Shown here: piece after piece, positions 1 to 64,000 of the stretch
Layout of the letters: each line of letters begins with the position of its first letter
Numbering within the stretch: the stretch's first letter is position 1
Source of the DNA: Bacteroidota bacterium
GTDB lineage: Bacteria > Bacteroidota > Bacteroidia > B-17B0 > Aurantibacillaceae
Assembly: GCA_030684395.1 (NCBI GenBank)
Contig: JAUXTT010000004.1
Location: 248,001 to 312,000 of the forward strand
Direction: 5' to 3'
DNA length: 64,000 nucleotides
The notes under the pieces: generated by a model
The model's input: only the letters and a program-made list of their open reading frames with translations
The model's database searches: none
Told to the model about the DNA's origin: nothing
Position numbers and translations under genes: made by a program

Positions 1-389
1 CCACTTACAGTCCAATTCTGAACGGGACTATTAATAGTATTGGTAGTATCTGAGTAATGCTTTGGAATCGACGTGTTCTTAAATTTTAACGTGGTCCCAT
101 TTGCAGTAACTGTACCAGCTGAAACATCTGTTCCCGAAACAATTCTTCCATTCTCAAATGGTTGAAAACTGAAAAGTGCTGCTACAGAAATAGTCGTGTC
201 TAAACAAGCTATTGGATTGGTGCTAATAAAGGCGAAAAATTCAGTTTTAGTAGTATTTAATTCCCCATAACGCCTTGCCGGATCGGCTACATTACTTATC
301 TGAGATGTTGGAGTTTCCTCATTAACTTTTTCTTTTTTGCATGCAAAAAAACACGAGACAAATGCAATTAAAACAATAAGCCTTTTCAT
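1..389 (-). CDS. Lipoprotein, 5' part only
   Basis: The gene runs off the low-coordinate edge; about 129 codons are visible from an ATG at 387-389. The N-terminus has a basic start, a hydrophobic stretch and a lipobox FFAC with the acylated Cys at residue 17, followed by KKEK, so it is probably a membrane-anchored lipoprotein exported by Sec. The visible mature part is Thr/Ser-rich, beta-like, and matches no family I recognise. It lies upstream (transcriptionally downstream) of recO with a 30 bp gap on the same strand, so co-transcription with recO is possible. Function unknown. Confidence 0.75.
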   Translation of the reverse strand, partial: MKRLIVLIAFVSCFFACKKEKVNEETPTSQISNVADPARRYGELNTTKTEFFAFISTNPIACLDTTISVAALFSFQPFENGRIVSGTDVSAGTVTANGTTLKFKNTSIPKHYSDTTNTINSPVQNWTVS

Positions 390-419
390 AATACTACGAA
401 TATATAAATTATCTCTGGT

Positions 420-1145
420 TTAACTAAACGTATCTCTTAAAACCGCCAAGGATTTTATTTCATGAACCCCGGCAACATGTAAGCGATAAAAAAGCAACAA
501 ATTATTTAGCAGATCGTCTCTCTCAGCTTTGGAAATATTGTAATAACGAATATTCCGAAGATCCACCATCAGTAAGTCTGACAATAACATTCCGCTTTCA
601 AGGCTCAAATAATTGGGGTGTTGCGGAATCTTTTCTACAAAGGCTCCCTCTTCCAGATCAAAATAAGGATGCTCGGTAGTATAATTATTCTGTGGATAGA
701 AGCCCAAATGTTTAGAGAGTTCGATCAAAAAATATAAATGAAAATTAGTGATGTGTTCGTGGCTTTGGTCTAACCATTGAAATGCAGCTGAAATAAAGTG
801 GAACATGTTTTCATTCGGTTCTTCTTCGCGCACAGAAGCATATAACACTTCATTCAAAAAAACCGAAATGGTATTTTTATAAATATTTGTTTGCAGATCG
901 GAGTAATGATAAAAGCAACGGATGTCGTTTATTTTTGCAAATTGTTTGTTTATGCGCTGCGTTGTTTCTAACTCCAACTGTGTAAGCGGTTGCAACAGAG
1001 CAGATCTTATTTTTGATTTGGGAGATTTTCCCACTTGCACAAAAAACGACTGCAGGCCGTGCTGATCGGTATATATCTTTACGATCAGTTTTTTATCGTC
1101 GTACCTAATGCTCTTAAAAACAATTCCGAGAGATTTACTTAGCAT
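420..1145 (-). CDS. recO: DNA repair protein RecO
   Basis: RecO loads RecA onto SSB-coated single strands and anneals strands in the RecF pathway of recombinational repair; it acts in the cytoplasm. The 241-residue length fits the family. The N-terminal OB-fold region (roughly 1-80) begins with the typical 'MLSKSLGIVFKSIRYDDKK' pattern and contains the G-L-Q-S-F-F-V strand; the rest is helical. The CxxC zinc cluster found in many RecO proteins is absent, which is common in this phylum. The ATG start is 4 bp after the cysteine desulfurase stop, so the two genes form a transcription unit. Confidence 0.93.
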   Translation of the reverse strand: MLSKSLGIVFKSIRYDDKKLIVKIYTDQHGLQSFFVQVGKSPKSKIRSALLQPLTQLELETTQRINKQFAKINDIRCFYHYSDLQTNIYKNTISVFLNEVLYASVREEEPNENMFHFISAAFQWLDQSHEHITNFHLYFLIELSKHLGFYPQNNYTTEHPYFDLEEGAFVEKIPQHPNYLSLESGMLLSDLLMVDLRNIRYYNISKAERDDLLNNLLLFYRLHVAGVHEIKSLAVLRDTFS

Positions 1146-1149
1146 CTTT

Positions 1150-2301
1150 TTACAACAAAGTTTTTTTGATCACATCCACTGCTTTTTCTACTTCTTCCTG
1201 TGTATTGTATTTCCCAAAACTAAAACGAATAGAAGCATAACAGTCTTCTTCGCTCAAACCCATTGCTTCCAATACATACGAAGGTTTTGCCAAAGCGGAA
1301 CTGCAGGCCGATCCGGTAGAAACAGAAAAATACGGGTTCCATTCACCAATCAGCTTAGCAGAAGACTGACCCGAAAAGCACAAACTACTGGTATTGTATA
1401 AACGATGTTTTGTGCTCCCGTTAATTCTTAAGCTTGGAATATCCAGCAACTGATGTTCCAAATAACCTCTTAATTTCGACACATGCACATTGTTATCCCA
1501 CTGCTCAACAGCGGCAATCTCACATGCTTTTCCCAAACCAACAATTCCAGGTACATTTAAAGTTCCTGAACGCAAACCTCTTTCGTGTCCGCCACCATGA
1601 AACAATGGGCTTAACGTTACTCTTGGATTTTTTCTTCTTATATAAAGTGCTCCCACTCCTTTTGGGCCATAAAATTTATGTCCCGATAAACACATCAGAT
1701 CAATTCCGGATTCGCTTACATCCAACATCGTTTTGCCCACAGCCTGAGTAGCATCACAAAAGAAAATACTTTTTTTAGCGTGAACAATTTCACTGATCTC
1801 CTCTATTGGTTGAATAACCCCGGTTTCGTTATTAGCATACATTACGGCAACTAAAATTGTTTTATCAATAATGGCATTTTCTAATTGTTGTAGATCAATT
1901 AAACCTGCAGCATCTACATCCAGGTATGTTATTTCCGCACCCTTTTGTTGAAGATACTCGCAGGTATCTATAACAGCTTTATGTTCGGTTTTAACTGTAA
2001 TAATGTGATTTCCTTTGTTTTTATATACATCCCAAACGCCTTTAATAGCAATATTGATTGCTTCGGTTGAACCGGAAGTAAAAATAATCTCTGACTCCTC
2101 TGCCCCGATAAGATGCGCCACTTGTTTGCGGGCAGTATCAACTGCCTGCTTAGCGACCCAACCGTGTTGATGTGTATTACTTGCCGCGTTACCAAAAGTT
2201 CCTTTTAAAAAAGGAAGCATTGTTGCCAATACTCTTTCATCAAGAGGCGTAGTTGCGTTGTTATCTATGTATATTGGAAGGTCCATTTGTTTATTTTGCA
2301 T
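1150..2301 (-). CDS. Cysteine desulfurase (NifS/IscS family)
   Basis: PLP enzyme that takes sulfur from L-cysteine for Fe-S clusters and thio-cofactors. Visible landmarks in 383 residues: N-terminal DNNATTP, His107 in TEHKAV (cofactor stacking), the PLP lysine Lys209 in SGHKFYG, and the persulfide Cys333 in STGSACSS. The extended loop around the Cys matches the IscS/NifS (group I) type. Two start codons are close together (residues 1 and 6); the second gives MDLPIYIDNNATTP, a typical N-terminus. It overlaps the preceding DUF559 frame by 11 bp and is followed by recO, with no scaffold genes nearby, so iscS or nifS cannot be chosen from context. Confidence 0.93.
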   Translation of the reverse strand: MQNKQMDLPIYIDNNATTPLDERVLATMLPFLKGTFGNAASNTHQHGWVAKQAVDTARKQVAHLIGAEESEIIFTSGSTEAINIAIKGVWDVYKNKGNHIITVKTEHKAVIDTCEYLQQKGAEITYLDVDAAGLIDLQQLENAIIDKTILVAVMYANNETGVIQPIEEISEIVHAKKSIFFCDATQAVGKTMLDVSESGIDLMCLSGHKFYGPKGVGALYIRRKNPRVTLSPLFHGGGHERGLRSGTLNVPGIVGLGKACEIAAVEQWDNNVHVSKLRGYLEHQLLDIPSLRINGSTKHRLYNTSSLCFSGQSSAKLIGEWNPYFSVSTGSACSSALAKPSYVLEAMGLSEEDCYASIRFSFGKYNTQEEVEKAVDVIKKTLL

Positions 2302-2752
2302 GCCTATTGTTATTTACTGAAGGCTCTCCCTCCATCGACAGGCTCAGGACGTCACTCTTGAGAGGGGCAGGGGGGGTGTTGTCGGAATTTACTTCTATCC
2401 AATTCACTATCACCTCCAGCACCATTTGTATATTTTTCTTCACGCTAATATCTTCAAAACGCAAAAATCTAACTCCGTATCCCTCAATTTCTTTTTGTCT
2501 CCTCACATCCTTTTCATATGCTCCTTCAACATAATGGCTACTTCCATCAATCTCTATTGCCAACATTAATTCATTACAAAAGAAATCAACTATATAATTT
2601 CCCAAAGGCTTTTGCCTGTGAAAATCGTATCCCAACATTTGTTTTCCCTTTATATTCTTCCAAAGGATGATCTCTGAGAGGGTACTGTTATTTCTTAAGT
2701 CACGAGCCAGTCCTTTTAAATGAGGTTTATATGGCATAATTTTTCTCTTCAT
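2291..2752 (-). CDS. DUF559 (Vsr-like) endonuclease-domain protein
   Basis: Small protein of the DUF559 family, related to very-short-patch-repair and restriction-type endonucleases. From the ATG at 2752 it has 153 residues (an ATG at 2737 is also possible; upstream codons only extend into a repeat). Family features seen: LRNNSTLSE near the start, LWKNIKGKQMLGYDFHRQKPLGNYIVDFFC, then the acidic nuclease core AIEIDGSSHY and LRFEDISV. The last 30 or so codons are written by repeat DNA (2333-2380) and overlap the next gene, giving a low-quality tail TPPAPLKSDVLSLSMEGE. The gene is flanked by inverted G-rich repeats. Activity on DNA is inferred from the fold only. Confidence 0.85.
   Translation of the reverse strand: MKRKIMPYKPHLKGLARDLRNNSTLSEIILWKNIKGKQMLGYDFHRQKPLGNYIVDFFCNELMLAIEIDGSSHYVEGAYEKDVRRQKEIEGYGVRFLRFEDISVKKNIQMVLEVIVNWIEVNSDNTPPAPLKSDVLSLSMEGEPSVNNNRHAK
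2333..2380. repeat. Composite dispersed repeat, left flank of DUF559
   Basis: Contains CATCGACAGGCTCAGGAC (2333-2350), a TTCGACAGGCTC-type repeat also found in the TPR gene at 40839 and 41003. Next to it is a G-rich block, CTCTTGAGAGGGGCAGG then GGGGTG (2355-2380). The G-rich block is nearly the inverse of 2766-2793 on the other side of the DUF559 gene. Confidence 0.6.
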
Positions 2753-2765
2753 ATAAGTAAACCTT

Positions 2766-2793
2766 TTACACACCCCTGCCCCTACCAAGAGGG
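2766..2793. repeat. G-rich repeat, right flank of DUF559 (inverted)
   Basis: On the minus strand this reads CTCTTGGTAGGGGCAGGGGTG, closely matching the plus-strand block at 2355-2380. The two copies form an inverted pair around the DUF559 coding region, about 390 bp apart. Confidence 0.6.
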
Positions 2794-2856
2794 GAATTTA
2801 TCACATTCCAATTGTAGAGTAGTAATGAATCGTTGAGCGTCTTCCAATCGAGTTTT

Positions 2857-5721
2857 TTAATTTCCTATCAACACAAAGGCTCCCCAGAAAAATGGCTCTT
2901 TGAATTTTGTTTTTATTTGTTTTTGCGCTGCTAAAAATGCTTCTTGTTTATTTCCACTTACTGAGTAGTTTTTGTAGAAAGCAGTCATCAATTCCATTGT
3001 AGCATCATCGCTTACCTCCCACAAACTCATAATCACCGATTTTGCACCGGCCACCAAAAATGAGCGCTGCAAACCATACACGCCTTCACCTGATTTAATA
3101 TCTCCCAAGCCTGTTTCACATGCACTCATCACCACAAGGTCTGTTTTTTCAAGTGATAAGTTCATTGCTTCATAAGCAGTTAAGATGCCATTGTTTGCAG
3201 TAGCTCGCTCCCCTGTTTCATCAAATACTTTTTCGCAATTAGCCAACATCAATCCGGAACGTAATAATGGGTTTTTTCTTGCTTTAGATGTTTCTACTCC
3301 TAGTACTTTATCCGCGTCCACTTCGCTAAGATCTGCTAAAAAGAAACCATGCGTTGCAATGTGTAATACTTCCGCGTGTGCTGCTTTCACGGCTTCTTCA
3401 GTTGCATCATTTTGCATTACAACTGTATTTGTGTATCCGGATGATTTCAGGATTTTGGTAATGTTTTCTACCTCCGTTTTTGTTCCTGGTAAAGAAGGAA
3501 TAATGTCGCCCCCGCCATAATTTGGATAACCCAATAAGAAGGCGGTTTTTGCTCTACCCGTTGTACTTTCTGCTTTAAGTTTCAAAATATCTTTTGTGTT
3601 TCCTACAACAACAATATTTTCCTTTTCTATCAAGTATTTATTTGTTTTAGGGTCTTTTAATGTAAGCAAACTGATTTGGTTATAAACGCCATCTAAGGAT
3701 ACGTATATTTTTTTCTTACCTGCTATCTTATTCTCAATTGGTTCCCAAAACATGGCATAACTCTTATTGTCAGCTTTCATTTCTTTTACTGATTCGCGAT
3801 AAAAAGTGATGCCTTCGTTTTCCATTGCGGCTCCGTTAGGAAAAGTAACAAAATCCAGTGTGCCACTATTATTCAGAACCATTGCTACATATTGAGTCTC
3901 TTTTGTAAATATATTATCAAACTTTTGAACCTGAATAATTTCTACAGCTGCTTCATCCGCTTTTAACTTTGAAGCGATGTGATTGTAGGACACTTTTTCT
4001 TTTACTTCTCCGGCGCCGAACGCACTCGACTTTTGCGACAATGCTTTTTCCAGTTCGTTTGATTTATTCTCAAGGGAATCAACATTTATTTTTTCTTCCG
4101 CAATCTGTTCTTTTGTCATGGTATACACACGGCCTAATTCCTCTTTTGTGCTCAGCCAATTATTATAGTCGTTGATTAGTGATTCATCCCCGCTTGCTAA
4201 AATTTGATTTCTAACTTTTGATGAAGAGTTTAATAATAAAGCTTTGTTGTGCAATTGATTATTCAACATGGCTTCCAACAAAGATTTATCGTTCAAATAA
4301 TTAGCGATTACAAATGAATTAAACCGATTAAATCTTGGAAGTATTTTATCCCAGAATTTTGTTTTTTCTGTTTCACTTAAAGTAGAAAAATAATCGTCGA
4401 TATACATTGAAGTCTTATCCAATACAACTTTGTAATTGGCAGAAGCCTCTGTGTTTTTATTGTTCACCCACTGAGCAACAGCAAGGTTTTCTACTTGTTT
4501 GATATACTCGGGATGGTTCTCTCCATAAATAATTTTATCAGCCTCCACTACCTGAATCATATACTCAAGAGCCTTTGCTTTATTTCCATTCACCCTGTAA
4601 TATGTTGCCAAATCTGAGCGTGTAGCAGTGGTTGCCGAATTTTTATCCCCGAATTTCCTTACATAAATATCCAAAGCGCTTACTAAGTTTTTTTCCACCA
4701 ATTCGTTTTTCCCCATTTCCCAATATAAACCGGCTAAACCTCTTTTAAGATGTGCGTAATCAGGGTGACCCGTTCCCAGTTTTTTTTGTTTGATCTCTAT
4801 CGCCTGCAAGTAAATCTTCTCCGCTTCATCATACTTTTTCATATCGCGATAAATGGAAGCAAGATTAATAGTGAGTTTTAAATAGTTCGATGATTTTTCG
4901 CTCAAAGCTTCTTTCGCAATACCCGTTGATTTTAGCATTAGTTCCTCTGCTTTTTCCAACCGACCTGTTGCCTGATATAACATTGCTTTATTATTCAAAG
5001 ACAAAGCATAGCTCAAACTCTTTTCTCCCGCAACTTCTTTATTCAATTCAATTGCCTGATCAATCCATGTTTCTGCCTCGGCATACTTTCCCATATCTTT
5101 AAGCAGTACAGCTTTGTTGTTTAAGGAAACCGCATACGATTCACTTTTAGGTTCCAGGCTTTCTCGCAAAGCAAGTGCTTTATCTATACACTCCAATGCT
5201 TTGGTGTAGCGAGCTGTTGACTGAAACAATAGGGCTTTATTATTTTGTAGCTGAGCATAAGCTGCAGTATTGGTTGAGCTGGAAGAGAGAAAAAATTGTT
5301 CCGACAAAAAAAACATGGAGCGTGCCGAGCCAAATTTATTTCCTGCAAAAAACACCTCTCCTTTTCTATTATAACCGTATGCCCTGTCATAGTCGGAGTG
5401 CTCCTTGCCCTGCAAAAAATCTTTTGAGTTGATCAACACATTAGAAGCTCTTCCTCCCTTTTCATCTGTTTCAAACAAACCTGAATTATCACTAAAAGAA
5501 ATGGCATAGTTAAAATTACTTGCATCAAACTCTTCCCTGGATTTTTCCAGTTTTTTATCTATCGCATCATTTGTTTTATTCTTTACATTTTTTGCTGTTT
5601 CCTTTGCTTTGTCTTTTGCTTTATCTTTAACCTTATCCTTCACATTATTAAGGTTGAATTGAGCAAATGAGCTAATGCCAATACATGAAATTGCTACAAA
5701 TAGAATGGATCTGGTAATCAT
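2857..5721 (-). CDS. Exported TPR-CHAT caspase-like peptidase
   Basis: 954 residues starting with a Sec signal peptide (about 1-21, ending SSFAQ). Next comes a charged helical stretch with repeated VKDK/AKDK/AKET units (about 25-65), then a long array of tetratricopeptide repeats (about 130-480), a helical spacer, and a C-terminal CHAT domain of the caspase/separase clan (about 640-954). The CHAT catalytic dyad is visible: His about 790 in HIATHGFF and Cys about 867 in SACETGLGD, with the usual GVYGLQRSFLVAGA and SLWEVSD segments after it. TPR-CHAT proteins elsewhere are peptidases triggered through their TPR part; the substrate here is unknown. The next gene on the same strand, encoding a TPR-SpoIIE phosphatase, lies 103 bp upstream. 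Confidence 0.88.
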   Translation of the reverse strand: MITRSILFVAISCIGISSFAQFNLNNVKDKVKDKAKDKAKETAKNVKNKTNDAIDKKLEKSREEFDASNFNYAISFSDNSGLFETDEKGGRASNVLINSKDFLQGKEHSDYDRAYGYNRKGEVFFAGNKFGSARSMFFLSEQFFLSSSSTNTAAYAQLQNNKALLFQSTARYTKALECIDKALALRESLEPKSESYAVSLNNKAVLLKDMGKYAEAETWIDQAIELNKEVAGEKSLSYALSLNNKAMLYQATGRLEKAEELMLKSTGIAKEALSEKSSNYLKLTINLASIYRDMKKYDEAEKIYLQAIEIKQKKLGTGHPDYAHLKRGLAGLYWEMGKNELVEKNLVSALDIYVRKFGDKNSATTATRSDLATYYRVNGNKAKALEYMIQVVEADKIIYGENHPEYIKQVENLAVAQWVNNKNTEASANYKVVLDKTSMYIDDYFSTLSETEKTKFWDKILPRFNRFNSFVIANYLNDKSLLEAMLNNQLHNKALLLNSSSKVRNQILASGDESLINDYNNWLSTKEELGRVYTMTKEQIAEEKINVDSLENKSNELEKALSQKSSAFGAGEVKEKVSYNHIASKLKADEAAVEIIQVQKFDNIFTKETQYVAMVLNNSGTLDFVTFPNGAAMENEGITFYRESVKEMKADNKSYAMFWEPIENKIAGKKKIYVSLDGVYNQISLLTLKDPKTNKYLIEKENIVVVGNTKDILKLKAESTTGRAKTAFLLGYPNYGGGDIIPSLPGTKTEVENITKILKSSGYTNTVVMQNDATEEAVKAAHAEVLHIATHGFFLADLSEVDADKVLGVETSKARKNPLLRSGLMLANCEKVFDETGERATANNGILTAYEAMNLSLEKTDLVVMSACETGLGDIKSGEGVYGLQRSFLVAGAKSVIMSLWEVSDDATMELMTAFYKNYSVSGNKQEAFLAAQKQIKTKFKEPFFWGAFVLIGN

Positions 5722-5824
5722 AAGAAAGTAAATTTGAGAAGACTAATTTAGAAAATGTTTGGAGAACTATGACCAATAATCTTACTGTTTTTATGGTTTT
5801 TTGGATGTTCTTCTATAGTTAATG

Positions 5825-8194
5825 CTATAATCTAACACCAATAACACAAACGTCATCGATCTGGTCAATCTTTCCTTTCCATTCGTCAAAACTTTTACTT
5901 AAAATATTTTCCTGATCCTCCATAGAAAGTTGGGAGTTTTCAAGAATCAATTGCTCCAATTGTTTGTATTTAAACTTTTTTCCTTTGGTGCCTCCAAACT
6001 GGTCAGCATATCCATCGGTGAACATATAGATAACATCCTGTTTGTTTAGTATAAGTTCGTGAGTTGTAAATGGGGTCTGTTCGGCATAAGTTCCGATGGG
6101 TTGTTTATTTGCTTTTAATTCTTTTAATTCTTTCGCACCATCTTCATTTTTTGAAATGTACCACAAGGGATTATTTGCTCCCGCCCACTTGAGTTTACAA
6201 TTGCCACCCGGTAATACTGTTATAGCGGTTAAAGAAATATCCATTCCGTCCTTCACCTCGCTTGCACTCTTTTGAAATGTCTCGATTACCAGTTCCCTCA
6301 CTCTGTCCAGTATTTTTCCGGGTTCCGTTATTCCAAACTCTTTAACAGTTCGGTTAAGTGCATTACTACATACCACGCTTACCATGGCTCCGGGAACTCC
6401 ATGCCCTGTACAATCTGCAGCAGCAATTATTATTTCTTTATCCAGCCCATTTTGATCTTCCAACACATGCATCCAGTAAAAGTCTCCGGCAACAATATCC
6501 TTCGGTTTGTAATAAATAAAAATCTCGGGTAAATACTCTTTTATGTGGCTAATTGGTGGCAATATAGCTTCCTGTAAGCGTTTAGCATAATTAATACTAT
6601 CCGTTATTTCTTTGTTTTTTTCATCTACAATTTCTTTTTGATGCTCAACTTCTTTCTTTTGCTGATTGATCAACTCGTTTTTTGCAGTAAGCTCCGTATT
6701 TGCTTTTTGTTTTTGCCGATAACCTCTGTAAATAAGGAATAACATTACTACTACCAGACCAGATACCGCAATCATACCGTATAACTGCTGGGTTCTGCGC
6801 TTCGACAATTCGCTTGCTTGTTTTTTCTCCGCTTCAATTCTCGCCAGTTCCGACTGTTGCATTTTTTGATCCATCTTCAACATCTCATTCTCTTTTGCCT
6901 TTGCTTTATTTTCTACTTCTGATTTTTGCAAAAGAATATCATTCATTTCTTTTTCCTTGTTGAGCAATTCGTATTCCTTCATTTTTCGCATACGTTCTGC
7001 ATTGCTTCTCAGCAACTCTACATCTTTCAATTGTTTTTCCTTGCTCAACAAAGCGATCTGCTGTTCCTTCTTCTCGCTCTCGTATTTGCTTTGCATTTCG
7101 TTGATTGACTTAAATTTTTCCGTTTTAAAAACCGAATCGCGGGCGCTTGTATACTCAGCATAATAATCCAAAGCCTTTTTATATTCCCTTTTCCCATTGT
7201 TGATCAAAGCCAATGAATAAGCCGCATTGGAAAGAGTTTGCATATTCTCTGTTTCTTTAGAAAGTTTATATGCCTGAAGAAAATACTTTTCGGCCTGAGT
7301 TGTGTCTAACAACTTTAGATGTACATCTCCCAAATCTTCGAGTGCAAATATCTGGAGTTTTTTATCGCCTGTAGTTTCATTCAATTTAAGGATTCGTTCA
7401 GCAACAAGTTTTGCATTCTTATAATCCTTTTTTTTATCGTAAAGTTCGGCTAAGCTGTGGAGAGTATATGATATTCCCTGTGATTCATTTAATTCTTCTT
7501 TTAGCAGCAGGCTTTTCGTTAGCATCTTTTCAGCTTCCTCATAATTTTTTTCAACCATTAATTGCGAGCCGAAATTATTGTAGGCAATTCCCATGCTTTT
7601 TTTGTTTCCCGATTTTTCAGCCAGGGCTACGGCTTGTTTATAATATTTTTTTGCTTGCTCCATTTCATCGAGGGCCCTGTAAATACCTCCGATGTTGCCT
7701 GCAAAATAAGCCTGGTATTTCAGATCGTTTTTCTTTTCATAATAATCCAGGCTTTCTATATAATACGGAAGTGCCTTTTCATAATTTCCGGCATTATATT
7801 GAACAACCCCGAGTGAACTTAAACAAGCAATTATACCTCCTTCATCGTTTATTTTCCTGTTGATGGCAAGTGCGCTATCAATAAAAATTACCGACTTTTT
7901 TGCGTCTCCCTGTATATCGTAATAGATTCCAACTTGTCGTAAGGAAAAGGCTTTATAGTATTGATTATTGTGTTTGCTTGCTATCTTTAATCCTTCGTTT
8001 GCATACTGATAAAATTTCTCATAATCCTTACCCATGAACTCCCAGGCGAGGTTGCAATATAGTTTCGCCCGATCAGGCTCTTTGGATCTTTCAATAACTC
8101 GAAGTAAAGAATCAACTTTTGTTTGGGAAGCAAGATCTATTCCACAAAGCAGAAAAAGAATCACAAACAAACACCTGAATACTTTGCTAAACAT
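5825..8194 (-). CDS. TPR sensor with SpoIIE (PP2C-type) phosphatase domain
   Basis: 789 residues: signal peptide or first membrane segment (about 1-24), periplasmic TPR array (about 30-370), coiled coil rich in E/K/Q (about 370-465), a membrane helix (about 472-490, GMIAVSGLVVVMLFLIYRGY), a second coiled coil, then a cytoplasmic SpoIIE serine/threonine phosphatase (about 560-789). Metal-binding motifs are seen: KPKDIVAGDFYW, AAADCTGHGVPGAM, DGMDISL and FTDGYADQFGG. Such proteins dephosphorylate STAS-type anti-anti-sigma factors in partner switching. No STAS gene is adjacent; a SiaB-like protein is at 34974. A close relative is at 48243. The promoter at 8199-8228 abuts the ATG. Confidence 0.9.
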   Translation of the reverse strand: MFSKVFRCLFVILFLLCGIDLASQTKVDSLLRVIERSKEPDRAKLYCNLAWEFMGKDYEKFYQYANEGLKIASKHNNQYYKAFSLRQVGIYYDIQGDAKKSVIFIDSALAINRKINDEGGIIACLSSLGVVQYNAGNYEKALPYYIESLDYYEKKNDLKYQAYFAGNIGGIYRALDEMEQAKKYYKQAVALAEKSGNKKSMGIAYNNFGSQLMVEKNYEEAEKMLTKSLLLKEELNESQGISYTLHSLAELYDKKKDYKNAKLVAERILKLNETTGDKKLQIFALEDLGDVHLKLLDTTQAEKYFLQAYKLSKETENMQTLSNAAYSLALINNGKREYKKALDYYAEYTSARDSVFKTEKFKSINEMQSKYESEKKEQQIALLSKEKQLKDVELLRSNAERMRKMKEYELLNKEKEMNDILLQKSEVENKAKAKENEMLKMDQKMQQSELARIEAEKKQASELSKRRTQQLYGMIAVSGLVVVMLFLIYRGYRQKQKANTELTAKNELINQQKKEVEHQKEIVDEKNKEITDSINYAKRLQEAILPPISHIKEYLPEIFIYYKPKDIVAGDFYWMHVLEDQNGLDKEIIIAAADCTGHGVPGAMVSVVCSNALNRTVKEFGITEPGKILDRVRELVIETFQKSASEVKDGMDISLTAITVLPGGNCKLKWAGANNPLWYISKNEDGAKELKELKANKQPIGTYAEQTPFTTHELILNKQDVIYMFTDGYADQFGGTKGKKFKYKQLEQLILENSQLSMEDQENILSKSFDEWKGKIDQIDDVCVIGVRL

Positions 8195-8198
8195 GTTT

Positions 8199-8228
8199 TA
8201 AAATTAAGAAAGAATTGCCATACTGCAA
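8199..8228 (-). promoter_or_regulatory. Bacteroidota-type promoter of the SpoIIE gene
   Basis: On the minus strand: TTG at 8226-8228, exactly 19 nt spacer, then TAATTTTA at 8199-8206 (7 of 8 against TAnnTTTG). The box ends 4 nt before the ATG at 8194, so the transcript would have almost no leader. Confidence 0.5.
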
Positions 8229-8284
8229 TCTTTATTTGGCGGGTTTAGTAAGCGGATTTTAGGGAGCAAGGAGTTGATCCTTTA

Positions 8285-9541
8285 TTAGCTATTACTCATA
8301 ACAGGTTTAGAATCTATAGCTTTGGAGTCTAAGGCATCCCGCAATCCGTTTCCTACCAACATAAAGGCAAGCACCATGATCATAATGGAAACTCCCGGAA
8401 TAAATGTTAAGTGCAAAGCATCTGCAGTAAAAATATATGCCCAATGATCGTTGATCATTTTTCCCCAACTGGCTGTTGGAGGTTGCGCACCTATTCCCAG
8501 AAAACTTAAACTTGCTTCTGTAAGAATTGCGCTTGCAAAGTTAGAAGCTGCAATAACAATAACGGGTCCCATAACATTCGGTAGCACATGTCGCATAATT
8601 AAACGATAATGCTTAAATCCTAAAGCACGGCCGGCTTCAATAAATTCCTTTTCTCGCAATGAAAGTACCTGACCACGAACAATACGTGCAACCTCCACCC
8701 ACATAGTTAATCCTACTGCAACAAATACCTGCCAGAACCCTTTTCCCAAAACCAAAGTAATAGCAATAACCAGTAATAAAGTTGGAATGGACCACACTAC
8801 GTTTATGAGCCACATAATAAAATCATCTATCCAGCCTCTGAAATAACCGGAGATAGATCCCAATAATAGTCCAAGGAATAAGGAAATGATCACAGCAATA
8901 AATCCAACACTCAATGAAACTCTCGTTCCAATCAGCATTCTGCTAAGTAAGTCTCTTCCTAAACGGTCTGTTCCTAACATGTATTTTTTACTAACAAGCA
9001 GGTTTTTTTCAATCTCTGCCTGCATGTCCTTTGAATTAACTTTAATTTTTTTACTGGTTGTGTATTGATAAAATTCTATTGTACCGTTTGCCTCATCGTT
9101 TTTCACAGGCATATTCCCATTAATGTCATAAACAACATCTGCCAGGTTGTAACGGATTTTTGTCCCTCTGTTGGGTTCATTCCCAGTGTATTCTTCAACT
9201 ACAATATCATTTCCGGAAAAGGTGTAATCGTAAACGGTAACATAGGTGTAATCGTTTTGTTTACCGCTCCACATCTTCTCAAAAATGTTTACATCGTGAA
9301 GAGATTCATTTTTTCGAATCTTTAAAAGTTTAATGCTGAATCCGGGCTTCTTGATTTGAAGCTCAGGTTTTTGTTCGTTAGCATCAGGGGAGGCATCAGG
9401 TGAGATCAGATAACCCAACACAAAAATAACAACAGAAATGACAATAATAGTAAGACCAAACATGGATAGTTTGTTTCTTCTGAAACGTTTCCAGGCAATT
9501 TTACCAAGCGAATCTGATCTTTCTATCTTACTTCTAAACAC
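8285..9541 (-). CDS. DppC/OppC-type ABC transporter permease
   Basis: Inner-membrane permease of the peptide/nickel ABC family. The 418 residues show an N-terminal OppC-type start with a membrane helix (about 29-47), a large extracytoplasmic insert (about 50-200), then five or so helices with the ATPase-coupling EAA loop EAGRALGFKHYRLIMRHVLP. The start is GTG at 9541, 4 bp after the upstream glycosyltransferase stop; no in-frame ATG precedes the first helix. No ATPase, second permease or binding protein is nearby, so partners must be encoded elsewhere. The substrate cannot be read from sequence. Confidence 0.88.
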   Translation of the reverse strand: MFRSKIERSDSLGKIAWKRFRRNKLSMFGLTIIVISVVIFVLGYLISPDASPDANEQKPELQIKKPGFSIKLLKIRKNESLHDVNIFEKMWSGKQNDYTYVTVYDYTFSGNDIVVEEYTGNEPNRGTKIRYNLADVVYDINGNMPVKNDEANGTIEFYQYTTSKKIKVNSKDMQAEIEKNLLVSKKYMLGTDRLGRDLLSRMLIGTRVSLSVGFIAVIISLFLGLLLGSISGYFRGWIDDFIMWLINVVWSIPTLLLVIAITLVLGKGFWQVFVAVGLTMWVEVARIVRGQVLSLREKEFIEAGRALGFKHYRLIMRHVLPNVMGPVIVIAASNFASAILTEASLSFLGIGAQPPTASWGKMINDHWAYIFTADALHLTFIPGVSIMIMVLAFMLVGNGLRDALDSKAIDSKPVMSNS

Positions 9542-9545
9542 AGTT

Positions 9546-10652
9546 CTATTTTAAGCTTCTTCCTTTCCAAATGGGCTTTATTACTAATGACATTATTGCT
9601 ATTAAAACAATATATATCGGATAAAGCACCACCATTAAAGGAAAAGCTATTAATGCCTTACCTTGTTTATGGAAAGTAGAACCTAAAAATAATAACAAAA
9701 AATCAATAATGCACTTGATTGTTGTGATAATTATAAAATAACCTGCCAATTCATGATAAAAAACAGATAAAACGCCTATAAAAAGCCATGAAATATTAGC
9801 TAAAAGAATACAAAAACCGGTAAATGCATTCCATAAATTCGGGTTTCGGGTATTTTTCCCTGCCCACCTTAATCGCTGATTCGTCATTCTTTTAAAAGAA
9901 TCTTCAGCCGGAGTAACAACATTAGCATTCAGATCTTTTAAATACAAAATTTTTCTTTCGGGCAAAGCTGCAATTTTATTCATTAAAAAAACATCGTCCC
10001 CCGAAGCAAGATCATCATTCCCTTTGTAACCATCTACTTTAGTAAAAACACTTTTCTTAAAACACAAATTTGCTCCATTACACAATATAGGTTTTTTGAT
10101 AAATGCAGTAGCACCGGTTAAAATGGTGAAAGCATAAAATTCCAGTCTCTGAAAAACATTTAGGAAACTGTTCTCTGACTTTAAGGTTACGGGGCAGATT
10201 AACATGTCAGCATCAGCTTTTATCTGCTCATCAATAATCGTCCTCAACCAGTTTACGTCCGAAATAGTATCTGCATCCCTTGTGATGATCAACTCGTGTG
10301 TCGCATTCTTAATTCCCTCCGTTAAGGCAGCTTTCTTTCCTTTTAAATGGGATGGAAGTTGGATAAGTTTAACTCTATTGTTTTTTATAATGCAGTTAAT
10401 AGTATCATCTTCCGAATGATCATTCACTACAATTAGTTCGACCAGCTCCTTTGGATAATTTTGAGAAGAGATGCTATCTATACAAGCAGCGATTGTTTTT
10501 TCTTCGTTGCGACATGGAATAATTATACTTACCGGAATAGTGATTTCGCCTATTGATTGCTTTGTATCATTGGCTATCCATATAATAGCAAGATAGAGCA
10601 ACCAGCAAAAATAAATTGTAATGATTACTATAGCTACAAGTCCGGCTATCAT
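9546..10652 (-). CDS. Membrane-bound GT2 family glycosyltransferase
   Basis: 368 residues. An N-terminal membrane helix (about 4-26) precedes a GT-A domain with SIIIPCRNEEKTI, the nucleotide-sugar pocket VVNDHSEDD, the metal-binding RDADT (DxD-like) and the acceptor motif QRLRW (about 250). Two or three helices follow at the C-terminus (about 265-360). The QxxRW motif and membrane setting resemble processive or lipid-linked GT2 enzymes. It lies between the UPF0104 gene (1 bp gap) and the ABC permease (4 bp gap), so a common role in a cell-envelope glycolipid or polysaccharide is inferred. Confidence 0.9.
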   Translation of the reverse strand: MIAGLVAIVIITIYFCWLLYLAIIWIANDTKQSIGEITIPVSIIIPCRNEEKTIAACIDSISSQNYPKELVELIVVNDHSEDDTINCIIKNNRVKLIQLPSHLKGKKAALTEGIKNATHELIITRDADTISDVNWLRTIIDEQIKADADMLICPVTLKSENSFLNVFQRLEFYAFTILTGATAFIKKPILCNGANLCFKKSVFTKVDGYKGNDDLASGDDVFLMNKIAALPERKILYLKDLNANVVTPAEDSFKRMTNQRLRWAGKNTRNPNLWNAFTGFCILLANISWLFIGVLSVFYHELAGYFIIITTIKCIIDFLLLFLGSTFHKQGKALIAFPLMVVLYPIYIVLIAIMSLVIKPIWKGRSLK

Positions 10653-10653
10653 T

Positions 10654-11622
10654 TTACTTTTGTGCTTTAAGCTCTTTAAATTTTATTTTACTTGAAAGTA
10701 TAACAAAATATCCAATTATAGAGGGAATAACAATATTGATAAGCCACAACAGTGTAGATGCGGTTACTAAAAGTAATTCGTTGGAATTAAAAGGTGAAAA
10801 CAATATAACCGCAATTCCCGCACGAATAGCTACTTCAATAAAACTGATCATCGGAATGGCTGACATCAACATAAATGAAACGGAAACGGGAACAAACAAT
10901 TCAAAATAATTTGCCTGTGCCCCACAACATTGTAAAAGCAATACATATTGAAGACTAAATACAAGGTAACGCAAAACCGATAGACCAATCAACTGCAGCA
11001 TAGTTTTTCCGGGATAAGAAACTTCACCTAACTTAAGCCGCTGCAAAAAAGAAACATGAGCCAGCTTTCTATAAACCGCTTCGATGTTTAAAATAACAAG
11101 CAGTAACCCTAACAATAAAGTGCAACAGGTAATAAATATAATGATGTATAAACTATTTCCTTCCTCTGTATTCCATAACCACAGAGCTGCACAGAGGATA
11201 CCAAACATCATGGTAGTAAACAACTGTGTGGCACCGCAAATAAAATGCGTTACCGAAACTTTGCTTCTGTTGTGTGGACTAAAAAACAAAATCCTTCCTG
11301 CAAACTCACCAAATCTTCCTGGAGTTAAATTACCCACACATAAGCCCGATAAAACACCTTTAACAGCTTTTCCAAAACTAATCTTCTCGATACTTGATGT
11401 GATATGTTGCCATTTATAGCTTTCAATCAGCCAGTTCGGAAACATTAATATGGAAGCTATAACAAGCGCGAATACTGCATGCGAATATTGCAAAGTGATT
11501 TTTAAATTCCCGACCTTTTCGGGTGTGAATTGCCCTTTTAATTTATACCATAAAAATAGAAAACAGGCAATCCCCAAAAGAATTTTGAGAAAGAGTAATG
11601 TGTATTTCTTGAGGATAGCCAT
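10654..11622 (-). CDS. UPF0104 / LPG synthase transmembrane-region protein
   Basis: 322 residues with about seven or eight membrane helices and the conserved spots of the lysylphosphatidylglycerol synthetase transmembrane family: GLCVGNLTPGRFGEFAGR (about 93-110) and SFIEVAIRAG (about 258-267). Stand-alone members without the C-terminal aminoacyl-transferase domain are often linked with glycosyltransferases and are thought to move or present lipids. It is first in the operon with the GT2 and permease genes. A TAGCTTTA box ends 4 nt before its ATG. Confidence 0.85.
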   Translation of the reverse strand: MAILKKYTLLFLKILLGIACFLFLWYKLKGQFTPEKVGNLKITLQYSHAVFALVIASILMFPNWLIESYKWQHITSSIEKISFGKAVKGVLSGLCVGNLTPGRFGEFAGRILFFSPHNRSKVSVTHFICGATQLFTTMMFGILCAALWLWNTEEGNSLYIIIFITCCTLLLGLLLVILNIEAVYRKLAHVSFLQRLKLGEVSYPGKTMLQLIGLSVLRYLVFSLQYVLLLQCCGAQANYFELFVPVSVSFMLMSAIPMISFIEVAIRAGIAVILFSPFNSNELLLVTASTLLWLINIVIPSIIGYFVILSSKIKFKELKAQK

Positions 11623-11626
11623 TGTG

Positions 11627-11634
11627 TAAAGCTA
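11627..11634 (-). promoter_or_regulatory. -7 box of the UPF0104 operon
   Basis: TAGCTTTA on the minus strand (7 of 8 to TAnnTTTG), 4 nt before the ATG at 11622. No clear TTG is seen at the -33 spacing. Confidence 0.35.
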
Positions 11635-11646
11635 CATAAATATTTT

Positions 11647-11771
11647 AGCCGCGGATTAACACGGGTTACGCGGATCATAAAATTAATTATGATGCAAAAC
11701 TAATCCATAACAGCATATTCAATTCAACCAAAATTTCATCTGTGATCCCGATAGCTATCGAGACTGCGGCT
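11647..11771. repeat. 125-bp imperfect palindrome upstream of ruvC
   Basis: The ends are AGCCGC (11647-11652) and GCGGCT (11766-11771), and an inner pair GGATCA / TGATCC also matches in inverted orientation. The left arm carries the phrase CGCGGATTAACACGG and the right arm carries a copy of the CCGATAGCTATCG palindrome (11746-11763). The element fills the gap between the divergent UPF0104 and ruvC genes and ends 7 bp before the ruvC -7 box. Confidence 0.55.
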
Positions 11772-11778
11772 TTTTCCT

Positions 11779-11786
11779 TACATTTG
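11779..11786 (+). promoter_or_regulatory. -7 box of ruvC
   Basis: TACATTTG is an exact match to TAnnTTTG and lies 6 nt before the ruvC ATG at 11793. The -33 position falls inside the repeat element and reads TCG rather than TTG. Confidence 0.5.
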
Positions 11787-11792
11787 CACCGC

Positions 11793-12344
11793 ATGTCAGA
11801 AAAAATCATACTTGGAATTGACCCGGGAACTGTGGTGCTGGGTTATGGTTTGATACGCGTAAAGAAGCAGAAGGTAGAATACATTCATTGCGATGTTATA
11901 AAAATGGGTAGCGATGAGGAACATACAGTTCGACTGAAAACCATTTTTGAATCCATTACAAAAGTAATTGAAGAGTATTGTCCGGATGAGTTAGCGATTG
12001 AGGCTCCCTTTTTTGGAAAGAACGTGCAATCCATGCTTAAACTCGGAAGGGCGCAAGGCGTTTGTATGGCTGCTGCATTGAACAAAGGAATTCCTGTAGC
12101 TGAATATTCGCCCAGAAAAATAAAACAAAGCATAACCGGTAATGGTAATGCTTCCAAAGAGCAGTTAGCCGCTATGATACAACGATTGCTTGACCTGAAA
12201 AAACTTCCGAAGTATTTTGACTCTACGGATGCCTTGGGTGTAGCTGTTTGTCACCATTTTCAGAACAACACACATAGTCAGGTTGGAAAAAAACACAACG
12301 GATGGAAGGCTTTTTTAGTTGAAAATCCTGAGCGAAAAGGGTAG
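11793..12344 (+). CDS. ruvC: Holliday junction resolvase RuvC
   Basis: RuvC cuts Holliday junctions symmetrically after RuvAB branch migration. The 183 residues carry the four acidic active-site residues of the RNase H-like fold: Asp10 in GIDPGT, Glu70 in IEAPFF, Asp143 and Asp146 in DSTDALGVA. The open frame extends upstream to 11742, but that part covers the repeat and the -7 box; ATG 11793 gives the standard N-terminus. It is not next to ruvA or ruvB; pyk follows 103 bp downstream. Confidence 0.95.
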   Translation: MSEKIILGIDPGTVVLGYGLIRVKKQKVEYIHCDVIKMGSDEEHTVRLKTIFESITKVIEEYCPDELAIEAPFFGKNVQSMLKLGRAQGVCMAAALNKGIPVAEYSPRKIKQSITGNGNASKEQLAAMIQRLLDLKKLPKYFDSTDALGVAVCHHFQNNTHSQVGKKHNGWKAFLVENPERKG

Positions 12345-12447
12345 TACTTGTAGTCCATAAAAAACAATGATCCTTTAAGATTCCCTTTATCATTTCTTTC
12401 ATTTATTCAGCGAATTTTGTACATTCGTGTTTTATCGAATATTATTT

Positions 12448-13878
12448 ATGGAATCGAATTTCAACAAAACAAAAATAGTTGCCACAATGGGTCCGGCAAC
12501 AGCAGATATAAAAGTGCTGGAAGAAATGTTCTTAGCGGGATTAGATATCTGCCGTATTAACTTCTCTCATGGCGATTATGAAGCAGTAATAAAAACAATT
12601 GAAAATATCCGTACACTCAACAAAAAGATGAACCGCTTCGTGGGAATTCTTGGAGATTTACAAGGTCCGAAATTACGTATCGGAATGGTGAAGAATAACG
12701 CGGTTGAATTAATTAACGGTAACGAGATCACTATTACCACCAAAGAGTGCGAAGGTGACGAACATGTTATTTATATCACCTATCCTGATTTTCCAAAAGA
12801 CGTTAAGGCAGGTGAGTTGGTATTGATAGATGACGGAAAAATTCATTTACGTGTTACATCCACCAACAAAAAAGACGAAGTAAGAGCAAGCATCATTTCA
12901 GGAGGGACTCTTTCTTCCAAAAAAGGAGTAAACTTACCTAATACAAAAATTTCATTGCCTTGTTTAACCAACAAAGATCTTCGTGACCTTGATTTTGCTT
13001 TGGAGCATGATTTTGACTGGGTTGGTTTATCCTTCGTTCGTTCGGTTACAGATATTGTAGAACTGAAAGAGATTATTAAACGTAAGAATAAAAAAACACG
13101 TGTAGTTGCAAAAATTGAGAAACCGGAAGCTGTTCGTGAAATTGATAATATTATTGATGTTACTGATGGTGTAATGGTTGCACGTGGAGATCTTGGAGTA
13201 GAGATGCCTATGGAGCAGGTTCCTATGCTTCAGAAAATGATAGTTAAGAAATGTATGAACGCTTCTAAACCGGTTATCATTGCCACCCAGATGATGGAAA
13301 GCATGATCACTAGTTTTACCCCTACACGTGCTGAAGTTAACGATGTTGCCAATGCAGTAATGGACGGTGCTGATGCTGTTATGTTGAGTGCAGAAACATC
13401 AGTAGGGAAATATCCTGTTAAAGTTATTGAGATCATGCGTAAGGTTATTGAGCAGGTAGAAGAAGTTGACTCGATCTATTACCGTGAAAATACTCCTGAA
13501 ACAAAAACCATCACTTTTGTAAGTGATTCTATTTGTTACAATGCCTGTACATTAGCGAAACAAGTGGGAGTAACCGCCATTATCTCTATGACCAATAGTG
13601 GTTATACAGCATACAAACTTGCGAGTCAACGCCCAAAAGCAAACGTGTTTATTTTCACTGATAATCGTTCTTTACTAACCGCACTGAGTTTAGTTTGGGG
13701 AGTAAGAGGTTTTTATTATGATAAATATGAGAGCACCGATAATACATTTATAGATATCCAGAAATTTGTAAAATCTCAGGGATTGGTAAAAGATGATGAC
13801 CTGATCATCAACATTGCCAGCATGCCAATGAATGAGCGTGGAAGAACTAATATGATGAAGTTGAGTTACGTTATATAG
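12448..13878 (+). CDS. pyk: Pyruvate kinase
   Basis: Converts phosphoenolpyruvate and ADP to pyruvate and ATP, the last step of glycolysis. 476 residues with the ordered TIM-barrel motifs: N-terminal TKIVATMGPA, RINFSHG, GDLQGPKLRIG, the metal and substrate site VAKIEKPEA and VARGDLGVEMP, and MLSAETSVGKYP; the B domain and C-terminal regulatory domain are present. The ATG at 12448 is chosen over a GTG 21 nt upstream because it gives the usual start. A possible -7 box, TACATTCG, is at 12420-12427. The gene converges with proC with no obvious terminator between them. Confidence 0.97.
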   Translation: MESNFNKTKIVATMGPATADIKVLEEMFLAGLDICRINFSHGDYEAVIKTIENIRTLNKKMNRFVGILGDLQGPKLRIGMVKNNAVELINGNEITITTKECEGDEHVIYITYPDFPKDVKAGELVLIDDGKIHLRVTSTNKKDEVRASIISGGTLSSKKGVNLPNTKISLPCLTNKDLRDLDFALEHDFDWVGLSFVRSVTDIVELKEIIKRKNKKTRVVAKIEKPEAVREIDNIIDVTDGVMVARGDLGVEMPMEQVPMLQKMIVKKCMNASKPVIIATQMMESMITSFTPTRAEVNDVANAVMDGADAVMLSAETSVGKYPVKVIEIMRKVIEQVEEVDSIYYRENTPETKTITFVSDSICYNACTLAKQVGVTAIISMTNSGYTAYKLASQRPKANVFIFTDNRSLLTALSLVWGVRGFYYDKYESTDNTFIDIQKFVKSQGLVKDDDLIINIASMPMNERGRTNMMKLSYVI

Positions 13879-13895
13879 CCCAACTCCATCTTATT

Positions 13896-14699
13896 CTATT
13901 GTTTTGAAAGTTCAAAAGACCTTTTAGTAGCACTTTGTAATGCCTGAGAAATGATCTCAGGCATTTTATTTTCTTCAAATACATTCAACGCAGCTTCTGT
14001 AGTACCACCTCTGGACGCAACTGTCTTTATCAAGTCGCTACAGGTTTTATCACTTTTATCAAGCATAACACCCGCACCTAATAAAGTTTGTCTTACCATT
14101 AACTCAGCGGTTTCTTCATCAATTCCAAGTTCCATGGCTTCGTTGATCATTTGTTTTGCCAGATAAAAAAAGTAAGCAGGTCCGCTTCCACTAATAGCAG
14201 TAACAGCATTCAACATTTCTTCCTGTTTTGTCTCTACAATTTTTCCGGTAACTCCAAGCAGTTTAGTTACTATTAATTTTTGTTCTTCCTGCATTTCCTT
14301 GCTGCAACAAAAAACAGTCATTCCTGTTCCATACATAGCAGGAGCATTGGGCATAGCTCTTACTACATACAAAGTACTTAAAGCTTGTTGCAGGTAATTA
14401 ATAGTAACTCCTGCCATAATACTTATCACCACACACTTTTTATTTAAACGACCTTTGAGATCCAAAACAAGCGATTCAAAATCCTGCGGCTTAACTGCCA
14501 ATAAAATAATATCGCAATTTTCAATTCCCTTCCCTACGGGAAGTTCGATAGTGGCAATGTTTTTTGTTTGCAGTTCTTTTCTTCTCGCTTCATTTTTTTC
14601 GATGAGCAATAAATTTTCTTTTTTTACAATTTGTTGTTGTGTGAAATAATGCGAATAGATCAATCCCATATTCCCACAACCTATAATACATAAGTTCAT
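13896..14699 (-). CDS. proC: Pyrroline-5-carboxylate reductase
   Basis: Last step of proline synthesis: NAD(P)H-dependent reduction of pyrroline-5-carboxylate. 267 residues with the Rossmann start CIIGCGNMG, LLAVKPQ, VRAMPNAPA (about 109-117) and the C-terminal dimer and substrate segment with AISGSGPAYFFYL and TVASRGGTTEAAL. An ATG 9 nt upstream (14708) is an alternative; the inner ATG fits family N-termini better. A -7 box at 14820 implies a leader of about 110 nt with several hairpins. Confidence 0.95.
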   Translation of the reverse strand: MNLCIIGCGNMGLIYSHYFTQQQIVKKENLLLIEKNEARRKELQTKNIATIELPVGKGIENCDIILLAVKPQDFESLVLDLKGRLNKKCVVISIMAGVTINYLQQALSTLYVVRAMPNAPAMYGTGMTVFCCSKEMQEEQKLIVTKLLGVTGKIVETKQEEMLNAVTAISGSGPAYFFYLAKQMINEAMELGIDEETAELMVRQTLLGAGVMLDKSDKTCSDLIKTVASRGGTTEAALNVFEENKMPEIISQALQSATKRSFELSKQ

Positions 14700-14736
14700 G
14701 GTATACATTTTTAAATTTAAAATAAATGGAAAACGG

Positions 14737-14812
14737 TCCCTTTAGGGAAAAAGATATATTACCCGCAAAGGGGCGGGAAAAAAGTGGGGAATATGTTTTT
14801 ACATGAAAACAT
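14737..14812 (-). other. proC leader with three small hairpins
   Basis: Between the predicted proC start site and its ATG are TCCCTTTAGGGA (14737-14748), CCCGCAAAGGGGCGGG (14762-14777) and an ATGTTTT...AAAACAT stem (14793-14812). They do not match a riboswitch I recognise; no T-run follows any of them in the direction of transcription that would make a clear terminator. Confidence 0.4.
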
Positions 14813-14819
14813 CGTGGTA

Positions 14820-14827
14820 CAAATGTA
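14820..14827 (-). promoter_or_regulatory. -7 box of proC
   Basis: TACATTTG on the minus strand, an exact match to TAnnTTTG; no TTG at the -33 spacing. It gives a leader of roughly 110 nt before proC. Confidence 0.4.
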
Positions 14828-14843
14828 GTGCTTTTTTTCCGCA

Positions 14844-14906
14844 CCTGCCTCAAAAAATGAATTATTTCATTCAGGCGGGGATTGCGCAGATGAACGCAGA
14901 TTTTTT
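14844..14906. repeat. Hairpin and CGCAGAT-type repeat remnant
   Basis: A stem CCTGCCT (14844-14850) / AGGCGGG (14873-14879) encloses an inner ATGAATTATTTCAT stem, followed by GCGCAGATGAACGCAGATT, the same phrase type as in the palindrome at 55535. Confidence 0.4.
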
Positions 14907-14923
14907 CTTGTGAATTGTATTTA

Positions 14924-15679
14924 TTAGAATTTAAAACTCAAGCCATTCCTTAAACTATACACCAATTCGGGGATTCCGGCTGGTTGTTTGGTATCATACA
15001 GCAAATTAAACCCGGTTTTAAATCCAAGGTGTTTGCTAATAATTAACTCAAAAGCAGTATCGTTTGCAATACGATAATCCGCAAAATCAGCAATGTTCGG
15101 CTGATAAAAAGTGGTGCTTGTAAGATCCGCATTTTTTCCTAAAGAAATGGAGAAAGTAAGATAAGAGCTCAAACGATTGGTAGTAGTTGCCTTCTTTTCG
15201 CCGGTGATCTCTTCATATTCGTACATATATAAAGTTGCAAAATACAATCGTGCATTCTTGTTTTTTATCAATTTGAAACGAGGACCCACTCCTGAAAGAA
15301 AACGTAAGTCTAGTCTTAAAATCTTATTGTATTGCACCTGGGTAAATACCTCGGCCGTAACCCTGTCAATAATCTTATAGTTATACCGAAAGTGTTGGAA
15401 ACCTGCATTTACAAAATCAGTGGTGCCGGCTTTTACAAAATTAACATCATTTAAAATGAGAAAACGATGCCTGTTATGTTGATACTGAATATGGGCATTA
15501 TTCCCTGCGGCTATCATTTGTTGGGTGTTTTGAGTAAGTGTAAAATTAAAATCTACTTTCCCAACCCAACCGTTGGTGTCGTTCAAAAAACGTTTAGATT
15601 CCACATTCACGACCTGTGCATTTGCTTCATAACAAATAATCAAACAAAATACAAGGGCTATTTTTTTCAGGAAAAACAT
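14924..15679 (-). CDS. DUF481-family outer-membrane protein
   Basis: 251 residues with a signal peptide (about 1-21, ending YEANAQ) and an all-beta mature part of alternating hydrophobic strands ending in a C-terminal aromatic (LSFKF), as in outer-membrane barrels. The NDTNGWVGKVDFNFT start and the NAGFQHFRYNY strand resemble DUF481 / YdiY-like proteins. Function in this phylum is not established. It starts 35 bp after the GLPGLI gene on the same strand and may be the last gene of that unit. A weak -7 box, TAATTTCG, lies 4 nt before its ATG. Confidence 0.7.
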   Translation of the reverse strand: MFFLKKIALVFCLIICYEANAQVVNVESKRFLNDTNGWVGKVDFNFTLTQNTQQMIAAGNNAHIQYQHNRHRFLILNDVNFVKAGTTDFVNAGFQHFRYNYKIIDRVTAEVFTQVQYNKILRLDLRFLSGVGPRFKLIKNKNARLYFATLYMYEYEEITGEKKATTTNRLSSYLTFSISLGKNADLTSTTFYQPNIADFADYRIANDTAFELIISKHLGFKTGFNLLYDTKQPAGIPELVYSLRNGLSFKF

Positions 15680-15714
15680 TTTGCGAAATTACTAAAATGT
15701 TGTGGGTTTAAGGT

Positions 15715-16458
15715 CTACCAGATTCCAAAATGTTCGCGAATCATGGCTTTTCCCCATTTCTGCTTGCCGAAATCTTTCTCTAACTTAGCTTTCAATTCAG
15801 TTGCAGAATAGATCTTTCCCTTAGTTTTTTTTGGCAAAAGTATTTCTGTTGAGGGTACTTGCAACTGAACCGTCTTCGCGAAATAAATAACTCCACCATC
15901 TTCTGTTGCCAATCCTAGTATTGCTCCGGGCAAACCCGTAAAACTCTCAGGACCTGTACTTATACTAATTTCATCACAATACCATGCATAAATCCGGGTG
16001 CTATCGTTTGCTTGCCATATAGCCTTACGACAGGAGTATCCGCAAATATTGCGCTTACTTTCCGTTACTTTCCACGTACGTTTATATAAACTATCCTGAA
16101 CCCACAGTGCTTCTCCCCAGATCGTTTTCATTGTTAAACGATCATTCCTTGTATAGTTTTGATACACCACATTCTTGCTGGTTGCCCAGCTCATCTTTTC
16201 TCTCAGATCACTTTCCTCCGGCTTGAAAACAGAGATACTATCGTTAAAATACAACTCGAAGATGTCCGTTTTATTTTTGTCTTCTTCTTTGAGCCAGTCC
16301 TTTACATCATCGTCTTTAAACTTTTTATATAAATTTGTTTTCCGTTCGTAAGTAATCTTCCCTGCAAGTATTTGTGCATTGATATTATTTAAGGAAACGC
16401 TCACAATAAAAGCAAGTGTCAAAAACAGTTGGTACCTTATTGTTTTAAAACATATCAT
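15715..16458 (-). CDS. GLPGLI family secreted protein
   Basis: 247 residues: signal peptide (about 1-29, ending NNINAQ), then the family signatures. These are GKITYERKTN at the start of the mature part, CGYSCRKA in the middle, and the motif that names the family, here as FTGLPGAILGL (about 180). GLPGLI proteins are periplasmic or secreted and of unknown biochemical role; they are regularly encoded next to outer-membrane barrel proteins. Its ATG overlaps the end of the barrel gene by 14 bp, which points to translational coupling. Confidence 0.9.
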   Translation of the reverse strand: MICFKTIRYQLFLTLAFIVSVSLNNINAQILAGKITYERKTNLYKKFKDDDVKDWLKEEDKNKTDIFELYFNDSISVFKPEESDLREKMSWATSKNVVYQNYTRNDRLTMKTIWGEALWVQDSLYKRTWKVTESKRNICGYSCRKAIWQANDSTRIYAWYCDEISISTGPESFTGLPGAILGLATEDGGVIYFAKTVQLQVPSTEILLPKKTKGKIYSATELKAKLEKDFGKQKWGKAMIREHFGIW

Positions 16459-19189
16459 CCTCTTCCTCCTTTGTTTTAGTACTATTAAACTTATACATCA
16501 ATTGGAGTAAAAAATAGCGTTTTATAATGTTGGTTTTGGTGTCTGTAATTACATTCGAATTAACTGTTCGGCTTGCATTAATGTTTTGATTCAAAATGTC
16601 ATTTCCTTGCACAGATAAGATCATGTTCTCGTTCTTAAGGAATTTTTTTCCGAACGATGCGTTCCAAATAAAGTAATTAATATTGTAACCATATGTTCTG
16701 TTTCTATTCAATGTATAGGTCAGATCCTGCATCATTACGAATTTCTTTGGAAGTTGCCATTCAACCTCAAGCCCGTACTGCTCGGTTGCATAGGGTTTGT
16801 TTGTTTCGTTACTCAGGGTCGATTTAGGAACATTGTATTCGTAACTTGCTCCAAGGGTTAAAGTAATTTTATCTGTATTCACTTCCAGCTCCATCGAACT
16901 TGACAAAGAAGCGGTAGTCGTAATATTTTTCTTTTCATTTATAAATGAAATGGTGTTATCATAATCCGCGTTCAGTTCAGGGCTCAACAAAAGTACTTTT
17001 TTAAAAAAAGGAATTCCCATTCCAAACCATGCTCTGCTATTGTAATTACCATTTACATTTACTGTTTTTGAAACAGTTCTCCCAAATTCATCGTAAGTAG
17101 TCGAATTTCCAAATGCGTTATTATTGAAGTCGGCACTTATGCCCGACCATAAATTTAACCCGCTTATTGGTTTAAATGAATAAAAATAACTTTCCACATG
17201 ATGATCATAAGAAGGCAACAAATCAGGATTTCCTGAAGAAATAAAATTGGGGTTATTATTATTTGGAACCGGCTGTAACTGACCGATACTAGGCAAACTT
17301 GACCCCGTAAAATAACTCAGGTTCAAACTCTTATTGTCGGTAAATTTATAGCGATAGGTTAAAAATGGCAATACACTCAACACATTTTGCTCTATGGTGT
17401 TATTTGTAATAAGATTAGTGTTATTCACTAATACTTGTCTTACACGTGTACCTGTAACAAACCTCAGTTTTTTTGTTTCCCGGATAAATTTAAACCCCGG
17501 GCGAATTGTATTTCTTGAATTTCGAAAGTTGTTACTGAATATAGAATCCCGTTCACTGTATTCGCTATTTACATAATTAAAAGCTTCTTTATTCTGGCTT
17601 CCTCCGTTATTTAAATAGTCGAACAAAAATTCGAGTTTGATTTTTTTTGTAATCGGTTCAGTATAGGAGAGAGAAACATTGTTGCTATAATTCAATATAC
17701 CGCTTTTCTTTTTTTGATCAACGTTGGAGGAGAATAAGTTGGAATCGATCTTATTTTCTGTTTTTAGCAACCCATCATTTTCACTTCTTGTATATGTAAA
17801 ATTATAACTCACAAAAAAAGTACGATCTTTCTTTTTAAAATTCTTTCTGATATTATTGTTGGCTCCAATGCTATATGTTGTTGAATTTGATAGATTAGAA
17901 ATATCCGTTTGCCGGGTAACCAGCTCTTCTTCTGAAATGAAAACATTGTTTTCACCATGTGTTTGTTTACCTGTTGAATAAGAAATTTTAGGATTTATAT
18001 CCAAAGTAGTAAGTGAATCAAGCGCATAATTGAACCCCAGGTTTAAACTATGGCCTTTACTCAGCTTCGTATCACTCGAAATATTGGTTGTTGTATATGC
18101 AGTATCGGTTAAAAAATACTGTTCACGTGTTTCAGAAGTGGTTTTTACCTGACTTTGGTTGTAAGAGTAATTTGCCAGTAGTTTTGTTTTCTTATTGATC
18201 TTTTCATTGTAATAGACACCCGTTTTTAGTGTTTGAGGGATTCCATCTGCCCCGTTCATTCTGTAGTAGTATGAATTGTTTCCATCATCGCTCATACTTC
18301 TTTCCATCTCGTTATCCAATCCGTATTTAAATACATCTTCGAAATTAAAATTTGTTTTAGGGGTGTTGCCTGCCATTCCAAATAATGAAATCTTTCTTTG
18401 TTTATTAAATCTGTTTGCTAAAAACTCTCCCTCATAAAATTTTTGAAAATCACTTGCCCCTGATACTTTTCCGAAATACCCTTTCTTAGCATCTTCCTTT
18501 AATTTAAGATTCAATACTTTTATTGTTTCCGCATCACTTCCACCATCACCTGTGTTTTCATTTTTTTTATCGTACACCTGCACCGATTCAATGTTTGTTG
18601 CGTTTAAGTTACGGGTTGCCATGGTAGGATCACTCCCAAAAAACTCATCTCCATCAACCAAAACCTTATCAACTGTTTTTCCTTGTGTGGTTATTTTTCC
18701 CTGCGCATCTACACGCATCCCCGGGAGTTTTTTCAAGAGATCTTCCACAGTTGCATTCGGTTTTACTTTGAACGAATCGGCTGTATAAATAAGCGTATCG
18801 CCTTTGTAATAAATAGGGTCTCTGAAACCAAGTACCGTAACCTCATTTAACTGTTGTGTTTTGGGAGGCAAAGTGATCTTCCCAAAATCAAAAACATTAT
18901 TCTCTTTACTACCTGTTACAATATATAATGCGTCCGCATATTTTGGGTGAGAAATAATTACCTGATATGTATCGAGTGGAAGAGCTTTTAACTGAAACAA
19001 ACCATCAGTGTTACTTCGGGTGAAATCCACTAAAACAGAGTCGCTTAGTTTGACTGCAATTATAACCGCGTTTGGAAGCGCGTTTGTTGCATTTGTGTCC
19101 CTTACATTTCCTCCGATCTGCATACGATCCTGCGCATGACCACGCAAAAAAGCTATTAACAAGCTGAACAGCAGTAAGAGTTTGTGCAT
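16445..19189 (-). CDS. TonB-dependent receptor-like outer-membrane barrel
   Basis: 914 residues. Signal peptide (about 1-20, ending RGHAQ), carboxypeptidase-regulatory-like beta sandwich (about 25-110), plug domain (about 120-220, with VEDLLKKLPGMRVDAQGK and VDKVLVDGDEFFG), then a long 22-strand-type barrel of the OMP_b-brl_3 kind. The frame is open to 19213, but that stretch overlaps a TAACTTTG promoter box, so ATG 19189 is used. It probably imports a ligand or serves as surface partner of the GLPGLI protein it overlaps; no SusD-like lipoprotein is adjacent, so a glycan-uptake role is not indicated. Confidence 0.88.
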   Translation of the reverse strand: MHKLLLLFSLLIAFLRGHAQDRMQIGGNVRDTNATNALPNAVIIAVKLSDSVLVDFTRSNTDGLFQLKALPLDTYQVIISHPKYADALYIVTGSKENNVFDFGKITLPPKTQQLNEVTVLGFRDPIYYKGDTLIYTADSFKVKPNATVEDLLKKLPGMRVDAQGKITTQGKTVDKVLVDGDEFFGSDPTMATRNLNATNIESVQVYDKKNENTGDGGSDAETIKVLNLKLKEDAKKGYFGKVSGASDFQKFYEGEFLANRFNKQRKISLFGMAGNTPKTNFNFEDVFKYGLDNEMERSMSDDGNNSYYYRMNGADGIPQTLKTGVYYNEKINKKTKLLANYSYNQSQVKTTSETREQYFLTDTAYTTTNISSDTKLSKGHSLNLGFNYALDSLTTLDINPKISYSTGKQTHGENNVFISEEELVTRQTDISNLSNSTTYSIGANNNIRKNFKKKDRTFFVSYNFTYTRSENDGLLKTENKIDSNLFSSNVDQKKKSGILNYSNNVSLSYTEPITKKIKLEFLFDYLNNGGSQNKEAFNYVNSEYSERDSIFSNNFRNSRNTIRPGFKFIRETKKLRFVTGTRVRQVLVNNTNLITNNTIEQNVLSVLPFLTYRYKFTDNKSLNLSYFTGSSLPSIGQLQPVPNNNNPNFISSGNPDLLPSYDHHVESYFYSFKPISGLNLWSGISADFNNNAFGNSTTYDEFGRTVSKTVNVNGNYNSRAWFGMGIPFFKKVLLLSPELNADYDNTISFINEKKNITTTASLSSSMELEVNTDKITLTLGASYEYNVPKSTLSNETNKPYATEQYGLEVEWQLPKKFVMMQDLTYTLNRNRTYGYNINYFIWNASFGKKFLKNENMILSVQGNDILNQNINASRTVNSNVITDTKTNIIKRYFLLQLMYKFNSTKTKEEEDDMF

Positions 19190-19210
19190 AGGGGGTTTTA
19201 AGTGTGGCGT

Positions 19211-19218
19211 CAAAGTTA
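19211..19218 (-). promoter_or_regulatory. -7 box of the barrel-GLPGLI unit
   Basis: TAACTTTG on the minus strand matches TAnnTTTG exactly, 21 nt before the ATG at 19189. This decides the start codon of the barrel gene. Confidence 0.5.
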
Positions 19219-19302
19219 TAGGAAATAGAAAAGTAATAAGCTGCCGTTCATAGAAATTATACTAAAAAAGCTTAAAAAGTGAGGAGGGTAACAACAATAA
19301 AA

Positions 19303-19326
19303 AAAGGCAGTCTTCCGACGGCCTTT
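19303..19326 (-). terminator. Rho-independent terminator of sucA-odhB
   Basis: On the minus strand: AAAGGC, C, GTC, loop GGAA, GAC, T, GCCTTT followed by a T-run. It lies 20 bp after the odhB stop and is a classic intrinsic terminator. Confidence 0.8.
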
Positions 19327-19345
19327 CTTTCAATATATTCTATTT

Positions 19346-20605
19346 TTACAATCCTAACAATACTTCTTCCGGTTGTTTACCTCCAAATAACATTCTGCTT
19401 GGATTTTCTAACATTTCTTTTACTTTCACTAAGAATCCAACACTCTCCCTTCCGTCGATAATGCGATGATCATAACTCAATGCAACGTACATCATCGGGC
19501 GAATAACAACTTGCCCATTAACAGCCATCGGTCGCTCCACAACGTTATGCATACCTAAGATCGCACTTTGCGGTGGATTGATAATTGGTGTACTCATCAT
19601 GGATCCAAATACACCGCCGTTAGTGATGGTAAATGTTCCGCCTTCCATATCCGGGATAGTTAATTTTCCGTCACGTGCTTTGAGAGCCATAGCTTTTATT
19701 CCTGCTTCAATTCCTGCCAAACTCAACTGCTCTGCATTTCTCAATACCGGAACCATTAAACCTTTTGGAGCACTAACAGCAATACCAATATCACAATATT
19801 TATGGTAAACAATTTCTTCTCCGTTGATCATTGCATTTACAGCCGGGAAATGAAATAAAGCTTCAGTAACCGCTTTGGTAAAGAAACTCATAAAACCCAC
19901 ATTTACTCCGTGTACTTTTGTAAACTGCTCTTTGTATTTAGCACGTAATGCATAAATTGCACTCATATCTACTTCATTGAAAGTAGTAAGCATAGCAGTT
20001 TCGTTCTTAACGGATACCAAACGCTTTGCAACCACTTTACGCAAGTTTGTCATCTTCTGAACATCTTTATCGCGGCCACCTTTCCATGAATTGGAAAGAA
20101 CCTCAATGGCTGTAGGTAATCCGTTTGATAATGCAGCTAATACATCTTGTTTAGTAATGCGACCATCTTTACCTGTTCCGTTTATCTGTGCAGATTTTAC
20201 ATTATTCTCAGCCATTATTTTAGCAGCTGAGATACTTGGAGTGCCTGAAGCATAGCTCTTCTCGACTGCGCTCGAAGTAACAGCTTCTACCTTTTTTACC
20301 TCTGCTTTCACCTCAACCTTTGGCTTCTCGACTTCGCTCGAAGTGACAGCTTTAGGTTCAGGTTTAAATGAAGTATCGATCTTTACCACAACTTGTCCAA
20401 CCTTTACTGTATCTCCTTCAGCAGCCAACACTTCTATCTTTCCGCTTTCTTCTGCATTCAATGTAAGAGTAGCTTTGTCCGAATCAACTTCAGCAAGTAC
20501 TTCATCTTTTTCAACTATATCGCCAGTGTTTTTTACCCAACGTGCAATAACCACTTCTGTAATTGATTCGCCCGGGCTTGGTACTTTAAGTTCTACGATT
20601 GCCAT
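19346..20605 (-). CDS. odhB: 2-oxoglutarate dehydrogenase E2 (succinyltransferase)
   Basis: Core of the 2-oxoglutarate dehydrogenase complex of the TCA cycle: moves the succinyl group from lipoate to CoA. 419 residues: lipoyl domain (1-77) with lipoylated Lys44 in EVDSDKAT; flexible linker (78-118); E1/E3-binding domain (121-160, with KIMAENNV and [11 protein letters not shown]); catalytic domain (about 190-419) with active His about 380 in DHRIIDG. The linker holds two near-identical octapeptides, VTSSEVEK (87-94) and VTSSAVEK (109-116), written by dispersed DNA repeats. It follows sucA by 43 bp, the usual order. Confidence 0.95.
20259..20283 (-). repeat. In-frame dispersed repeat in odhB, copy 1
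   Basis: The core CTCGACTGCGCTCGAAG is nearly self-complementary and differs at one base from copy 2 at 20325. It encodes AVTSSAVEK in the interdomain linker. Confidence 0.7.
20325..20349 (-). repeat. In-frame dispersed repeat in odhB, copy 2
   Basis: The core CTCGACTTCGCTCGAAG encodes AVTSSEVEK in the linker. A third copy, in the opposite orientation, is at 63938. Confidence 0.7.
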
Positions 20606-20648
20606 ATGTTTTAATGTTTGATATTAACTATTTATGTTTGATGCTGTT

Positions 20649-23378
20649 TTATTTCACTAATACTTTGGTGAATATTTTTTTCATAATCTCTTCGTTTTCT
20701 TCTGCATGTTTTTTACTAAAGCCTGTTGCAGGAGAAGCTCCTTCGTCACGTCCAATATATTTTAGGTTCAATGAACGAACTGCATGATCAATGTGTCTCC
20801 ATGGTCCCGCATTCTCTGTTTCTTCCTGAACCCACATCAGGTCTTTCGCATTAGGATATTTCTTCAGAATTGCATCAAACTGCTTTTGCGGGAAAGGATA
20901 CAATTGTTCAATTCTCACAACTGCAAGATCAGATACACCTTCTTTTTCTCTGCGTTCGATCAAATCGTAGTATACTTTTCCTGAACAGAAAGCGATACGT
21001 GTTGCCTTTTTTGCATCCGCTGCAGGATCATCAATTACTTCCTGGAATTTTCCTTTTGTAAAATCTTCCAACTTACTCACACAAGATGGGTAACGTAATA
21101 ATTTTTTAGGAGTGAAACAGATCAATGGTTTACGGAAATCACGTTTCAGCTGGCGACGGATAGCATGGAATTGCTGAGCCGGCGTTGTAGCATTAATGAT
21201 CTGCATGTTGTTCTTAGCACACATCTGTAGGAAACGTTCCATACGTGCAGATGAATGCTCCGGCCCTTGTCCTTCATAGCCATGAGGCAACAATACAACC
21301 AATCCATTCATACGTTGCCATTTGTATTCGGCAGCAGCAAGGTATTGATCAAAAATAATTTGCGCTCCGTTGAAGAAATCTCCAAACTGTGCTTCCCAAA
21401 TGGTAAGAATATCGGGCGATGCAAATGCATATCCATATTCAAATCCAAGAACACCGTATTCGCTTAACAATGAATTATAAATTCTTAGTTCGCCTTTTGC
21501 TCCAATGTTATTTAATGGAGTATATTCTTCTTCGCTATCTTCCACTTTAATAACGGCATGACGATGAGAGAAAGTTCCGCGCTCCACATCCTGTCCACTG
21601 AAACGTACATGGCTTCCTTCGTTCATCAAAGAAGCATAAGCCAATAATTCGCCCATTGCCCAATCGTAATTGTCATTAACGATCATAGCCTTTCTATCGT
21701 CAAATACTTTCTGAATTTTGCTGAAGAATTTTTTATCCTTTGGTAATTCAGTAGTTTTTTTAGCAAGATCTAAAAACACTTTTTTATCTACTGAGGTGTC
21801 AGGAGAAAAATCGAAATCAGTTTCTGCAGCTTTTTTCAAGCCCTTCCAATTTCCTTCCAGAAAAGAAGTAACTTTTGCTTTTTCCGTTTTCTTTGCTTCA
21901 TCCAGATTTGTGTCTAACTGAGCTTTAAATGCGGTTTCAATTTCTTTTGCTTCTGCAGCTAATTCAGATCCTTCATCCTGCAATTTTTTTACATAAATAT
22001 CTTTAGGATTTGGATGCGCCGCAATTGCTTTGTATAATACAGGCTGAGTGAAACGAGGCTCATCTCCTTCGTTGTGACCATATTTACGGTAACACAACAG
22101 ATCCACAAATACATCTCTGTGAAAAGTTTGACGGAATTCCATTGCCAGTTTTGCAACAAAACAAACCGCTTCAATATCATCTCCATTAACGTGAAATACG
22201 GGTGACAACACAACTTTTGCTACATCGGTACAATATGTAGATGAACGACCATCGGTAAAGTTAGTTGTAAAACCAACCTGATTGTTTACTACAAAATGAA
22301 TTGTTCCACCTGTTTTGTATCCATCCAGTTGACTCATTTGCAATACTTCGTATACAATTCCCTGACCTGCAATGGCAGCATCACCATGTAACAAAATAGC
22401 GAGTGCTTTTGAACTGTCACCATTATGGCGATTATCAATTTTTGCACGAACAATCCCTTCTACCACCGGATTCACCGTTTCCAAATGCGAAGGGTTTGGG
22501 GTAAGACTCATGTGAATCTTTTTTCCTGAATTACTAATTTGATCACTACTATAACCCATGTGATATTTCACATCACCATCAAACAAACTGTCTTCACTTG
22601 GGCGGCCCTCAAACTCCGTAAATACATCTTTATATGTTTTGTTCATGATGTTTGTAAGCACACTTAAACGTCCGCGATGTGGCATACCAATTACAAAATC
22701 TTCTACACCTAAATCTGCCGCATGTTCCATCAATGTATCCATTGCAGGAATTAAAGCTTCACCACCTTCTAATGAGAAACGTTTTTGCCCAACGAATTTT
22801 GTATGCAAATAATTTTCGAACCCAACTGCCTGAGTTAATTTTTTAAGAATCGTTCTTTTTTCATCTAAAGAAAATGAAGGTGTATTACGTGATTTCTCCA
22901 TTCTATCCTGCAGCCATTTAACAACCTTTGGCTCACGAACAAATAAATATTCCACACCTATACTCTGACAATAGGTTTGATCAAGGTGGGCAACAATATC
23001 TTTTAGTTTTGCAGGTCCAAGACCAAGTTCGCTACCCGCCTGAAAAATCGTTTCAAGATCCTTGTCACTCAAGCCAAAATTAGCAAGATCAAGTGTAGGT
23101 TCGTAGGTGCGACGTTCACGAACCGGATTTGTTTTAGTGAACAAATGTCCGCGTTGACGGTACCCGTTAATAAGCGTAATTACTTTAAATTCTTTAGATA
23201 TATTTTCAGGAACTACTCCTCCCGACATTGGTTCATCATAATTTGCCTTAGCAAAATCGAAGCCTTTAAAAAAATCTCTCCACGAAGCATCAACTGCATT
23301 GGGATCATTTACGTATTGTTGGTATAGGCTTTCTATCGCGTTAACGTCGCTGGTGCCTACAAAAGAAAATTTATCCAT
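20649..23378 (-). CDS. sucA: 2-oxoglutarate dehydrogenase E1
   Basis: Thiamine-diphosphate-dependent decarboxylation of 2-oxoglutarate. The 909 residues fit the family. Features: N-terminal SFVGTSDVNAIESLYQQY segment that binds the E2 core, the substrate loop GMPHRGRLSVL, the ThDP region LHGDAAIAGQGIVYE and VNNQVGFTT, YRKYGHNEGDEP, and the C-terminal transketolase-like half with LLPHGYEGQGPEHSSAR. It is first in the sucA-odhB operon; lpd is not in the window. The region to the divergent histidine kinase gene is 248 bp; a TAACTTCG box on the minus strand is a weak promoter candidate. Confidence 0.96.
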   Translation of the reverse strand: MDKFSFVGTSDVNAIESLYQQYVNDPNAVDASWRDFFKGFDFAKANYDEPMSGGVVPENISKEFKVITLINGYRQRGHLFTKTNPVRERRTYEPTLDLANFGLSDKDLETIFQAGSELGLGPAKLKDIVAHLDQTYCQSIGVEYLFVREPKVVKWLQDRMEKSRNTPSFSLDEKRTILKKLTQAVGFENYLHTKFVGQKRFSLEGGEALIPAMDTLMEHAADLGVEDFVIGMPHRGRLSVLTNIMNKTYKDVFTEFEGRPSEDSLFDGDVKYHMGYSSDQISNSGKKIHMSLTPNPSHLETVNPVVEGIVRAKIDNRHNGDSSKALAILLHGDAAIAGQGIVYEVLQMSQLDGYKTGGTIHFVVNNQVGFTTNFTDGRSSTYCTDVAKVVLSPVFHVNGDDIEAVCFVAKLAMEFRQTFHRDVFVDLLCYRKYGHNEGDEPRFTQPVLYKAIAAHPNPKDIYVKKLQDEGSELAAEAKEIETAFKAQLDTNLDEAKKTEKAKVTSFLEGNWKGLKKAAETDFDFSPDTSVDKKVFLDLAKKTTELPKDKKFFSKIQKVFDDRKAMIVNDNYDWAMGELLAYASLMNEGSHVRFSGQDVERGTFSHRHAVIKVEDSEEEYTPLNNIGAKGELRIYNSLLSEYGVLGFEYGYAFASPDILTIWEAQFGDFFNGAQIIFDQYLAAAEYKWQRMNGLVVLLPHGYEGQGPEHSSARMERFLQMCAKNNMQIINATTPAQQFHAIRRQLKRDFRKPLICFTPKKLLRYPSCVSKLEDFTKGKFQEVIDDPAADAKKATRIAFCSGKVYYDLIERREKEGVSDLAVVRIEQLYPFPQKQFDAILKKYPNAKDLMWVQEETENAGPWRHIDHAVRSLNLKYIGRDEGASPATGFSKKHAEENEEIMKKIFTKVLVK

Positions 23379-23626
23379 AATGAGGAATTTTACAAAGTAT
23401 AGGCTACGAAGTTAGAAAAAATAAAGATAATTTGCATGCGCCAAAACGGATGAATCACATTGATTTTCAGGATTAAGCAACATTTTTATAGAAAAAACAG
23501 GTTAAATCTGCTAACGATAAGCGCCCCTAATACAGTTACAGGAATTCTCTTCCCTTTGTAAATCTCCGAAGGAAACTCCACGTTTTATTTGGATTTTAAT
23601 AGATTTTATTCAGATATTGTATTGAA

Positions 23627-25582
23627 ATGAAATTCAGATATTGCTACATCCTATTCGCTTTACTACTTCATCTGAGTTCTTTTCCTCAAAACAAAGATCG
23701 CATAAAAGAATTTGAGTTGGCATTAAGTAAAGCCAAACACGATTCTACCAGAATAAAGTACTTCAATGAATTGAGTTGGGAATGGAGTTCATATAATTTT
23801 AACCTTTCTAAAACGTACGCCAAGAAGGCATTGGAGCTTGCATTAAAAACCAACGACACAAAAGCTATGGCTTCCAGTTATAATATACTGGCCTCCGTTT
23901 TTGATTATTCGGGATATTTTGACAGCTCATTTGTATATTATGCAAAAGCGTTGAAAATTCGGAAAAACGCGGGTGATAAAAATGGAGAGGCAAATATTCT
24001 TAATAACATTGGCATCTCTTTTTATTTTCAGGGAAATTTTAATGAAGCACTAAAATATTACCTAAAAGCAGCCGGCATAAGAGAACAATTAAAAGACACC
24101 CTGGGTTATGCGCAGAGCTTAAACAACATTGGAATTATCTACAGAAACACAGGTGATCTGAAAAATGCTATTGACACGTATAAAAAATCCCTTCAGGTAA
24201 AAACGGCATTGAGAGACGATAATGGAATATACATGAGTTGCACCAACCTCATTGTAGCCTTTCAGGGAATAAAAGAATATGATTCGGCTTTTTATTACGC
24301 AGACAAGGCTTTGAGAATTGCACAAGAAAAGAAAGAATCAACTTACATCGCCGCAATATTAGGAAACAAAGCCTCTATTTATAAGAATCTGGCGCAATAC
24401 GATAAATCCATTGAGCATCTGAATAAAGCACTTGAGATGTACAAAAACACCGATAATCAACAGGACGAGGTCTTAATGATATCAATGCTCGCCGACGTTT
24501 ATTTTCTGAAAAAAGATTTTGATAAAGCACTTTATCATTACGAAAAAGGGCTATCGATGTCTAGAAAACTACAACGGAATGAAATAACATTAACTTACTT
24601 ACTCAATATTTCCAACACATATACCGGCTTGAAAAAATTCGAAAAAGCTCTGATATTTAAAACCGAATATATTACATTAAAGGATAGTATGAATAATGCT
24701 GAAAACAAAAAACAGCTGAATCAATTAAAAACAAAGTTTGAAACTGAAATAAAGGAAAAAGAAATTGCACAAGCAAAGACAGCGCAAAGACTAACACATC
24801 TTCAACTAGAAAAAAACTCTAAAGATTTACGAAATCTTATTATTCTGGCAGCTACTCTGATAGTTTTAATAAGTATCGTTTTATATTTTTTTCTGCAAAA
24901 GCGCAAAGCAAATAAAAAGATCTCTGAGCAGAGCAGAAAAATTGAAATAGCTCTCGCCGAAAAAGAAACACTGTTAAAAGAAATACATCACCGGGTAAAA
25001 AATAATCTTCAAATTATTTCCGGACTACTTGAACTACAGGAATCGCTTCATCAGGATCCGGGAACCCATAAAATAATAGAAGAAGCTCAAAGTCGCATTA
25101 AATCAATGGCTATCACACACGAAATGCTTTATCAAAACGCAGATCTTTCTGCCATTGATTTTCAGGAATACGTGGAGCGCTTAGTTGACAGTGTGGAGAA
25201 GTCTTTTTCCGGGCAGGAACTTTCTGTAGAAAAAATAATTGATGTTAAGAACGTTTTTTTTAGCATCGACACAATCATTCCGATTGGACTCATTTTGAAT
25301 GAACTCATCACCAATTCATATAAATATGCTTTTGAAAAGGATAGAGGAAATAAATTATTTGTTTCAATCGAAAAAAAAGAAAGTACCTGGATACTAACCT
25401 GCGGCGATACGGGAATGGGATTACCGGAAAAAGTATCTGATGTTCTTAAACAAAAAACATTTGGCCTGAGGTTAGTAGGTATGCTGATAAGGCAGTTGAA
25501 AGGAAGCTACACATATACATTTGAAAATGGAGCTTTTTTCGTACTTTCGTTTAAAGAACTTGTTCCCACTTCACATGATTAA
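23627..25582 (+). CDS. TPR-sensor histidine kinase (HisKA_2 type)
   Basis: 651 residues: signal peptide (about 1-20), periplasmic TPR repeats (about 35-370; NIGISFYFQGNFNEALKYY and similar), coiled coil, a membrane helix (about 402-420), a dimerisation/phosphoacceptor domain of the HisKA_2 family with His about 454 in EIHHRVKNNLQ, and a HATPase_c domain with N-box NELITNSYKYAF and G-box CGDTGMGLP. The expected mechanism is autophosphorylation and transfer to the LytTR regulator whose gene overlaps it by 8 bp. The signal is unknown; the TPR part suggests a protein or peptide partner in the periplasm. Confidence 0.92.
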   Translation: MKFRYCYILFALLLHLSSFPQNKDRIKEFELALSKAKHDSTRIKYFNELSWEWSSYNFNLSKTYAKKALELALKTNDTKAMASSYNILASVFDYSGYFDSSFVYYAKALKIRKNAGDKNGEANILNNIGISFYFQGNFNEALKYYLKAAGIREQLKDTLGYAQSLNNIGIIYRNTGDLKNAIDTYKKSLQVKTALRDDNGIYMSCTNLIVAFQGIKEYDSAFYYADKALRIAQEKKESTYIAAILGNKASIYKNLAQYDKSIEHLNKALEMYKNTDNQQDEVLMISMLADVYFLKKDFDKALYHYEKGLSMSRKLQRNEITLTYLLNISNTYTGLKKFEKALIFKTEYITLKDSMNNAENKKQLNQLKTKFETEIKEKEIAQAKTAQRLTHLQLEKNSKDLRNLIILAATLIVLISIVLYFFLQKRKANKKISEQSRKIEIALAEKETLLKEIHHRVKNNLQIISGLLELQESLHQDPGTHKIIEEAQSRIKSMAITHEMLYQNADLSAIDFQEYVERLVDSVEKSFSGQELSVEKIIDVKNVFFSIDTIIPIGLILNELITNSYKYAFEKDRGNKLFVSIEKKESTWILTCGDTGMGLPEKVSDVLKQKTFGLRLVGMLIRQLKGSYTYTFENGAFFVLSFKELVPTSHD

Positions 25583-26291
25583 AGTTGCCATTTTAGATGA
25601 TGAAATTATTATCTGCGAAACCCTCGAGAAATTTCTCAGTGAGCTTGGATATAACGTAGTAGGATATGCACTAAGTTATCAGGAAGCTATTGAACTAGCG
25701 GAAAATGAAAAGCCGGACGTTTTTTTGCTGGACATTAACCTCAACGAAAAAAAATCAGGTAAAGATTTCGCGGCTTATTTAAGAGAACATGTAGCTATTC
25801 CGCTCATCTTTATTTCCTCCTATTCAGATAAAACCACGCTGGACAGCATAAAGCAAGTCAGACCGAATGGATACCTGGTAAAGCCTTTCAATAAAAATGA
25901 TCTATACACTTCTATCGAAATTGCTCTGAACAATTTCAACATCCGCCAATCAGAGGAAAAAAAAGAGATGAGTACGGAAACCGATAGCTTTTTTATTAAG
26001 CAGGATTCTTTTTTTGAAAAAATCAAATACGACGATCTATTGTATATTAAATCCGAAGGTGTGTACGTAGAACTTTACACCGAAACAAAAAAATACCTTC
26101 ATCGTGAAACGCTGAAAAATATGTTGGATAGGTTTTTGCCCAAGCAATTTCAGCAAACACAACGCTCTTATATTGTTAACACAAACCATATTAGCGCAGC
26201 CAGCAGAGAAAGTGTAATGATAAAAGGGACATCTGTTCCCGTAAGTCCTTCTTATGCCAATGAACTGTTTCTTAAATTAAACATCGGATAA
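25575..26291 (+). CDS. LytTR-family response regulator
   Basis: 238 residues: receiver domain (1-120) with the acidic pocket LDDE (8-10), phosphoacceptor Asp53 in LLDINL, and Lys103 in VKPF; then a LytTR DNA-binding domain (about 139-238) with DLLYIKSEGVYVELYT and QTQRSYIVN. The ATG at 25575 lies within the stop region of the kinase gene (ATGATTAA), so the pair is translationally coupled. LytTR proteins bind pairs of direct repeats about two helical turns apart; such a repeat is found 68 bp after this gene at 26359-26392. Confidence 0.94.
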   Translation: MIKVAILDDEIIICETLEKFLSELGYNVVGYALSYQEAIELAENEKPDVFLLDINLNEKKSGKDFAAYLREHVAIPLIFISSYSDKTTLDSIKQVRPNGYLVKPFNKNDLYTSIEIALNNFNIRQSEEKKEMSTETDSFFIKQDSFFEKIKYDDLLYIKSEGVYVELYTETKKYLHRETLKNMLDRFLPKQFQQTQRSYIVNTNHISAASRESVMIKGTSVPVSPSYANELFLKLNIG

Positions 26292-26358
26292 TCTTTTACC
26301 TGATGACACTCAAGTATAAAACTGCAGTTATTTAGCCGTTCTCCCGCTTACTCTTCCT

Positions 26359-26392
26359 GTTTCGTATCAAATTTGACCCGTTTCGTATCAAA
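26359..26392 (+). promoter_or_regulatory. LytTR-like tandem operator
   Basis: Two perfect copies of GTTTCGTATCAAA at 26359-26371 and 26380-26392, 21 bp start to start (two helical turns), the geometry of LytTR sites. The second copy is centred about 47 bp upstream of the start site predicted from the -7 box at 26420. Confidence 0.6.
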
Positions 26393-26419
26393 AATTCGAT
26401 CGATCTATTTTAATTGATC

Positions 26420-26427
26420 TATATTTG
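26420..26427 (+). promoter_or_regulatory. -7 box of the 26454-27916 unit
   Basis: TATATTTG is an exact consensus match. No TTG lies 19 nt upstream, fitting a promoter that needs an activator. Confidence 0.5.
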
Positions 26428-26453
26428 GTATAAATGATCTAAACTTAATTCTT

Positions 26454-26915
26454 ATGGAACCACTTTATCACAACGACTACATTTTATTGGCAAAGGTTAA
26501 TTACACTCATACTTTGAGCATGACCAATATTGAAGTAGGAGAATACAGCGTTTTATTCACAAAAAAAAACATATACCTTCTAAAGTATTATGCTGTAATA
26601 GGTGGTCTTAAAGAAGATGAATGCAAGTATGATGGACTGAATGCTCCGGCGGTATTTTACAAATTTACTAATGACACTAAAGACGCGGCATCATTAGATA
26701 GCGCAGCAAGTGCATTAACAAGAAAGTATGTTGGTATTGAAATCAATATTAGCGAACTAACAAAATTTGTCATAAAAAATGGTTGGTTTACCAGAGGCAT
26801 ACACATGAAAGCATACGGCAATTCACCTCTCAAGTACAATAGAACTGTAGTATTCAAGGGTAAGGAAACCGGAATCAAGTTGCTGGAATTTTACCGTGAT
26901 ATGATTAAACAGTAA
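26454..26915 (+). CDS. Hypothetical protein, putative LytTR target
   Basis: 153 residues, no signal peptide or membrane helix; I do not recognise a family. The first half has beta-strand-like alternation (YILLAKVNYTHTL, EYSVLFTKKNIYLLKYY), and the second half again (YVGIEINISELTKFVI, YNRTVVFKGKETGIKLLEFY), ending in a helix. A PH-like or similar small beta fold is possible but not shown. The ATG at 26454 follows a good -7 box by 26 nt. The WG-repeat gene starts 26 bp downstream, so the two are probably co-transcribed from the promoter behind the LytTR-like operator. Confidence 0.7.
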   Translation: MEPLYHNDYILLAKVNYTHTLSMTNIEVGEYSVLFTKKNIYLLKYYAVIGGLKEDECKYDGLNAPAVFYKFTNDTKDAASLDSAASALTRKYVGIEINISELTKFVIKNGWFTRGIHMKAYGNSPLKYNRTVVFKGKETGIKLLEFYRDMIKQ

Positions 26916-26941
26916 GGATTAACTATTAAAAAATAAGTATT

Positions 26942-27916
26942 ATGAAGAAAACATTTTTTATTGCAGCAATAGGTTATGTAACCGTTTCAGTAAACGCACA
27001 AAATAAATTCGAAGAAGGCGGGAAATACGGACTTAAAAAAGATGATAAAGTAATTTTAAAACCCAAATACGATTATATGTCTTCTTTTCAGGGAAAACAA
27101 AATAAGATTGCCGTTGTACAAATGGGAACAAAATACGGTTGCATTGACAGAAACGGAAAGGAAATTATTCCAACTATTTATGAAAACACAAGTGTTTGTG
27201 CTAGTGATGACGTGATTGAGGTTATTCTGAATGAAAAGAGGGGAGTTTTTGACATCAACGGTAAACAACTAATACCTATACAATACGACGGCATTAGTTG
27301 TTACAGTGAAGGTATGGCGGTTGTTCAACTGAACAATCCAAACACGCATTACGGATGTGTTGATGCCACAGGAAAAGAAGTTCTTCCCGTTAAGTATGAG
27401 GAATTAAGTGGTTTTAAATTAGGGATATCCACTGCAAGATTGGACGGCAAAGTTGGCTATATTGATAAGACGGGAAAAGAAATTATTCCATTCAAGTATT
27501 ATTGGGCTTATCCGTTTTCAGAAGGTTTAGCAAGGGTTGAATTAGATAATAAACAAGGCTTCATTGACAACTCCGGTAAAGAAGTAATTGCATTGAAATA
27601 CAAAGAAGCTAGAGATTTCTCTGAAGGGCTTGCTATGGTGAAGACAGAAGAAAAATGGGGGTTAATAGACAAAATAGGAAAAGAACTCACTCCATTGAAA
27701 TATGATGAAATTGAGAAGTTTAGAAAAGAGATTGCAATAGTAGTAATTGCCGAAAAAAAAGGACTTATTGATATTACAGGAAAAGAAATAGTTCAGCCTC
27801 TGTATGATGATATAGATACTTTTTTCGGTTTTGATGAAGAGGGCTTCATGAAAGCAACCCTTAACGGAAAAGAGGGAAAAATAGACAGATCGGGAAAGTT
27901 TACCCCAAGTGAATAA
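26942..27916 (+). CDS. Exported WG-repeat protein
   Basis: 324 residues: signal peptide (about 1-19, ending VNAQ) followed by about nine WG-type repeat units of 30 or more residues with the pattern G-x-I/V-D-x-x-G-K-E-x-I-P-x-x-Y (for example YGCIDRNGKEIIP, VGYIDKTGKEIIPFKY, QGFIDNSGKEVIALKY, WGLIDKIGKELTP). WG repeats are thought to form a beta solenoid or propeller for binding; no enzymatic residues are evident. A bidirectional terminator follows at 27915. Confidence 0.88.
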   Translation: MKKTFFIAAIGYVTVSVNAQNKFEEGGKYGLKKDDKVILKPKYDYMSSFQGKQNKIAVVQMGTKYGCIDRNGKEIIPTIYENTSVCASDDVIEVILNEKRGVFDINGKQLIPIQYDGISCYSEGMAVVQLNNPNTHYGCVDATGKEVLPVKYEELSGFKLGISTARLDGKVGYIDKTGKEIIPFKYYWAYPFSEGLARVELDNKQGFIDNSGKEVIALKYKEARDFSEGLAMVKTEEKWGLIDKIGKELTPLKYDEIEKFRKEIAIVVIAEKKGLIDITGKEIVQPLYDDIDTFFGFDEEGFMKATLNGKEGKIDRSGKFTPSE

Positions 27917-27946
27917 AAAAGTGGGATCCTTCGAATCCCGCTTTTA
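27915..27946. terminator. Bidirectional terminator
   Basis: AAAAGTGGGAT / ATCCCGCTTTT stem with an A-run before and a T-run after. It sits between the convergent WG-repeat and PKD/T9SS genes and can work for both strands. Confidence 0.75.
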
Positions 27947-27959
27947 GTTTTATAGGATT

Positions 27960-29453
27960 TTATTTAACTGCTTTTACCGTACTTAAAACTCTGTTCTCTG
28001 CAATAATATTTACATAATAAATGCCATTGTTAAGTGTAGATGTATTCAGTTTGAACTCATTGTTTCCTTTTGCGATAACAACATTTTCAGAAAGAACATT
28101 TGCTCCTAAAACATTCACCACTTCAATTTTACCATTTGCAGATAAAGAAGAGTTAAATGTTACCAAAGAAGTTTCTGCCATTGGGTTCGGGAATACTTTT
28201 GTTTCTGCAAACACTGATTGATTCTCTGTAAGGCTAACGAGTAATGGAGCCGTAATTACAAGAGATCCGATAGTGTTGGCGTTTTCCGGACGCGAGAAAA
28301 ACGCAGAAGAATCACAATGTGTACTTGAGCAGCCAGTAGCTGTATCTGTTATTGTAAGACAAATAATATAATTGCCGGGAACCGCATAATTATGGGTTAA
28401 GGCCGGAAGAGCCGACGAAGTTCCATCTCCAAAATTCCATAAATAGGTCATTGTAGAAGGTCCGGTTGAAGTATTAATTCCATACCATACTGTCGGATCC
28501 AAAGAGTCCTGTTGAAGTGTGAAATAAGCATTGCAAGGTACAACCGGGTTTCCCGCAGTATATATTATGCAATGAGAATCTGAGCATCCGATTGAATAAG
28601 TGGTGTCTTCTGCATAATAACATACCTGATAATATCCATCACTAGGGAAAGTATACTGAATGCTATCAGTATAAAAGGTTTGTCCGTCAACTGTAATGTG
28701 ATGTGCTGTATAGTTATATCCCATTGTGCTTCCGTTCAATTCAGCCGTTAAACCGCTAACTGTAGACGCATACATATTAACCTGAAGATTGCAAGGATAT
28801 ACGGTATCGTGAACATTGACATTAACATATACAGAGTCTGCACATGTTTGTGATGTCAAGGCATCTGTAAAAGTAACCGAAAACCATAACTTGAAATTCC
28901 CATAATATGGGAAAGTGTATTCCATGTAATTCTGGTTAGCACTTATTGGAAGATTTACCCCCAACGTATCTTCCACCCGCCAGTTTAAGATTGGATTGCC
29001 AAGAGGAGTATTGAAGTTCCCGTAAAAAGGTCTTGTAAGACCAGCCAAATTATCGGCACTAATTGATGTAACATCAATCAAGCAGGAATAATCTGTAATG
29101 ACAATAGTGTCATATATTAAATCGCTGATTGAAGTGCTATCTACCGGATTTACAGCATAAACTTCGGACGCAACATAAAAAGTATCGTTTGAAGTATAAT
29201 TATGCATGAACATGATTTGTCCCGTAGCTCCCGTATCAATAGCCATATTTCCTGAGGATCCGTCTCCATAATTAATAGACAGTGCTGTAAGCCATCCCGC
29301 TGGAGCAGAAGCATCAACAGTAAAATGCATATTCCCGTTACCTAGGTTTGATAGTGTTACCGATCCTGTAACAACTTGCGCTCTGCCAGTTATAACAGCA
29401 CACAGTAATAAAAGAAATACAGTTAATTTCTTTAGTTGTAAACGTGTTTTCAT
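27960..29453 (-). CDS. Secreted PKD-domain protein with T9SS sorting domain
   Basis: 497 residues: signal peptide (about 1-25, ending GRAQ), several Ig/PKD-like beta domains, one clear PKD repeat (about 330-375, TYLWNFGDGTSSALPALTHNYAVPGNYIICLTI), and a C-terminal type A T9SS sorting domain (about 415-497; KVFPNPMAETSLVTF ... YYVNIIAENR). It is exported across the outer membrane by T9SS and anchored or released at the surface. It is paralogous to the next gene upstream; the last 60-90 codons are almost identical at DNA level. A role in adhesion is possible but inferred from domain type only. Confidence 0.88.
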   Translation of the reverse strand: MKTRLQLKKLTVFLLLLCAVITGRAQVVTGSVTLSNLGNGNMHFTVDASAPAGWLTALSINYGDGSSGNMAIDTGATGQIMFMHNYTSNDTFYVASEVYAVNPVDSTSISDLIYDTIVITDYSCLIDVTSISADNLAGLTRPFYGNFNTPLGNPILNWRVEDTLGVNLPISANQNYMEYTFPYYGNFKLWFSVTFTDALTSQTCADSVYVNVNVHDTVYPCNLQVNMYASTVSGLTAELNGSTMGYNYTAHHITVDGQTFYTDSIQYTFPSDGYYQVCYYAEDTTYSIGCSDSHCIIYTAGNPVVPCNAYFTLQQDSLDPTVWYGINTSTGPSTMTYLWNFGDGTSSALPALTHNYAVPGNYIICLTITDTATGCSSTHCDSSAFFSRPENANTIGSLVITAPLLVSLTENQSVFAETKVFPNPMAETSLVTFNSSLSANGKIEVVNVLGANVLSENVVIAKGNNEFKLNTSTLNNGIYYVNIIAENRVLSTVKAVK

Positions 29454-29504
29454 TGATTGGTTATTTACACTAAATTACAAAAAAAAACGAATAATTTAAT
29501 ATAA

Positions 29505-29551
29505 TAAGAAATGCCGCCCTTCAGCCAAGGCATAAAGAACGACATTTCTTA
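29505..29551 (-). terminator. Terminator of the 29562 gene
   Basis: On the minus strand the outer stem TAAGAAATGTCG / CGGCATTTCTTA closes an imperfect inner hairpin and is followed by an AT-rich run. It begins 11 bp after the stop codon. Confidence 0.55.
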
Positions 29552-29561
29552 TTTCAGATAC

Positions 29562-31058
29562 TTACTTAACCGCTTTCACTGTTTTCAAGATTTTATTTTC
29601 CGCAATAATGTTCACATAATAAACACCGCTTGAAAGAGTAGATGTACTCAGTTTAAACTCGTTGTTTCCTTTTGCGATAACAACATTTTCAGAAAGAACA
29701 ACAGATCCCAGAATATTTACCACTTCAATTTTACCATTTGCAGATAAAGAAGAATTGAAAGTTACCAAAGAAGTTTCTGCCATTGGGTTCGGGAATACTT
29801 TTGTTTCTGCAAGCACTGATTGATTTTCCTGAATACCAACCGGAGCACTTACCGTTAAAGAGCCAATAATAGCATTAGTAGACACCTGTTGTGAGATTCT
29901 GAACGCTGCAGAAGAATCGCAAGTTGAGCTTGAACAAGCATTTGCATCAGTGATTGTTAAACAAATAACATAATTACCTGCTACCGCATAATTATGAACA
30001 GGATAAGCTAATGTTGAAGAAGTTCCATCGCCAAAATCCCATGTATATGATAATGCCCCTGCTCCAGAAGAGTAGTTAATTGCATACCATTGCCCAACAT
30101 TTAAAGAATCTTCCCATAAGTAGAAAGAAGCATTACACTGTACAGGCCCGGGAATTGTATAAAGAATACAAATAGAATCGTAGCAATAAGTAGCTTGAGT
30201 AGAGTCTTCCACATAGTAGCAAACATTGTAGCTGCCTGCCCCCGGGAATGTATAATCTGTGCTATCTGTGTTCCAGAAATACTGTCCGTCAACCATTAAA
30301 TAACTTGCAGAGAAGTAATTGTTTGCCTGTCCATAAATAGCTGCGGAAAACGCACCTGTTGAATAAGCGAATACATTTGCCTGTAAACCACAATTTCCTG
30401 AAGGTAATGAATCTCCGATGCTTATAGAAGTATAAACTGAGTCGCTGCAATAAGTAGAGGTTAAGCTATCATATGTCATAACATAAAAGGCAATGTTATA
30501 GAATCCACCTGTTGGAAATGTGTATGATACACTATTGCCATTCGTACCGCTCCATGACTGAAGGGAATTGCCCAATGAATCGCTTATTACCCAATCAGAT
30601 TGATATACAACTTGTGAAGAATTTACGGTAGAATAGAAATACCAATCGTACATTCCACCACCCTGCTGCATTCCGATAGGACTTGCATCAATAGAGCAAG
30701 CAATATCAGTTACATATACGGTATCATATGTATAAGCGCTACAGTTAAAAGAACTATCCGCCGGATCATAAGCAAACAAATTGGAACTAACCAAATAAGT
30801 CCCGTTAGCAGAATATTGATGTGTATTACTGAAACTGGTTCCTGTTCCCGAAGTTTGCATTCCATCTCCAAAATCTACATACACGTATGAATCCCAACCT
30901 CCTGTGTAGGTGGATTGGTTCAAAAAACTAATATTCCCGCTACCCTGATAGGTGATATTGGTTGAAGTTGCACACTGTGCCTGAACACCCGTAAATGCCA
31001 CAAAGGAAAGTCCCGCAGCTAACAGGTGTTTTTTCATGGTTTGTAATGTTTTTTTCAT
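29562..31058 (-). CDS. Secreted PKD-domain protein with T9SS sorting domain (paralogue)
   Basis: 498 residues from the ATG at 31058 (another Met 7 codons later, MKKHLLAAGLSF, is also a good signal-peptide start). Order: signal peptide ending GVQAQ, beta-sandwich repeats with FGDG-type PKD cores (VDFGDGMQTSG near residue 60; TWDFGDGTSSTLAYPVHNY in the last third), then the T9SS sorting domain (KVFPNPMAETSLVTF ... KTVKAVK). It is a tandem paralogue of the 27960 gene with the same domain order. The upstream frame to 31142 is open but lies over the promoter region (TATCTTCG at 31116-31123). Confidence 0.88.
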   Translation of the reverse strand: MKKTLQTMKKHLLAAGLSFVAFTGVQAQCATSTNITYQGSGNISFLNQSTYTGGWDSYVYVDFGDGMQTSGTGTSFSNTHQYSANGTYLVSSNLFAYDPADSSFNCSAYTYDTVYVTDIACSIDASPIGMQQGGGMYDWYFYSTVNSSQVVYQSDWVISDSLGNSLQSWSGTNGNSVSYTFPTGGFYNIAFYVMTYDSLTSTYCSDSVYTSISIGDSLPSGNCGLQANVFAYSTGAFSAAIYGQANNYFSASYLMVDGQYFWNTDSTDYTFPGAGSYNVCYYVEDSTQATYCYDSICILYTIPGPVQCNASFYLWEDSLNVGQWYAINYSSGAGALSYTWDFGDGTSSTLAYPVHNYAVAGNYVICLTITDANACSSSTCDSSAAFRISQQVSTNAIIGSLTVSAPVGIQENQSVLAETKVFPNPMAETSLVTFNSSLSANGKIEVVNILGSVVLSENVVIAKGNNEFKLSTSTLSSGVYYVNIIAENKILKTVKAVK

Positions 31059-31254
31059 AATTTCTTGTTTTATAATTATTGATTTAAGATTCTGATACAA
31101 AAATGACACTATACACGAAGATAAGCAATGCTCTTTATTCACTTTCTTACTTGTTCAAATGCAGTTATTGTCCTATATAATACCCTCATTCCCGTAAACA
31201 TTTTATTGTTCAGAAATTTACCGGGGCTTTTAGTCTGCTGCGGTGGAATAGTGC

Positions 31255-31262
31255 TATCTTTG
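31255..31262 (+). promoter_or_regulatory. -7 box of the DUF4271 gene
   Basis: TATCTTTG, exact consensus, 9 nt before the ATG at 31272. It argues for that ATG rather than the one at 31128. Confidence 0.5.
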
Positions 31263-31271
31263 AAATTCAGT

Positions 31272-32051
31272 ATGGCACCCATAAATCCGGATACTATTTC
31301 TTCAACAATTGATTCTACAGTGGAGCAGGTGTTTTTTTATACACATGTTTTTGACAGGCACGAATTGATTCCAAAAAACACATCTGGCAAATTGCTCGGA
31401 AAACAGGAATTGATGTGGCCGGCGTTTGTTTTTATTATCGGCTTTGTTTTACTGGTTCTAATAAGGACAACCAGCGCTAAGCGATTTTTCATGATAATTA
31501 AAGCGATTTTTACTTTGGGCGCATCCAAACAATTGATGCGTGAAGATTATAAGTTAAACAAAGGGTCTGCGGTGTTATTCTCTATTGTTTTTGTTTTACA
31601 TTTCTCTTATTTTCTTTTTGAAATTAATCAATATTTTGGTTATATTCATTACCCGTTCAATTCATTATTATTTTACTTATTGATAGTTTCCGCTGTAATT
31701 ATTTCATATACAATCAAAATAATAGTCTTTAAGGTTCTATCCAGGGTTCTAATGGCCCGTAATGAGACAGATGAATACATCTTTAATATCTTTCTTTCCA
31801 CCAATGCTGCAGGGCTGTTTTTATTCCCAATCATCGTATGTTCTGAGTATTCTCAGCTCCCCGTCCATTACTTTGTATATGCCGGGATCGCGGTTTTGCT
31901 TGTTTTCTATCTGATTCGTATCTTCAAGGGGCTTGTAATTGCTTATGTTGGGGGAAGATTTTCCGTTTTCCATTTATTTTTGTACTTTTGCGCCCTAGAA
32001 TTACTCCCACTAATCGTTATAATTAAATTATTAGTAGGCAGATTCGTTTGA
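31272..32051 (+). CDS. DUF4271 membrane protein
   Basis: 259 residues from ATG 31272 (an in-frame ATG at 31128 would add 48 residues that overlap the promoter). About six membrane helices, the first at about 50-67 (WPAFVFIIGFVLLVLIR). The DUF4271 signature region is seen: FNSLLFYLLIVSAVIISYTIKI and FNIFLSTNAAGLFLFPI. Biochemical role unknown. In this phylum the gene is regularly found directly before hemD, as here (31 bp gap), which hints at a link with haem synthesis, but this is inference from order only. Confidence 0.8.
   Translation: MAPINPDTISSTIDSTVEQVFFYTHVFDRHELIPKNTSGKLLGKQELMWPAFVFIIGFVLLVLIRTTSAKRFFMIIKAIFTLGASKQLMREDYKLNKGSAVLFSIVFVLHFSYFLFEINQYFGYIHYPFNSLLFYLLIVSAVIISYTIKIIVFKVLSRVLMARNETDEYIFNIFLSTNAAGLFLFPIIVCSEYSQLPVHYFVYAGIAVLLVFYLIRIFKGLVIAYVGGRFSVFHLFLYFCALELLPLIVIIKLLVGRFV
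31983..31990 (+). promoter_or_regulatory. -7 box for hemD-rnpA
   Basis: TACTTTTG, exact consensus, inside the end of the DUF4271 gene and 92 nt before the hemD ATG. Confidence 0.35.
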
Positions 32052-32082
32052 TTCAGCATAAATTTAATTAGGTTCAAGCAGA

Positions 32083-33291
32083 ATGGCGCAGAAAAAAACT
32101 ACAGCAGCTAAAAAGAAGGTAACAGTTGCAAAAGTCAAAAACACCAAAAAAGTAGCGATCCCTGCACACCCATCAGGCGGGAAAACTACTTCCAAAAAGG
32201 TTAAAACTGCTGTAAAACCTGTTCGTGTTTCTGCAAAACCTGTTCGCAAGGCTGCCCCTTCAGGTGGTAAAACGGGTTCAGTTAACAAGAAGCCTATAAA
32301 ACCTACTGGAAAGGCTCTTCCTTCCAATGGAAAAGCAAACGTGGTTGTAAAAGCTCCTGCAAAAAAGGTTGAAAAGCCTGCAAAAGCTAAAACTCTTGCT
32401 TTGGAAATTGAAACTAAGCCCGTAGAAAAAACTACTGTTCAAAAAGCAATTCCTGTAACAAAACCTGTTCGCCCTAATAATAACAAAGCTATCACTCCAC
32501 CTGCTCCACAATATGTGGAAGCTGATAAAAACAGTCCCCGTGCAAAAGTAAGAACGGTTTTAATCTCACAACCTAAACCTGAGAGTGAAAAGTCTCCGTT
32601 TTTGGAAATTGCACGAAAGTATAATCTGAAAATGAACTTCCGTCAATTCATTCAAATTGATCCGGTTCCCGCTCGTGAATTCAGACAACAAAGAATTAAT
32701 CTGATTGAACACAATGCGGTTATTTTAACCAGCCGTGTAGCTATTGATCATTATTTCAGGATGTGTAATGAAATGCGTTATACTGTTCCTGAAACAACAA
32801 AATATTTTTGCCTTACCGAATCTATTGCATACTACTTGCAAAAATATGTTCAATACCGTAAGCGTAAAATTTTCTTCGGGCAACAATCTATCAATGACCT
32901 GGTAGATGTTATTAAGAAACATAAAGAAGAGAAGTTTTTATTGCCTGTATCTGATGTTCACCGCGAAAAGATCGTTGACTTTTTAGATGAAATGAAACTG
33001 AATTATTCGAAGGCAACTTTTTACAGAACCGTTTGTGCCGATCTTTCTGATTTTAACGGCAAACTTGATTATGATGTGGTTGTTTTCTTTACTCCAATGG
33101 GGATTAAATCGTTACATAAAAATTTCCCAAATCTGAAACAAGGCGATTTACGTATTGGAGCATTTGGTGTTGCTACCTGTGCAGCAGTAAAAGAATCCAA
33201 ATTACGTTTAGATATTGCAGCTCCTACCAGAGAAACACCATCTATGGTCACTGCATTGGAAAACTACATTCGCGAAGTAAACAAGCGCTAA
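32083..33291 (+). CDS. hemD: Uroporphyrinogen-III synthase with basic N-terminal tail
   Basis: HemD closes hydroxymethylbilane to uroporphyrinogen III in haem and siroheme synthesis. The catalytic two-lobed domain covers about residues 150-402 (KVRTVLISQPKPESEKSPF, NAVILTSRVAIDHYF, FFTPMGIKSL, RIGAFGVATCAAV). Normal HemD has about 250 residues; here some 150 extra N-terminal residues are rich in Lys, Ala, Pro and Val, with repeated SGGK and KPVR units, resembling histone H1-like tails. No Met lies between residue 1 and the catalytic lobe, so the tail is probably translated unless a GTG near 32517 is used. rnpA follows by 1 bp. Confidence 0.88.
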   Translation: MAQKKTTAAKKKVTVAKVKNTKKVAIPAHPSGGKTTSKKVKTAVKPVRVSAKPVRKAAPSGGKTGSVNKKPIKPTGKALPSNGKANVVVKAPAKKVEKPAKAKTLALEIETKPVEKTTVQKAIPVTKPVRPNNNKAITPPAPQYVEADKNSPRAKVRTVLISQPKPESEKSPFLEIARKYNLKMNFRQFIQIDPVPAREFRQQRINLIEHNAVILTSRVAIDHYFRMCNEMRYTVPETTKYFCLTESIAYYLQKYVQYRKRKIFFGQQSINDLVDVIKKHKEEKFLLPVSDVHREKIVDFLDEMKLNYSKATFYRTVCADLSDFNGKLDYDVVVFFTPMGIKSLHKNFPNLKQGDLRIGAFGVATCAAVKESKLRLDIAAPTRETPSMVTALENYIREVNKR

Positions 33292-33292
33292 G

Positions 33293-33685
33293 ATGTTTAC
33301 GTTCTCCAAATCTGAACGTCTTTCCTCTAAAAAGGATATTTCGCTGCTTTATACTACCGGACAATCGAAACCATTTTATCCTTTAAAGGTGTTTTGGCGT
33401 GAGCACGTATTCGAAAGTGAATATCCCATACGTGTGCTTATTACGGTTCCAAAAAGATCTTTCAAAAAAGCAGTCGACAGGAATTTATTAAAAAGAAGAA
33501 TACGTGAGGTTTATCGTTTGAATAAACACCCTCTTTACTCATCATTATCTCAGGCAGAAAAAAAACTGGATCTTCTGATTATGTTTGTAGGTAAAGAGAA
33601 AGTGCTTTTACCGGAGATTGAAAAAGCTTTAAAGAAAGCGCTCGAAATGCTATGTTCTCTTGAACAAAAGAAAAAGCCTAACTAA
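33293..33685 (+). CDS. rnpA: Ribonuclease P protein component
   Basis: Protein subunit of RNase P, which matures tRNA 5' ends. 130 residues with the family start FSKSERLSSKKDISLLYTTG and the RNR motif KKAVDRNLLKRRIREVYR (about 60-77) that contacts the RNA. It starts 1 bp after hemD in an operon rather than next to rpmH, an arrangement seen in this phylum. Its end overlaps by 8 bp the end of the convergent membrane-protein gene. Confidence 0.95.
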   Translation: MFTFSKSERLSSKKDISLLYTTGQSKPFYPLKVFWREHVFESEYPIRVLITVPKRSFKKAVDRNLLKRRIREVYRLNKHPLYSSLSQAEKKLDLLIMFVGKEKVLLPEIEKALKKALEMLCSLEQKKKPN

Positions 33686-34208
33686 AATAGCCTTCAAAGG
33701 TGGAATGAAAAAAATGAAACAGCATATACAAAACTACTGTCCAAAATACTACAGAGGCTGACATCCAGAGAATGATCTTTTTTTTATCCTTAAAAAAACG
33801 TATTGCCAAAAAAACACCTAATGGAATTGAGAGTATTACCGGGGAAATAATAGCTATTCCTATTAGGCCAAAATTTCTTTTTGCTCGAATGATGAAGCGG
33901 TTTTTTCTATTGAATGTTGTTTTGCGTTTGTTTCTACCCGGAAAGTGTTTGTCTAAGAAAATAGTTATCCTTCTTGTTATCCTACCCTTCAAATACTTAT
34001 TGAAAACCAGATTTAGTCCTTTTAATATTCCATCAATTAAATAAGTAAAGACAAAAACTCCGAATATTCCTCCAGAAGAACATATTACAAGTGTTTCTAA
34101 AAACGAAAACTTAAATGCGAATACAGCCGCCGGAGCCCCTGCTAATCCCAACTTTACCGCACTTAACACAAAAACGGTTATTATTTTACCCCATTCGAGG
34201 TCGATCAT
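33678..34208 (-). CDS. Small membrane protein of unknown function
   Basis: 176 residues with about four membrane helices (about 7-30, 36-58, 115-138, 146-166) and a very basic loop between (GRITRRITIFLDKHFPGRNKRKTTFNRK in two parts). The FGLIGIAIISPVILSIPLG segment resembles small multidrug-export or VTT-like helices, but the match is too weak for assignment. The ATG is 3 bp after the upp stop, so it is likely co-expressed with uracil phosphoribosyltransferase. A transport function is possible, not shown. Confidence 0.75.
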   Translation of the reverse strand: MIDLEWGKIITVFVLSAVKLGLAGAPAAVFAFKFSFLETLVICSSGGIFGVFVFTYLIDGILKGLNLVFNKYLKGRITRRITIFLDKHFPGRNKRKTTFNRKNRFIIRAKRNFGLIGIAIISPVILSIPLGVFLAIRFFKDKKKIILWMSASVVFWTVVLYMLFHFFHSTFEGYFS

Positions 34209-34211
34209 TTT

Positions 34212-34862
34212 TTATAATTTTTCACCGTAAGCAAGATCTCCGGCGTCACCTAAACCCGGTACAATATAAGACTGCGCTGTTAACTCTTCATCAATTGCGC
34301 CAACCCAAATAGTATAATTAGCGTGTGGCATATGAGTTTTTATATATTCAATCCCCTGCCGGCTTGCAATTACAGCCACAATATGGGTATGTTTTGGAAT
34401 TCCCTTGCTAACCAATGCCTTATATGAAAGAACCATAGAAGCTCCTGTGGCAAGCATTGGATCTGTAACAATAAGCGTTTTATCGGTAAGAGATGGGCTT
34501 GAAAGATATTCTATAGCTATATCAAATGTATTATCCTTGTGATGCCTTCTATATGCAGAAACAAAAGCATTCTGAGCTCTGTCGAATACATTTAGTATTC
34601 CGGTATGTAAAGGTAAGCCTGCTCTTAGTATGGTTGAAATAACAGGTTGCTCTGCAAGTACCATAGTTTCTGCTTCACCAAGCGGGGTTTGAGTAATTAC
34701 TTTTTTGTATTCCAGTTTTTTACTAATCTCATAAGCAAACATTTCGCCCATACGTTCAAGGTTTCTTCTGAAACGGATAGGGTCTTTTTGTATCGTTACG
34801 TCCCGGATCTCAGCAATGTATTGATTAAAAATGCTGTTGTGCTCTGAAATGTTGTTGATCAT
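34212..34862 (-). CDS. upp: Uracil phosphoribosyltransferase
   Basis: Pyrimidine salvage: uracil plus PRPP to UMP. 216 residues with the PRPP-binding loop IVTDPMLATGAS (131-142), STILRAGLPL (about 76-85) and the uracil-binding C-terminus YIVPGLGDAGDLAYG. The gene has its own -7 box at 34908 with a 14-bp inverted repeat flanking it (34873-34945). The following membrane protein gene is 3 bp downstream. Confidence 0.95.
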   Translation of the reverse strand: MINNISEHNSIFNQYIAEIRDVTIQKDPIRFRRNLERMGEMFAYEISKKLEYKKVITQTPLGEAETMVLAEQPVISTILRAGLPLHTGILNVFDRAQNAFVSAYRRHHKDNTFDIAIEYLSSPSLTDKTLIVTDPMLATGASMVLSYKALVSKGIPKHTHIVAVIASRQGIEYIKTHMPHANYTIWVGAIDEELTAQSYIVPGLGDAGDLAYGEKL

Positions 34863-34872
34863 ACGTCAATAA

Positions 34873-34945
34873 AATTTGTGATGGTTAAGGTACTGAATAT
34901 TTAAACGCAAAGATAATAAGCAATAGCAGAAAACCATCACAAATT
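34873..34945 (-). promoter_or_regulatory. Inverted repeat flanking the upp promoter
   Basis: Perfect 14-bp arms AATTTGTGATGGTT (34873-34886) and AACCATCACAAATT (34932-34945), 45 nt apart, with the TATCTTTG -7 box (34908-34915) between them. The downstream arm lies in the upp leader and the other covers the -33 region. Either a paired operator or a large stem-loop. Confidence 0.5.
34908..34915 (-). promoter_or_regulatory. -7 box of upp
   Basis: TATCTTTG on the minus strand, exact consensus; it gives a leader of about 40 nt. Confidence 0.5.
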
Positions 34946-34973
34946 ATGTTTACGAATATTTAAAGTGAAACGG

Positions 34974-35555
34974 CTATTCTATATTTACCGCAGAATTTAA
35001 AAGGAATAAAGAATAGTTGTCGTCGATCTTATCAAACGCCACTTTCAATTTGTTTCCTGATTTCATAGCAATGGTAATAAAGCCTAATCCGGCACCGCCC
35101 TTTTCTGATAATTGGTTGTTCTCCAAATGATCCATATAATATTGTTTCAACTCAGAAGGATCCTGAAAGCCATTAATGATTTCTATTTGTTTTTTTAATC
35201 CTTCAACAGCAGAATTACTTATCAGGTTCGCGGAAATCATATCAACCTTTACATGGTTTTTTGCAAGAATAAAAAAGCTACGCTGATTCCCATCTAAATT
35301 TTTATGTCCGTGAATCAACATGTTTTGTAATGTTTCTACAGAGATAAAAAATATTTTTCTCAATGGCCCTTTTGCAATTGCATTTTCGATTACACTACTT
35401 TCAACCTGTCCCTCTAAATTAGAAATACTTTCCTGAGAAAGATCACCAAAATGCTTCACGAGTACACTACATTCCTTGTTCGCAGAAATTTCCTGCAACA
35501 AATTATTGTATTTGTTTTCGAAAAACGTGAGGTCTATGTTAGTTGCTTCGCTCAA
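34974..35555 (-). CDS. SiaB-family (DUF6272) kinase-like protein
   Basis: 193 residues resembling SiaB, the protein kinase / anti-sigma-type component of SpoIIE-STAS partner-switch systems. A GHKL-like N-box (ETLQNMLIHGHK, 74-85) and G-box (GGAGLGFITIA, 153-163) are seen. In SiaABCD systems SiaB phosphorylates a STAS protein that a SpoIIE phosphatase dephosphorylates; two SpoIIE proteins occur in this window but not adjacent. The start must be TTG at 35555: it is 5 bp after the deoxynucleoside kinase stop and there is no Met before residue 79. The pairing with that kinase is common enough to suggest co-transcription only. Confidence 0.8.
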   Translation of the reverse strand: MSEATNIDLTFFENKYNNLLQEISANKECSVLVKHFGDLSQESISNLEGQVESSVIENAIAKGPLRKIFFISVETLQNMLIHGHKNLDGNQRSFFILAKNHVKVDMISANLISNSAVEGLKKQIEIINGFQDPSELKQYYMDHLENNQLSEKGGAGLGFITIAMKSGNKLKVAFDKIDDNYSLFLLNSAVNIE

Positions 35556-35560
35556 AGGGC

Positions 35561-36178
35561 TTATTTAAATAATCCGTTTATCTGTGAATCAATTTGTCTG
35601 ATGATTTTACCCAAATCTTCCGGATTATCATTTATGTTAAGATCATCTACATCAATGATAATAAATTTTCCTGAATCATAGGATGTTATCCAGGCTTCGT
35701 ATCTTTCATTTAAGCGCTTTAAGTAATCAAGGCGAATAGCATTTTCATACTCTCTGCCTCTTTTCTGGATTTGTCTTACAAGGGTGGGGACTGATGCTCT
35801 TAAATAAATAAGAAGATCAGGTGCCTTGATCAAACTTTCCATTAACTTGAAAAGAGAAAAATAATTTTCGAAATCACGGGTAGTCATCAAACCCATAGCG
35901 TGTAAGTTAGGGGCAAAGATGTAGGCGTCTTCATAGATGGTCCTGTCCTGAATAACTGTTTTTCCTCCGGTTCTAATATCCTGAACCTGACCAAAACGAC
36001 TGTTTAAAAAGTATACTTGCAGGTTAAAAGACCAGCGTTGCATATCTTCATAAAAATCATTCAAATACGGATTATCATCAGCATCTTCATAATGGGGCTG
36101 CCATTTATAATGTTTTGCCAGTAGTGATGTTAGTGTGGTTTTTCCAGAACCGATATTCCCGGCAATAGCAATATGCAT
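35561..36178 (-). CDS. Deoxynucleoside kinase (dAK/dGK type)
   Basis: Salvage kinase that phosphorylates deoxynucleosides with ATP. 205 residues: P-loop GNIGSGKT (7-14) at the very N-terminus, the substrate Glu region YEDADDNPYLNDFYED, the DRS-type motif QDRTIYED (about 97-104) and the LID arginines (KRGREYE). Length and motifs match the bacterial deoxyadenosine/deoxyguanosine kinase group; exact specificity is not deducible. A clear promoter lies at 36212-36241. Confidence 0.92.
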   Translation of the reverse strand: MHIAIAGNIGSGKTTLTSLLAKHYKWQPHYEDADDNPYLNDFYEDMQRWSFNLQVYFLNSRFGQVQDIRTGGKTVIQDRTIYEDAYIFAPNLHAMGLMTTRDFENYFSLFKLMESLIKAPDLLIYLRASVPTLVRQIQKRGREYENAIRLDYLKRLNERYEAWITSYDSGKFIIIDVDDLNINDNPEDLGKIIRQIDSQINGLFK

Positions 36179-36211
36179 AAATACTTTTTGTATTAAATAA
36201 ATTACAACCGT

Positions 36212-36241
36212 TAAAATTATAAATTAAAAGCAAAAAAACAA
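36212..36241 (-). promoter_or_regulatory. Promoter of the deoxynucleoside kinase operon
   Basis: On the minus strand: TTG (36239-36241), 19-nt spacer, TAATTTTA (36212-36219), 33 nt before the ATG. Confidence 0.55.
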
Positions 36242-36315
36242 AATTGACCGACGATTTTATTCGTTTTAGGGGTAAAATTTATTTTTTATCGAAAAAGGGG
36301 TTGATTTTGGAAAGA

Positions 36316-36933
36316 TCAGGATTTTTTCCTGGAATTGAGTTCATCACGAATTTTTGAAGCAGTTTCGTACTGTTCTTCATCTAATGCTGTTTGCAACATA
36401 CCTTTTAATTCTTCTGTGGATTTTGAAGAATATTCTGTTTCAGTACCTGTAAGTGAAGAAATATCTACTTGTTCCTCAGCTCCTTCTGTACTTTCTCCCA
36501 AGGCCGGATTGGCAGTAGTCTCTTCTTCCAGTACAATTCCCGCAGAAGAAAGGATAAACTCGTATGTGTAAATAGGGCAGTTAAATCTAACTGCAACGGC
36601 AATTGCATCACTTGTGCGCGCATCTATTTCATGTTCATCAGCTCCGTTGTTGCAAACCATCTTTGCGTAAAAGATTCCTTCCACAAGATTATAAATGATA
36701 ACTTCTGTCACATTTATATCAAATGTTTCTGCAAAAGTTTTAAAAAGGTCATGAGTAAGCGGGCGGCTTGGTGTCATTTTTTCTAACTCAATAGCAATAG
36801 CCTGAGCTTCAAAACCACCAATAATAATCGGTAGCCTCCTACGTCCACCGCTTTCACCAAGCACCAATGCGTAAGCACCGGTTTGAGTTTGGCTATAACT
36901 AAGACCAACAATATCTAAGCGAACTTTCTTCAT
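36316..36933 (-). CDS. Bifunctional nuclease-family (DUF151) protein with UVR motif
   Basis: 205 residues. The N-terminal DUF151 domain (about 1-135) has the family pattern LPIIIGGFEAQAIAIELE and DARTSDAIAVAVRFNCPIY. A linker (about 140-170, rich in Glu/Ser/Thr) leads to a C-terminal UVR motif (about 170-203, ELKGMLQTALDEEQYETASKIRDEL), as in UvrB/UvrC. Plant and bacterial relatives have DNase and RNase activity; the role in bacteria is unclear. It follows etfA by 31 bp and may be the third gene of the etfBA operon. Confidence 0.9.
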   Translation of the reverse strand: MKKVRLDIVGLSYSQTQTGAYALVLGESGGRRRLPIIIGGFEAQAIAIELEKMTPSRPLTHDLFKTFAETFDINVTEVIIYNLVEGIFYAKMVCNNGADEHEIDARTSDAIAVAVRFNCPIYTYEFILSSAGIVLEEETTANPALGESTEGAEEQVDISSLTGTETEYSSKSTEELKGMLQTALDEEQYETASKIRDELNSRKKS

Positions 36934-36964
36934 TAAATGAGCGAACTAATGTAGTAAAAATTAT

Positions 36965-37948
36965 TTAGTTGCTGTTTGCTTTCAGTTTTTTTATTGCCTC
37001 CGTCAATTTTGGTAAAATTGTAAAGGCATCCCCTATTATTCCATAATCAGCTGACTTAAAGAAAGGAGCTTCTTTATCGCTATTAATAACAACAATAGTC
37101 TTACTTCCGTTAACTCCAGCTAAATGCTGAATAGCGCCTGAAATACCAATAGCAATGTATAAATTAGGGCGAATAGCAATACCTGTTTGTCCAACATGCT
37201 CATGATGTGGTCTCCAATGCATGTCGGCCACTGGTCGTGAACAGGCTGTGGTTGCTCCTAAAGCATTTGCCAGGTCTTCAACCATACCCCAATTCTCAGG
37301 TCCTTTCATTCCCCTGCCTGCAGAAACAACCAGGTCAGCCTCCGGCAACGGAACAGTGGTACCTGATGAACTTGATTTTATTTCTTTAACGGTGATTCTG
37401 GATACAACCGCACTAAGATCAACTGAAGTATCAGCAACGCTTGCTTTATTTTCTCCTAACACTACCGGAAATGAATTTGGCAGTAAAGAAATGATCTTTA
37501 CATCGCTATTGATAGTATAGATAGCTGTAGCTTTTCCAGAGAACACATTTTTTTTTACTTCTAATGTGCTTCCGCTAACAACAGGGTAGTCAACAGCACC
37601 TGCTACCAAACCTGCTTTCAGTTTTCCTGAAAGACGTGGAGCAACCGCTTTTCCAACAACATCAAAAGCAAATACTATCACTTTAGATCCTTCTGCTTTG
37701 GCTAACTGTTCAACCGCAGCAGTAAGGATCGTATTATCAGCTCCTGTTAATTTATCATTCTTCACTGATAAAATTTTAGAAGCACCTGCTTTACCAATTT
37801 CTTCTAATTGTGCTGCATCAGCATTAAAAACAACTGCTGTAGCAGTAGTTCCCATTGATTGTGCAATTTTAGCTCCGTAATTAACGCACTCTAATGATGC
37901 TTTTTTTACTTTGCCTTTATTTATTTCGGTATATATTAAAACTGACAT
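36965..37948 (-). CDS. etfA: Electron transfer flavoprotein alpha subunit
   Basis: Carries electrons from acyl-CoA and other dehydrogenases to the quinone pool through ETF dehydrogenase. 327 residues: N-terminal Rossmann-like ETF domain (about 1-180) and C-terminal FAD-binding domain with VVSAGRGMKGPENW, ACSRPVADMHW, GQTGIAIRPNLYIAIGISGA and IGDAFTILPKL. It lies 86 bp downstream of etfB; the gap holds a perfect palindrome (37973-37990). Confidence 0.96.
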   Translation of the reverse strand: MSVLIYTEINKGKVKKASLECVNYGAKIAQSMGTTATAVVFNADAAQLEEIGKAGASKILSVKNDKLTGADNTILTAAVEQLAKAEGSKVIVFAFDVVGKAVAPRLSGKLKAGLVAGAVDYPVVSGSTLEVKKNVFSGKATAIYTINSDVKIISLLPNSFPVVLGENKASVADTSVDLSAVVSRITVKEIKSSSSGTTVPLPEADLVVSAGRGMKGPENWGMVEDLANALGATTACSRPVADMHWRPHHEHVGQTGIAIRPNLYIAIGISGAIQHLAGVNGSKTIVVINSDKEAPFFKSADYGIIGDAFTILPKLTEAIKKLKANSN

Positions 37949-37972
37949 TCGATTTAAGATTTAAAATATTTG

Positions 37973-37990
37973 TCCCGATAGCTATCGGGA
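37973..37990. repeat. 18-bp perfect palindrome between etfB and etfA
   Basis: TCCCGATAGCTATCGGGA. A second copy with one changed base is at 11746-11763, so it belongs to a dispersed family. In the etfBA transcript it would form a 7-8 bp hairpin without a T-run. Confidence 0.7.
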
Positions 37991-38034
37991 TCTGATTTGT
38001 TTCTTTGTTTTTCTACTACAAAATTCGTGAATTA

Positions 38035-38778
38035 TTAGATAACTTTTGCTTCTGTGTGAAGTAAGTTCACTAACTGTTCAACATTATTCTCATCAATAAA
38101 TTTACATTCAGTTCTTCCTTTAGATAATTCGAAAGATTTAATACTTGTAAGTTTATCGTTACCTGTTGGTTCAACAACTGTAATAGGTTTTGTACGAGCT
38201 GCCATAATTCCGCGCATATTAGGAATACGTTGTTCTGCCATGCCTTTTGCACAAGAAACAACCATTGGTAAACCACATTCTACTACCTGAGTTCCGCCAT
38301 CTATATCGTGTTCAATTGTTGCGGTTGTTCCGTTGAAATCCAATTTAGTGGCTAATGAAACATAAGCCCAATCAGTTAATCCGCCAATCATACCGCCAAC
38401 AGAAGATCCGTTGTAATTAATGGTTTCTTTTCCAACTAAAACCAATTCATAAGCATTGTCTTTTGAGTATTTAGCAATTTGCTCAGCAACAAAAAAAGCA
38501 TCCGGCCCTTCCGCATTGATACGAACTGCATCATCTGCACCTAAAGCCAAACCTTTTCTGATAGTTGCTTCGCTATCAACTAATCCGACGTGGATTAATG
38601 TTACCTGAGTAGCTTTACCTGCTTCTTTCAATTCAAGAGCGCGCACTAATGCATACCACTCATCGTATGGGTTTATGATAAATGTTACCCCTGCAGCATT
38701 AAATTCTGAATCTCCATTTGCAAAAGAAATTTTTGCTGTTGTATCGGGTACATTACTTATGGCAACTAATATTTTCAT
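38035..38778 (-). CDS. etfB: Electron transfer flavoprotein beta subunit
   Basis: Partner of EtfA; binds AMP structurally and helps hold FAD. 247 residues with MKILVAISNVPDT, INPYDEWYALVRALELKEAG (family signature region), the AMP site LVGKETINYNGSSVGGMIGG and the recognition-loop segment KGMAEQRIPNMRGIMAARTKP. It is first in the operon, with a strong promoter at 38807-38836. Confidence 0.96.
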   Translation of the reverse strand: MKILVAISNVPDTTAKISFANGDSEFNAAGVTFIINPYDEWYALVRALELKEAGKATQVTLIHVGLVDSEATIRKGLALGADDAVRINAEGPDAFFVAEQIAKYSKDNAYELVLVGKETINYNGSSVGGMIGGLTDWAYVSLATKLDFNGTTATIEHDIDGGTQVVECGLPMVVSCAKGMAEQRIPNMRGIMAARTKPITVVEPTGNDKLTSIKSFELSKGRTECKFIDENNVEQLVNLLHTEAKVI

Positions 38779-38806
38779 TATAAAATTCTGTTAAATTTTG
38801 ATTGTG

Positions 38807-38836
38807 CAAAAATAGCAAAAAGCCTTTGTTAAGCAA
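38807..38836 (-). promoter_or_regulatory. Consensus promoter of etfBA
   Basis: On the minus strand: TTG (38834-38836), exactly 19 nt, TATTTTTG (38807-38814). It is the best full match to the Bacteroidota promoter in the window. Confidence 0.65.
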
Positions 38837-38900
38837 ACAAAAAATCTCACTTAAAATTAGTAACTTCAAGCCCCGAAACGGATACTTGTTTAAACATTAT

Positions 38901-39995
38901 ATGCCCAGGATCTTATTTATCGGCGCTCATCGTTTTAATCGCTCACCGAGCCAGCGGTATCGCTTTGAACAATATTTTGACTTTCTCGAAAAAAACGGTT
39001 TCTCTTGTGAATTATCACATATTATCTCCGAAAACGATGATAAATGGTTTTATAGTGAAGGTAATTTTCTGAAAAAGGGGCTTATCTTATTAAAATCAAT
39101 AGGAAAACGTTATAGGGATCGCCGCAATTACAATAATTACGACATTGTTTTTGTGCAGCGTGAGGCCATGATGATAGGATCTACTTATTTTGAGAAAAAA
39201 ATCAAGAAAAGTAAAGCTAAATTCGTTTTTGATTTTGATGATTCTATTTGGTTAATGGATACTTCGGAAGGGAATAAAAAATTTGAATGGCTTAAAAACC
39301 CTGAGAAGACCGCAACCAACATTCGTTTGGCTGATTTGGTATTTGCTGGGAATAGCTACCTTGCTAATTATGCAAGGCATTATAATACTAAAACAATTGT
39401 GGTTCCTACTACCATTGATACAGATTTTCATAAGCCTGACCTCAATAAACGAAACAAAGATGTTATTACCATTGGTTGGAGTGGCAGTAAAACAACCATT
39501 AAACATTTTGAATACGCATTGGATTTTTTAAAGATTATAAAACAAAAATATGGCAACAAGGTTAATTTTGTTGTGAAAGGGGATCCAAGTTATCACAATC
39601 AAGAGCTGAATATAAAAGGTGTAAAATGGACTGCAGAAACAGAGGTGGATGTACTGAATACATTTGACATCGGAATCATGCCTTTGCCGGATGATGAATG
39701 GGCGAAAGGAAAATGTGGTTTGAAAGGTCTGTCGTATATGGCATGTGAGATCCCAACTATTATGTCACCAGTAGGCGTGAACACAGAAATTATTGTCCAC
39801 CACGAAAATGGATTTTTAGCAAATACCACTGATGAATGGGTAAACTGTATTTCGGAATTAATTGAAAATTCTGAATTGCGCAAAGAAATAGGTAAAAAAG
39901 CACGACAAACTGTTATAGAAAAGTATAGTGTGGAGGCCAACAAAGAGCTGTATTTACAAAGTTTTAAGAGTTTAATTAGCAACAACAGGGCTTAA
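38901..39995 (+). CDS. GT4-like glycosyltransferase
   Basis: 364 residues from ATG 38901; the frame is open to 38802, but that part covers the divergent etfB promoter. GT-B fold: N-terminal domain with FIGAHRFNRSPSQRYRFEQYF, VFDFDDSIWLMD (about 110); C-terminal domain with the sugar-nucleotide region TIGWSGSKTTIKH and the PLPDDEWAKGKCGLKGLSYMACEIPTI segment in two parts, typical of GT4 E-x7-E loops. It probably builds a cell-surface polysaccharide or glycoprotein sugar; the acceptor is unknown. lptE follows by 46 bp. Confidence 0.88.
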   Translation: MPRILFIGAHRFNRSPSQRYRFEQYFDFLEKNGFSCELSHIISENDDKWFYSEGNFLKKGLILLKSIGKRYRDRRNYNNYDIVFVQREAMMIGSTYFEKKIKKSKAKFVFDFDDSIWLMDTSEGNKKFEWLKNPEKTATNIRLADLVFAGNSYLANYARHYNTKTIVVPTTIDTDFHKPDLNKRNKDVITIGWSGSKTTIKHFEYALDFLKIIKQKYGNKVNFVVKGDPSYHNQELNIKGVKWTAETEVDVLNTFDIGIMPLPDDEWAKGKCGLKGLSYMACEIPTIMSPVGVNTEIIVHHENGFLANTTDEWVNCISELIENSELRKEIGKKARQTVIEKYSVEANKELYLQSFKSLISNNRA

Positions 39996-40022
39996 AAGCA
40001 ATGTCGTTTGCGTCAATTTCAC

Positions 40023-40030
40023 TACTTTTG
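40023..40030 (+). promoter_or_regulatory. -7 box of lptE
   Basis: TACTTTTG, exact consensus, 11 nt before the TTG start at 40042. Confidence 0.45.
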
Positions 40031-40041
40031 CAGCTATCGTT

Positions 40042-40548
40042 TTGAAAAACCGTTTTAAAATAATAATCCCCTTTTTGGCATTGGCTCTGTTTTCCTGCAA
40101 GGTAAAATATGGGTTCAAGGGAATTTCTATTCCGCCCGAAGCAAAAACCATTTCGGTGATCTATTTTCAAAACAATGCCTCCATGGCAAACCCGGTAGAA
40201 GCTCAAAAATTTACAGAGAAATTGCGTGATATGGTTTCTGCACAAACCAATCTGGCACTTACCAAACAAAATGGCGACCTGCAATTTGAAGGTTACATTG
40301 CGGATTACAGCGTTATCCCGGTTGCTATACAAAGTACAGATCAGGCTGCTTTGAACCGATTAACCGTTACTATTCATGTAAAATATTCGAGTAAATTAGA
40401 GCCAGCAAAAAACTTTGAACAGAATTTTTCGCGTTTTTTTGATTACTCTGCATCCAAAACACTTACCACAATTGAAAGTGAAGCATTAGATGAAATAAAC
40501 AGGCAGATTACAGAAGACGTTTTTCAAAAAGCATTTAATAACTGGTAA
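40042..40548 (+). CDS. lptE: LPS assembly lipoprotein LptE
   Basis: Outer-membrane lipoprotein that plugs the LptD barrel and helps place LPS in the outer leaflet. 168 residues: lipobox ALFSC with acylated Cys19, then the LptE pattern YGFKGISIPPEAKTISV, the Q-N-N-A-S strand, LALTKQNGDLQFEGYIADYSV, and ARNI-type C-terminal helix EALDEINRQITEDVFQKAF. The start is TTG at 40042; no ATG occurs before the lipobox and a good -7 box precedes it. Its stop overlaps the next ATG by one base. Confidence 0.88.
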   Translation: MKNRFKIIIPFLALALFSCKVKYGFKGISIPPEAKTISVIYFQNNASMANPVEAQKFTEKLRDMVSAQTNLALTKQNGDLQFEGYIADYSVIPVAIQSTDQAALNRLTVTIHVKYSSKLEPAKNFEQNFSRFFDYSASKTLTTIESEALDEINRQITEDVFQKAFNNW

Positions 40549-41672
40549 TGAACATTACACAATTCATACAATTAATGCGTGATCCGGAACAACTGGAGCA
40601 AGCACATATTGCCGAATTGGAAAAGGTAAGTAAACAATATCCGTATTTTCAAACTTCCAAACTCCTACTTACAAAGGCACTTCATAAGACCAACGATACT
40701 GCTTTTTATGATGTGTTGAAACAAGCTTCGGTAAGTGCATCGGATAGGAAAGTATTATTTGACCTCATCAACACCAAACCTAAAAAACAAATTAAGGTTG
40801 CTGAAAAGCATGTGGAGAAGGCGATTGAGCCCGTTAAAGACACTTCGACAAGCTCAGTGCCCGAGAATAAGGAAACGAAAAAACAAGAAGAGATCATTCA
40901 CGAAATCATATTCACAAGTAATCTTCCATTAAGTAAGCGTAAGGAAAACTTTTATGTACCTGATGCGAGTAATTATAATGAAGAACTAAAGGAACAGAAA
41001 GATCCTTCGACAGGCTCGGGAGAAAAACTAAAAGTTGGAAGGTATGTAATTCCGCCTAAGCCCGAAACCCTTGATGAACTTGCAAAAAATTACCTCGTAA
41101 CTGCTTTTGTAGAGAAAGATCTATTGAAGGTGACGGAGATAGATGAGAAGGCTCAGCAAGAGATCGGTGAAAAAAATAAAGAGGAAGTTAATACAGAGAA
41201 AAAAATCGAAGAGCCCCAAACTTTTGCAGATTGGCTAAAAGCCTTGAACAAAGAGCGTTCGAACACAGAAATTACAAAAGAAAAGAAAGAAGATAGTTTT
41301 GAGAAACAAAAAGAAATTCCTGTAAGCAACGAACCTCATCAAACCGTTTTTGAAAAAGAACGCGATGAGAAGATCGAAAAGCAAACAGGTACTATTTCCA
41401 AGGATCAGAAGAAAAACATCATAGATAAGATCATTACCGAGCAGCCGAGGATCTCCAAGCTGAAGACAGAGAAAAACTTCTTTTCTTCTTCTTCCAAAGC
41501 TAAATCAGGGGTGATTGAAGACGAAAACCTTGTAAGTGAGACACTTGCGAAAATATATGCGATGCAAGGCAACATTCCGAAGGCAGTTAGGGCTTATGAA
41601 ATATTAAGTTTGAAATTTCCCGAAAAAAGTGTTTACTTTGCAACCCTTATTCAGGAATTGAAGAACAAATAA
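40548..41672 (+). CDS. TPR-like protein between lptE and secG
   Basis: 374 residues, cytoplasmic, no signal peptide. N-terminal helical domain (about 1-75, with QYPYFQTSKLLLTKALHKTND), a long low-complexity Lys/Glu-rich central region (about 80-310), and a C-terminal TPR unit (about 330-370, LAKIYAMQGNIPKAVRAYEILSLKFP). Function unknown; the gene sits between lptE and secG in many Bacteroidota. Its central region holds two dispersed repeats in frame, encoding DTSTSSVPENK (40839-40863) and DPSTGSGEK (41003-41023), which shows that this part tolerates insertions. Confidence 0.82.
   Translation: MNITQFIQLMRDPEQLEQAHIAELEKVSKQYPYFQTSKLLLTKALHKTNDTAFYDVLKQASVSASDRKVLFDLINTKPKKQIKVAEKHVEKAIEPVKDTSTSSVPENKETKKQEEIIHEIIFTSNLPLSKRKENFYVPDASNYNEELKEQKDPSTGSGEKLKVGRYVIPPKPETLDELAKNYLVTAFVEKDLLKVTEIDEKAQQEIGEKNKEEVNTEKKIEEPQTFADWLKALNKERSNTEITKEKKEDSFEKQKEIPVSNEPHQTVFEKERDEKIEKQTGTISKDQKKNIIDKIITEQPRISKLKTEKNFFSSSSKAKSGVIEDENLVSETLAKIYAMQGNIPKAVRAYEILSLKFPEKSVYFATLIQELKNK
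40839..40863 (+). repeat. In-frame TTCGAC-type repeat, copy 1
   Basis: Core CTTCGACAAGCTCAGTGCCC; the same family as 41003-41023 and 2333-2350. Confidence 0.65.
41003..41023 (+). repeat. In-frame TTCGAC-type repeat, copy 2
   Basis: Core CCTTCGACAGGCTCGGGAG; differs from copy 1 at a few positions. Confidence 0.65.
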
Positions 41673-41717
41673 CGAATAGGGAAAAAAGAAATTAAAAAAT
41701 TATAAAAATAGATAGTC

Positions 41718-42050
41718 ATGGGAATTGTTTCTGTATTGATCTTAATAGTGTGTGCTTTATTAATATTAGTTGTTTTAGTTCAAAACTCTAAAGGTGGTGG
41801 ATTAGCAAGCGGCTTTGCTTCTAACAATCAGATCATGGGTGTAAGAAGAACAAGTGATTTTATTGAGAAAGCTACCTGGGGATTAGCAGCTGCTTTATTA
41901 GTACTTTCTCTGTTCGCAACTCCTAAATCAGTTGTACCGGGCGACGGAACAGAAGCTGGTGGTTCAATTACTAAAGGCCGTGCTAACACAGCAATGCCAA
42001 CACCGGGAACAAACGCAAAACCTGCAACTCCGGTAACACCAGGAAAATAA
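41718..42050 (+). CDS. secG: Preprotein translocase subunit SecG
   Basis: Small subunit of SecYEG. 110 residues: first helix about 3-22 ([17 protein letters not shown]), the conserved loop [32 protein letters not shown], second helix about 56-73, and a Gly/Thr/Pro-rich tail as usual in this phylum. A good terminator follows at 42075. Confidence 0.95.
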
Positions 42051-42074
42051 TATTTGTAATTTAATTACATGGAG

Positions 42075-42104
42075 AAGCTCTACAGAAATGTGGGGCTTTT
42101 TTGT
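42075..42104 (+). terminator. Terminator of the lptE-secG unit
   Basis: AAGCTCTACA / TGTGGGGCTT stem (10 bp with two G-T pairs), GAAA tetraloop, then a T-run. Confidence 0.8.
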
Positions 42105-42106
42105 TT

Positions 42107-42114
42107 TATATTTG
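42107..42114 (+). promoter_or_regulatory. -7 box of the 42152 gene
   Basis: TATATTTG, exact consensus, directly after the secG terminator T-run. Confidence 0.35.
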
Positions 42115-42151
42115 GTGATGGGAAACCCTGTATGATAAATAATAAATTCAA

Positions 42152-42598
42152 GTGGGAACAATAACTTTTAAAATAGGATCAAACGAAGAGATTTGGGAAT
42201 TAATTGATAAATCAATTAACCATGTCTTTATTCATAAATTTGATCCTCATGAAGTAATCTCTTGGTGGGACTGTTCTTTAAAAAATGATCATGGTCTATC
42301 CTTAGAAAACACTTCGGTAAGAAATATGAGCTTTGATCTTCAAACTAATCTGGAGGGCTTAAAAAAAATTCTTGCACTTAACACACGCTACTTGAATATA
42401 TATCAATTTAAAACGCCTGTTCCAGATACTTTAACTATTGAGCACTTACCTGAAAATTCTAAAGACAAAATACTTGCACAAAACGGCCTCGAACATGTGA
42501 TTTTCATTGAATTCGAATTTGCCACAATAAAAAGTTCTAATTCGGAATATCTGAAAGCCACAAAAGAAAAAATCAACCCGATTAATTCTGATCAGTAA
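42152..42598 (+). CDS. Hypothetical protein
   Basis: 148 residues from a GTG start; no in-frame ATG occurs before residue 59. Soluble, no signal peptide, no family recognised. It alternates strand-like (TITFKIGSNEEIWELI, NHVFIHKF, HVIFIEFEFATI) and helical segments. The composition is like its neighbours. A promoter box and the secG terminator place it in its own unit; it converges with hldD with a 13 bp gap. Confidence 0.6.
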   Translation: MGTITFKIGSNEEIWELIDKSINHVFIHKFDPHEVISWWDCSLKNDHGLSLENTSVRNMSFDLQTNLEGLKKILALNTRYLNIYQFKTPVPDTLTIEHLPENSKDKILAQNGLEHVIFIEFEFATIKSSNSEYLKATKEKINPINSDQ

Positions 42599-42611
42599 TT
42601 AGCTTTTTACT

Positions 42612-43580
42612 CTAATAATACCTCTTCCCTACCAAATAATTCTGCACGTAATCCTCCACTCCTTCTTCTAAGGTATGAAAAGGCTTAGTGTAACCCACCT
42701 CACGAAGCTTCTCCATTTTAGCTTCCGTGAAGTATTGGTATTTGTCGCGGATATCAATTGGCGTATCAATAAAGTCAATTTTTGCTTCTTTATCTAAAGC
42801 TTTAAATGTTGCTTTTGCAAGATCGAGGAATGTGCGTGCGGTGCCACTTCCTAAATTGTAAATTCCGTTTTTTATTTTTTGCGTGTAGGCAAAGTACAAT
42901 ACATCCACCAAATCTTTCACATAAACAAAATCTCTCAACTGTCCGCCATCCGTATAATTTGGGTTGTGTGAGCGAAACAGTTTTACAAATCCTTGTGCAT
43001 TAATTTGATTGAAGGAATGAAAGATCACAGAAGCCATACGTGCCTTGTGAAATTCATTTGGCCCGTATACATTAAAGAATTTAAAACCTGCCCATTGTTG
43101 CGGTGCAGCTGTTTGTTTTAATGCCCAGATATCAAAGTCATTTTTTGAATCGCCGTAAGGATTTAATGGTTTTAATTTCGGGATGATGGATTCATCTTTA
43201 TCATCGTAACCAAATTCACCCAAACCATAAGTTGCTGCGGAAGATGCGTAGAGAAAAGGAATATTCTTTTTAGCGCAGATCTCCCAAAGTGACTGAGTAT
43301 AGTTTACATTCAGATCATCGAAAACACTTTTGTTGAATTCGGTAGTATCAGTACGTGCACCAATATGAAAAATGCATTCTACTTTTTCGTTGGTGTTTTT
43401 TAACCATTCAATAAAAGTGCTGCGTTCTTGTTTAGCTGTGAACTTTTTATTTTCGAGGTTAGCGTCTTTTTCGTGTTTAGAAAAATCATCGACTACAAGA
43501 ATATCTGTTATTCCTTCTTTGTTCAGTTTAGAAACCAAACAACTTCCAATAAAACCTGCTGCGCCTGTAACGATGATCAT
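42612..43580 (-). CDS. hldD: ADP-L-glycero-D-manno-heptose-6-epimerase
   Basis: Final step of ADP-heptose synthesis for LPS inner core: epimerises C6 of ADP-D-glycero-D-manno-heptose. 322 residues of the extended SDR type: NADP-binding TGAAGFIGS (5-13), HIGARTDTTE (72-81), catalytic Tyr142 and Lys146 in NPYGDSKNDFD, and FFNVYGPNEFHK (in two parts around 158-170), characteristic for HldD. The -7 box TAATTTTG is at 43594. Its presence suggests heptose in the LPS. Confidence 0.92.
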   Translation of the reverse strand: MIIVTGAAGFIGSCLVSKLNKEGITDILVVDDFSKHEKDANLENKKFTAKQERSTFIEWLKNTNEKVECIFHIGARTDTTEFNKSVFDDLNVNYTQSLWEICAKKNIPFLYASSAATYGLGEFGYDDKDESIIPKLKPLNPYGDSKNDFDIWALKQTAAPQQWAGFKFFNVYGPNEFHKARMASVIFHSFNQINAQGFVKLFRSHNPNYTDGGQLRDFVYVKDLVDVLYFAYTQKIKNGIYNLGSGTARTFLDLAKATFKALDKEAKIDFIDTPIDIRDKYQYFTEAKMEKLREVGYTKPFHTLEEGVEDYVQNYLVGKRYY

Positions 43581-43593
43581 AAAATATTTTTTA

Positions 43594-43601
43594 CAAAATT
43601 A
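43594..43601 (-). promoter_or_regulatory. -7 box of hldD
   Basis: TAATTTTG on the minus strand, exact consensus, 13 nt before the ATG at 43580. Confidence 0.4.
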
Positions 43602-43650
43602 GTGATTTATAGTTAGAAGGGGCTTAGTTGAAAAGAATGGGCGTTACGAT

Positions 43651-43741
43651 AAACCTTCCTCACCCCTTTGCACAGTCGCTCCCTCTCCAAGGGCTTGGAG
43701 AGGGAGCCACACGGGGGCATCGCTCCGGAAGATAAGGGTTT
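43651..43741. repeat. 91-bp imperfect palindrome upstream of rpsP
   Basis: The core is a perfect 13-bp stem, GCTCCCTCTCCAA / TTGGAGAGGGAGC (43678-43707) with a GGGC loop. The outer parts pair imperfectly: AAACCTTCC at 43651 with GGAAGATAAGGGTTT ending at 43741, and CACCCC with CGGGGG. It is the same kind of element as at 11647, 55535 and 63459. Confidence 0.6.
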
Positions 43742-43808
43742 GACGCTTGAGAATATCGTAATTAACTGTTAATCAGTTCGTTTATTGAAAGCAAATTCTA
43801 ATTTTCTT

Positions 43809-43839
43809 TTGGCAGATTGAGAATAAATACCGATATTTG
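43809..43839 (+). promoter_or_regulatory. Promoter of rpsP
   Basis: TTG (43809-43811), 20-nt spacer, GATATTTG (43832-43839; 7 of 8). It lies 30 nt before the ATG. Confidence 0.55.
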
Positions 43840-43869
43840 CCCCCTAAAATTTTTAAAAAATCAAATAAA

Positions 43870-44400
43870 ATGGCAGTAAAGATTAGACTACAAAGACACG
43901 GTAAGAAAGATTCAGCTTTCTATCACGTGGTAGTTTCGGATGGTCGTGCACCTCGTGATGGCGCATTTATTGAAAAATTAGGGACTTATAATCCTAATAC
44001 CAATCCGGCTACAATTAACATCAATTTCGACAGCGCTTTAAGCTGGATGCAAAAAGGTGCAGTTCCAACCGACACTTGTAAAGCAATTTTGTCTTACAAA
44101 GGTATTTTAATGAAAAAACATTTATTGGAAGGTGTTAAAAAGGGAGCTCATACAGTTGAGCAAGCTGAAGCAAAATTCCAAAAATGGGTAGGTGATAAAG
44201 AAGGTAAGGTAGTAGCAAAAATCGACAAACTGGCGAAAGCCGGTACCGATGCAAAAGCTTCTAAATTAAAAGCTGAGTCAGCGGTTAAAGACGCGAAAGC
44301 GGCTAAAATTGTTGCTAAAAACACAGCAGCTCCCGAAGTTACTGAAACTCCTGAGAATACTGAGAACGCAGCTCCTGCAGCTGACGAAACAAACGCATAA
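43870..44400 (+). CDS. rpsP: 30S ribosomal protein bS16, long form
   Basis: Small-subunit protein needed for 30S assembly. The first 85 residues are the bS16 fold (MAVKIRLQRHGKK, FYHVVVSDGRAPRDGAFIEKLGTYNP in two parts, DSALSWMQKGAVPTDT). Residues about 90-176 form an Ala/Lys/Glu-rich tail, which is usual in Bacteroidota bS16 and makes it about twice the common length. The frame is open to a TTG at 43837, but that overlaps the -7 box. rimM and trmD are not adjacent. Confidence 0.95.
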   Translation: MAVKIRLQRHGKKDSAFYHVVVSDGRAPRDGAFIEKLGTYNPNTNPATININFDSALSWMQKGAVPTDTCKAILSYKGILMKKHLLEGVKKGAHTVEQAEAKFQKWVGDKEGKVVAKIDKLAKAGTDAKASKLKAESAVKDAKAAKIVAKNTAAPEVTETPENTENAAPAADETNA

Positions 44401-44422
44401 TACATTTATATGTATAATTAAG

Positions 44423-44454
44423 AGCCCTGAGCACAAAATGTTCGGGGCTTTTTG
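44423..44454 (+). terminator. Terminator of rpsP
   Basis: AGCCCTGAGCA / TGTTCGGGGCT stem (11 bp with two G-T pairs), CAAAA loop, then TTTTTG. Confidence 0.8.
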
Positions 44455-44463
44455 TTTTCCATA

Positions 44464-44510
44464 CTGACATCTATCAGTTCCCAATTTTGGAGTATATTGA
44501 TATAGGTCAG
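44464..44510 (+). promoter_or_regulatory. Two Crp/Fnr-like sites
   Basis: CTGACATCTATCAG (44464-44477) and TTGATATAGGTCAG (44497-44510) both have the TGA-N6-TCA form of Crp/Fnr-family operators, with centres 33 bp (three turns) apart. With a -7 box at 44532-44539 (GAATTTTG) the second site is centred about 41.5 bp upstream of the start site, the class II activator position. Confidence 0.5.
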
Positions 44511-44558
44511 TTTTAAATTTTTGTAATGGTCGAATTTTGTAGTACAAAAATTAAAACA

Positions 44559-44897
44559 ATGGAAACTACTTATTCAGCCACTTCAAGTGCTAAAAGTGCT
44601 ACTCAGGCAAAAGCAAACACAACAAACAGCTGGTACGACAAATTAGTTGCGAAAGCTGAATCAAGCTATTTTGGTTTAATTGCAATAACCATCTCTATTG
44701 GTAGTATTTTGGGTGGTATTGGCGCAATGTACATTTTTCAAAATGACGCTCCTACCTGGCAATTGGCATTGTGTATGTCGTTTGCAATGGCGAACAATGT
44801 TGTTGCTATAGGGCAAGCGCCAACAAAGTGGGTGGTAAACCTTTTTGCTGCTGACGTACTAGTGAGTTTGATATTAATTGCTATCAATGCATTCTAA
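44559..44897 (+). CDS. Small two-helix membrane protein
   Basis: 112 residues from ATG 44559 (the open frame upstream overlaps the promoter). A Ser/Ala/Thr-rich N-terminus (about 1-30) precedes two or three membrane segments (about 42-65, 71-88, 93-111). No family is recognised. The residues between helices (FQNDAPTWQL, GQAPTKW) carry no metal ligands. The two Crp/Fnr-like sites upstream suggest control by oxygen, nitric oxide or a cyclic nucleotide. A function in respiration or redox stress is a guess from that alone. Confidence 0.75.
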   Translation: METTYSATSSAKSATQAKANTTNSWYDKLVAKAESSYFGLIAITISIGSILGGIGAMYIFQNDAPTWQLALCMSFAMANNVVAIGQAPTKWVVNLFAADVLVSLILIAINAF

Positions 44898-44933
44898 ATA
44901 AATATTCGGGTTTACAGAATTTTACACTTATAA

Positions 44934-44970
44934 CAACCAATTACACATATTAGTTTTGTGTAATTGGTTG
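44934..44970. terminator. Hairpin between convergent genes
   Basis: Perfect 14-bp stem CAACCAATTACACA / TGTGTAATTGGTTG with a 9-nt loop. T-runs are poor on both sides, so it may act as terminator or as an mRNA end stabiliser for either convergent gene. Confidence 0.55.
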
Positions 44971-45007
44971 CTGTTGTTCGTAAATCATATTATCCCGGTA
45001 TAAAACA

Positions 45008-46201
45008 TCAGTTGCTCACACTAATTTTCTTTATCAGATTTTTTTGCCCGCTGCTCAAAAAGTAAATTCCACTTTGCAGTCCAGAGATCTGAAGAGTGAA
45101 ATTATTATTTTCATTCAGTTCAGCTGTATAAACAACCCTGCCTAATTCATCTGTAATTCTGATTATAGATTTTTCGGTTCCTTTAACTGAAAATGTACTG
45201 TTACTTGGATTTGGAAAAACCACAATAGTATTATCCCTTTCACTTTCTTTCATCCCAACTGCAGAGCACCATGTTATAGTAGCATCTATTGTTCCCGAAT
45301 TTAAATCCACAAAAGGTGCGCTTGCGGGAGGAGTTAAGTCGCAAAAATCGAATGAATCTTTCATGAAACCGGAATTAGCAGAAGTATCTCCTACAGTAAA
45401 ATAACCTGTACTTGTTCCTTTAACGGTATCTGTATTATACCAGCTATCATAAACATCCACTATTCCTTCATTATTAAAAGAAGCATTGTTTGCAGCATTT
45501 GTATTGAAAAAATCATTATAGGCTATAAAAGTAGAATTGGGTTTATTCCAAAAATTGTTTGCGTTCCAAAAACTATTGCTTAAAAGAAGGGTATCGGAAT
45601 TTTCGAAAACACCAAGATTGGTCATTGAGAAACCTGACTGATAGTTATTGTTGTACCAAAGATTGTTATTGGTTGCCCAAACAACACTCATACGACCATC
45701 GTTAGCAAATACTCCTGTGTTCCGTATACTATCGCCATAAAGCGTTCCGGTAGAAATATTTGTAAAACTCCCTGATACGCTCATGCTGTCCATAAACATG
45801 GCTCCATGATTATAGAAGAGACTAGCGGTTGAAAAAGCATTAACCGTAAAACTTCCGTAATTATACCCCAAACCGGATGAAAGCAAAAAATACCTGACAC
45901 TAAAGGTGCCCGTGCTATAAAAATTACCTCCGTTTATCCATATATCTTTGTTTGCCGATGCGTCCTGCTGCAATGAACCGGAGCTATTTATAGTAATGCC
46001 CCCCGAATTAAACACCATACTTGTATTTAATGATACATTATGATTGATGTTAACACTATACCCATCTGTTGGCACACAGGTACAATCCCATGTAAATGGA
46101 TTAGTCCAGTTACCATTAGTAATACTGGTAGCGGTTTGCCCAACGATTAATTCAGGCAACAGTAATAGCGGGGAACAAAATAGCACAACTAATTTTTTCA
46201 T
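45008..46201 (-). CDS. Secreted beta-helix-like protein with T9SS sorting domain
   Basis: 397 residues: signal peptide (about 1-21), a WTNPFTWDCTCVPTDGYSV segment common before extracellular beta-helices, a long Asn/Ser/Thr-rich region with short G-x-F-x-N strand repeats (about 45-290), and a C-terminal type A sorting domain (about 320-397; IVVFPNPSNSTFSVKG, GIYFLSSGQKNLIKKISV). A surface or secreted structural protein; no catalytic motif seen. Followed 51 bp upstream on the same strand by another T9SS cargo gene. Confidence 0.85.
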   Translation of the reverse strand: MKKLVVLFCSPLLLLPELIVGQTATSITNGNWTNPFTWDCTCVPTDGYSVNINHNVSLNTSMVFNSGGITINSSGSLQQDASANKDIWINGGNFYSTGTFSVRYFLLSSGLGYNYGSFTVNAFSTASLFYNHGAMFMDSMSVSGSFTNISTGTLYGDSIRNTGVFANDGRMSVVWATNNNLWYNNNYQSGFSMTNLGVFENSDTLLLSNSFWNANNFWNKPNSTFIAYNDFFNTNAANNASFNNEGIVDVYDSWYNTDTVKGTSTGYFTVGDTSANSGFMKDSFDFCDLTPPASAPFVDLNSGTIDATITWCSAVGMKESERDNTIVVFPNPSNSTFSVKGTEKSIIRITDELGRVVYTAELNENNNFTLQISGLQSGIYFLSSGQKNLIKKISVSN

Positions 46202-46252
46202 AATGATTTTCTAAATAATAAAGTAAAGATAAAAAAGAATGCTTACTTGTTT

Positions 46253-47299
46253 TTAATGACTAACAATCAATTTTCCCCGCAGATTATTTATTCCATCATG
46301 TGAGCTATAAGTAAAGGAGTAACATCCATTCTGTAGTCCGGAAACATCAATCTTAAACTCTCCACCTTTTACCTCATGTGAACCAATCACTTTACCTGCT
46401 ATGTCCATCACCTGAAGTGTTGCTGTTCCATCAGGCAAAATAAAATTCATTTCATTTTGCGCAGGGTTAGGGAAAGTAATAATACTTGATTCTCTTTTAC
46501 TTATCTCTGTTAACCCAACAGCAGAAGAAAGCAGATAGTTTACACTTCCCTTCACTCCCGCACCATCATCAGACATTTCCAGGATAGGATAATGTTTATT
46601 ATTTGCCCACCAGGTATAGTTTATGGTTGTGTCTATACTCTCACTATCAAAAATCCACGATCCAAACGCTTTATAAAATGTGCTGTCTGTACTAATATCT
46701 GTACGCTTTTGACGCAAAGTGCTAAAACTTCCTGCCGGAGTTACCAACGTTCCCCATGCATCCATAATACTACTTTGGTTAATACTAGTGCGAAATTCCA
46801 TAGAATCGATTGGCGGAGAAGCCACCGCAATTTTTAAAGAACCTTTGGCAGTGTTTGTAAATGTTGTATTATAAGTACAAGGTAACTTAATCAATTGCAT
46901 TGGTGGATTATATTTAAAAACCGGAGCCGGAAAAGATGATCCTGTATTATAAAGTCCGTTCATAAAAAAACCGCTTGCAGTGCTGGTCATAAACGTCCAC
47001 ATACTATCTGCGGGTGGTGAAGGCATGCATATATTTGATCCGGAAAAATTCGAAAATCCAGGCTGCGTGTTGGCGGCTGCAAAAAAATAGGCATCCGTTC
47101 GATGGTTTAAAAGTGTAGAAAAATTCCAGGTTTGACCGGTTCCTATTGTTCCTGCCGTGCCATTATAACTGGTATCACTAGCCGTAATAGCTGCAGTTCC
47201 TACTTGCGGCATATCACTTTGTGTAAGTGTTATTTGGGCAAGCCCGGTGCTGATTCCCAAAAAGGTAAACATAGTTGAATAGAGTAGTTGTTTTTTCAT
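46253..47299 (-). CDS. Secreted protein with T9SS sorting domain
   Basis: 348 residues: signal peptide (about 1-21, ending STGLAQ), a mature region typical of uncharacterised Bacteroidota secreted proteins (MPQVGTAAITASDTSY, GTGQTWNFSTL, a pattern of lipid- or sugar-binding-like beta domains), and a sorting domain at about 270-348 (ITFPNPAQNEMNFIL ... GCYSFTYSSHDG). Substrate or binding partner unknown. It is first in a probable two-gene unit with the 45008 gene. Confidence 0.83.
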   Translation of the reverse strand: MKKQLLYSTMFTFLGISTGLAQITLTQSDMPQVGTAAITASDTSYNGTAGTIGTGQTWNFSTLLNHRTDAYFFAAANTQPGFSNFSGSNICMPSPPADSMWTFMTSTASGFFMNGLYNTGSSFPAPVFKYNPPMQLIKLPCTYNTTFTNTAKGSLKIAVASPPIDSMEFRTSINQSSIMDAWGTLVTPAGSFSTLRQKRTDISTDSTFYKAFGSWIFDSESIDTTINYTWWANNKHYPILEMSDDGAGVKGSVNYLLSSAVGLTEISKRESSIITFPNPAQNEMNFILPDGTATLQVMDIAGKVIGSHEVKGGEFKIDVSGLQNGCYSFTYSSHDGINNLRGKLIVSH

Positions 47300-47433
47300 G
47301 CGTTGAAATTTACAATTAAGGTAAACAGAATTTGTGACCTTAACAAATAATTAATAACCGCTCAACAAATAGCGGAGGTAAATAGGAGCTTCATAGTACA
47401 TCGCTAATTATCCATGCATAGTAAGTGCCTGAA

Positions 47434-48192
47434 TTATTTATTCCTGATATAAATATGTTTAGCATGGCTTTTCCCTGAGTCACGCACATCTATTTCAAAC
47501 TTGCCCATACTTTTTATCATAGGTAACATTTTTGGGTAACCATAGTTTCTCGGATCAAAATCAGGTTTCTTTTTTAGCATTAAGTTTCCGAGCTCACCAA
47601 GGAATGCCCAACCATTCTCGTCGGCAAGATCGGTAATACTATCAATCAATAATTTTATTACTTCCGGATCAATTTTATTCAACGGCTCGTTTACAACGGG
47701 AACAACATTCTTTGATGTTTTTTGCTTGTTGCTTTCAACTACTACCGGTTTTGGTTTTAAAATTTCGAGGTAAATAAATTTATCACATGCTGTAATAAAC
47801 GGTGGCAATGTTTTCTTCTCACCAATTCCAATTACTTTCATTCCAGCTTCACGAAGACGGGTTGCCAAACGTGTAAAATCACTATCACTTGAAACTATAC
47901 AAAAACCATCTACCTTACCTGTATATAAAATATCCATCGCGTCAATAATGAGTGCACTGTCTGTCGCATTTTTTCCGGTTGAGTAACTGTATTGTTGAAT
48001 GGGTGTAATTGCATTTTCCAACAAAACTTTCTTCCAGCCCGAAACAGTTGGTTTGGTCCAGTCGGCATAGATACGTTTAAATGTAGGCGTTCCATACTTT
48101 GCTATTTCCTCAAACATTTCTTTCACGTTTGCATAGGGCACATTGTCTGCATCTATCAGCACGGCAAGTTTAAGGTCTTTTTTTATTTCCAT
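47434..48192 (-). CDS. NYN-LOTUS RNA-binding nuclease-like protein
   Basis: 252 residues. N-terminal NYN/LabA-like (DUF88) PIN-fold domain (about 8-148) with acidic residues at AVLIDADNVPY (Asp14, Asp16), KNATDSALIIDAMDIL (Asp78, Asp84) and SSDSDF (101-106). A linker follows, then a C-terminal OST-HTH/LOTUS domain (about 174-250, with GWAFLGELGNLMLKKKPDFDPRNYGY in two parts). Related proteins are predicted RNases that recognise RNA through LOTUS. The substrate is unknown. Confidence 0.9.
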   Translation of the reverse strand: MEIKKDLKLAVLIDADNVPYANVKEMFEEIAKYGTPTFKRIYADWTKPTVSGWKKVLLENAITPIQQYSYSTGKNATDSALIIDAMDILYTGKVDGFCIVSSDSDFTRLATRLREAGMKVIGIGEKKTLPPFITACDKFIYLEILKPKPVVVESNKQKTSKNVVPVVNEPLNKIDPEVIKLLIDSITDLADENGWAFLGELGNLMLKKKPDFDPRNYGYPKMLPMIKSMGKFEIDVRDSGKSHAKHIYIRNK

Positions 48193-48242
48193 TTTTTTGA
48201 ATTATACATAAAGGTACGAATATAAAAGAAAGGCCCCTCCTT

Positions 48243-50234
48243 TTAAACCCGGATCCCAATCAGTGTAATATCATCAACTTGTTCAGATCCTTCCATCCAC
48301 ACTTTCAACACACTTCTCAGAATATTGTCTTGCTCATTAAGTGGCTTCTCTGAAATTGAAACAAGAGTTTCCTTTAGCTTCTTATACATAAATTTCTTAG
48401 CCTTTGGTCCGCCAAATTGATCAGGGAAGCCATCTGTCAACACATAAATCATATCGCCCTTTTGCAATTCAACTTCATGTTGTGTAAACGAAATGGTGTC
48501 CCTATCATGTTTACCAACAGGTATTTTGTCCGGCTTCAATTCTATCAACTCGTTTTGAGTAAAGTTTGCCGAAGTTCGTACTATCCATACAGGGTTATTG
48601 GCAGCTGCATAGGTTAGTTTATTTTTATCAGTATTGAGACTAAGCAAGCTGCAATCCATACCATCCTTTCCGCCTTCTGTGCTACCATCTTTCTTCAAGC
48701 GTTCAATAATTGTTTTACGGGTATGATTTAAAATTTCGGAAGGTTCATAAACACCAGACTCTACTGCCTTTTCAAGAGATGATGTATTTAATAAACTCAT
48801 AATGGCTCCCGGCACGCCATGGCCCGTACTATCAGCTGTAACCAATGCAAAGTTTCCGTTCTTTAATGTGCTAGCCCAATAAAAATCTCCACTTACAACA
48901 TCTTTAGGTTGAAAAAACACGAAATACTCTTTTAGATTATTATCTAATTGTTCCTTAGTGGCTAAAAAACTTCTTTGTATTCTTTCCGCATAATTTATGC
49001 TGTCGGTTATTTCCTTATGTTTTTCTTCTACTAAATGCTTTTGATATTGCGCTTCTTGCTCTTTGATTTCGATTATTTTTTTTTGCTTTTGAGTTATCTT
49101 AAAGCGGTTATAAATAAAACCGGAAAATACAATAACGAGTAATAAACCGCCACAGATACTATATATTATTACCTGCTGCTTTTCTTTTTCTTCTCTTTCT
49201 ATGGCAATCAATTTGGAATTCTGTATTTCATCCAGTTCCGTTTGTTTGTCGTAAATATATTTTGCTTGTTGTCTAAGAATGGCTTTATCATTGCCCTCAT
49301 TATCTAAAACATCCTTTATACTATCAGTAATTTCTTTGTAATAAAGTGCCAATTGATACTCTTTTTTTGCTTTGTAATACTGAAATAAAAAAAGGTTGAT
49401 GTCGTGAAACCCCGTTCCTTTATCTCCGATTCGCTCCGCTTCCTTTTTAGATTGCATAATGTATTTATAGGCGGTTTCTTTTTCACCAAGATCGAAATAA
49501 ACAAAAGCCAGGTCATTCAATATGGAACATAGATAGTATTCGTCGCTAAATCCTTTTCGGATTTCCAGAGATTTTTGCATGTAATAGAGTGCCGAATCAA
49601 GCTTATCCATCTTTTTAAAAATTTTCCCGATCCTGTTATAAGCAATTGAAATTCCGGATGTATCACTAATAGCTAAGAAACTTTGCAATGATGTCCTATA
49701 CATAGACATGCTTTGGGTCATATTACTATCTAATTCATAGATTTCGCCAAGCCTCACAGTTACATGTCCTTTTCTTGAGGCCAAGTTCTTTCCTTCATAC
49801 AATTTCAATGCCTCGTTATAATAATTTAATGCTGTTTGATTTTCCTTAATGTAGGAATTTAAACTCCCAAGGTGCTCTATCGCATATCCCATCCAGGTAG
49901 TATCCTTTCCTTTCTTTGCAAACAAAAGTGCTTCCTCAGCTAATTCCACCGCTTTATCGTACTTACCTTTTTTTGTGTAGTTTATGGATTGCATGAATGA
50001 AGCATAAGTAACCCCATGCAGATAATTAATGGCTTTGGAGTCGACGATTAATGAATCCCAATAACCTGTTCTTTCTATTCCTCCATATTCCCCTACCAAA
50101 CTCCTTATGTTGATCCTTTTCTTCGGCTTTGTTTCCGTCAACAAAATCTTTTTCAGCGAGTCTACATTGACCTGCTGTGCTAATACCCTTGAAAAAGCTA
50201 AGAGGAAAAATAAGTTCAGAAAAAAAAACTTCAT
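48243..50234 (-). CDS. TPR sensor with SpoIIE phosphatase domain (second copy)
   Basis: 663 residues: signal peptide (about 1-19), TPR array (about 70-320), coiled coil, membrane helix (about 356-378, VIIYSICGGLLLVIVFSGFI), coiled coil, and SpoIIE phosphatase (about 430-663) with QPKDVVSGDFYWA, TADSTGHGVPGAIMS, GMDCSLLSL and LTDGFPDQFGG. Same architecture as the 5825 protein but with a shorter sensor. Probable output is dephosphorylation of a STAS protein; the target is not in the window. The 50267 gene is 32 bp upstream on the same strand. Confidence 0.9.
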   Translation of the reverse strand: MKFFFLNLFFLLAFSRVLAQQVNVDSLKKILLTETKPKKRINIRSLVGEYGGIERTGYWDSLIVDSKAINYLHGVTYASFMQSINYTKKGKYDKAVELAEEALLFAKKGKDTTWMGYAIEHLGSLNSYIKENQTALNYYNEALKLYEGKNLASRKGHVTVRLGEIYELDSNMTQSMSMYRTSLQSFLAISDTSGISIAYNRIGKIFKKMDKLDSALYYMQKSLEIRKGFSDEYYLCSILNDLAFVYFDLGEKETAYKYIMQSKKEAERIGDKGTGFHDINLFLFQYYKAKKEYQLALYYKEITDSIKDVLDNEGNDKAILRQQAKYIYDKQTELDEIQNSKLIAIEREEKEKQQVIIYSICGGLLLVIVFSGFIYNRFKITQKQKKIIEIKEQEAQYQKHLVEEKHKEITDSINYAERIQRSFLATKEQLDNNLKEYFVFFQPKDVVSGDFYWASTLKNGNFALVTADSTGHGVPGAIMSLLNTSSLEKAVESGVYEPSEILNHTRKTIIERLKKDGSTEGGKDGMDCSLLSLNTDKNKLTYAAANNPVWIVRTSANFTQNELIELKPDKIPVGKHDRDTISFTQHEVELQKGDMIYVLTDGFPDQFGGPKAKKFMYKKLKETLVSISEKPLNEQDNILRSVLKVWMEGSEQVDDITLIGIRV

Positions 50235-50266
50235 GGCTTTAACTAATTTATAAATGCGTGTATTAC

Positions 50267-50860
50267 TTATTTAATACTCGTTAGATCCAGATAATCCCCA
50301 CTATCATGACCTGTTACAAAAAACAATTCGGGTTTATGTTTCAAAAATATCTTTTTATCCAAAGAAGTTCTTATCACTTCATCAAAAATAAAAGCACTGT
50401 ATGCAACAGGTAATATCCAATCTAAAAAATGATAATCTGTTTTATCTTTTTCGATGAGACTATTTATTTCATTTAAGATGCCGGGAACAGCATAACGATC
50501 CGGAGGAAGATAAGATGGGGTGCTTGCCCACAAAATATCATCTTTGCTATAAGTATCTGCACCGGTTAAATGGATCACATACATTTCTTTATCATTCTGT
50601 GTATGTTTGAACATACCAACCCAAAGCGCAGAGACCGAAGCCGGAAGCGGTGACTTGGTAACAAGATCCTGTAACCAATCTTTCAGCAATTCTTTTTCCG
50701 AAGCCAGATCCATTGCCTTCAACTTAGACCAATAGGTTTTTGGAGAGCCCTTTTCATGAAACTCAATGAGTTTTACCCATGCTTCATTAACAGGTAAATG
50801 AGAATTAAAAAGTTTTAGCAGATAGTCCCAGGATTTATCGTGATCGAAATTGAATTTCAT
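50267..50860 (-). CDS. Hypothetical protein
   Basis: 197 residues, soluble, no signal peptide, no family I can name. Mixed alpha/beta; Trp/Tyr-rich (SWDYLLKLFN, YWSKLKAMD, LWVGMFKHTQND, YVIHLTGADTYSKDDILWASTPSYLPPDRY in parts). The last third contains VAYSAFIFDEVIRTSL and FFVTGHDSGDYLDL. Possibly co-transcribed with the SpoIIE phosphatase that starts 32 bp downstream, so a signalling link is conceivable but unproven. Confidence 0.7.
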   Translation of the reverse strand: MKFNFDHDKSWDYLLKLFNSHLPVNEAWVKLIEFHEKGSPKTYWSKLKAMDLASEKELLKDWLQDLVTKSPLPASVSALWVGMFKHTQNDKEMYVIHLTGADTYSKDDILWASTPSYLPPDRYAVPGILNEINSLIEKDKTDYHFLDWILPVAYSAFIFDEVIRTSLDKKIFLKHKPELFFVTGHDSGDYLDLTSIK

Positions 50861-50905
50861 AGCGCTTGGTTAAAAAGGTAAAGGTAAGATTTTGTTTTGG
50901 AAGCA

Positions 50906-50936
50906 TTGTAAATCTGCATCGATAGGGTTATATTTG
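50906..50936 (+). promoter_or_regulatory. Promoter of the 50957 lipoprotein gene
   Basis: TTG (50906-50908), 20-nt spacer, TATATTTG (50929-50936), 20 nt before the ATG. Confidence 0.5.
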
Positions 50937-50956
50937 TTTGACCCACAAAATAATCA

Positions 50957-51597
50957 ATGCGCTCAACACTAAAAATTTCTCTTATGTTTTTCACATTGTT
51001 GGCCTGGTTTTCTTCTTGCAGGAAGCATGGAAGCGGTTTTGTGAGAGGAACCGTTTATGAAAAAGGAACTAATAACCCTTTGCCCGGAGTTCCAATAAAG
51101 ATAACTTATAGTTGGCACAATAATTCTGGGTATTATTACCAATACGATACTACGGATGCTAATGGAGAATATAAAATAGATCTTAAGAAAAAACGCGAAT
51201 ATGCTTATCATATCCAAGCGAAAAATCACGTTGATGATGAATATGAGGGTATTGATTACAAAAAATCTGCCATCAACTTTTCTTTATATGCGGAAGCATA
51301 CCTGAAAATTAATGCAAAGAAAACTTCGAATTCTACAAATCGACTTTCTGTTATTGTTAATGGCTTAAGTACTTCCTCTTCAGCTGACAGTGTCCCATAT
51401 GAAGTTATATTGGATGTTGTTGTACCGTGGGATCAGTTACCAATTGTATACAAACCACATTTTTTGTAAAGGGAAATTTTCCGACAAAAGTGAGTTGGCA
51501 GGTATATAATGGAAATGCTCCCGTAGGAACTGAACATGATACAACTATTACCATTAATAGTGGAGAAACTTTAATGAAGACTATCGAATTTAACTAA
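50957..51597 (+). pseudogene. Lipoprotein gene interrupted by a frameshift
   Basis: The frame from ATG 50957 encodes a lipobox (AWFSSC, Cys21) and a carboxypeptidase-regulatory-like beta sandwich (about 28-105, GFVRGTVYEKGTNNPLPGV, TDANGEYKID). It ends early at 51469. From about 51403 another frame continues without a stop to TAA at 51595-51597 with typical sequence: YIGCCCTVGSVTN, FFVKGNFPTKVSWQVYNG, TITINSGETLMKTIEFN. The switch lies around 51400-51410 and equals one missing base. It is either a decayed gene, a sequencing error or, less likely, programmed frameshifting. The intact product would have about 213 residues. Confidence 0.75.
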
Positions 51598-51599
51598 AA

Positions 51600-51628
51600 A
51601 AGCCCGACAGTCTTTCAACCGTGGGCTT
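51600..51628. terminator. Bidirectional terminator
   Basis: AAGCCC...GGGCTT stem with imperfect inner pairs. The preceding A-run makes it T-rich on the minus strand, just after the stop of the AAA ATPase gene; it also follows the end of the lipoprotein gene. Confidence 0.6.
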
Positions 51629-51640
51629 CAAGAGTTACAC

Positions 51641-52876
51641 TTACAGCCTAATCGTTTCAATGGCATCGCTATCCTCTTCTTTATTCATTGTTATAAGTGA
51701 AAGCTCATAGTTTTGGTAAGCCGTTGTAAATTTTTTATACTTACTCGCTTTGTATTGCTGCTCGCTGTATTTTACTTCGTAAGCTAAGCCGCTGTCTAAT
51801 GTTTTGTCTACAACAAAATCGATTTCATTCCCATCGGCAGTGCGCCAAAAATAGAGCGCATCGAGTTGATACAAATTTCGCAAACGTGTGTACACATAAT
51901 TTTCTATCAAATGTCCTTTATCCATACGATCGTTAAGGTTCCCGAATTGTTTTAATAAGGTGTTTCGTAAACCTAAATCATTAAAATAAATTTTAGGCAT
52001 TTTTACTATTTCCTTAATTACATTTCCGTGTTTTGGTGGTAATAAATGAATGTGAAAACACTTGCTCAATAAGTACAAATAATTTTCGATTGCCCCGCTC
52101 GATAGTTTTAAATGATCGCCCAAATTATGTTGATTAACCAAATCACCTGTTTGCGCTGCTAAAATACGCGCAAGCTGAAAAAACTTTAACTCATCTTTCA
52201 GGTTTGATTCAGAAACATCCTTGCGCATATAGGAGTTTACCAATTCCTGTAACAACTCTACTTTATCTTCGTTGTTTTTTTGCAACACTACCGCAGGATA
52301 ACCTCCATAGGTTAAATACTCTTCAAATAAATTAGTAAGTAACTGCTTGTTTAAGGAAATAAATGTTGGACGTTTACGCAGTTCATGCAAATCACTTATT
52401 AATTTATCCTGACCTTTAAAGTGCAAAAACTCTTCAAAATCTAAGGTATAAAGTTCAAATATTTTTTTTCGTCCCGCTAAGGAATCTTTAAAATCTTTAT
52501 TAATGTAAAAGGCACTACTACCTGTGGCAATAACTTTTACTTTTTTCTCATAGGTGTCGTATAAGTATTTTAAAAAATTAGAAGGATTTTCTGCATACTG
52601 CACTTCATCAATTAATAAATACAAGCGCTCTTTTGCGTCTAAACTGTTAGGATGAACTGCGTAGTTAAAAATATTTTCAGGATGTTGGTTAATTGCATTT
52701 AAGATCTCCGGATTTTCGAATGAAATAAGAATCGCCTTTTCTTTTTTAGCTGCTAAGAAATCTTTTACCTGTTTTACAATGGTAGTTTTACCAACTTGCC
52801 TTGCACCAATTAAAATACTATAGCGCTTATCGTCTAAATGCTTTATTATTTTGTCCAATATGTGCTTTCTGTTCAT
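51641..52876 (-). CDS. AAA ATPase with DUF4143 domain
   Basis: 411 residues. N-terminal P-loop ATPase with Walker A GARQVGKTT (24-32), Walker B LYLLIDEVQYAENP (about 86-99) and sensor ATGSSAFYIN (about 116-125); the C-terminal DUF4143 domain (about 200-370) with a nuclease-like strand pattern FWRTADGNEIDFVVDK and AYEVKYSE. This family is widespread, often accessory, and of unknown role. The gene stands alone between strong terminators, which fits independent acquisition, though its base composition is like its neighbours. Confidence 0.9.
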   Translation of the reverse strand: MNRKHILDKIIKHLDDKRYSILIGARQVGKTTIVKQVKDFLAAKKEKAILISFENPEILNAINQHPENIFNYAVHPNSLDAKERLYLLIDEVQYAENPSNFLKYLYDTYEKKVKVIATGSSAFYINKDFKDSLAGRKKIFELYTLDFEEFLHFKGQDKLISDLHELRKRPTFISLNKQLLTNLFEEYLTYGGYPAVVLQKNNEDKVELLQELVNSYMRKDVSESNLKDELKFFQLARILAAQTGDLVNQHNLGDHLKLSSGAIENYLYLLSKCFHIHLLPPKHGNVIKEIVKMPKIYFNDLGLRNTLLKQFGNLNDRMDKGHLIENYVYTRLRNLYQLDALYFWRTADGNEIDFVVDKTLDSGLAYEVKYSEQQYKASKYKKFTTAYQNYELSLITMNKEEDSDAIETIRL

Positions 52877-52907
52877 GCTAATTTACCGTGTATTTTCATT
52901 TGAAAAA

Positions 52908-52915
52908 CAAATATA
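52908..52915 (-). promoter_or_regulatory. -7 box of the AAA ATPase gene
   Basis: TATATTTG on the minus strand, exact consensus, 31 nt before the ATG. Confidence 0.4.
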
Positions 52916-52979
52916 ATACAATATTTTTCGATTTAAAAATTATTATTATCGTATAAATATAAATCATTGGAATAAAAAA

Positions 52980-53018
52980 ATCCGATAATTTTCAATTGTA
53001 AGTTGAAAATTATCGGAT
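52980..53018 (-). terminator. Strong terminator of the aconitase gene
   Basis: Perfect 15-bp stem TCCGATAATTTTCAA / TTGAAAATTATCGGA, 7-nt loop, followed on the minus strand by seven T. It is the longest perfect stem in the window. Confidence 0.85.
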
Positions 53019-53074
53019 AATTTTAGTTTTAAAATAGCAACTAATTGAAAATAAATAAGTTGTGTTTAACAGAA

Positions 53075-55342
53075 TTAGGCCTTAACTGAAGATCTAATAA
53101 TATTCAATGCTCCACCAGCTTTGAACCACTCAATTTGTTGTTCATTATAGCTGTGGTTTACTTTGATTTCATCTCTGCTTCCGTCTTTGTGATTAAACAC
53201 CATGGTTAATTGCTTACCCGGAGTAAATGTTGTTAAGCCTAAGATATCGATGGTATCGTCTTCCTGGATCTTGTTGTAATCTTCTTTGTTTGCAAAAGTT
53301 AATCCCAACATTCCTTGTTTTTTCAAGTTCGTTTCGTGGATACGCGCAAATGATTTTACCAATACTGCACGTACACCTAAATGACGTGGCTCCATTGCTG
53401 CATGCTCACGAGATGAACCTTCACCGTAGTTTTCGTCGCCAATTACCACTGCGCCTAAACCAGCTGCTTTGTATGCACGTTGTACTTTAGGAACTTCATC
53501 ATACGATCCGTCCAATGTGTTCTTCACTTTGTTAGCTGTATCATTGTATGAGTTGATAGCACCGATCAACATGTTGTTAGAGATGTTATCTAAGTGACCG
53601 CGGAAACGTAACCATGGACCTGCCATAGAAATATGATCCGTTGTACATTTTCCTTTTACACGAATTAATAATTTTAATCCATGAAGATCAGTTCCTTCCC
53701 ATGCTTTGAACGGAGCCAATAACTGCAAACGCTCAGAAGTTGGAGATACTTTTACTTCAACTGATTTCCCATCAGCAGCCGGTGCCTGATAACCCGGATC
53801 ATCCACAGCAAAGCCTTTTGCAGGTAATTCATCACCTGTTGGCGGATCTAATTTTACTGCAACACCTTCTTCGTTAATTAATGTATCTGTTAATGGATTA
53901 AAATTAAGATCACCTGCAATAGCAAATGCTGTTACGATTTCAGGAGATGCAACGAACGCATGTGTGTTCGGGTTACCATCCTGACGAGCAGCAAAGTTAC
54001 GGTTGAATGAGTGAATGATAGTATTCTTTTCTTTTTTCTCTGCACCTACTCTGTCCCACATACCGATACATGGACCGCAAGCGTTAGAGAATACAGTACC
54101 ACCTATTCTTGCAAATTCCGCAATAAATCCGTCACGCTCAATTGTATAACGTACTTGCTGAGAACCCGGAGTAACAGAGAATTCAGCTTTTGCTTTTACT
54201 TTTTTGTCGGCAGCTTGTTTTGCAACAGAAGCAGCACGTGCAATATCTTCATAAGAAGAGTTGGTACAAGAACCAATTAAACCTGCTTTGATATTAGTTG
54301 GCCATCCTTTTTCTGCAGCGATCTTTTTCATCTGAGAAATTGGTGTAGCAAGGTCCGGAGTGAAAGGTCCGTTTACATACGGTTCTAATTCTGACAAGTT
54401 GATCTCGATCACTTCATCAAAATATTTTTTAGGGTCAGCGTACACTTCAGGATCTCCAGTTAGGTCACCTTTAATTTTATCAGCCAAAGCAGCAACATCA
54501 GCACGGCCTGTAGCTTTTAAGTAACGACTCATGCTATCATCGTAACCGAAAGTAGAAGTAGTAGCCCCAATTTCAGCTCCCATGTTTGCAATGGTTCCTT
54601 TACCTGTACAGCTAAGTGACTCAGCACCTTCACCAAAATATTCTACAATTTTATCGGTACCCCCTTTTACAGTTAAGATACCTGCAACTTTTAAAATGAT
54701 GTCTTTAGAAGAACACCATCCGCTTAGTTTTCCTGTTAATTTAATACCAATTAGTTTTGGCCATTTACATTCCCAAGCCAAACCTGCCATAACATCGCAA
54801 GCATCAGCCCCACCAACACCAATAGCAATCATACCTAAACCACCTGCATTCACAGTGTGAGAATCGGTACCTATCATCATACCACCAGGAAATGCATAGT
54901 TCTCTAACATTACCTGGTGAATGATACCTGCACCCGGTTTCCAGAAACCGATACCGTATTTATTAGTAACCGAAGAGAGGAAATCGTAAACCTCTTGATT
55001 TACTTTAACTGCTCTTTCCAGATCGGGTTTTGAATTATCTTTTGCAGTGATCAAGTGATCACAATGTACCGTAGAAGGCACAGCTGCTTGCGGGCGACCT
55101 GCCTGCATAAATTGCAATAAAGCCATTTGAGCCGTTGCATCCTGCATGGTAACACGATCCGGAGCAAAATCAACGTAAGAGTTTCCTCTTTCGAAGTTCT
55201 CGAATTTCTGATCTTTGTGTAAATGCGAGAATAAAATTTTCTCAGCTAAAGTTAAAGGACGGCCAAGCGCTTTACGAGCTGCTTCCACCTTTGCCGGCAT
55301 ACCTTCGTATACCTTTTTGATCATGTCAATGTCAAAAGCCAT
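53075..55342 (-). CDS. Aconitate hydratase
   Basis: TCA cycle enzyme interconverting citrate and isocitrate through a [4Fe-4S] cluster. 755 residues of the mitochondrial-like aconitase type. Cluster ligands: Cys about 357 in GSCTNSS and Cys about 419 and 422 in ACGPCIG. Other motifs: [27 protein letters not shown], and in the swivel domain [12 protein letters not shown] and [17 protein letters not shown]. It stands alone between a 300-bp upstream gap and a strong terminator. Confidence 0.95.
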
Positions 55343-55534
55343 AGTGTATTGATTTATAATTTATAATTTCTGATTTTCGATGTATTACTATTGATGATTT
55401 ATTTTTTCGCTACTTAATTCGCCAATTCCCTAAATCACCTACTCAACAACTGTATTGAGGGCAACTAATTTACGGATTTCTACCATAAAAAAGGTATTTT
55501 TTGAGAAATTTTGTGGTGAAAAGAAAATTCTCAA
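55343..55534. other. Upstream region of the aconitase gene
   Basis: Part of the 300-base gap without a gene (55343-55642). AT-rich, with no open frame of note; no full TTG/TAnnTTTG promoter was found, only weak minus-strand candidates such as TAAATTAG near 55468. The rest of the gap is the palindromic repeat at 55535. Confidence 0.4.
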
Positions 55535-55638
55535 ATGGCACGCTGATAACGCAGATTAGGCGGATTTACACAGGTCTCTTTTTTAAAATAGGATCAAATC
55601 AGTGAAAATCCTAAAAATCAGCGTCATCTGTATGCCAT
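55535..55638. repeat. 104-bp imperfect palindrome
   Basis: Perfect terminal hexamers ATGGCA / TGCCAT; the arms ATGGCACGCTGATAACGC... and ...GCGTCATCTGTATGCCAT remain complementary for about 35 bp with mismatches. The arms carry the AACGCAGATT / CGGATTTACAC phrases also seen at 11647 and 14880. It lies directly after the stop of the 55643 gene. Confidence 0.65.
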
Positions 55639-55642
55639 CTTC

Positions 55643-57580
55643 CTAATCATTGTAAGGCCTCGCTTGTTTGATCAGGATTCGCTTTTTTCCTTCGGAGCCG
55701 TATAGGATCTTAAACTCCACATCCATTGCGAAATCTTTATAAAGCGTTTGCGGGAACATTTTGTAGAGATCGTAAAAATGCCTTTTGATTACTTCCAATT
55801 GCTTTGTCAATTCAAACAATTCATCCTGCGATAAGAGGGATGAATTCGGATGCAGGCTCGAAAAACTTATCCAGTCGGCTGAGCGATTTGCGTTATAAAA
55901 ATCTGAAACGGTATTCATGTATGAAACCACTTGTTCACATGTTTTTCCGGCTGTTGGGGAAACCACTTCTTCTTCGCCTTGCTGCATATTAATAACGAAA
56001 CCTGCTTCATAATCGCGGTACAAATTTTTAGTTATTGCAACTCCATTTACCATTTCATTATCAAAAGCTTCGTGCACCAACACTCCCATACATACTGCAC
56101 TGTTGTCGAAATTAAAATAGGTACGTTCTTTAAACGCTCTCGTGTACCAAAGACTTGCCCATACTGCTTTGATCGCTCTTTCGTATGTTTTCTTCTCATG
56201 ATTGGCAATGCCACTTACAGAAGTGTAAAGACCCGCTCCATTAAATCCTGTTTCATCTTCGCAATTAGAGGAAGAACGGAAACGAACTTTATTGTATCCG
56301 AATTTTTTTATACACTTTGCATTGATGGTATCCAGGAATTGTTTGTTGAGCGGGGCATTTTTAATTGCTTCACGAATTTTATTCAAGCGAAGATCAAGAA
56401 CACTATCCGATTCCAACGCTTTTTTATCAGCAAGCAATAAATTGATCAACGAATCTATTTTATTATTCTTAACGTGTTGCATGTAATAATAGAATGGGAT
56501 AGCAAAAGCTTCTTTGGGTGTTTCGAAATTCGTTTCCTTTTTTGAGATCTTTTTTAATTCGGCAAGATTAGCCGCTTTGGAACCAATATATTTTCTACTC
56601 TTGAAAGAATGCTTACTAAGGTCAATTATCGCCGAATACTCTTCATCCGTATCAGGCTTACGTAATTTTACTTTTTTAGCTGCCTGAATAGAAGAGTTTG
56701 AAGGTGTAATCATTACTGATTCGTTCTTCACGGCAAGTTCAACTACCTTGTTCTCGTATTGTTTTAATGAATCGATCATAAAAATATCTTTCTGTGCTGC
56801 AGAAGGTGTTTTACGATTGTTCGTTAACAAACAAATATGACTGAGTGGTGTTTGAAATTCGTTTACGATCACTCCTTTGCATAATGGTAATTCATTCGAG
56901 CTTCCATCCATTATCAAAATATTATTAGAGTAATCTTTGTTTTTAGATAATTCACCTGCTTTTACAAACAACAATGTCCCGGTTGTGGTTCCTTTACAAA
57001 TAGGTTGGTAGTTCTGATTTTTAAATAACTCATCGCTGGTAAGGACTTTGTGCTTTAAAGAAATTTCCTTTTTCCTTCTGAGAAGAATAGTTGTATTTAA
57101 CAAGATTTTGAATTCGGATTTTTTAAAGAAGGTTTCGCTTACCTTTTGTACCAGTTCATCTATCAACAGATCATTCGGGTTGTCGGAAGCAGCGAATTGC
57201 AGAAAATAATTTTTTGTGTTTACATTGTAATTAAAAGTAGCCAGCACATATTTACGTTTGGGGCTATTACTGTAATTGATCTCATTGAATACTTCCAGGT
57301 CATCATTATCACTCATATACTCAGAAGTAAACCGATAATGCCATTGGTATTTTTTTGATTCGAGGTAAAAAATCTTTTTGTCTTTTAAACGATACACTAC
57401 CTTAACACATTCGATACCTTTAAAATTATTGGAAAGAGGCGAGCCTCTTAAAAGATCAAAGTCTTCTTTGGATTTTAGTTCCGGAAGGTAATCAGGAAGT
57501 TTTGTTGTGGTTTGGGAGTAACTACAAAAACTGAGCAGAGTTAATAGAAAAGCTATTACACTATTCTTTTTCATACTCAT
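55643..57580 (-). CDS. Exported PEP-synthase/dikinase-like protein
   Basis: 645 residues: signal peptide (about 3-23, LLSFCSYSQ), a unique N-terminal beta-rich domain (about 30-180), a phosphohistidine swivel-like domain with His about 247 in TPLSHICLLT, and a C-terminal ATP-grasp of the pyruvate-phosphate dikinase type (about 330-640; FRSSSNCEDETGFNGAG in the middle). The order histidine domain then ATP-grasp is that of glucan water dikinase, not PEP synthase, and there is no PEP/pyruvate barrel. An extracytoplasmic location is puzzling for an ATP enzyme. The reaction is unknown. The start overlaps the preceding stop (ATGA). Confidence 0.8.
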   Translation of the reverse strand: MSMKKNSVIAFLLTLLSFCSYSQTTTKLPDYLPELKSKEDFDLLRGSPLSNNFKGIECVKVVYRLKDKKIFYLESKKYQWHYRFTSEYMSDNDDLEVFNEINYSNSPKRKYVLATFNYNVNTKNYFLQFAASDNPNDLLIDELVQKVSETFFKKSEFKILLNTTILLRRKKEISLKHKVLTSDELFKNQNYQPICKGTTTGTLLFVKAGELSKNKDYSNNILIMDGSSNELPLCKGVIVNEFQTPLSHICLLTNNRKTPSAAQKDIFMIDSLKQYENKVVELAVKNESVMITPSNSSIQAAKKVKLRKPDTDEEYSAIIDLSKHSFKSRKYIGSKAANLAELKKISKKETNFETPKEAFAIPFYYYMQHVKNNKIDSLINLLLADKKALESDSVLDLRLNKIREAIKNAPLNKQFLDTINAKCIKKFGYNKVRFRSSSNCEDETGFNGAGLYTSVSGIANHEKKTYERAIKAVWASLWYTRAFKERTYFNFDNSAVCMGVLVHEAFDNEMVNGVAITKNLYRDYEAGFVINMQQGEEEVVSPTAGKTCEQVVSYMNTVSDFYNANRSADWISFSSLHPNSSLLSQDELFELTKQLEVIKRHFYDLYKMFPQTLYKDFAMDVEFKILYGSEGKKRILIKQARPYND

Positions 57581-58524
57581 CCCTTAATAAGTTTTTTGAT
57601 CTTAACTGCAATTTCTCCAAGCTTACTTGACCTTTCAAAACAAAGGTATTGTTTCTTGGTTCCACCAAACTCCTTAAAATATTTTTCAATACTTTGTTCC
57701 ATAGAACCTTCAAAGTCATAGGTTTCGATGCCGATCTTTTTTGCATGTTCAATGCATGCACTCATAGCCAATGGACCTGCTCCAATATGTTTAATACTTT
57801 CATCAAATCCACCCAATAGGTAAAAAGCTTCTTTATTATGATAAATACAAAAATAAACAACGCAATTTTTTCCATCCAATGAAGAAGCAAAAGCAAAGCT
57901 GTTGTTTTTATTTGCGTACTCAAACAAAATCCTTCTCACAAAAGCTTCATCAATTGATTTTGATTGTCGCGCAAAAGTTTTTTTCACCAGATCAAAAACT
58001 ACCTGCATATCTGTGATTCGCTTAACCTGCAAATTGTCTTTTATTGCTCTCCTGATCTGCTGCCTCCTTTTGGGCGCATACAGTGTTTGAACATCTTCAG
58101 CTTTGGTTAAATCAAGAACATAAGTATGATTCCATTTGGAGTTAAGGCCTTTGATTTTTGTATTATTGAATAGTTCGGAATACTTGTAAGACACATTAAA
58201 ACGGAATAAGCTGTGTTTTTTTTTACTTATGGATTGTTCCATCCATTTTTTTACAGCTTCCTTCATTTGTTCAGTATCTGTATCACACGCAATGAGCAAT
58301 GCACAATCCGGCATAAATGGTGGCGGAATGGAAAAACTAAGGATGGATTTCTTAAAACTATAGGTATTAAAAACTGCTACCAGTATATTATTATAATAAA
58401 CACCCTTTACTTTGCATTTGCTGCCATATAGTTTTAACCAGTCGGAGGTATTATATACAGAGGCGCTTTGATTAATAAAATCAAGATAGGTTTTACTATT
58501 TGTATCAATGTGTTTTAGCTGCAC
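57577..58524 (-). CDS. FemAB/GNAT-like acyltransferase
   Basis: 315 residues with the double-GNAT layout of FemAB-like proteins: YNTSDWLKLYGSKCKVKGVYY at the start, KRRQQIRRAIKDNLQVKRI (about 152-170, the typical R-x-x-I-R/K segment), and IGAGPLAMSACIEHAKKIGIETYDFEGSM in the C-terminal half. Relatives add amino acids to cell-wall peptides or modify exopolysaccharides. The start is GTG at 58524. Its stop overlaps the start of the exported dikinase-like gene, so the two are translationally coupled and probably functionally linked. Confidence 0.82.
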   Translation of the reverse strand: MQLKHIDTNSKTYLDFINQSASVYNTSDWLKLYGSKCKVKGVYYNNILVAVFNTYSFKKSILSFSIPPPFMPDCALLIACDTDTEQMKEAVKKWMEQSISKKKHSLFRFNVSYKYSELFNNTKIKGLNSKWNHTYVLDLTKAEDVQTLYAPKRRQQIRRAIKDNLQVKRITDMQVVFDLVKKTFARQSKSIDEAFVRRILFEYANKNNSFAFASSLDGKNCVVYFCIYHNKEAFYLLGGFDESIKHIGAGPLAMSACIEHAKKIGIETYDFEGSMEQSIEKYFKEFGGTKKQYLCFERSSKLGEIAVKIKKLIKG

Positions 58525-58568
58525 AGGCTTTGTAAAACTGTGTTATAGTATTCTTCGTTATGAAATAA

Positions 58569-59051
58569 CTATTTACTCTTCTCAATGGTGATCCCTACAT
58601 CCAAAATAAAAGGCAAAGGATCAATAGCGGCCTGATCACCATAGCGCATTGCTTGCTCAAAGGTAAAAATGTATTTTCCTTTCACGGGGAATTTTGTATT
58701 CTTCTTAAACAGAATACTATTGTCCCACAAATCACCTGCCCCGCTTCCTAACCAGTTTCCTTTTTCATCCGCAAGCAAACATTCTAATGTGTCAATTTTA
58801 ATGTTACCATCAGGGTATTTTGTTTCCAAAAACATAAATAAGTTTCTGTACATATATGTGTCTGCATTACGTACATTAATATACACATCATGGCGACTTT
58901 CGGTATCCTGAATGTCTACTTCAAAAGCCAACTTGTTTTTCTTAGCCCAACCCTCATCCTCCGGAATACTTTTGTTATCGCTAAAAACCACATTGCTGTT
59001 ACAAGAGACTAACAACACAAGCGGAAGTATATATAAAATATATTTAAACAT
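58569..59051 (-). CDS. gldH: Gliding motility lipoprotein GldH
   Basis: GldH is a lipoprotein required for gliding motility and connected to T9SS in flavobacteria. 160 residues: lipobox LLVSC with acylated Cys17, then SIPEDEGWAKKNKLAFEVDIQD, the conserved YINVRNADTYMYRNLFMFLETKYPDG in two parts, GKGNWLG-like GNWLGSGAGDLWDN, and the C-terminal FEQAMRYGDQAAIDPLPFILDVG segment. It begins 3 bp after the ricT stop. Confidence 0.9.
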   Translation of the reverse strand: MFKYILYILPLVLLVSCNSNVVFSDNKSIPEDEGWAKKNKLAFEVDIQDTESRHDVYINVRNADTYMYRNLFMFLETKYPDGNIKIDTLECLLADEKGNWLGSGAGDLWDNSILFKKNTKFPVKGKYIFTFEQAMRYGDQAAIDPLPFILDVGITIEKSK

Positions 59052-59054
59052 TAT

Positions 59055-60482
59055 TTACGGTTTATCTGTATTGGTATTAGGATTTGGTCGGTTATTATTA
59101 TTATTTGGCTTTTTGCGATGTAATCCGTGTGGTTTATTCTGCGGAGCGTTTTGTGGCTTCGGTTGATTACCCGGTTTATTATGTTGCGGTTTATTCGCAG
59201 GATTAGGATTGTTTTTTGGAGGATTTGGTGGCTTTGGCCCACCCTGATTTGCATTGTTCGAAGGATTAGGTCCCTGCTTTTGCTGATTCGGGTTTTGTGG
59301 CTTTGGTTTATTGCCTTTTTGATTCGGATTGCTTCTGTTCCCTTTGTGTTGTGGTTTTTTTGCTTTATCAAAACGGGTCAAACTATCCATTCCAACTACA
59401 TTTTCATAATCAGGAATAACCTCAACGGAAACAGGAGTTAAAACTTTAGCAGCAAGCTCCTCGGGGAAATTTCCTGCCTTGTTCATCTCAATAACTTCTT
59501 TCACTGTATCAACTGTAACCGGGATAAAATTTTCAAATTCACCTTCATAGGTAAACCACATAAGGCGTTTAAAAATATCTGTTTTTTGATGAAACGCTAT
59601 TCCTTTTTTTGTTCTTAATTTGAGATGGTCCGTATTAGGGAAATCTTTGATAGCATCCAGATATGAATCCAATTCATAATTTAAACAGCACTTAAGTTTT
59701 CCGCACTGACCCGCCAATTTAAGTGGATTTAAAGATAACTGTTGATACCTTGCTGCAGAAGTTGATACAGAACGGAAATCAGTAAGCCAGGTAGAACAAC
59801 ACAATTCTCTTCCACATGATCCGATAGCACCTAATCTTCCAGCTTCTTGTCTTGCGCCTATTTGACGCATTTCCACACGTACCTTAAATTCTTCGGCTAA
59901 TGTTTTGATGAGCTGACGGAAATCGACACGTGCATCAGCAGTGTAATAAAAGATCGCTTTTGTTTTATCGCCCTGGTACTCTACATCACTGATCTTCATT
60001 TGTAAACCATGATGCAGCGCAAAAGTACGTGCTTTGTACATGGTTTCCGTTTCCAGTTTTTGTGCTTCCTGCCATTTATCAATATCCTGCTGTTTAGCTT
60101 TACGGTATACTTTTTTTACCTCTTCACTATCGTGATTAATTTTCTTCTTTTTTAATTGCAAACGAACCAGTTCGCCCACCGCCGAAACCACACCAATATC
60201 ATGACCGGGAGATGCTTCTACCGCAATTACATCACCAACAGAAAGGGTTAGGTTATTTACGTTCTTGAAAAATTCTTTTCTGGAGTTTTTAAAACGAACC
60301 TCAACTACATCAAAAGCGGGTTGACCACTCGGTAATTCCATATTGGAAAGCCAATCGAACACATTGAGTTTGTTACAACCTCCGGTAGAACAGGTTCCGG
60401 TTGCACTTCCGCAACCCTTCACCTTTTCATTAGGATCGTTATAATTTCCTCTGCTATTACTACTACAACTGGTACAGCCCAT
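59055..60482 (-). CDS. ricT: PSP1-domain protein RicT, with long Asn/Pro/Lys tail
   Basis: Regulatory iron-sulfur-containing complex subunit family. 475 residues: a Cys-rich N-terminus (about 1-38; CTSCSS, GCGSATGTCSTGGC), the PSP1 domain (about 60-320) with Cys clusters GSCGRELCCSTW and GQCGKLKCCLNYE, and an unusual C-terminal tail (about 375-475) made almost only of Asn, Pro, Lys, Gln and Gly. In Bacillus, RicT with RicA and RicF affects RNase Y; the role in this phylum is not established. The order ricT-gldH is common in gliding Bacteroidota. Confidence 0.9.
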   Translation of the reverse strand: MGCTSCSSNSRGNYNDPNEKVKGCGSATGTCSTGGCNKLNVFDWLSNMELPSGQPAFDVVEVRFKNSRKEFFKNVNNLTLSVGDVIAVEASPGHDIGVVSAVGELVRLQLKKKKINHDSEEVKKVYRKAKQQDIDKWQEAQKLETETMYKARTFALHHGLQMKISDVEYQGDKTKAIFYYTADARVDFRQLIKTLAEEFKVRVEMRQIGARQEAGRLGAIGSCGRELCCSTWLTDFRSVSTSAARYQQLSLNPLKLAGQCGKLKCCLNYELDSYLDAIKDFPNTDHLKLRTKKGIAFHQKTDIFKRLMWFTYEGEFENFIPVTVDTVKEVIEMNKAGNFPEELAAKVLTPVSVEVIPDYENVVGMDSLTRFDKAKKPQHKGNRSNPNQKGNKPKPQNPNQQKQGPNPSNNANQGGPKPPNPPKNNPNPANKPQHNKPGNQPKPQNAPQNKPHGLHRKKPNNNNNRPNPNTNTDKP

Positions 60483-60502
60483 ATCTTAATTTGTGCAAGA
60501 AA

Positions 60503-60530
60503 CAAAGATACTAAAATTTGCTATAATCAA
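60503..60530 (-). promoter_or_regulatory. Promoter of the ricT-gldH unit
   Basis: On the minus strand: TTG (60528-60530), 17-nt spacer, TATCTTTG (60503-60510, exact). Confidence 0.5.
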
Positions 60531-60551
60531 GAAGCAAGTAAAAATGAAGGT

Positions 60552-61682
60552 TTATGCGGGTTTTTTACTGTTTAACAGCTCGTTCATGGTTAAACTCATG
60601 TCCATGAAAAGAATTTTAGGGTTTGCATTTCTTTCAATATGATAATAAGCTTTATTAAATTCTTCTACAATCCGTTCGTAATTTCCCATGTGAACAAAGG
60701 CTGAGAATTTTTTAAGGAAGTCTAACTCTTCATTTCTTGCTTTAACTAATGTTTCTCCACCACTGTTCAGCAGCAGGCACTCACGGAGCAATTGTAATCC
60801 ATATTGCAAAAAATACTTTTGTTTCTCACGACCTAAAGCTGCGGTTTGTTCTATCCATGGGTTTATTTTAAACACATTAAAATTTAGCGCGCCACGCATA
60901 AAATTCTGGAAGTGTGCCAACTGCGCCACATGACTATCTTGCTCCTTGGCTATTAATAATGCTTCGCGCTGATTCCCTTCGGCCATGCCTGCACAGTACC
61001 GCGCAAGCTGGTCACTCAATCCATATTTACGATGAAAAAGTTCCGCTATCTCGTCATCGCTTGCCAAACCAAATTTCACCAGCTGCGTTCTCGAAAGAAT
61101 TGTGGTGAGTAATTGTTCTGCGTGATGACAAACCAAAATAAAAATAGTTTGATCAGGCGGTTCTTCCAATATCTTCAGCAATTTATTAGCTGCCGAAGCA
61201 TTCATTTTTTCCGGTTGCCAGATAATCATAAATTTATAACCACCTTCGTAACTGGTATAACTTAGCTTTTTGATAATGTTATTACTTTCTTCGGCAGCAA
61301 TGGTTGGTTGCTTATTTTCTGCACTTAATTCATTGAACCAATCCTGTTGGTTCATTAATGGATTGGCAAGAAAAGCTTCACGAAAATCGCGGATCAAATG
61401 CTCGCTCAATCTAACATCTTTACTGCTTGCAATAGGATACACAAAATGTAAATCGGGGTGAGCCAGTTTATTTACTTTCTGACAAGATGCGCACTGATTA
61501 CATGGCTCGGCATTTTGCTTATTAGTACAAAACACATATTGCGCAAAAGTAACCGCCGTAGCCAGGTTCCCGCTTCCCTCATTACCCAAAAACAAAAGGG
61601 CATGAGGAATACGTTCTTCATTCGCCATGCGTTGAATACGCTCTTTCACTTCGGTTTGTCCTGCTATATCTGCAAAAAACAT
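60552..61682 (-). CDS. holB: DNA polymerase III delta prime-type clamp-loader subunit
   Basis: Part of the clamp loader that places the sliding clamp on DNA. 376 residues from ATG 61682. AAA+ fold with a P-loop-like GNEGSGNLATA in which the usual Lys is Asn, as expected for a subunit that does not hydrolyse ATP; a zinc-binding group CTNKQNAEPCNQCASC (Cys-x8-Cys-x2-Cys-x2-Cys); and the sensor SRTQLVKFG. The start upstream of 61682 is not used because a TATCTTAG box is there. Confidence 0.9.
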   Translation of the reverse strand: MFFADIAGQTEVKERIQRMANEERIPHALLFLGNEGSGNLATAVTFAQYVFCTNKQNAEPCNQCASCQKVNKLAHPDLHFVYPIASSKDVRLSEHLIRDFREAFLANPLMNQQDWFNELSAENKQPTIAAEESNNIIKKLSYTSYEGGYKFMIIWQPEKMNASAANKLLKILEEPPDQTIFILVCHHAEQLLTTILSRTQLVKFGLASDDEIAELFHRKYGLSDQLARYCAGMAEGNQREALLIAKEQDSHVAQLAHFQNFMRGALNFNVFKINPWIEQTAALGREKQKYFLQYGLQLLRECLLLNSGGETLVKARNEELDFLKKFSAFVHMGNYERIVEEFNKAYYHIERNANPKILFMDMSLTMNELLNSKKPA

Positions 61683-61686
61683 GCTG

Positions 61687-61694
61687 CTAAGATA
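61687..61694 (-). promoter_or_regulatory. -7 box of holB
   Basis: TATCTTAG on the minus strand (7 of 8), 4 nt before the ATG. Confidence 0.35.
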
Positions 61695-61717
61695 CAGAAT
61701 TAGCCGCAAAGTAATTG

Positions 61718-61725
61718 TATATTTG
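61718..61725 (+). promoter_or_regulatory. -7 box of gldC
   Basis: TATATTTG, exact consensus, 27 nt before the gldC ATG. Confidence 0.4.
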
Positions 61726-61752
61726 CAAGCCAGGAATTAATCCCGATTTTAC

Positions 61753-62079
61753 ATGAAAACATCAGAAATAAATTTCAAAGTTACTGTTGACGAAAACCAT
61801 TTACCTCAAAAACTGGAATGGGAAGCTAAGGACGCCGGTGAAAAAAGTGAATGTGCAAGTATTATGCTTGCCATGTGGGATAAAAAGGAAAACAACACCA
61901 TGCGTATTGATCTTTGGACAAAAGACATGAGCGTAGATGAAATGAAAAAGTTTTACCACCAAAATATTATTACACTTACTGATACATACGTGCGCGCTAC
62001 AGGTGATGAAACAACGGCCAACAAAGTTCGCGACTTTTTCAAAGATCTTGGAAAAGGCATGGGTGTAATAGGCCAATAA
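61753..62079 (+). CDS. gldC: Gliding motility protein GldC
   Basis: 108-residue cytoplasmic protein that stabilises or assists GldB in gliding. The family features are clear: TSEINFKVTVDENHLPQKLEWEA in two parts, KSECASIMLAMWDKKENNTMRIDLWTKDM in parts, and MKKFYHQNIITLTDTYVRATGDE. It is divergent from holB; gldB is not in the window. The hairpin at 62085 probably ends the transcript. Confidence 0.93.
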   Translation: MKTSEINFKVTVDENHLPQKLEWEAKDAGEKSECASIMLAMWDKKENNTMRIDLWTKDMSVDEMKKFYHQNIITLTDTYVRATGDETTANKVRDFFKDLGKGMGVIGQ

Positions 62080-62084
62080 AGAAA

Positions 62085-62114
62085 GTACCGGATGCCCCTT
62101 AAACATCCGGATAC
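62085..62114 (+). terminator. Hairpin after gldC
   Basis: GTACCGGATG / CATCCGGATAC stem with a single-base bulge and a 9-nt loop, 5 bp after the stop; the T-run after it is weak. Confidence 0.55.
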
Positions 62115-62216
62115 TATCTTCTTCAGGCTATTTTGTTAGTTTATGTACGGATCTGAATTAGTAACAAGCAAATTAATCAAAATAGCAAAGCCCTTTGTTT
62201 TTACATGTCAACTCCC

Positions 62217-63455
62217 CTAGTTCAAACAACCCGCTTCCACAATACGAATATCCAATTGCAGTTGAGTTAAATTTTGAAGTACCAGGCTTATTGGTGTGTG
62301 ATAAAAACTATTTACTTCCCATAGCTCCATACCTTGTTCATGAACCGCTGGTTTTTCGGAAAGATCAATAAGTTTAGAGCTGTCCAATTTAAATTCAGAG
62401 GAAGCCAATACATTTAATGCATTTAGTTCTTTCTTCAATTGATTGAGCTCAGATTTTGCTTTCCCCGTTTGATCAAAAAGAACTCTTGAGGGGATATCAA
62501 AATTATCAGGCATTGTTAAGGATTTGTAATCAACCTTCTTAAACTCAACTCCTTCAACAGCAAGCAGAAGATCGAGCTTTAGTTTTTCTATGGAGGTACA
62601 CAAATCATTACATTTTTTGTTGACTTCGCTTAATCCTTTTGTGTTGGACACTGTATCCGACATTACTAATTTATATTTGCCAGCGTTTTGTTGACTCAGG
62701 TACTCATAAGAATTAGCTACTTTTTGGTTGGTATAAGCAATGGAGTTTTGAATTTTAATGCTTGGCCTTGTATTTACCAAAGTAAAGAAAAGTCCACAAC
62801 CCATTATAATGAGTATGCTCGAAACTATTGTATTTACCTTGGTTTCAGGGTTTCGAATTCCTGAAATAAAATAGATAGGAAGAAATAAAATCAACATCAT
62901 GATCACTGCTCCGAGTCCCATCATATTTGCTCCCGGCCAGTGCATCACTTTGAACAGGATACCAAGGCTCATCAGAATCCCGGCCAGTGTTCCTATTCCA
63001 ACTATTAATTTTTCTTTTGTTTCTTTCTTCTCCTTTATTTTTAGGGTAAATAAGAGAGGAAGAAAGATTAAACTAGAGCATCCAATTCCTAATACAAGAA
63101 GTATTCCTGCTCCGGGCCAGTGCATAAATTTAAAAAATATGCCGGCAATCATTAAAACGGCGGAAATAATTCCGGTTCCTATCATTAACTTTTTCATGGT
63201 GTAATAATGTTTAAAAATTTGCAGGGCAATTGTTTCTTCTTCGATTTCCCACAGTTCGTGTTTATAAAACTGCCGTATCGTTTTTTGGTAGAAGTTCTCG
63301 AAGTCCCCGTTTGCTTCGAGATTTTGTTCGATCATACAACAAACATGATCCAGGAGGTTATACTGCAGATCCTCCATCTCAACGCCACGTGCACGTATGT
63401 CGTTAAGAATAAAATCAATTTGTTTATCGTTGATGGTATACATTCTCTTATTCAT
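62217..63455 (-). CDS. HAAS-like membrane protein with duplicated GldL-type helices
   Basis: 412 residues. N-terminal helical domain (about 1-75, YNLLDHVCCMIEQ) resembling HAAS/DUF1700-type domains that accompany PadR regulators. Then comes a membrane region with two tandem copies of a GldL-type hairpin: KFMHWPGAGILLVLGIG (about 107-123) and KVMHWPGANMMGLGAV (about 168-183). A fifth helix (about 213-229) follows, then a C-terminal extracytoplasmic helical domain (about 235-412). The MHWPGA motif is the signature of GldL, the T9SS motor subunit. The PadR gene lies 114 bp upstream on the same strand. Confidence 0.78.
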   Translation of the reverse strand: MNKRMYTINDKQIDFILNDIRARGVEMEDLQYNLLDHVCCMIEQNLEANGDFENFYQKTIRQFYKHELWEIEEETIALQIFKHYYTMKKLMIGTGIISAVLMIAGIFFKFMHWPGAGILLVLGIGCSSLIFLPLLFTLKIKEKKETKEKLIVGIGTLAGILMSLGILFKVMHWPGANMMGLGAVIMMLILFLPIYFISGIRNPETKVNTIVSSILIIMGCGLFFTLVNTRPSIKIQNSIAYTNQKVANSYEYLSQQNAGKYKLVMSDTVSNTKGLSEVNKKCNDLCTSIEKLKLDLLLAVEGVEFKKVDYKSLTMPDNFDIPSRVLFDQTGKAKSELNQLKKELNALNVLASSEFKLDSSKLIDLSEKPAVHEQGMELWEVNSFYHTPISLVLQNLTQLQLDIRIVEAGCLN

Positions 63456-63458
63456 TTC

Positions 63459-63556
63459 TTAACACAAAGTTCTCAGAGATTGCAGAGTTACACAGAGTAA
63501 TATTTATTATCAAATCTCAGTGCAACTCCGTTCCCTTTGTGTACTCTGTGTTGTAA
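63459..63556. repeat. 98-bp imperfect palindrome between padR and its target gene
   Basis: The arms TTAACACAAAG...CAGAGTTACACAGAG and CTCAGTGCAACTCC...CTCTGTGTTGTAA are inverted copies with mismatches; the unit phrase CACAGAGT recurs. It fills nearly the whole 113-bp gap and may act as hairpin within the padR transcript. Confidence 0.55.
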
Positions 63557-63568
63557 AATTTATACTAC

Positions 63569-63907
63569 TTAAGCTGTTCCTGTTTCTATTCCCAACAAAA
63601 ATTTCATTGTGTTCATATAATCAGCAAACTCATTCACTTTTTCTTTAGAATGTACTTTTCCCTTTGTACTAAGTTTGTAGTATTTTCTTACACGCTTACC
63701 AATGTATTCTGTTTCTGTTTCGAGCAAACCATCAGCTTCTAATGCATGAAGAGTTGGGTACAAAGCACCTTCCGTTATCTGAATTTTATCGTTGGTAAGC
63801 TCTTTCACTTTTTGTGTGATCTCATAACCATACATTCGGTTACCCTCGTTCAGAAGTTTAAGCAAGATGGTCTTAAGCGTTCCTTTTATAAGTTCGGATG
63901 AGTACAT
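63569..63907 (-). CDS. PadR-family transcriptional regulator
   Basis: 112 residues from ATG 63907 (a GTG at 63940 would start inside a repeat). Winged-helix PadR domain: LIKGTLKTILLKLL, GYEITQKVKELT, the recognition helix region ITEGALYPTLHALEADGLL, and the wing EYIGKRVRKYYKLSTKG. PadR regulators repress neighbouring membrane-protein genes in response to ligands or stress; the next gene (HAAS/GldL-like) is the likely target or partner. Confidence 0.93.
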   Translation of the reverse strand: MYSSELIKGTLKTILLKLLNEGNRMYGYEITQKVKELTNDKIQITEGALYPTLHALEADGLLETETEYIGKRVRKYYKLSTKGKVHSKEKVNEFADYMNTMKFLLGIETGTA

Positions 63908-63937
63908 GTTTTCCTGTTTTAAGTTTTCTTTATATGC

Positions 63938-63961
63938 CACTTCGAACGAAGTCGAGAAGTG
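63938..63961 (-). repeat. Dispersed repeat, copy 3
   Basis: CACTTCGAACGAAGTCGAGAAGTG is a quasi-palindrome and is the inverse form of the odhB repeats at 20259 and 20325. It lies 31 bp before the padR ATG and could also be read as an operator. Confidence 0.6.
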
Positions 63962-64000
63962 TTGATCTATTCTTTTCTAATTATTTTTATTTAGTATACC

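Follow-up and report, generated by a model that had tools for sequence, protein, structure and literature searches.

Regulators with a LytTR DNA-binding domain recognise 9-bp direct repeats that occur in pairs, with 10–13 bp between the two units, according to the available part of PMC11347149. In the LytTR Regulatory System (LRS), 12 bp separate the repeats in most cases, and the pair often lies 10 bp before the –35 element; their letters are poorly conserved, whereas their spacing is highly conserved (PMC6193735, available part). The same portion of that source describes LytTR-type repeats at Bacteroidota promoters for two LRS-like operons in Bacteroides, and gives two Bacteroides examples of promoters of the –33/–7 type. 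In the two operons, 11-bp repeats separated by an 11-bp gap stand 11 bp before a promoter of the form TGTA/TGTG-19-TATCTTTG (PMC6193735). For AgrA and AlgR, the accessible sections of the respective sources place the promoter-proximal AgrA repeats with their centre near –60 (PMC4227749) and give the AlgR site as CCGTTCGTC (PMC4064291).

The locus described here lies in a 64,000-nucleotide stretch, referred to as the window, of a Bacteroidota genome, an affiliation to which its promoter type and secreted proteins also point. On its forward strand, profile matches identified a sensor histidine kinase with TPR repeats and a HisKA_2 domain (23627–25582; HisKA_2 match 2.5e-27). The HATPase_c match of this protein scored 24.5 bits, just under the Pfam cut-off of 26.4, and one membrane helix was recognised by eye. 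The start of the following forward-strand gene (25575–26291) overlaps the kinase stop by 8 bp. It encodes a two-component response regulator of the LytTR type, with profile matches to a receiver (PF00072, 1.4e-19) and a LytTR domain (PF04397, 5.4e-18), and its receiver retains the acidic pair D8/D9, the aspartate D53 of an LLD motif and the lysine K103 of a VKPF motif. The overlapping HisKA_2 protein is the candidate partner kinase, and the two proteins would work as a pair. Two genes follow on the same strand, which we propose as first and second target. The first is an orphan gene (26454–26915) for a protein of 153 aa that could be placed in no family; neither Pfam nor NCBIfam matched it, none of its PHROG matches improved on E 0.2, and its predicted structure, modelled alone, had a mean pLDDT of 32.7, too low to be useful. 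Twenty-six bp further on begins a gene for a WG-repeat protein of 324 aa (26942–27916), whose start resembles a signal peptide by eye. A terminator-like hairpin (27917–27945, forward strand) lies behind these two genes, which may be co-transcribed; three terminator-like sites were found on both strands of 26200–28000, compared with a mean of 0.9 in shuffled DNA.

The 162-bp gap between the regulator gene and the orphan gene contains two perfect copies of the 13-bp direct repeat GTTTCGTATCAAA, at 26359–26371 and 26380–26392 on the forward strand, which were detected in the sequence, by pattern search and by a repeat finder. The distance of 21 bp is that from start to start, and only 8 bp lie between the copies. 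The similarity extends leftwards to 16 nt at 94% (CCTGTTTCGTATCAAA / CCCGTTTCGTATCAAA). With this extension, the pair can be read as two 9-bp half-sites, CCTGTTTCG (26356–26364) and CCCGTTTCG (26377–26385), with 12 bp between them, which agrees with the spacing of 10–13 bp between repeats of about 9 bp given for LytTR sites in the available part of PMC11347149. A perfect non-overlapping 13-mer repeat at any spacing arose in only 8 of 20000 dinucleotide shuffles of the gap. Matches to the 13-mer with up to three mismatches were not over-represented in the window (32, against 38.12 expected), so that only the perfect pair is notable. Nikolskaya and Galperin reportedly formulated the LytTR half-site consensus as [TA][AC][CA]GTTN[AG][TG]; by inspection, the two half-sites fit it in 6/9 and 7/9 positions and both contain the GTT core.

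Promoters of Bacteroidota are of the –33/–7 type. An exact –7 box of the form TAnnTTTG (TATATTTG) is located at 26420–26427 on the forward strand, and the place of the –33 element (26395–26398) reads TTCG in the sequence. Transcription would start near 26434. Half-site 2 ends at 26385, just upstream of the –35/–33 place, with its GTT starting 40 bp ahead of the box at –7. The preliminary description of this DNA had reported two perfect repeats 21 bp apart, directly behind the LytTR gene and ahead of a promoter with an exact –7 box that lacks TTG, and in all these respects it proved accurate; the box also falls within the segment it delimited, which ends at 26427.

We consider it likely that the pair is a LytTR operator at which the adjacent regulator binds and activates the orphan and WG-repeat genes. 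Assignment of the site to the LytTR operators is well supported at the level of sequence, and the adjacent regulator is a plausible cognate binder. In the mechanism we propose, the TPR-type kinase (23627) would phosphorylate the receiver of the LytTR regulator (25575), which would then bind as a dimer, with one LytTR domain on each GTTTCG half-site and the half-sites facing the same side of the helix at a distance of two turns. At this promoter, with its perfect –7 box and no –33 element, the bound regulator may recruit RNA polymerase and supply the contact that the missing element cannot. The 26454–26942 unit, comprising the orphan gene and the gene for the exported WG-repeat protein, would be transcribed only while the TPR kinase is active. 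Of the regulatory reading offered in the preliminary description, the class of the site stood, with the enrichment of offset 21, the distance to the –7 box, a tandem at the closest homologue and the published geometry in its favour; activation by the adjacent pair is its conjectural part. The points against the reading include the imperfect fit to the consensus, the failure to find a regulon, an orthologous locus or an autoregulatory site of this motif, and a few offset-21 repeats elsewhere that are probably not operators.

The promoter layout of the two LRS-like operons from Bacteroides is almost that of the window site, with direct repeats shortly before the –35/–33 place. From the table figures in the available part of PMC6193735, the second repeat of the B. 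thetaiotaomicron operon starts 45 bp before TATCTTTG (11+11+4+19); the base aligned with it in the window, 26376, is 44 bp before TATATTTG. The repeats are 21 bp apart in the window as opposed to 22 in the LRS-like operons, and the window site follows the regulator operon whereas the LRS-like site precedes it (same part of PMC6193735). Regulators of the S. mutans LRS type are described there as lacking a receiver and being restrained by a membrane inhibitor, and the Bacteroides LRS-like regulators as carrying membrane segments, while the regulator in the window contains a receiver and is encoded next to a kinase. We also considered membership of the LRS itself and rejected it on the presence of both the receiver and the kinase.

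As in the AgrA system, two direct repeats precede a promoter whose spacing is suboptimal, and the repeats in the window would be centred at about –58 if transcription starts near 26434, as compared with near –60 in the accessible part of PMC4227749. With AlgR the window site shares the GTT core, although AlgR sites, as far as the available text of PMC4064291 describes them, are not necessarily tandem at 12 bp and the window pair is. Unlike both systems, the locus in the window combines the half-site CCYGTTTCG with a –7 box of the Bacteroidota type and a TPR-type HisKA_2 kinase, and the proposed targets are an orphan and a WG-repeat gene. The operators of RcoM and CoxC also present direct repeats, spaced by two turns, to a LytTR domain; they differ in having three 8-bp repeats, and the CoxC site overlaps the –35 element and represses (PMC11347149, available part).

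The idea that an offset of 21 bp plays a special role came from a first look at the 260 bp behind 30 LytTR homologues, in which a repeat matching in 10 of 13 positions occurred at this offset in 7/30 loci and at other offsets in 1 to 5. This count includes one locus that was not read through its LytTR gene (L024), one with runs of N that match every offset (L033), and both members of a near-identical pair (L016/L017). A larger survey was then based on 134 genes. In profile searches, the genome that contains the window had 26 LytTR matches, one of the same genus 46 and one of the same family 31, of which 26/26, 45/46 and 31/31 were used; the one match of the 103 left out lies in an 866-aa frame. 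The remaining 32 genes were homologues of the regulator from 21 other family genomes, hand-picked among the matches listed, mostly high-scoring, and taken without a one-by-one scan for the LytTR domain. Two genes contained in no open reading frame (L070, L071) were dropped, which left 132 anchors, and 18 first-look loci (L025–L042) were left out of this survey.

Intergenic DNA around the anchors (293 regions, 64453 bases) was scanned for direct repeats at each offset from 11 to 60. Offset 21 yielded 15 repeats at 14 loci, while the other 49 offsets averaged 0.67, with 3 as the highest count. In the control, twenty 20-kb stretches without LytTR matches from the same three genomes (209 regions, 40340 bases), offset 21 yielded 2 repeats and the other offsets a mean of 0.43 and a maximum of 4. 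With the window left out, the 14 repeats at offset 21 compare with 0.67 elsewhere (Poisson P ~2e-14). Four of the 15 repeats stem from first-look loci (the window, L065 twice and L067) and 11 from others. A preliminary version of the survey had likewise given 15 at offset 21 and at most 4 elsewhere. A few of the offset-21 repeats, such as that at L214, are probably not operators.

We then related the repeats to promoters, accepting a –7-like box when 5 or more of its 6 letters matched and a repeat when 8 of 10 did, with the second copy starting 35–47 bp before the box. Near LytTR genes, 31/339 regions had such a repeat at offset 21, and other offsets averaged 5.62 (sd 2.80, maximum 11); the 31 regions are not fully independent, since some come from both strands of a single gap (L138, L139, L198). 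Control regions gave 5/208 at offset 21 and a mean of 4.05 at other offsets. A direct comparison of LytTR and control regions without the window (30/338 versus 5/208; Fisher P 0.0015) is weaker than the offset test. Counted by position, offset 21 reached 129 near LytTR genes and the others 7 to 23; in the control it reached 17, tied for top in a range of 2 to 17 for the others.

Within these repeats, GTT stands in register in both copies at 11/31 offset-21 sites, compared with 10/95 at other offsets. The offset-21 GTT pairs with at least 4 of 8 equal flanking letters concentrate at –42 to –36 of the box (8 pairs) and at –35 to –29 (3 pairs), with at most 1 in any other bin, while the control had none at –42 to –36 and 2 at –49 to –43. 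At –40, the window site falls inside the peak bin. TTC pairs also peak at offset 21 (10 regions, 4 of 8 flanks), which implies that GTT is not the whole motif. Profiles of single trinucleotides before exact –7 boxes gave too weak a signal to be used.

Other LytTR loci show the layout of the window site. Among 38 family genomes, the closest regulator homologue to be found was L014/L061, with 41% identity; there, TTTTGCAGTTGAT/TTTTGCAGTTTAT stand at 21 bp, 31 bp after the stop of the LytTR gene and ahead of a gene for an exported protein. In the window's own genome, ACGGTTCATGAA and ACGGTTCGTGAA at locus L136 are arranged in the same way ahead of an exported-protein gene. Outside the window, GTT was present in both copies at 10 sites, of which eight were mapped, with signal peptides judged by eye; six of the eight lie before exported-protein genes close to a LytTR gene and the other two (L139, L168) before a kinase–LytTR operon itself. 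From the starts of their proteins, compared by eye, the L139 and L168 operons look orthologous in two species. Their half-sites differ between the species and agree within each (GTTTGT twice, GTTGAT twice), and such a change in step is as expected for paired binding sites.

The 13-mer GTTTCGTATCAAA occurs in the 4.87-Mb genome only as the copies at 26359 and 26380, and the pair remains a single occurrence when three mismatches are allowed. By this motif, the regulator would therefore have one target. The genome-wide search for pairs at 21 bp that the preliminary description had recommended thus fits a one-target regulator, and the lack of a second pair means that no regulon backs the assignment of the site to the adjacent regulator. 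The pair of 9-bp cores gave 9 genomic matches at up to three mismatches (this pair with none, the other 8 with three each), compared with 19 for the reversed control. A looser pattern, GTTY-17-GTTY-(32..36)-TAnnTTTG, gave 9 matches against 6 in its reversed control and hence defines no regulon. No matching tandem was present ahead of the kinase gene, the sole offset-21 match there being TTTTATT, which argues against autoregulation by this motif.

The DNA of the 162-bp gap had no match in 59 other relatives, and a plasmid blastn with it returned one chance-level hit (E 0.5). The exact pair was absent from the GTDB contigs. The 26454 protein had no relatives in the 59 other relatives or in 394 other genomes of the class, and none in the GTDB contigs, in a scan that finds close relatives only. 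These gap and protein searches, together with inspection of locus L221, revealed no orthologous locus; in L221, from a genome of the same genus (G001), no divergent kinase–LytTR pair was present in the 2.8 kb 5' of sucA.

Several other explanations of the repeats have to be weighed against an operator bound by the adjacent regulator. The site could be a LytTR operator occupied chiefly by one of the 25 remaining LytTR regulators of the genome, with the adjacent pair having its targets elsewhere. The 26 LytTR matches in the genome, half-site letters that vary widely among LytTR loci and the lack of a matching site before the kinase operon itself all speak for such cross-regulation; we nevertheless regard it as unlikely, given a unique perfect pair directly behind a LytTR gene, the similar layout at L061 and L136, and the mapped non-window GTT sites, 6/8 of which serve an exported-protein gene near a LytTR gene and 2/8 a kinase–LytTR operon. 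Direct repeats are used by several regulator families, and the motif fits the LytTR consensus imperfectly, so an activator or repressor of another family, for instance a winged-helix protein of the OmpR type, may be envisaged. The repeats of OmpR-type regulators are usually 10–11 bp apart, and offset 21 is enriched near LytTR-type genes and hardly in control DNA, which makes an operator of this kind highly improbable.

The pair might instead be a relic of a mobile-element end or a local duplication without function, as it forms an imperfect 21-bp duplication. Tandem repeats of roughly this size are found at IS21-like ends, and TCAAATTTGACCC resembles some transposon ends. An IS21-type end, which would have istA/istB genes next to it and a second end in inverted orientation, was examined as a candidate and rejected, with no IstB match near the site and no second copy of the pair on either strand. 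The IstB family (PF01695) matched the genome twice, once over the cut-off, in 499- and 855-aa frames on other contigs; there is no exact pair in the GTDB contigs, and the 20-mer spanning the junction was found in 2 other genomes of 395 in the phylum, with 2 mismatches each, compared with 5 matches of its reversed control. Since the pair is unique and has no IstB gene near it, it is neither a dispersed repeat nor a recognisable element end, and we give a relic or duplication an even smaller probability than an operator of another family. Short repeats are common in AT-rich intergenic DNA, yet the rarity of perfect 13-mer repeats in the shuffled gap (8/20000) and a spacing and distance to the –7 box that both fit the LytTR pattern leave a chance repeat as scarcely credible.

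The site in the window belongs to a known class, that of the LytTR operators, and a general rule possibly lies behind it. Tentatively, and with slightly less than even confidence, we suggest that in this bacterial family the rule consists of two GTT-core half-sites 21 bp apart, with the second core 36–42 bp before TAnnTTTG, whose letters are private to each regulator and change in step, and that the 26–46 LytTR paralogues per genome are mostly dedicated one-target switches for adjacent exported-protein genes. If so, LytTR targets in these bacteria would be readable from sequence alone. Confirmation of the spacing rule would allow targets to be proposed for numerous regulators that have yet to be studied, and would link a kinase of the TPR type with an orphan gene and a surface protein with WG repeats. 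With its clean repeats and exact –7 box, the window site is a good test case.

Further repeats were observed at other loci. Apart from the window site, one of the 9 matches to the looser GTTY pattern has a LytTR match nearby: at G000:C20:100259–100326 (L258), a GTTY pair and an exact –7 box are found less than 1 kb from the LytTR match at C20:100972, which makes this a further candidate operator of the type described. Upstream of the LytTR gene at L065 (G008:C37), (T)AAGCCATAA(G) forms two distinct tandem pairs at 21 bp, among further short repeats. At L176 (G001:C14, about 3800–3890), three partial units of the TATAAA type follow one another at 21 bp, downstream of a LytTR gene and ahead of an exact –7 box; they may represent a three-site operator like those of RcoM and CoxC. 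GTTTCAGGTT is repeated at 21 bp in two genomes, at L214 and at position 3870 of the control stretch L230; by eye, the L214 junction reads like ATP-synthase genes and that of L230 like respiratory-complex genes, and the repeats are probably a spacer element rather than a LytTR site.

Other repeats are of a different kind. An identical 30-mer occurs twice near the start of a contig of the window's genome (G000:C10:7–36 and 346–375), 339 bp apart, and is perhaps a tandem repeat that broke the assembly. Around the –7 box of the window, GATCTA is present three times (26402, 26416 and 26436; region 26402–26441), and at these copies TAATTGATCTA/TAAATGATCTA stand 20 bp apart; the hexamer has 14 occurrences on the forward strand of the whole window. 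The copies round the –7 box may possibly form a second operator. Beyond the terminator-like hairpin, the reverse strand (27960–31142) encodes two adjacent paralogous secreted proteins with near-identical C-terminal ends that resemble a sorting domain by eye, and these proteins are probably cargo of type IX secretion.
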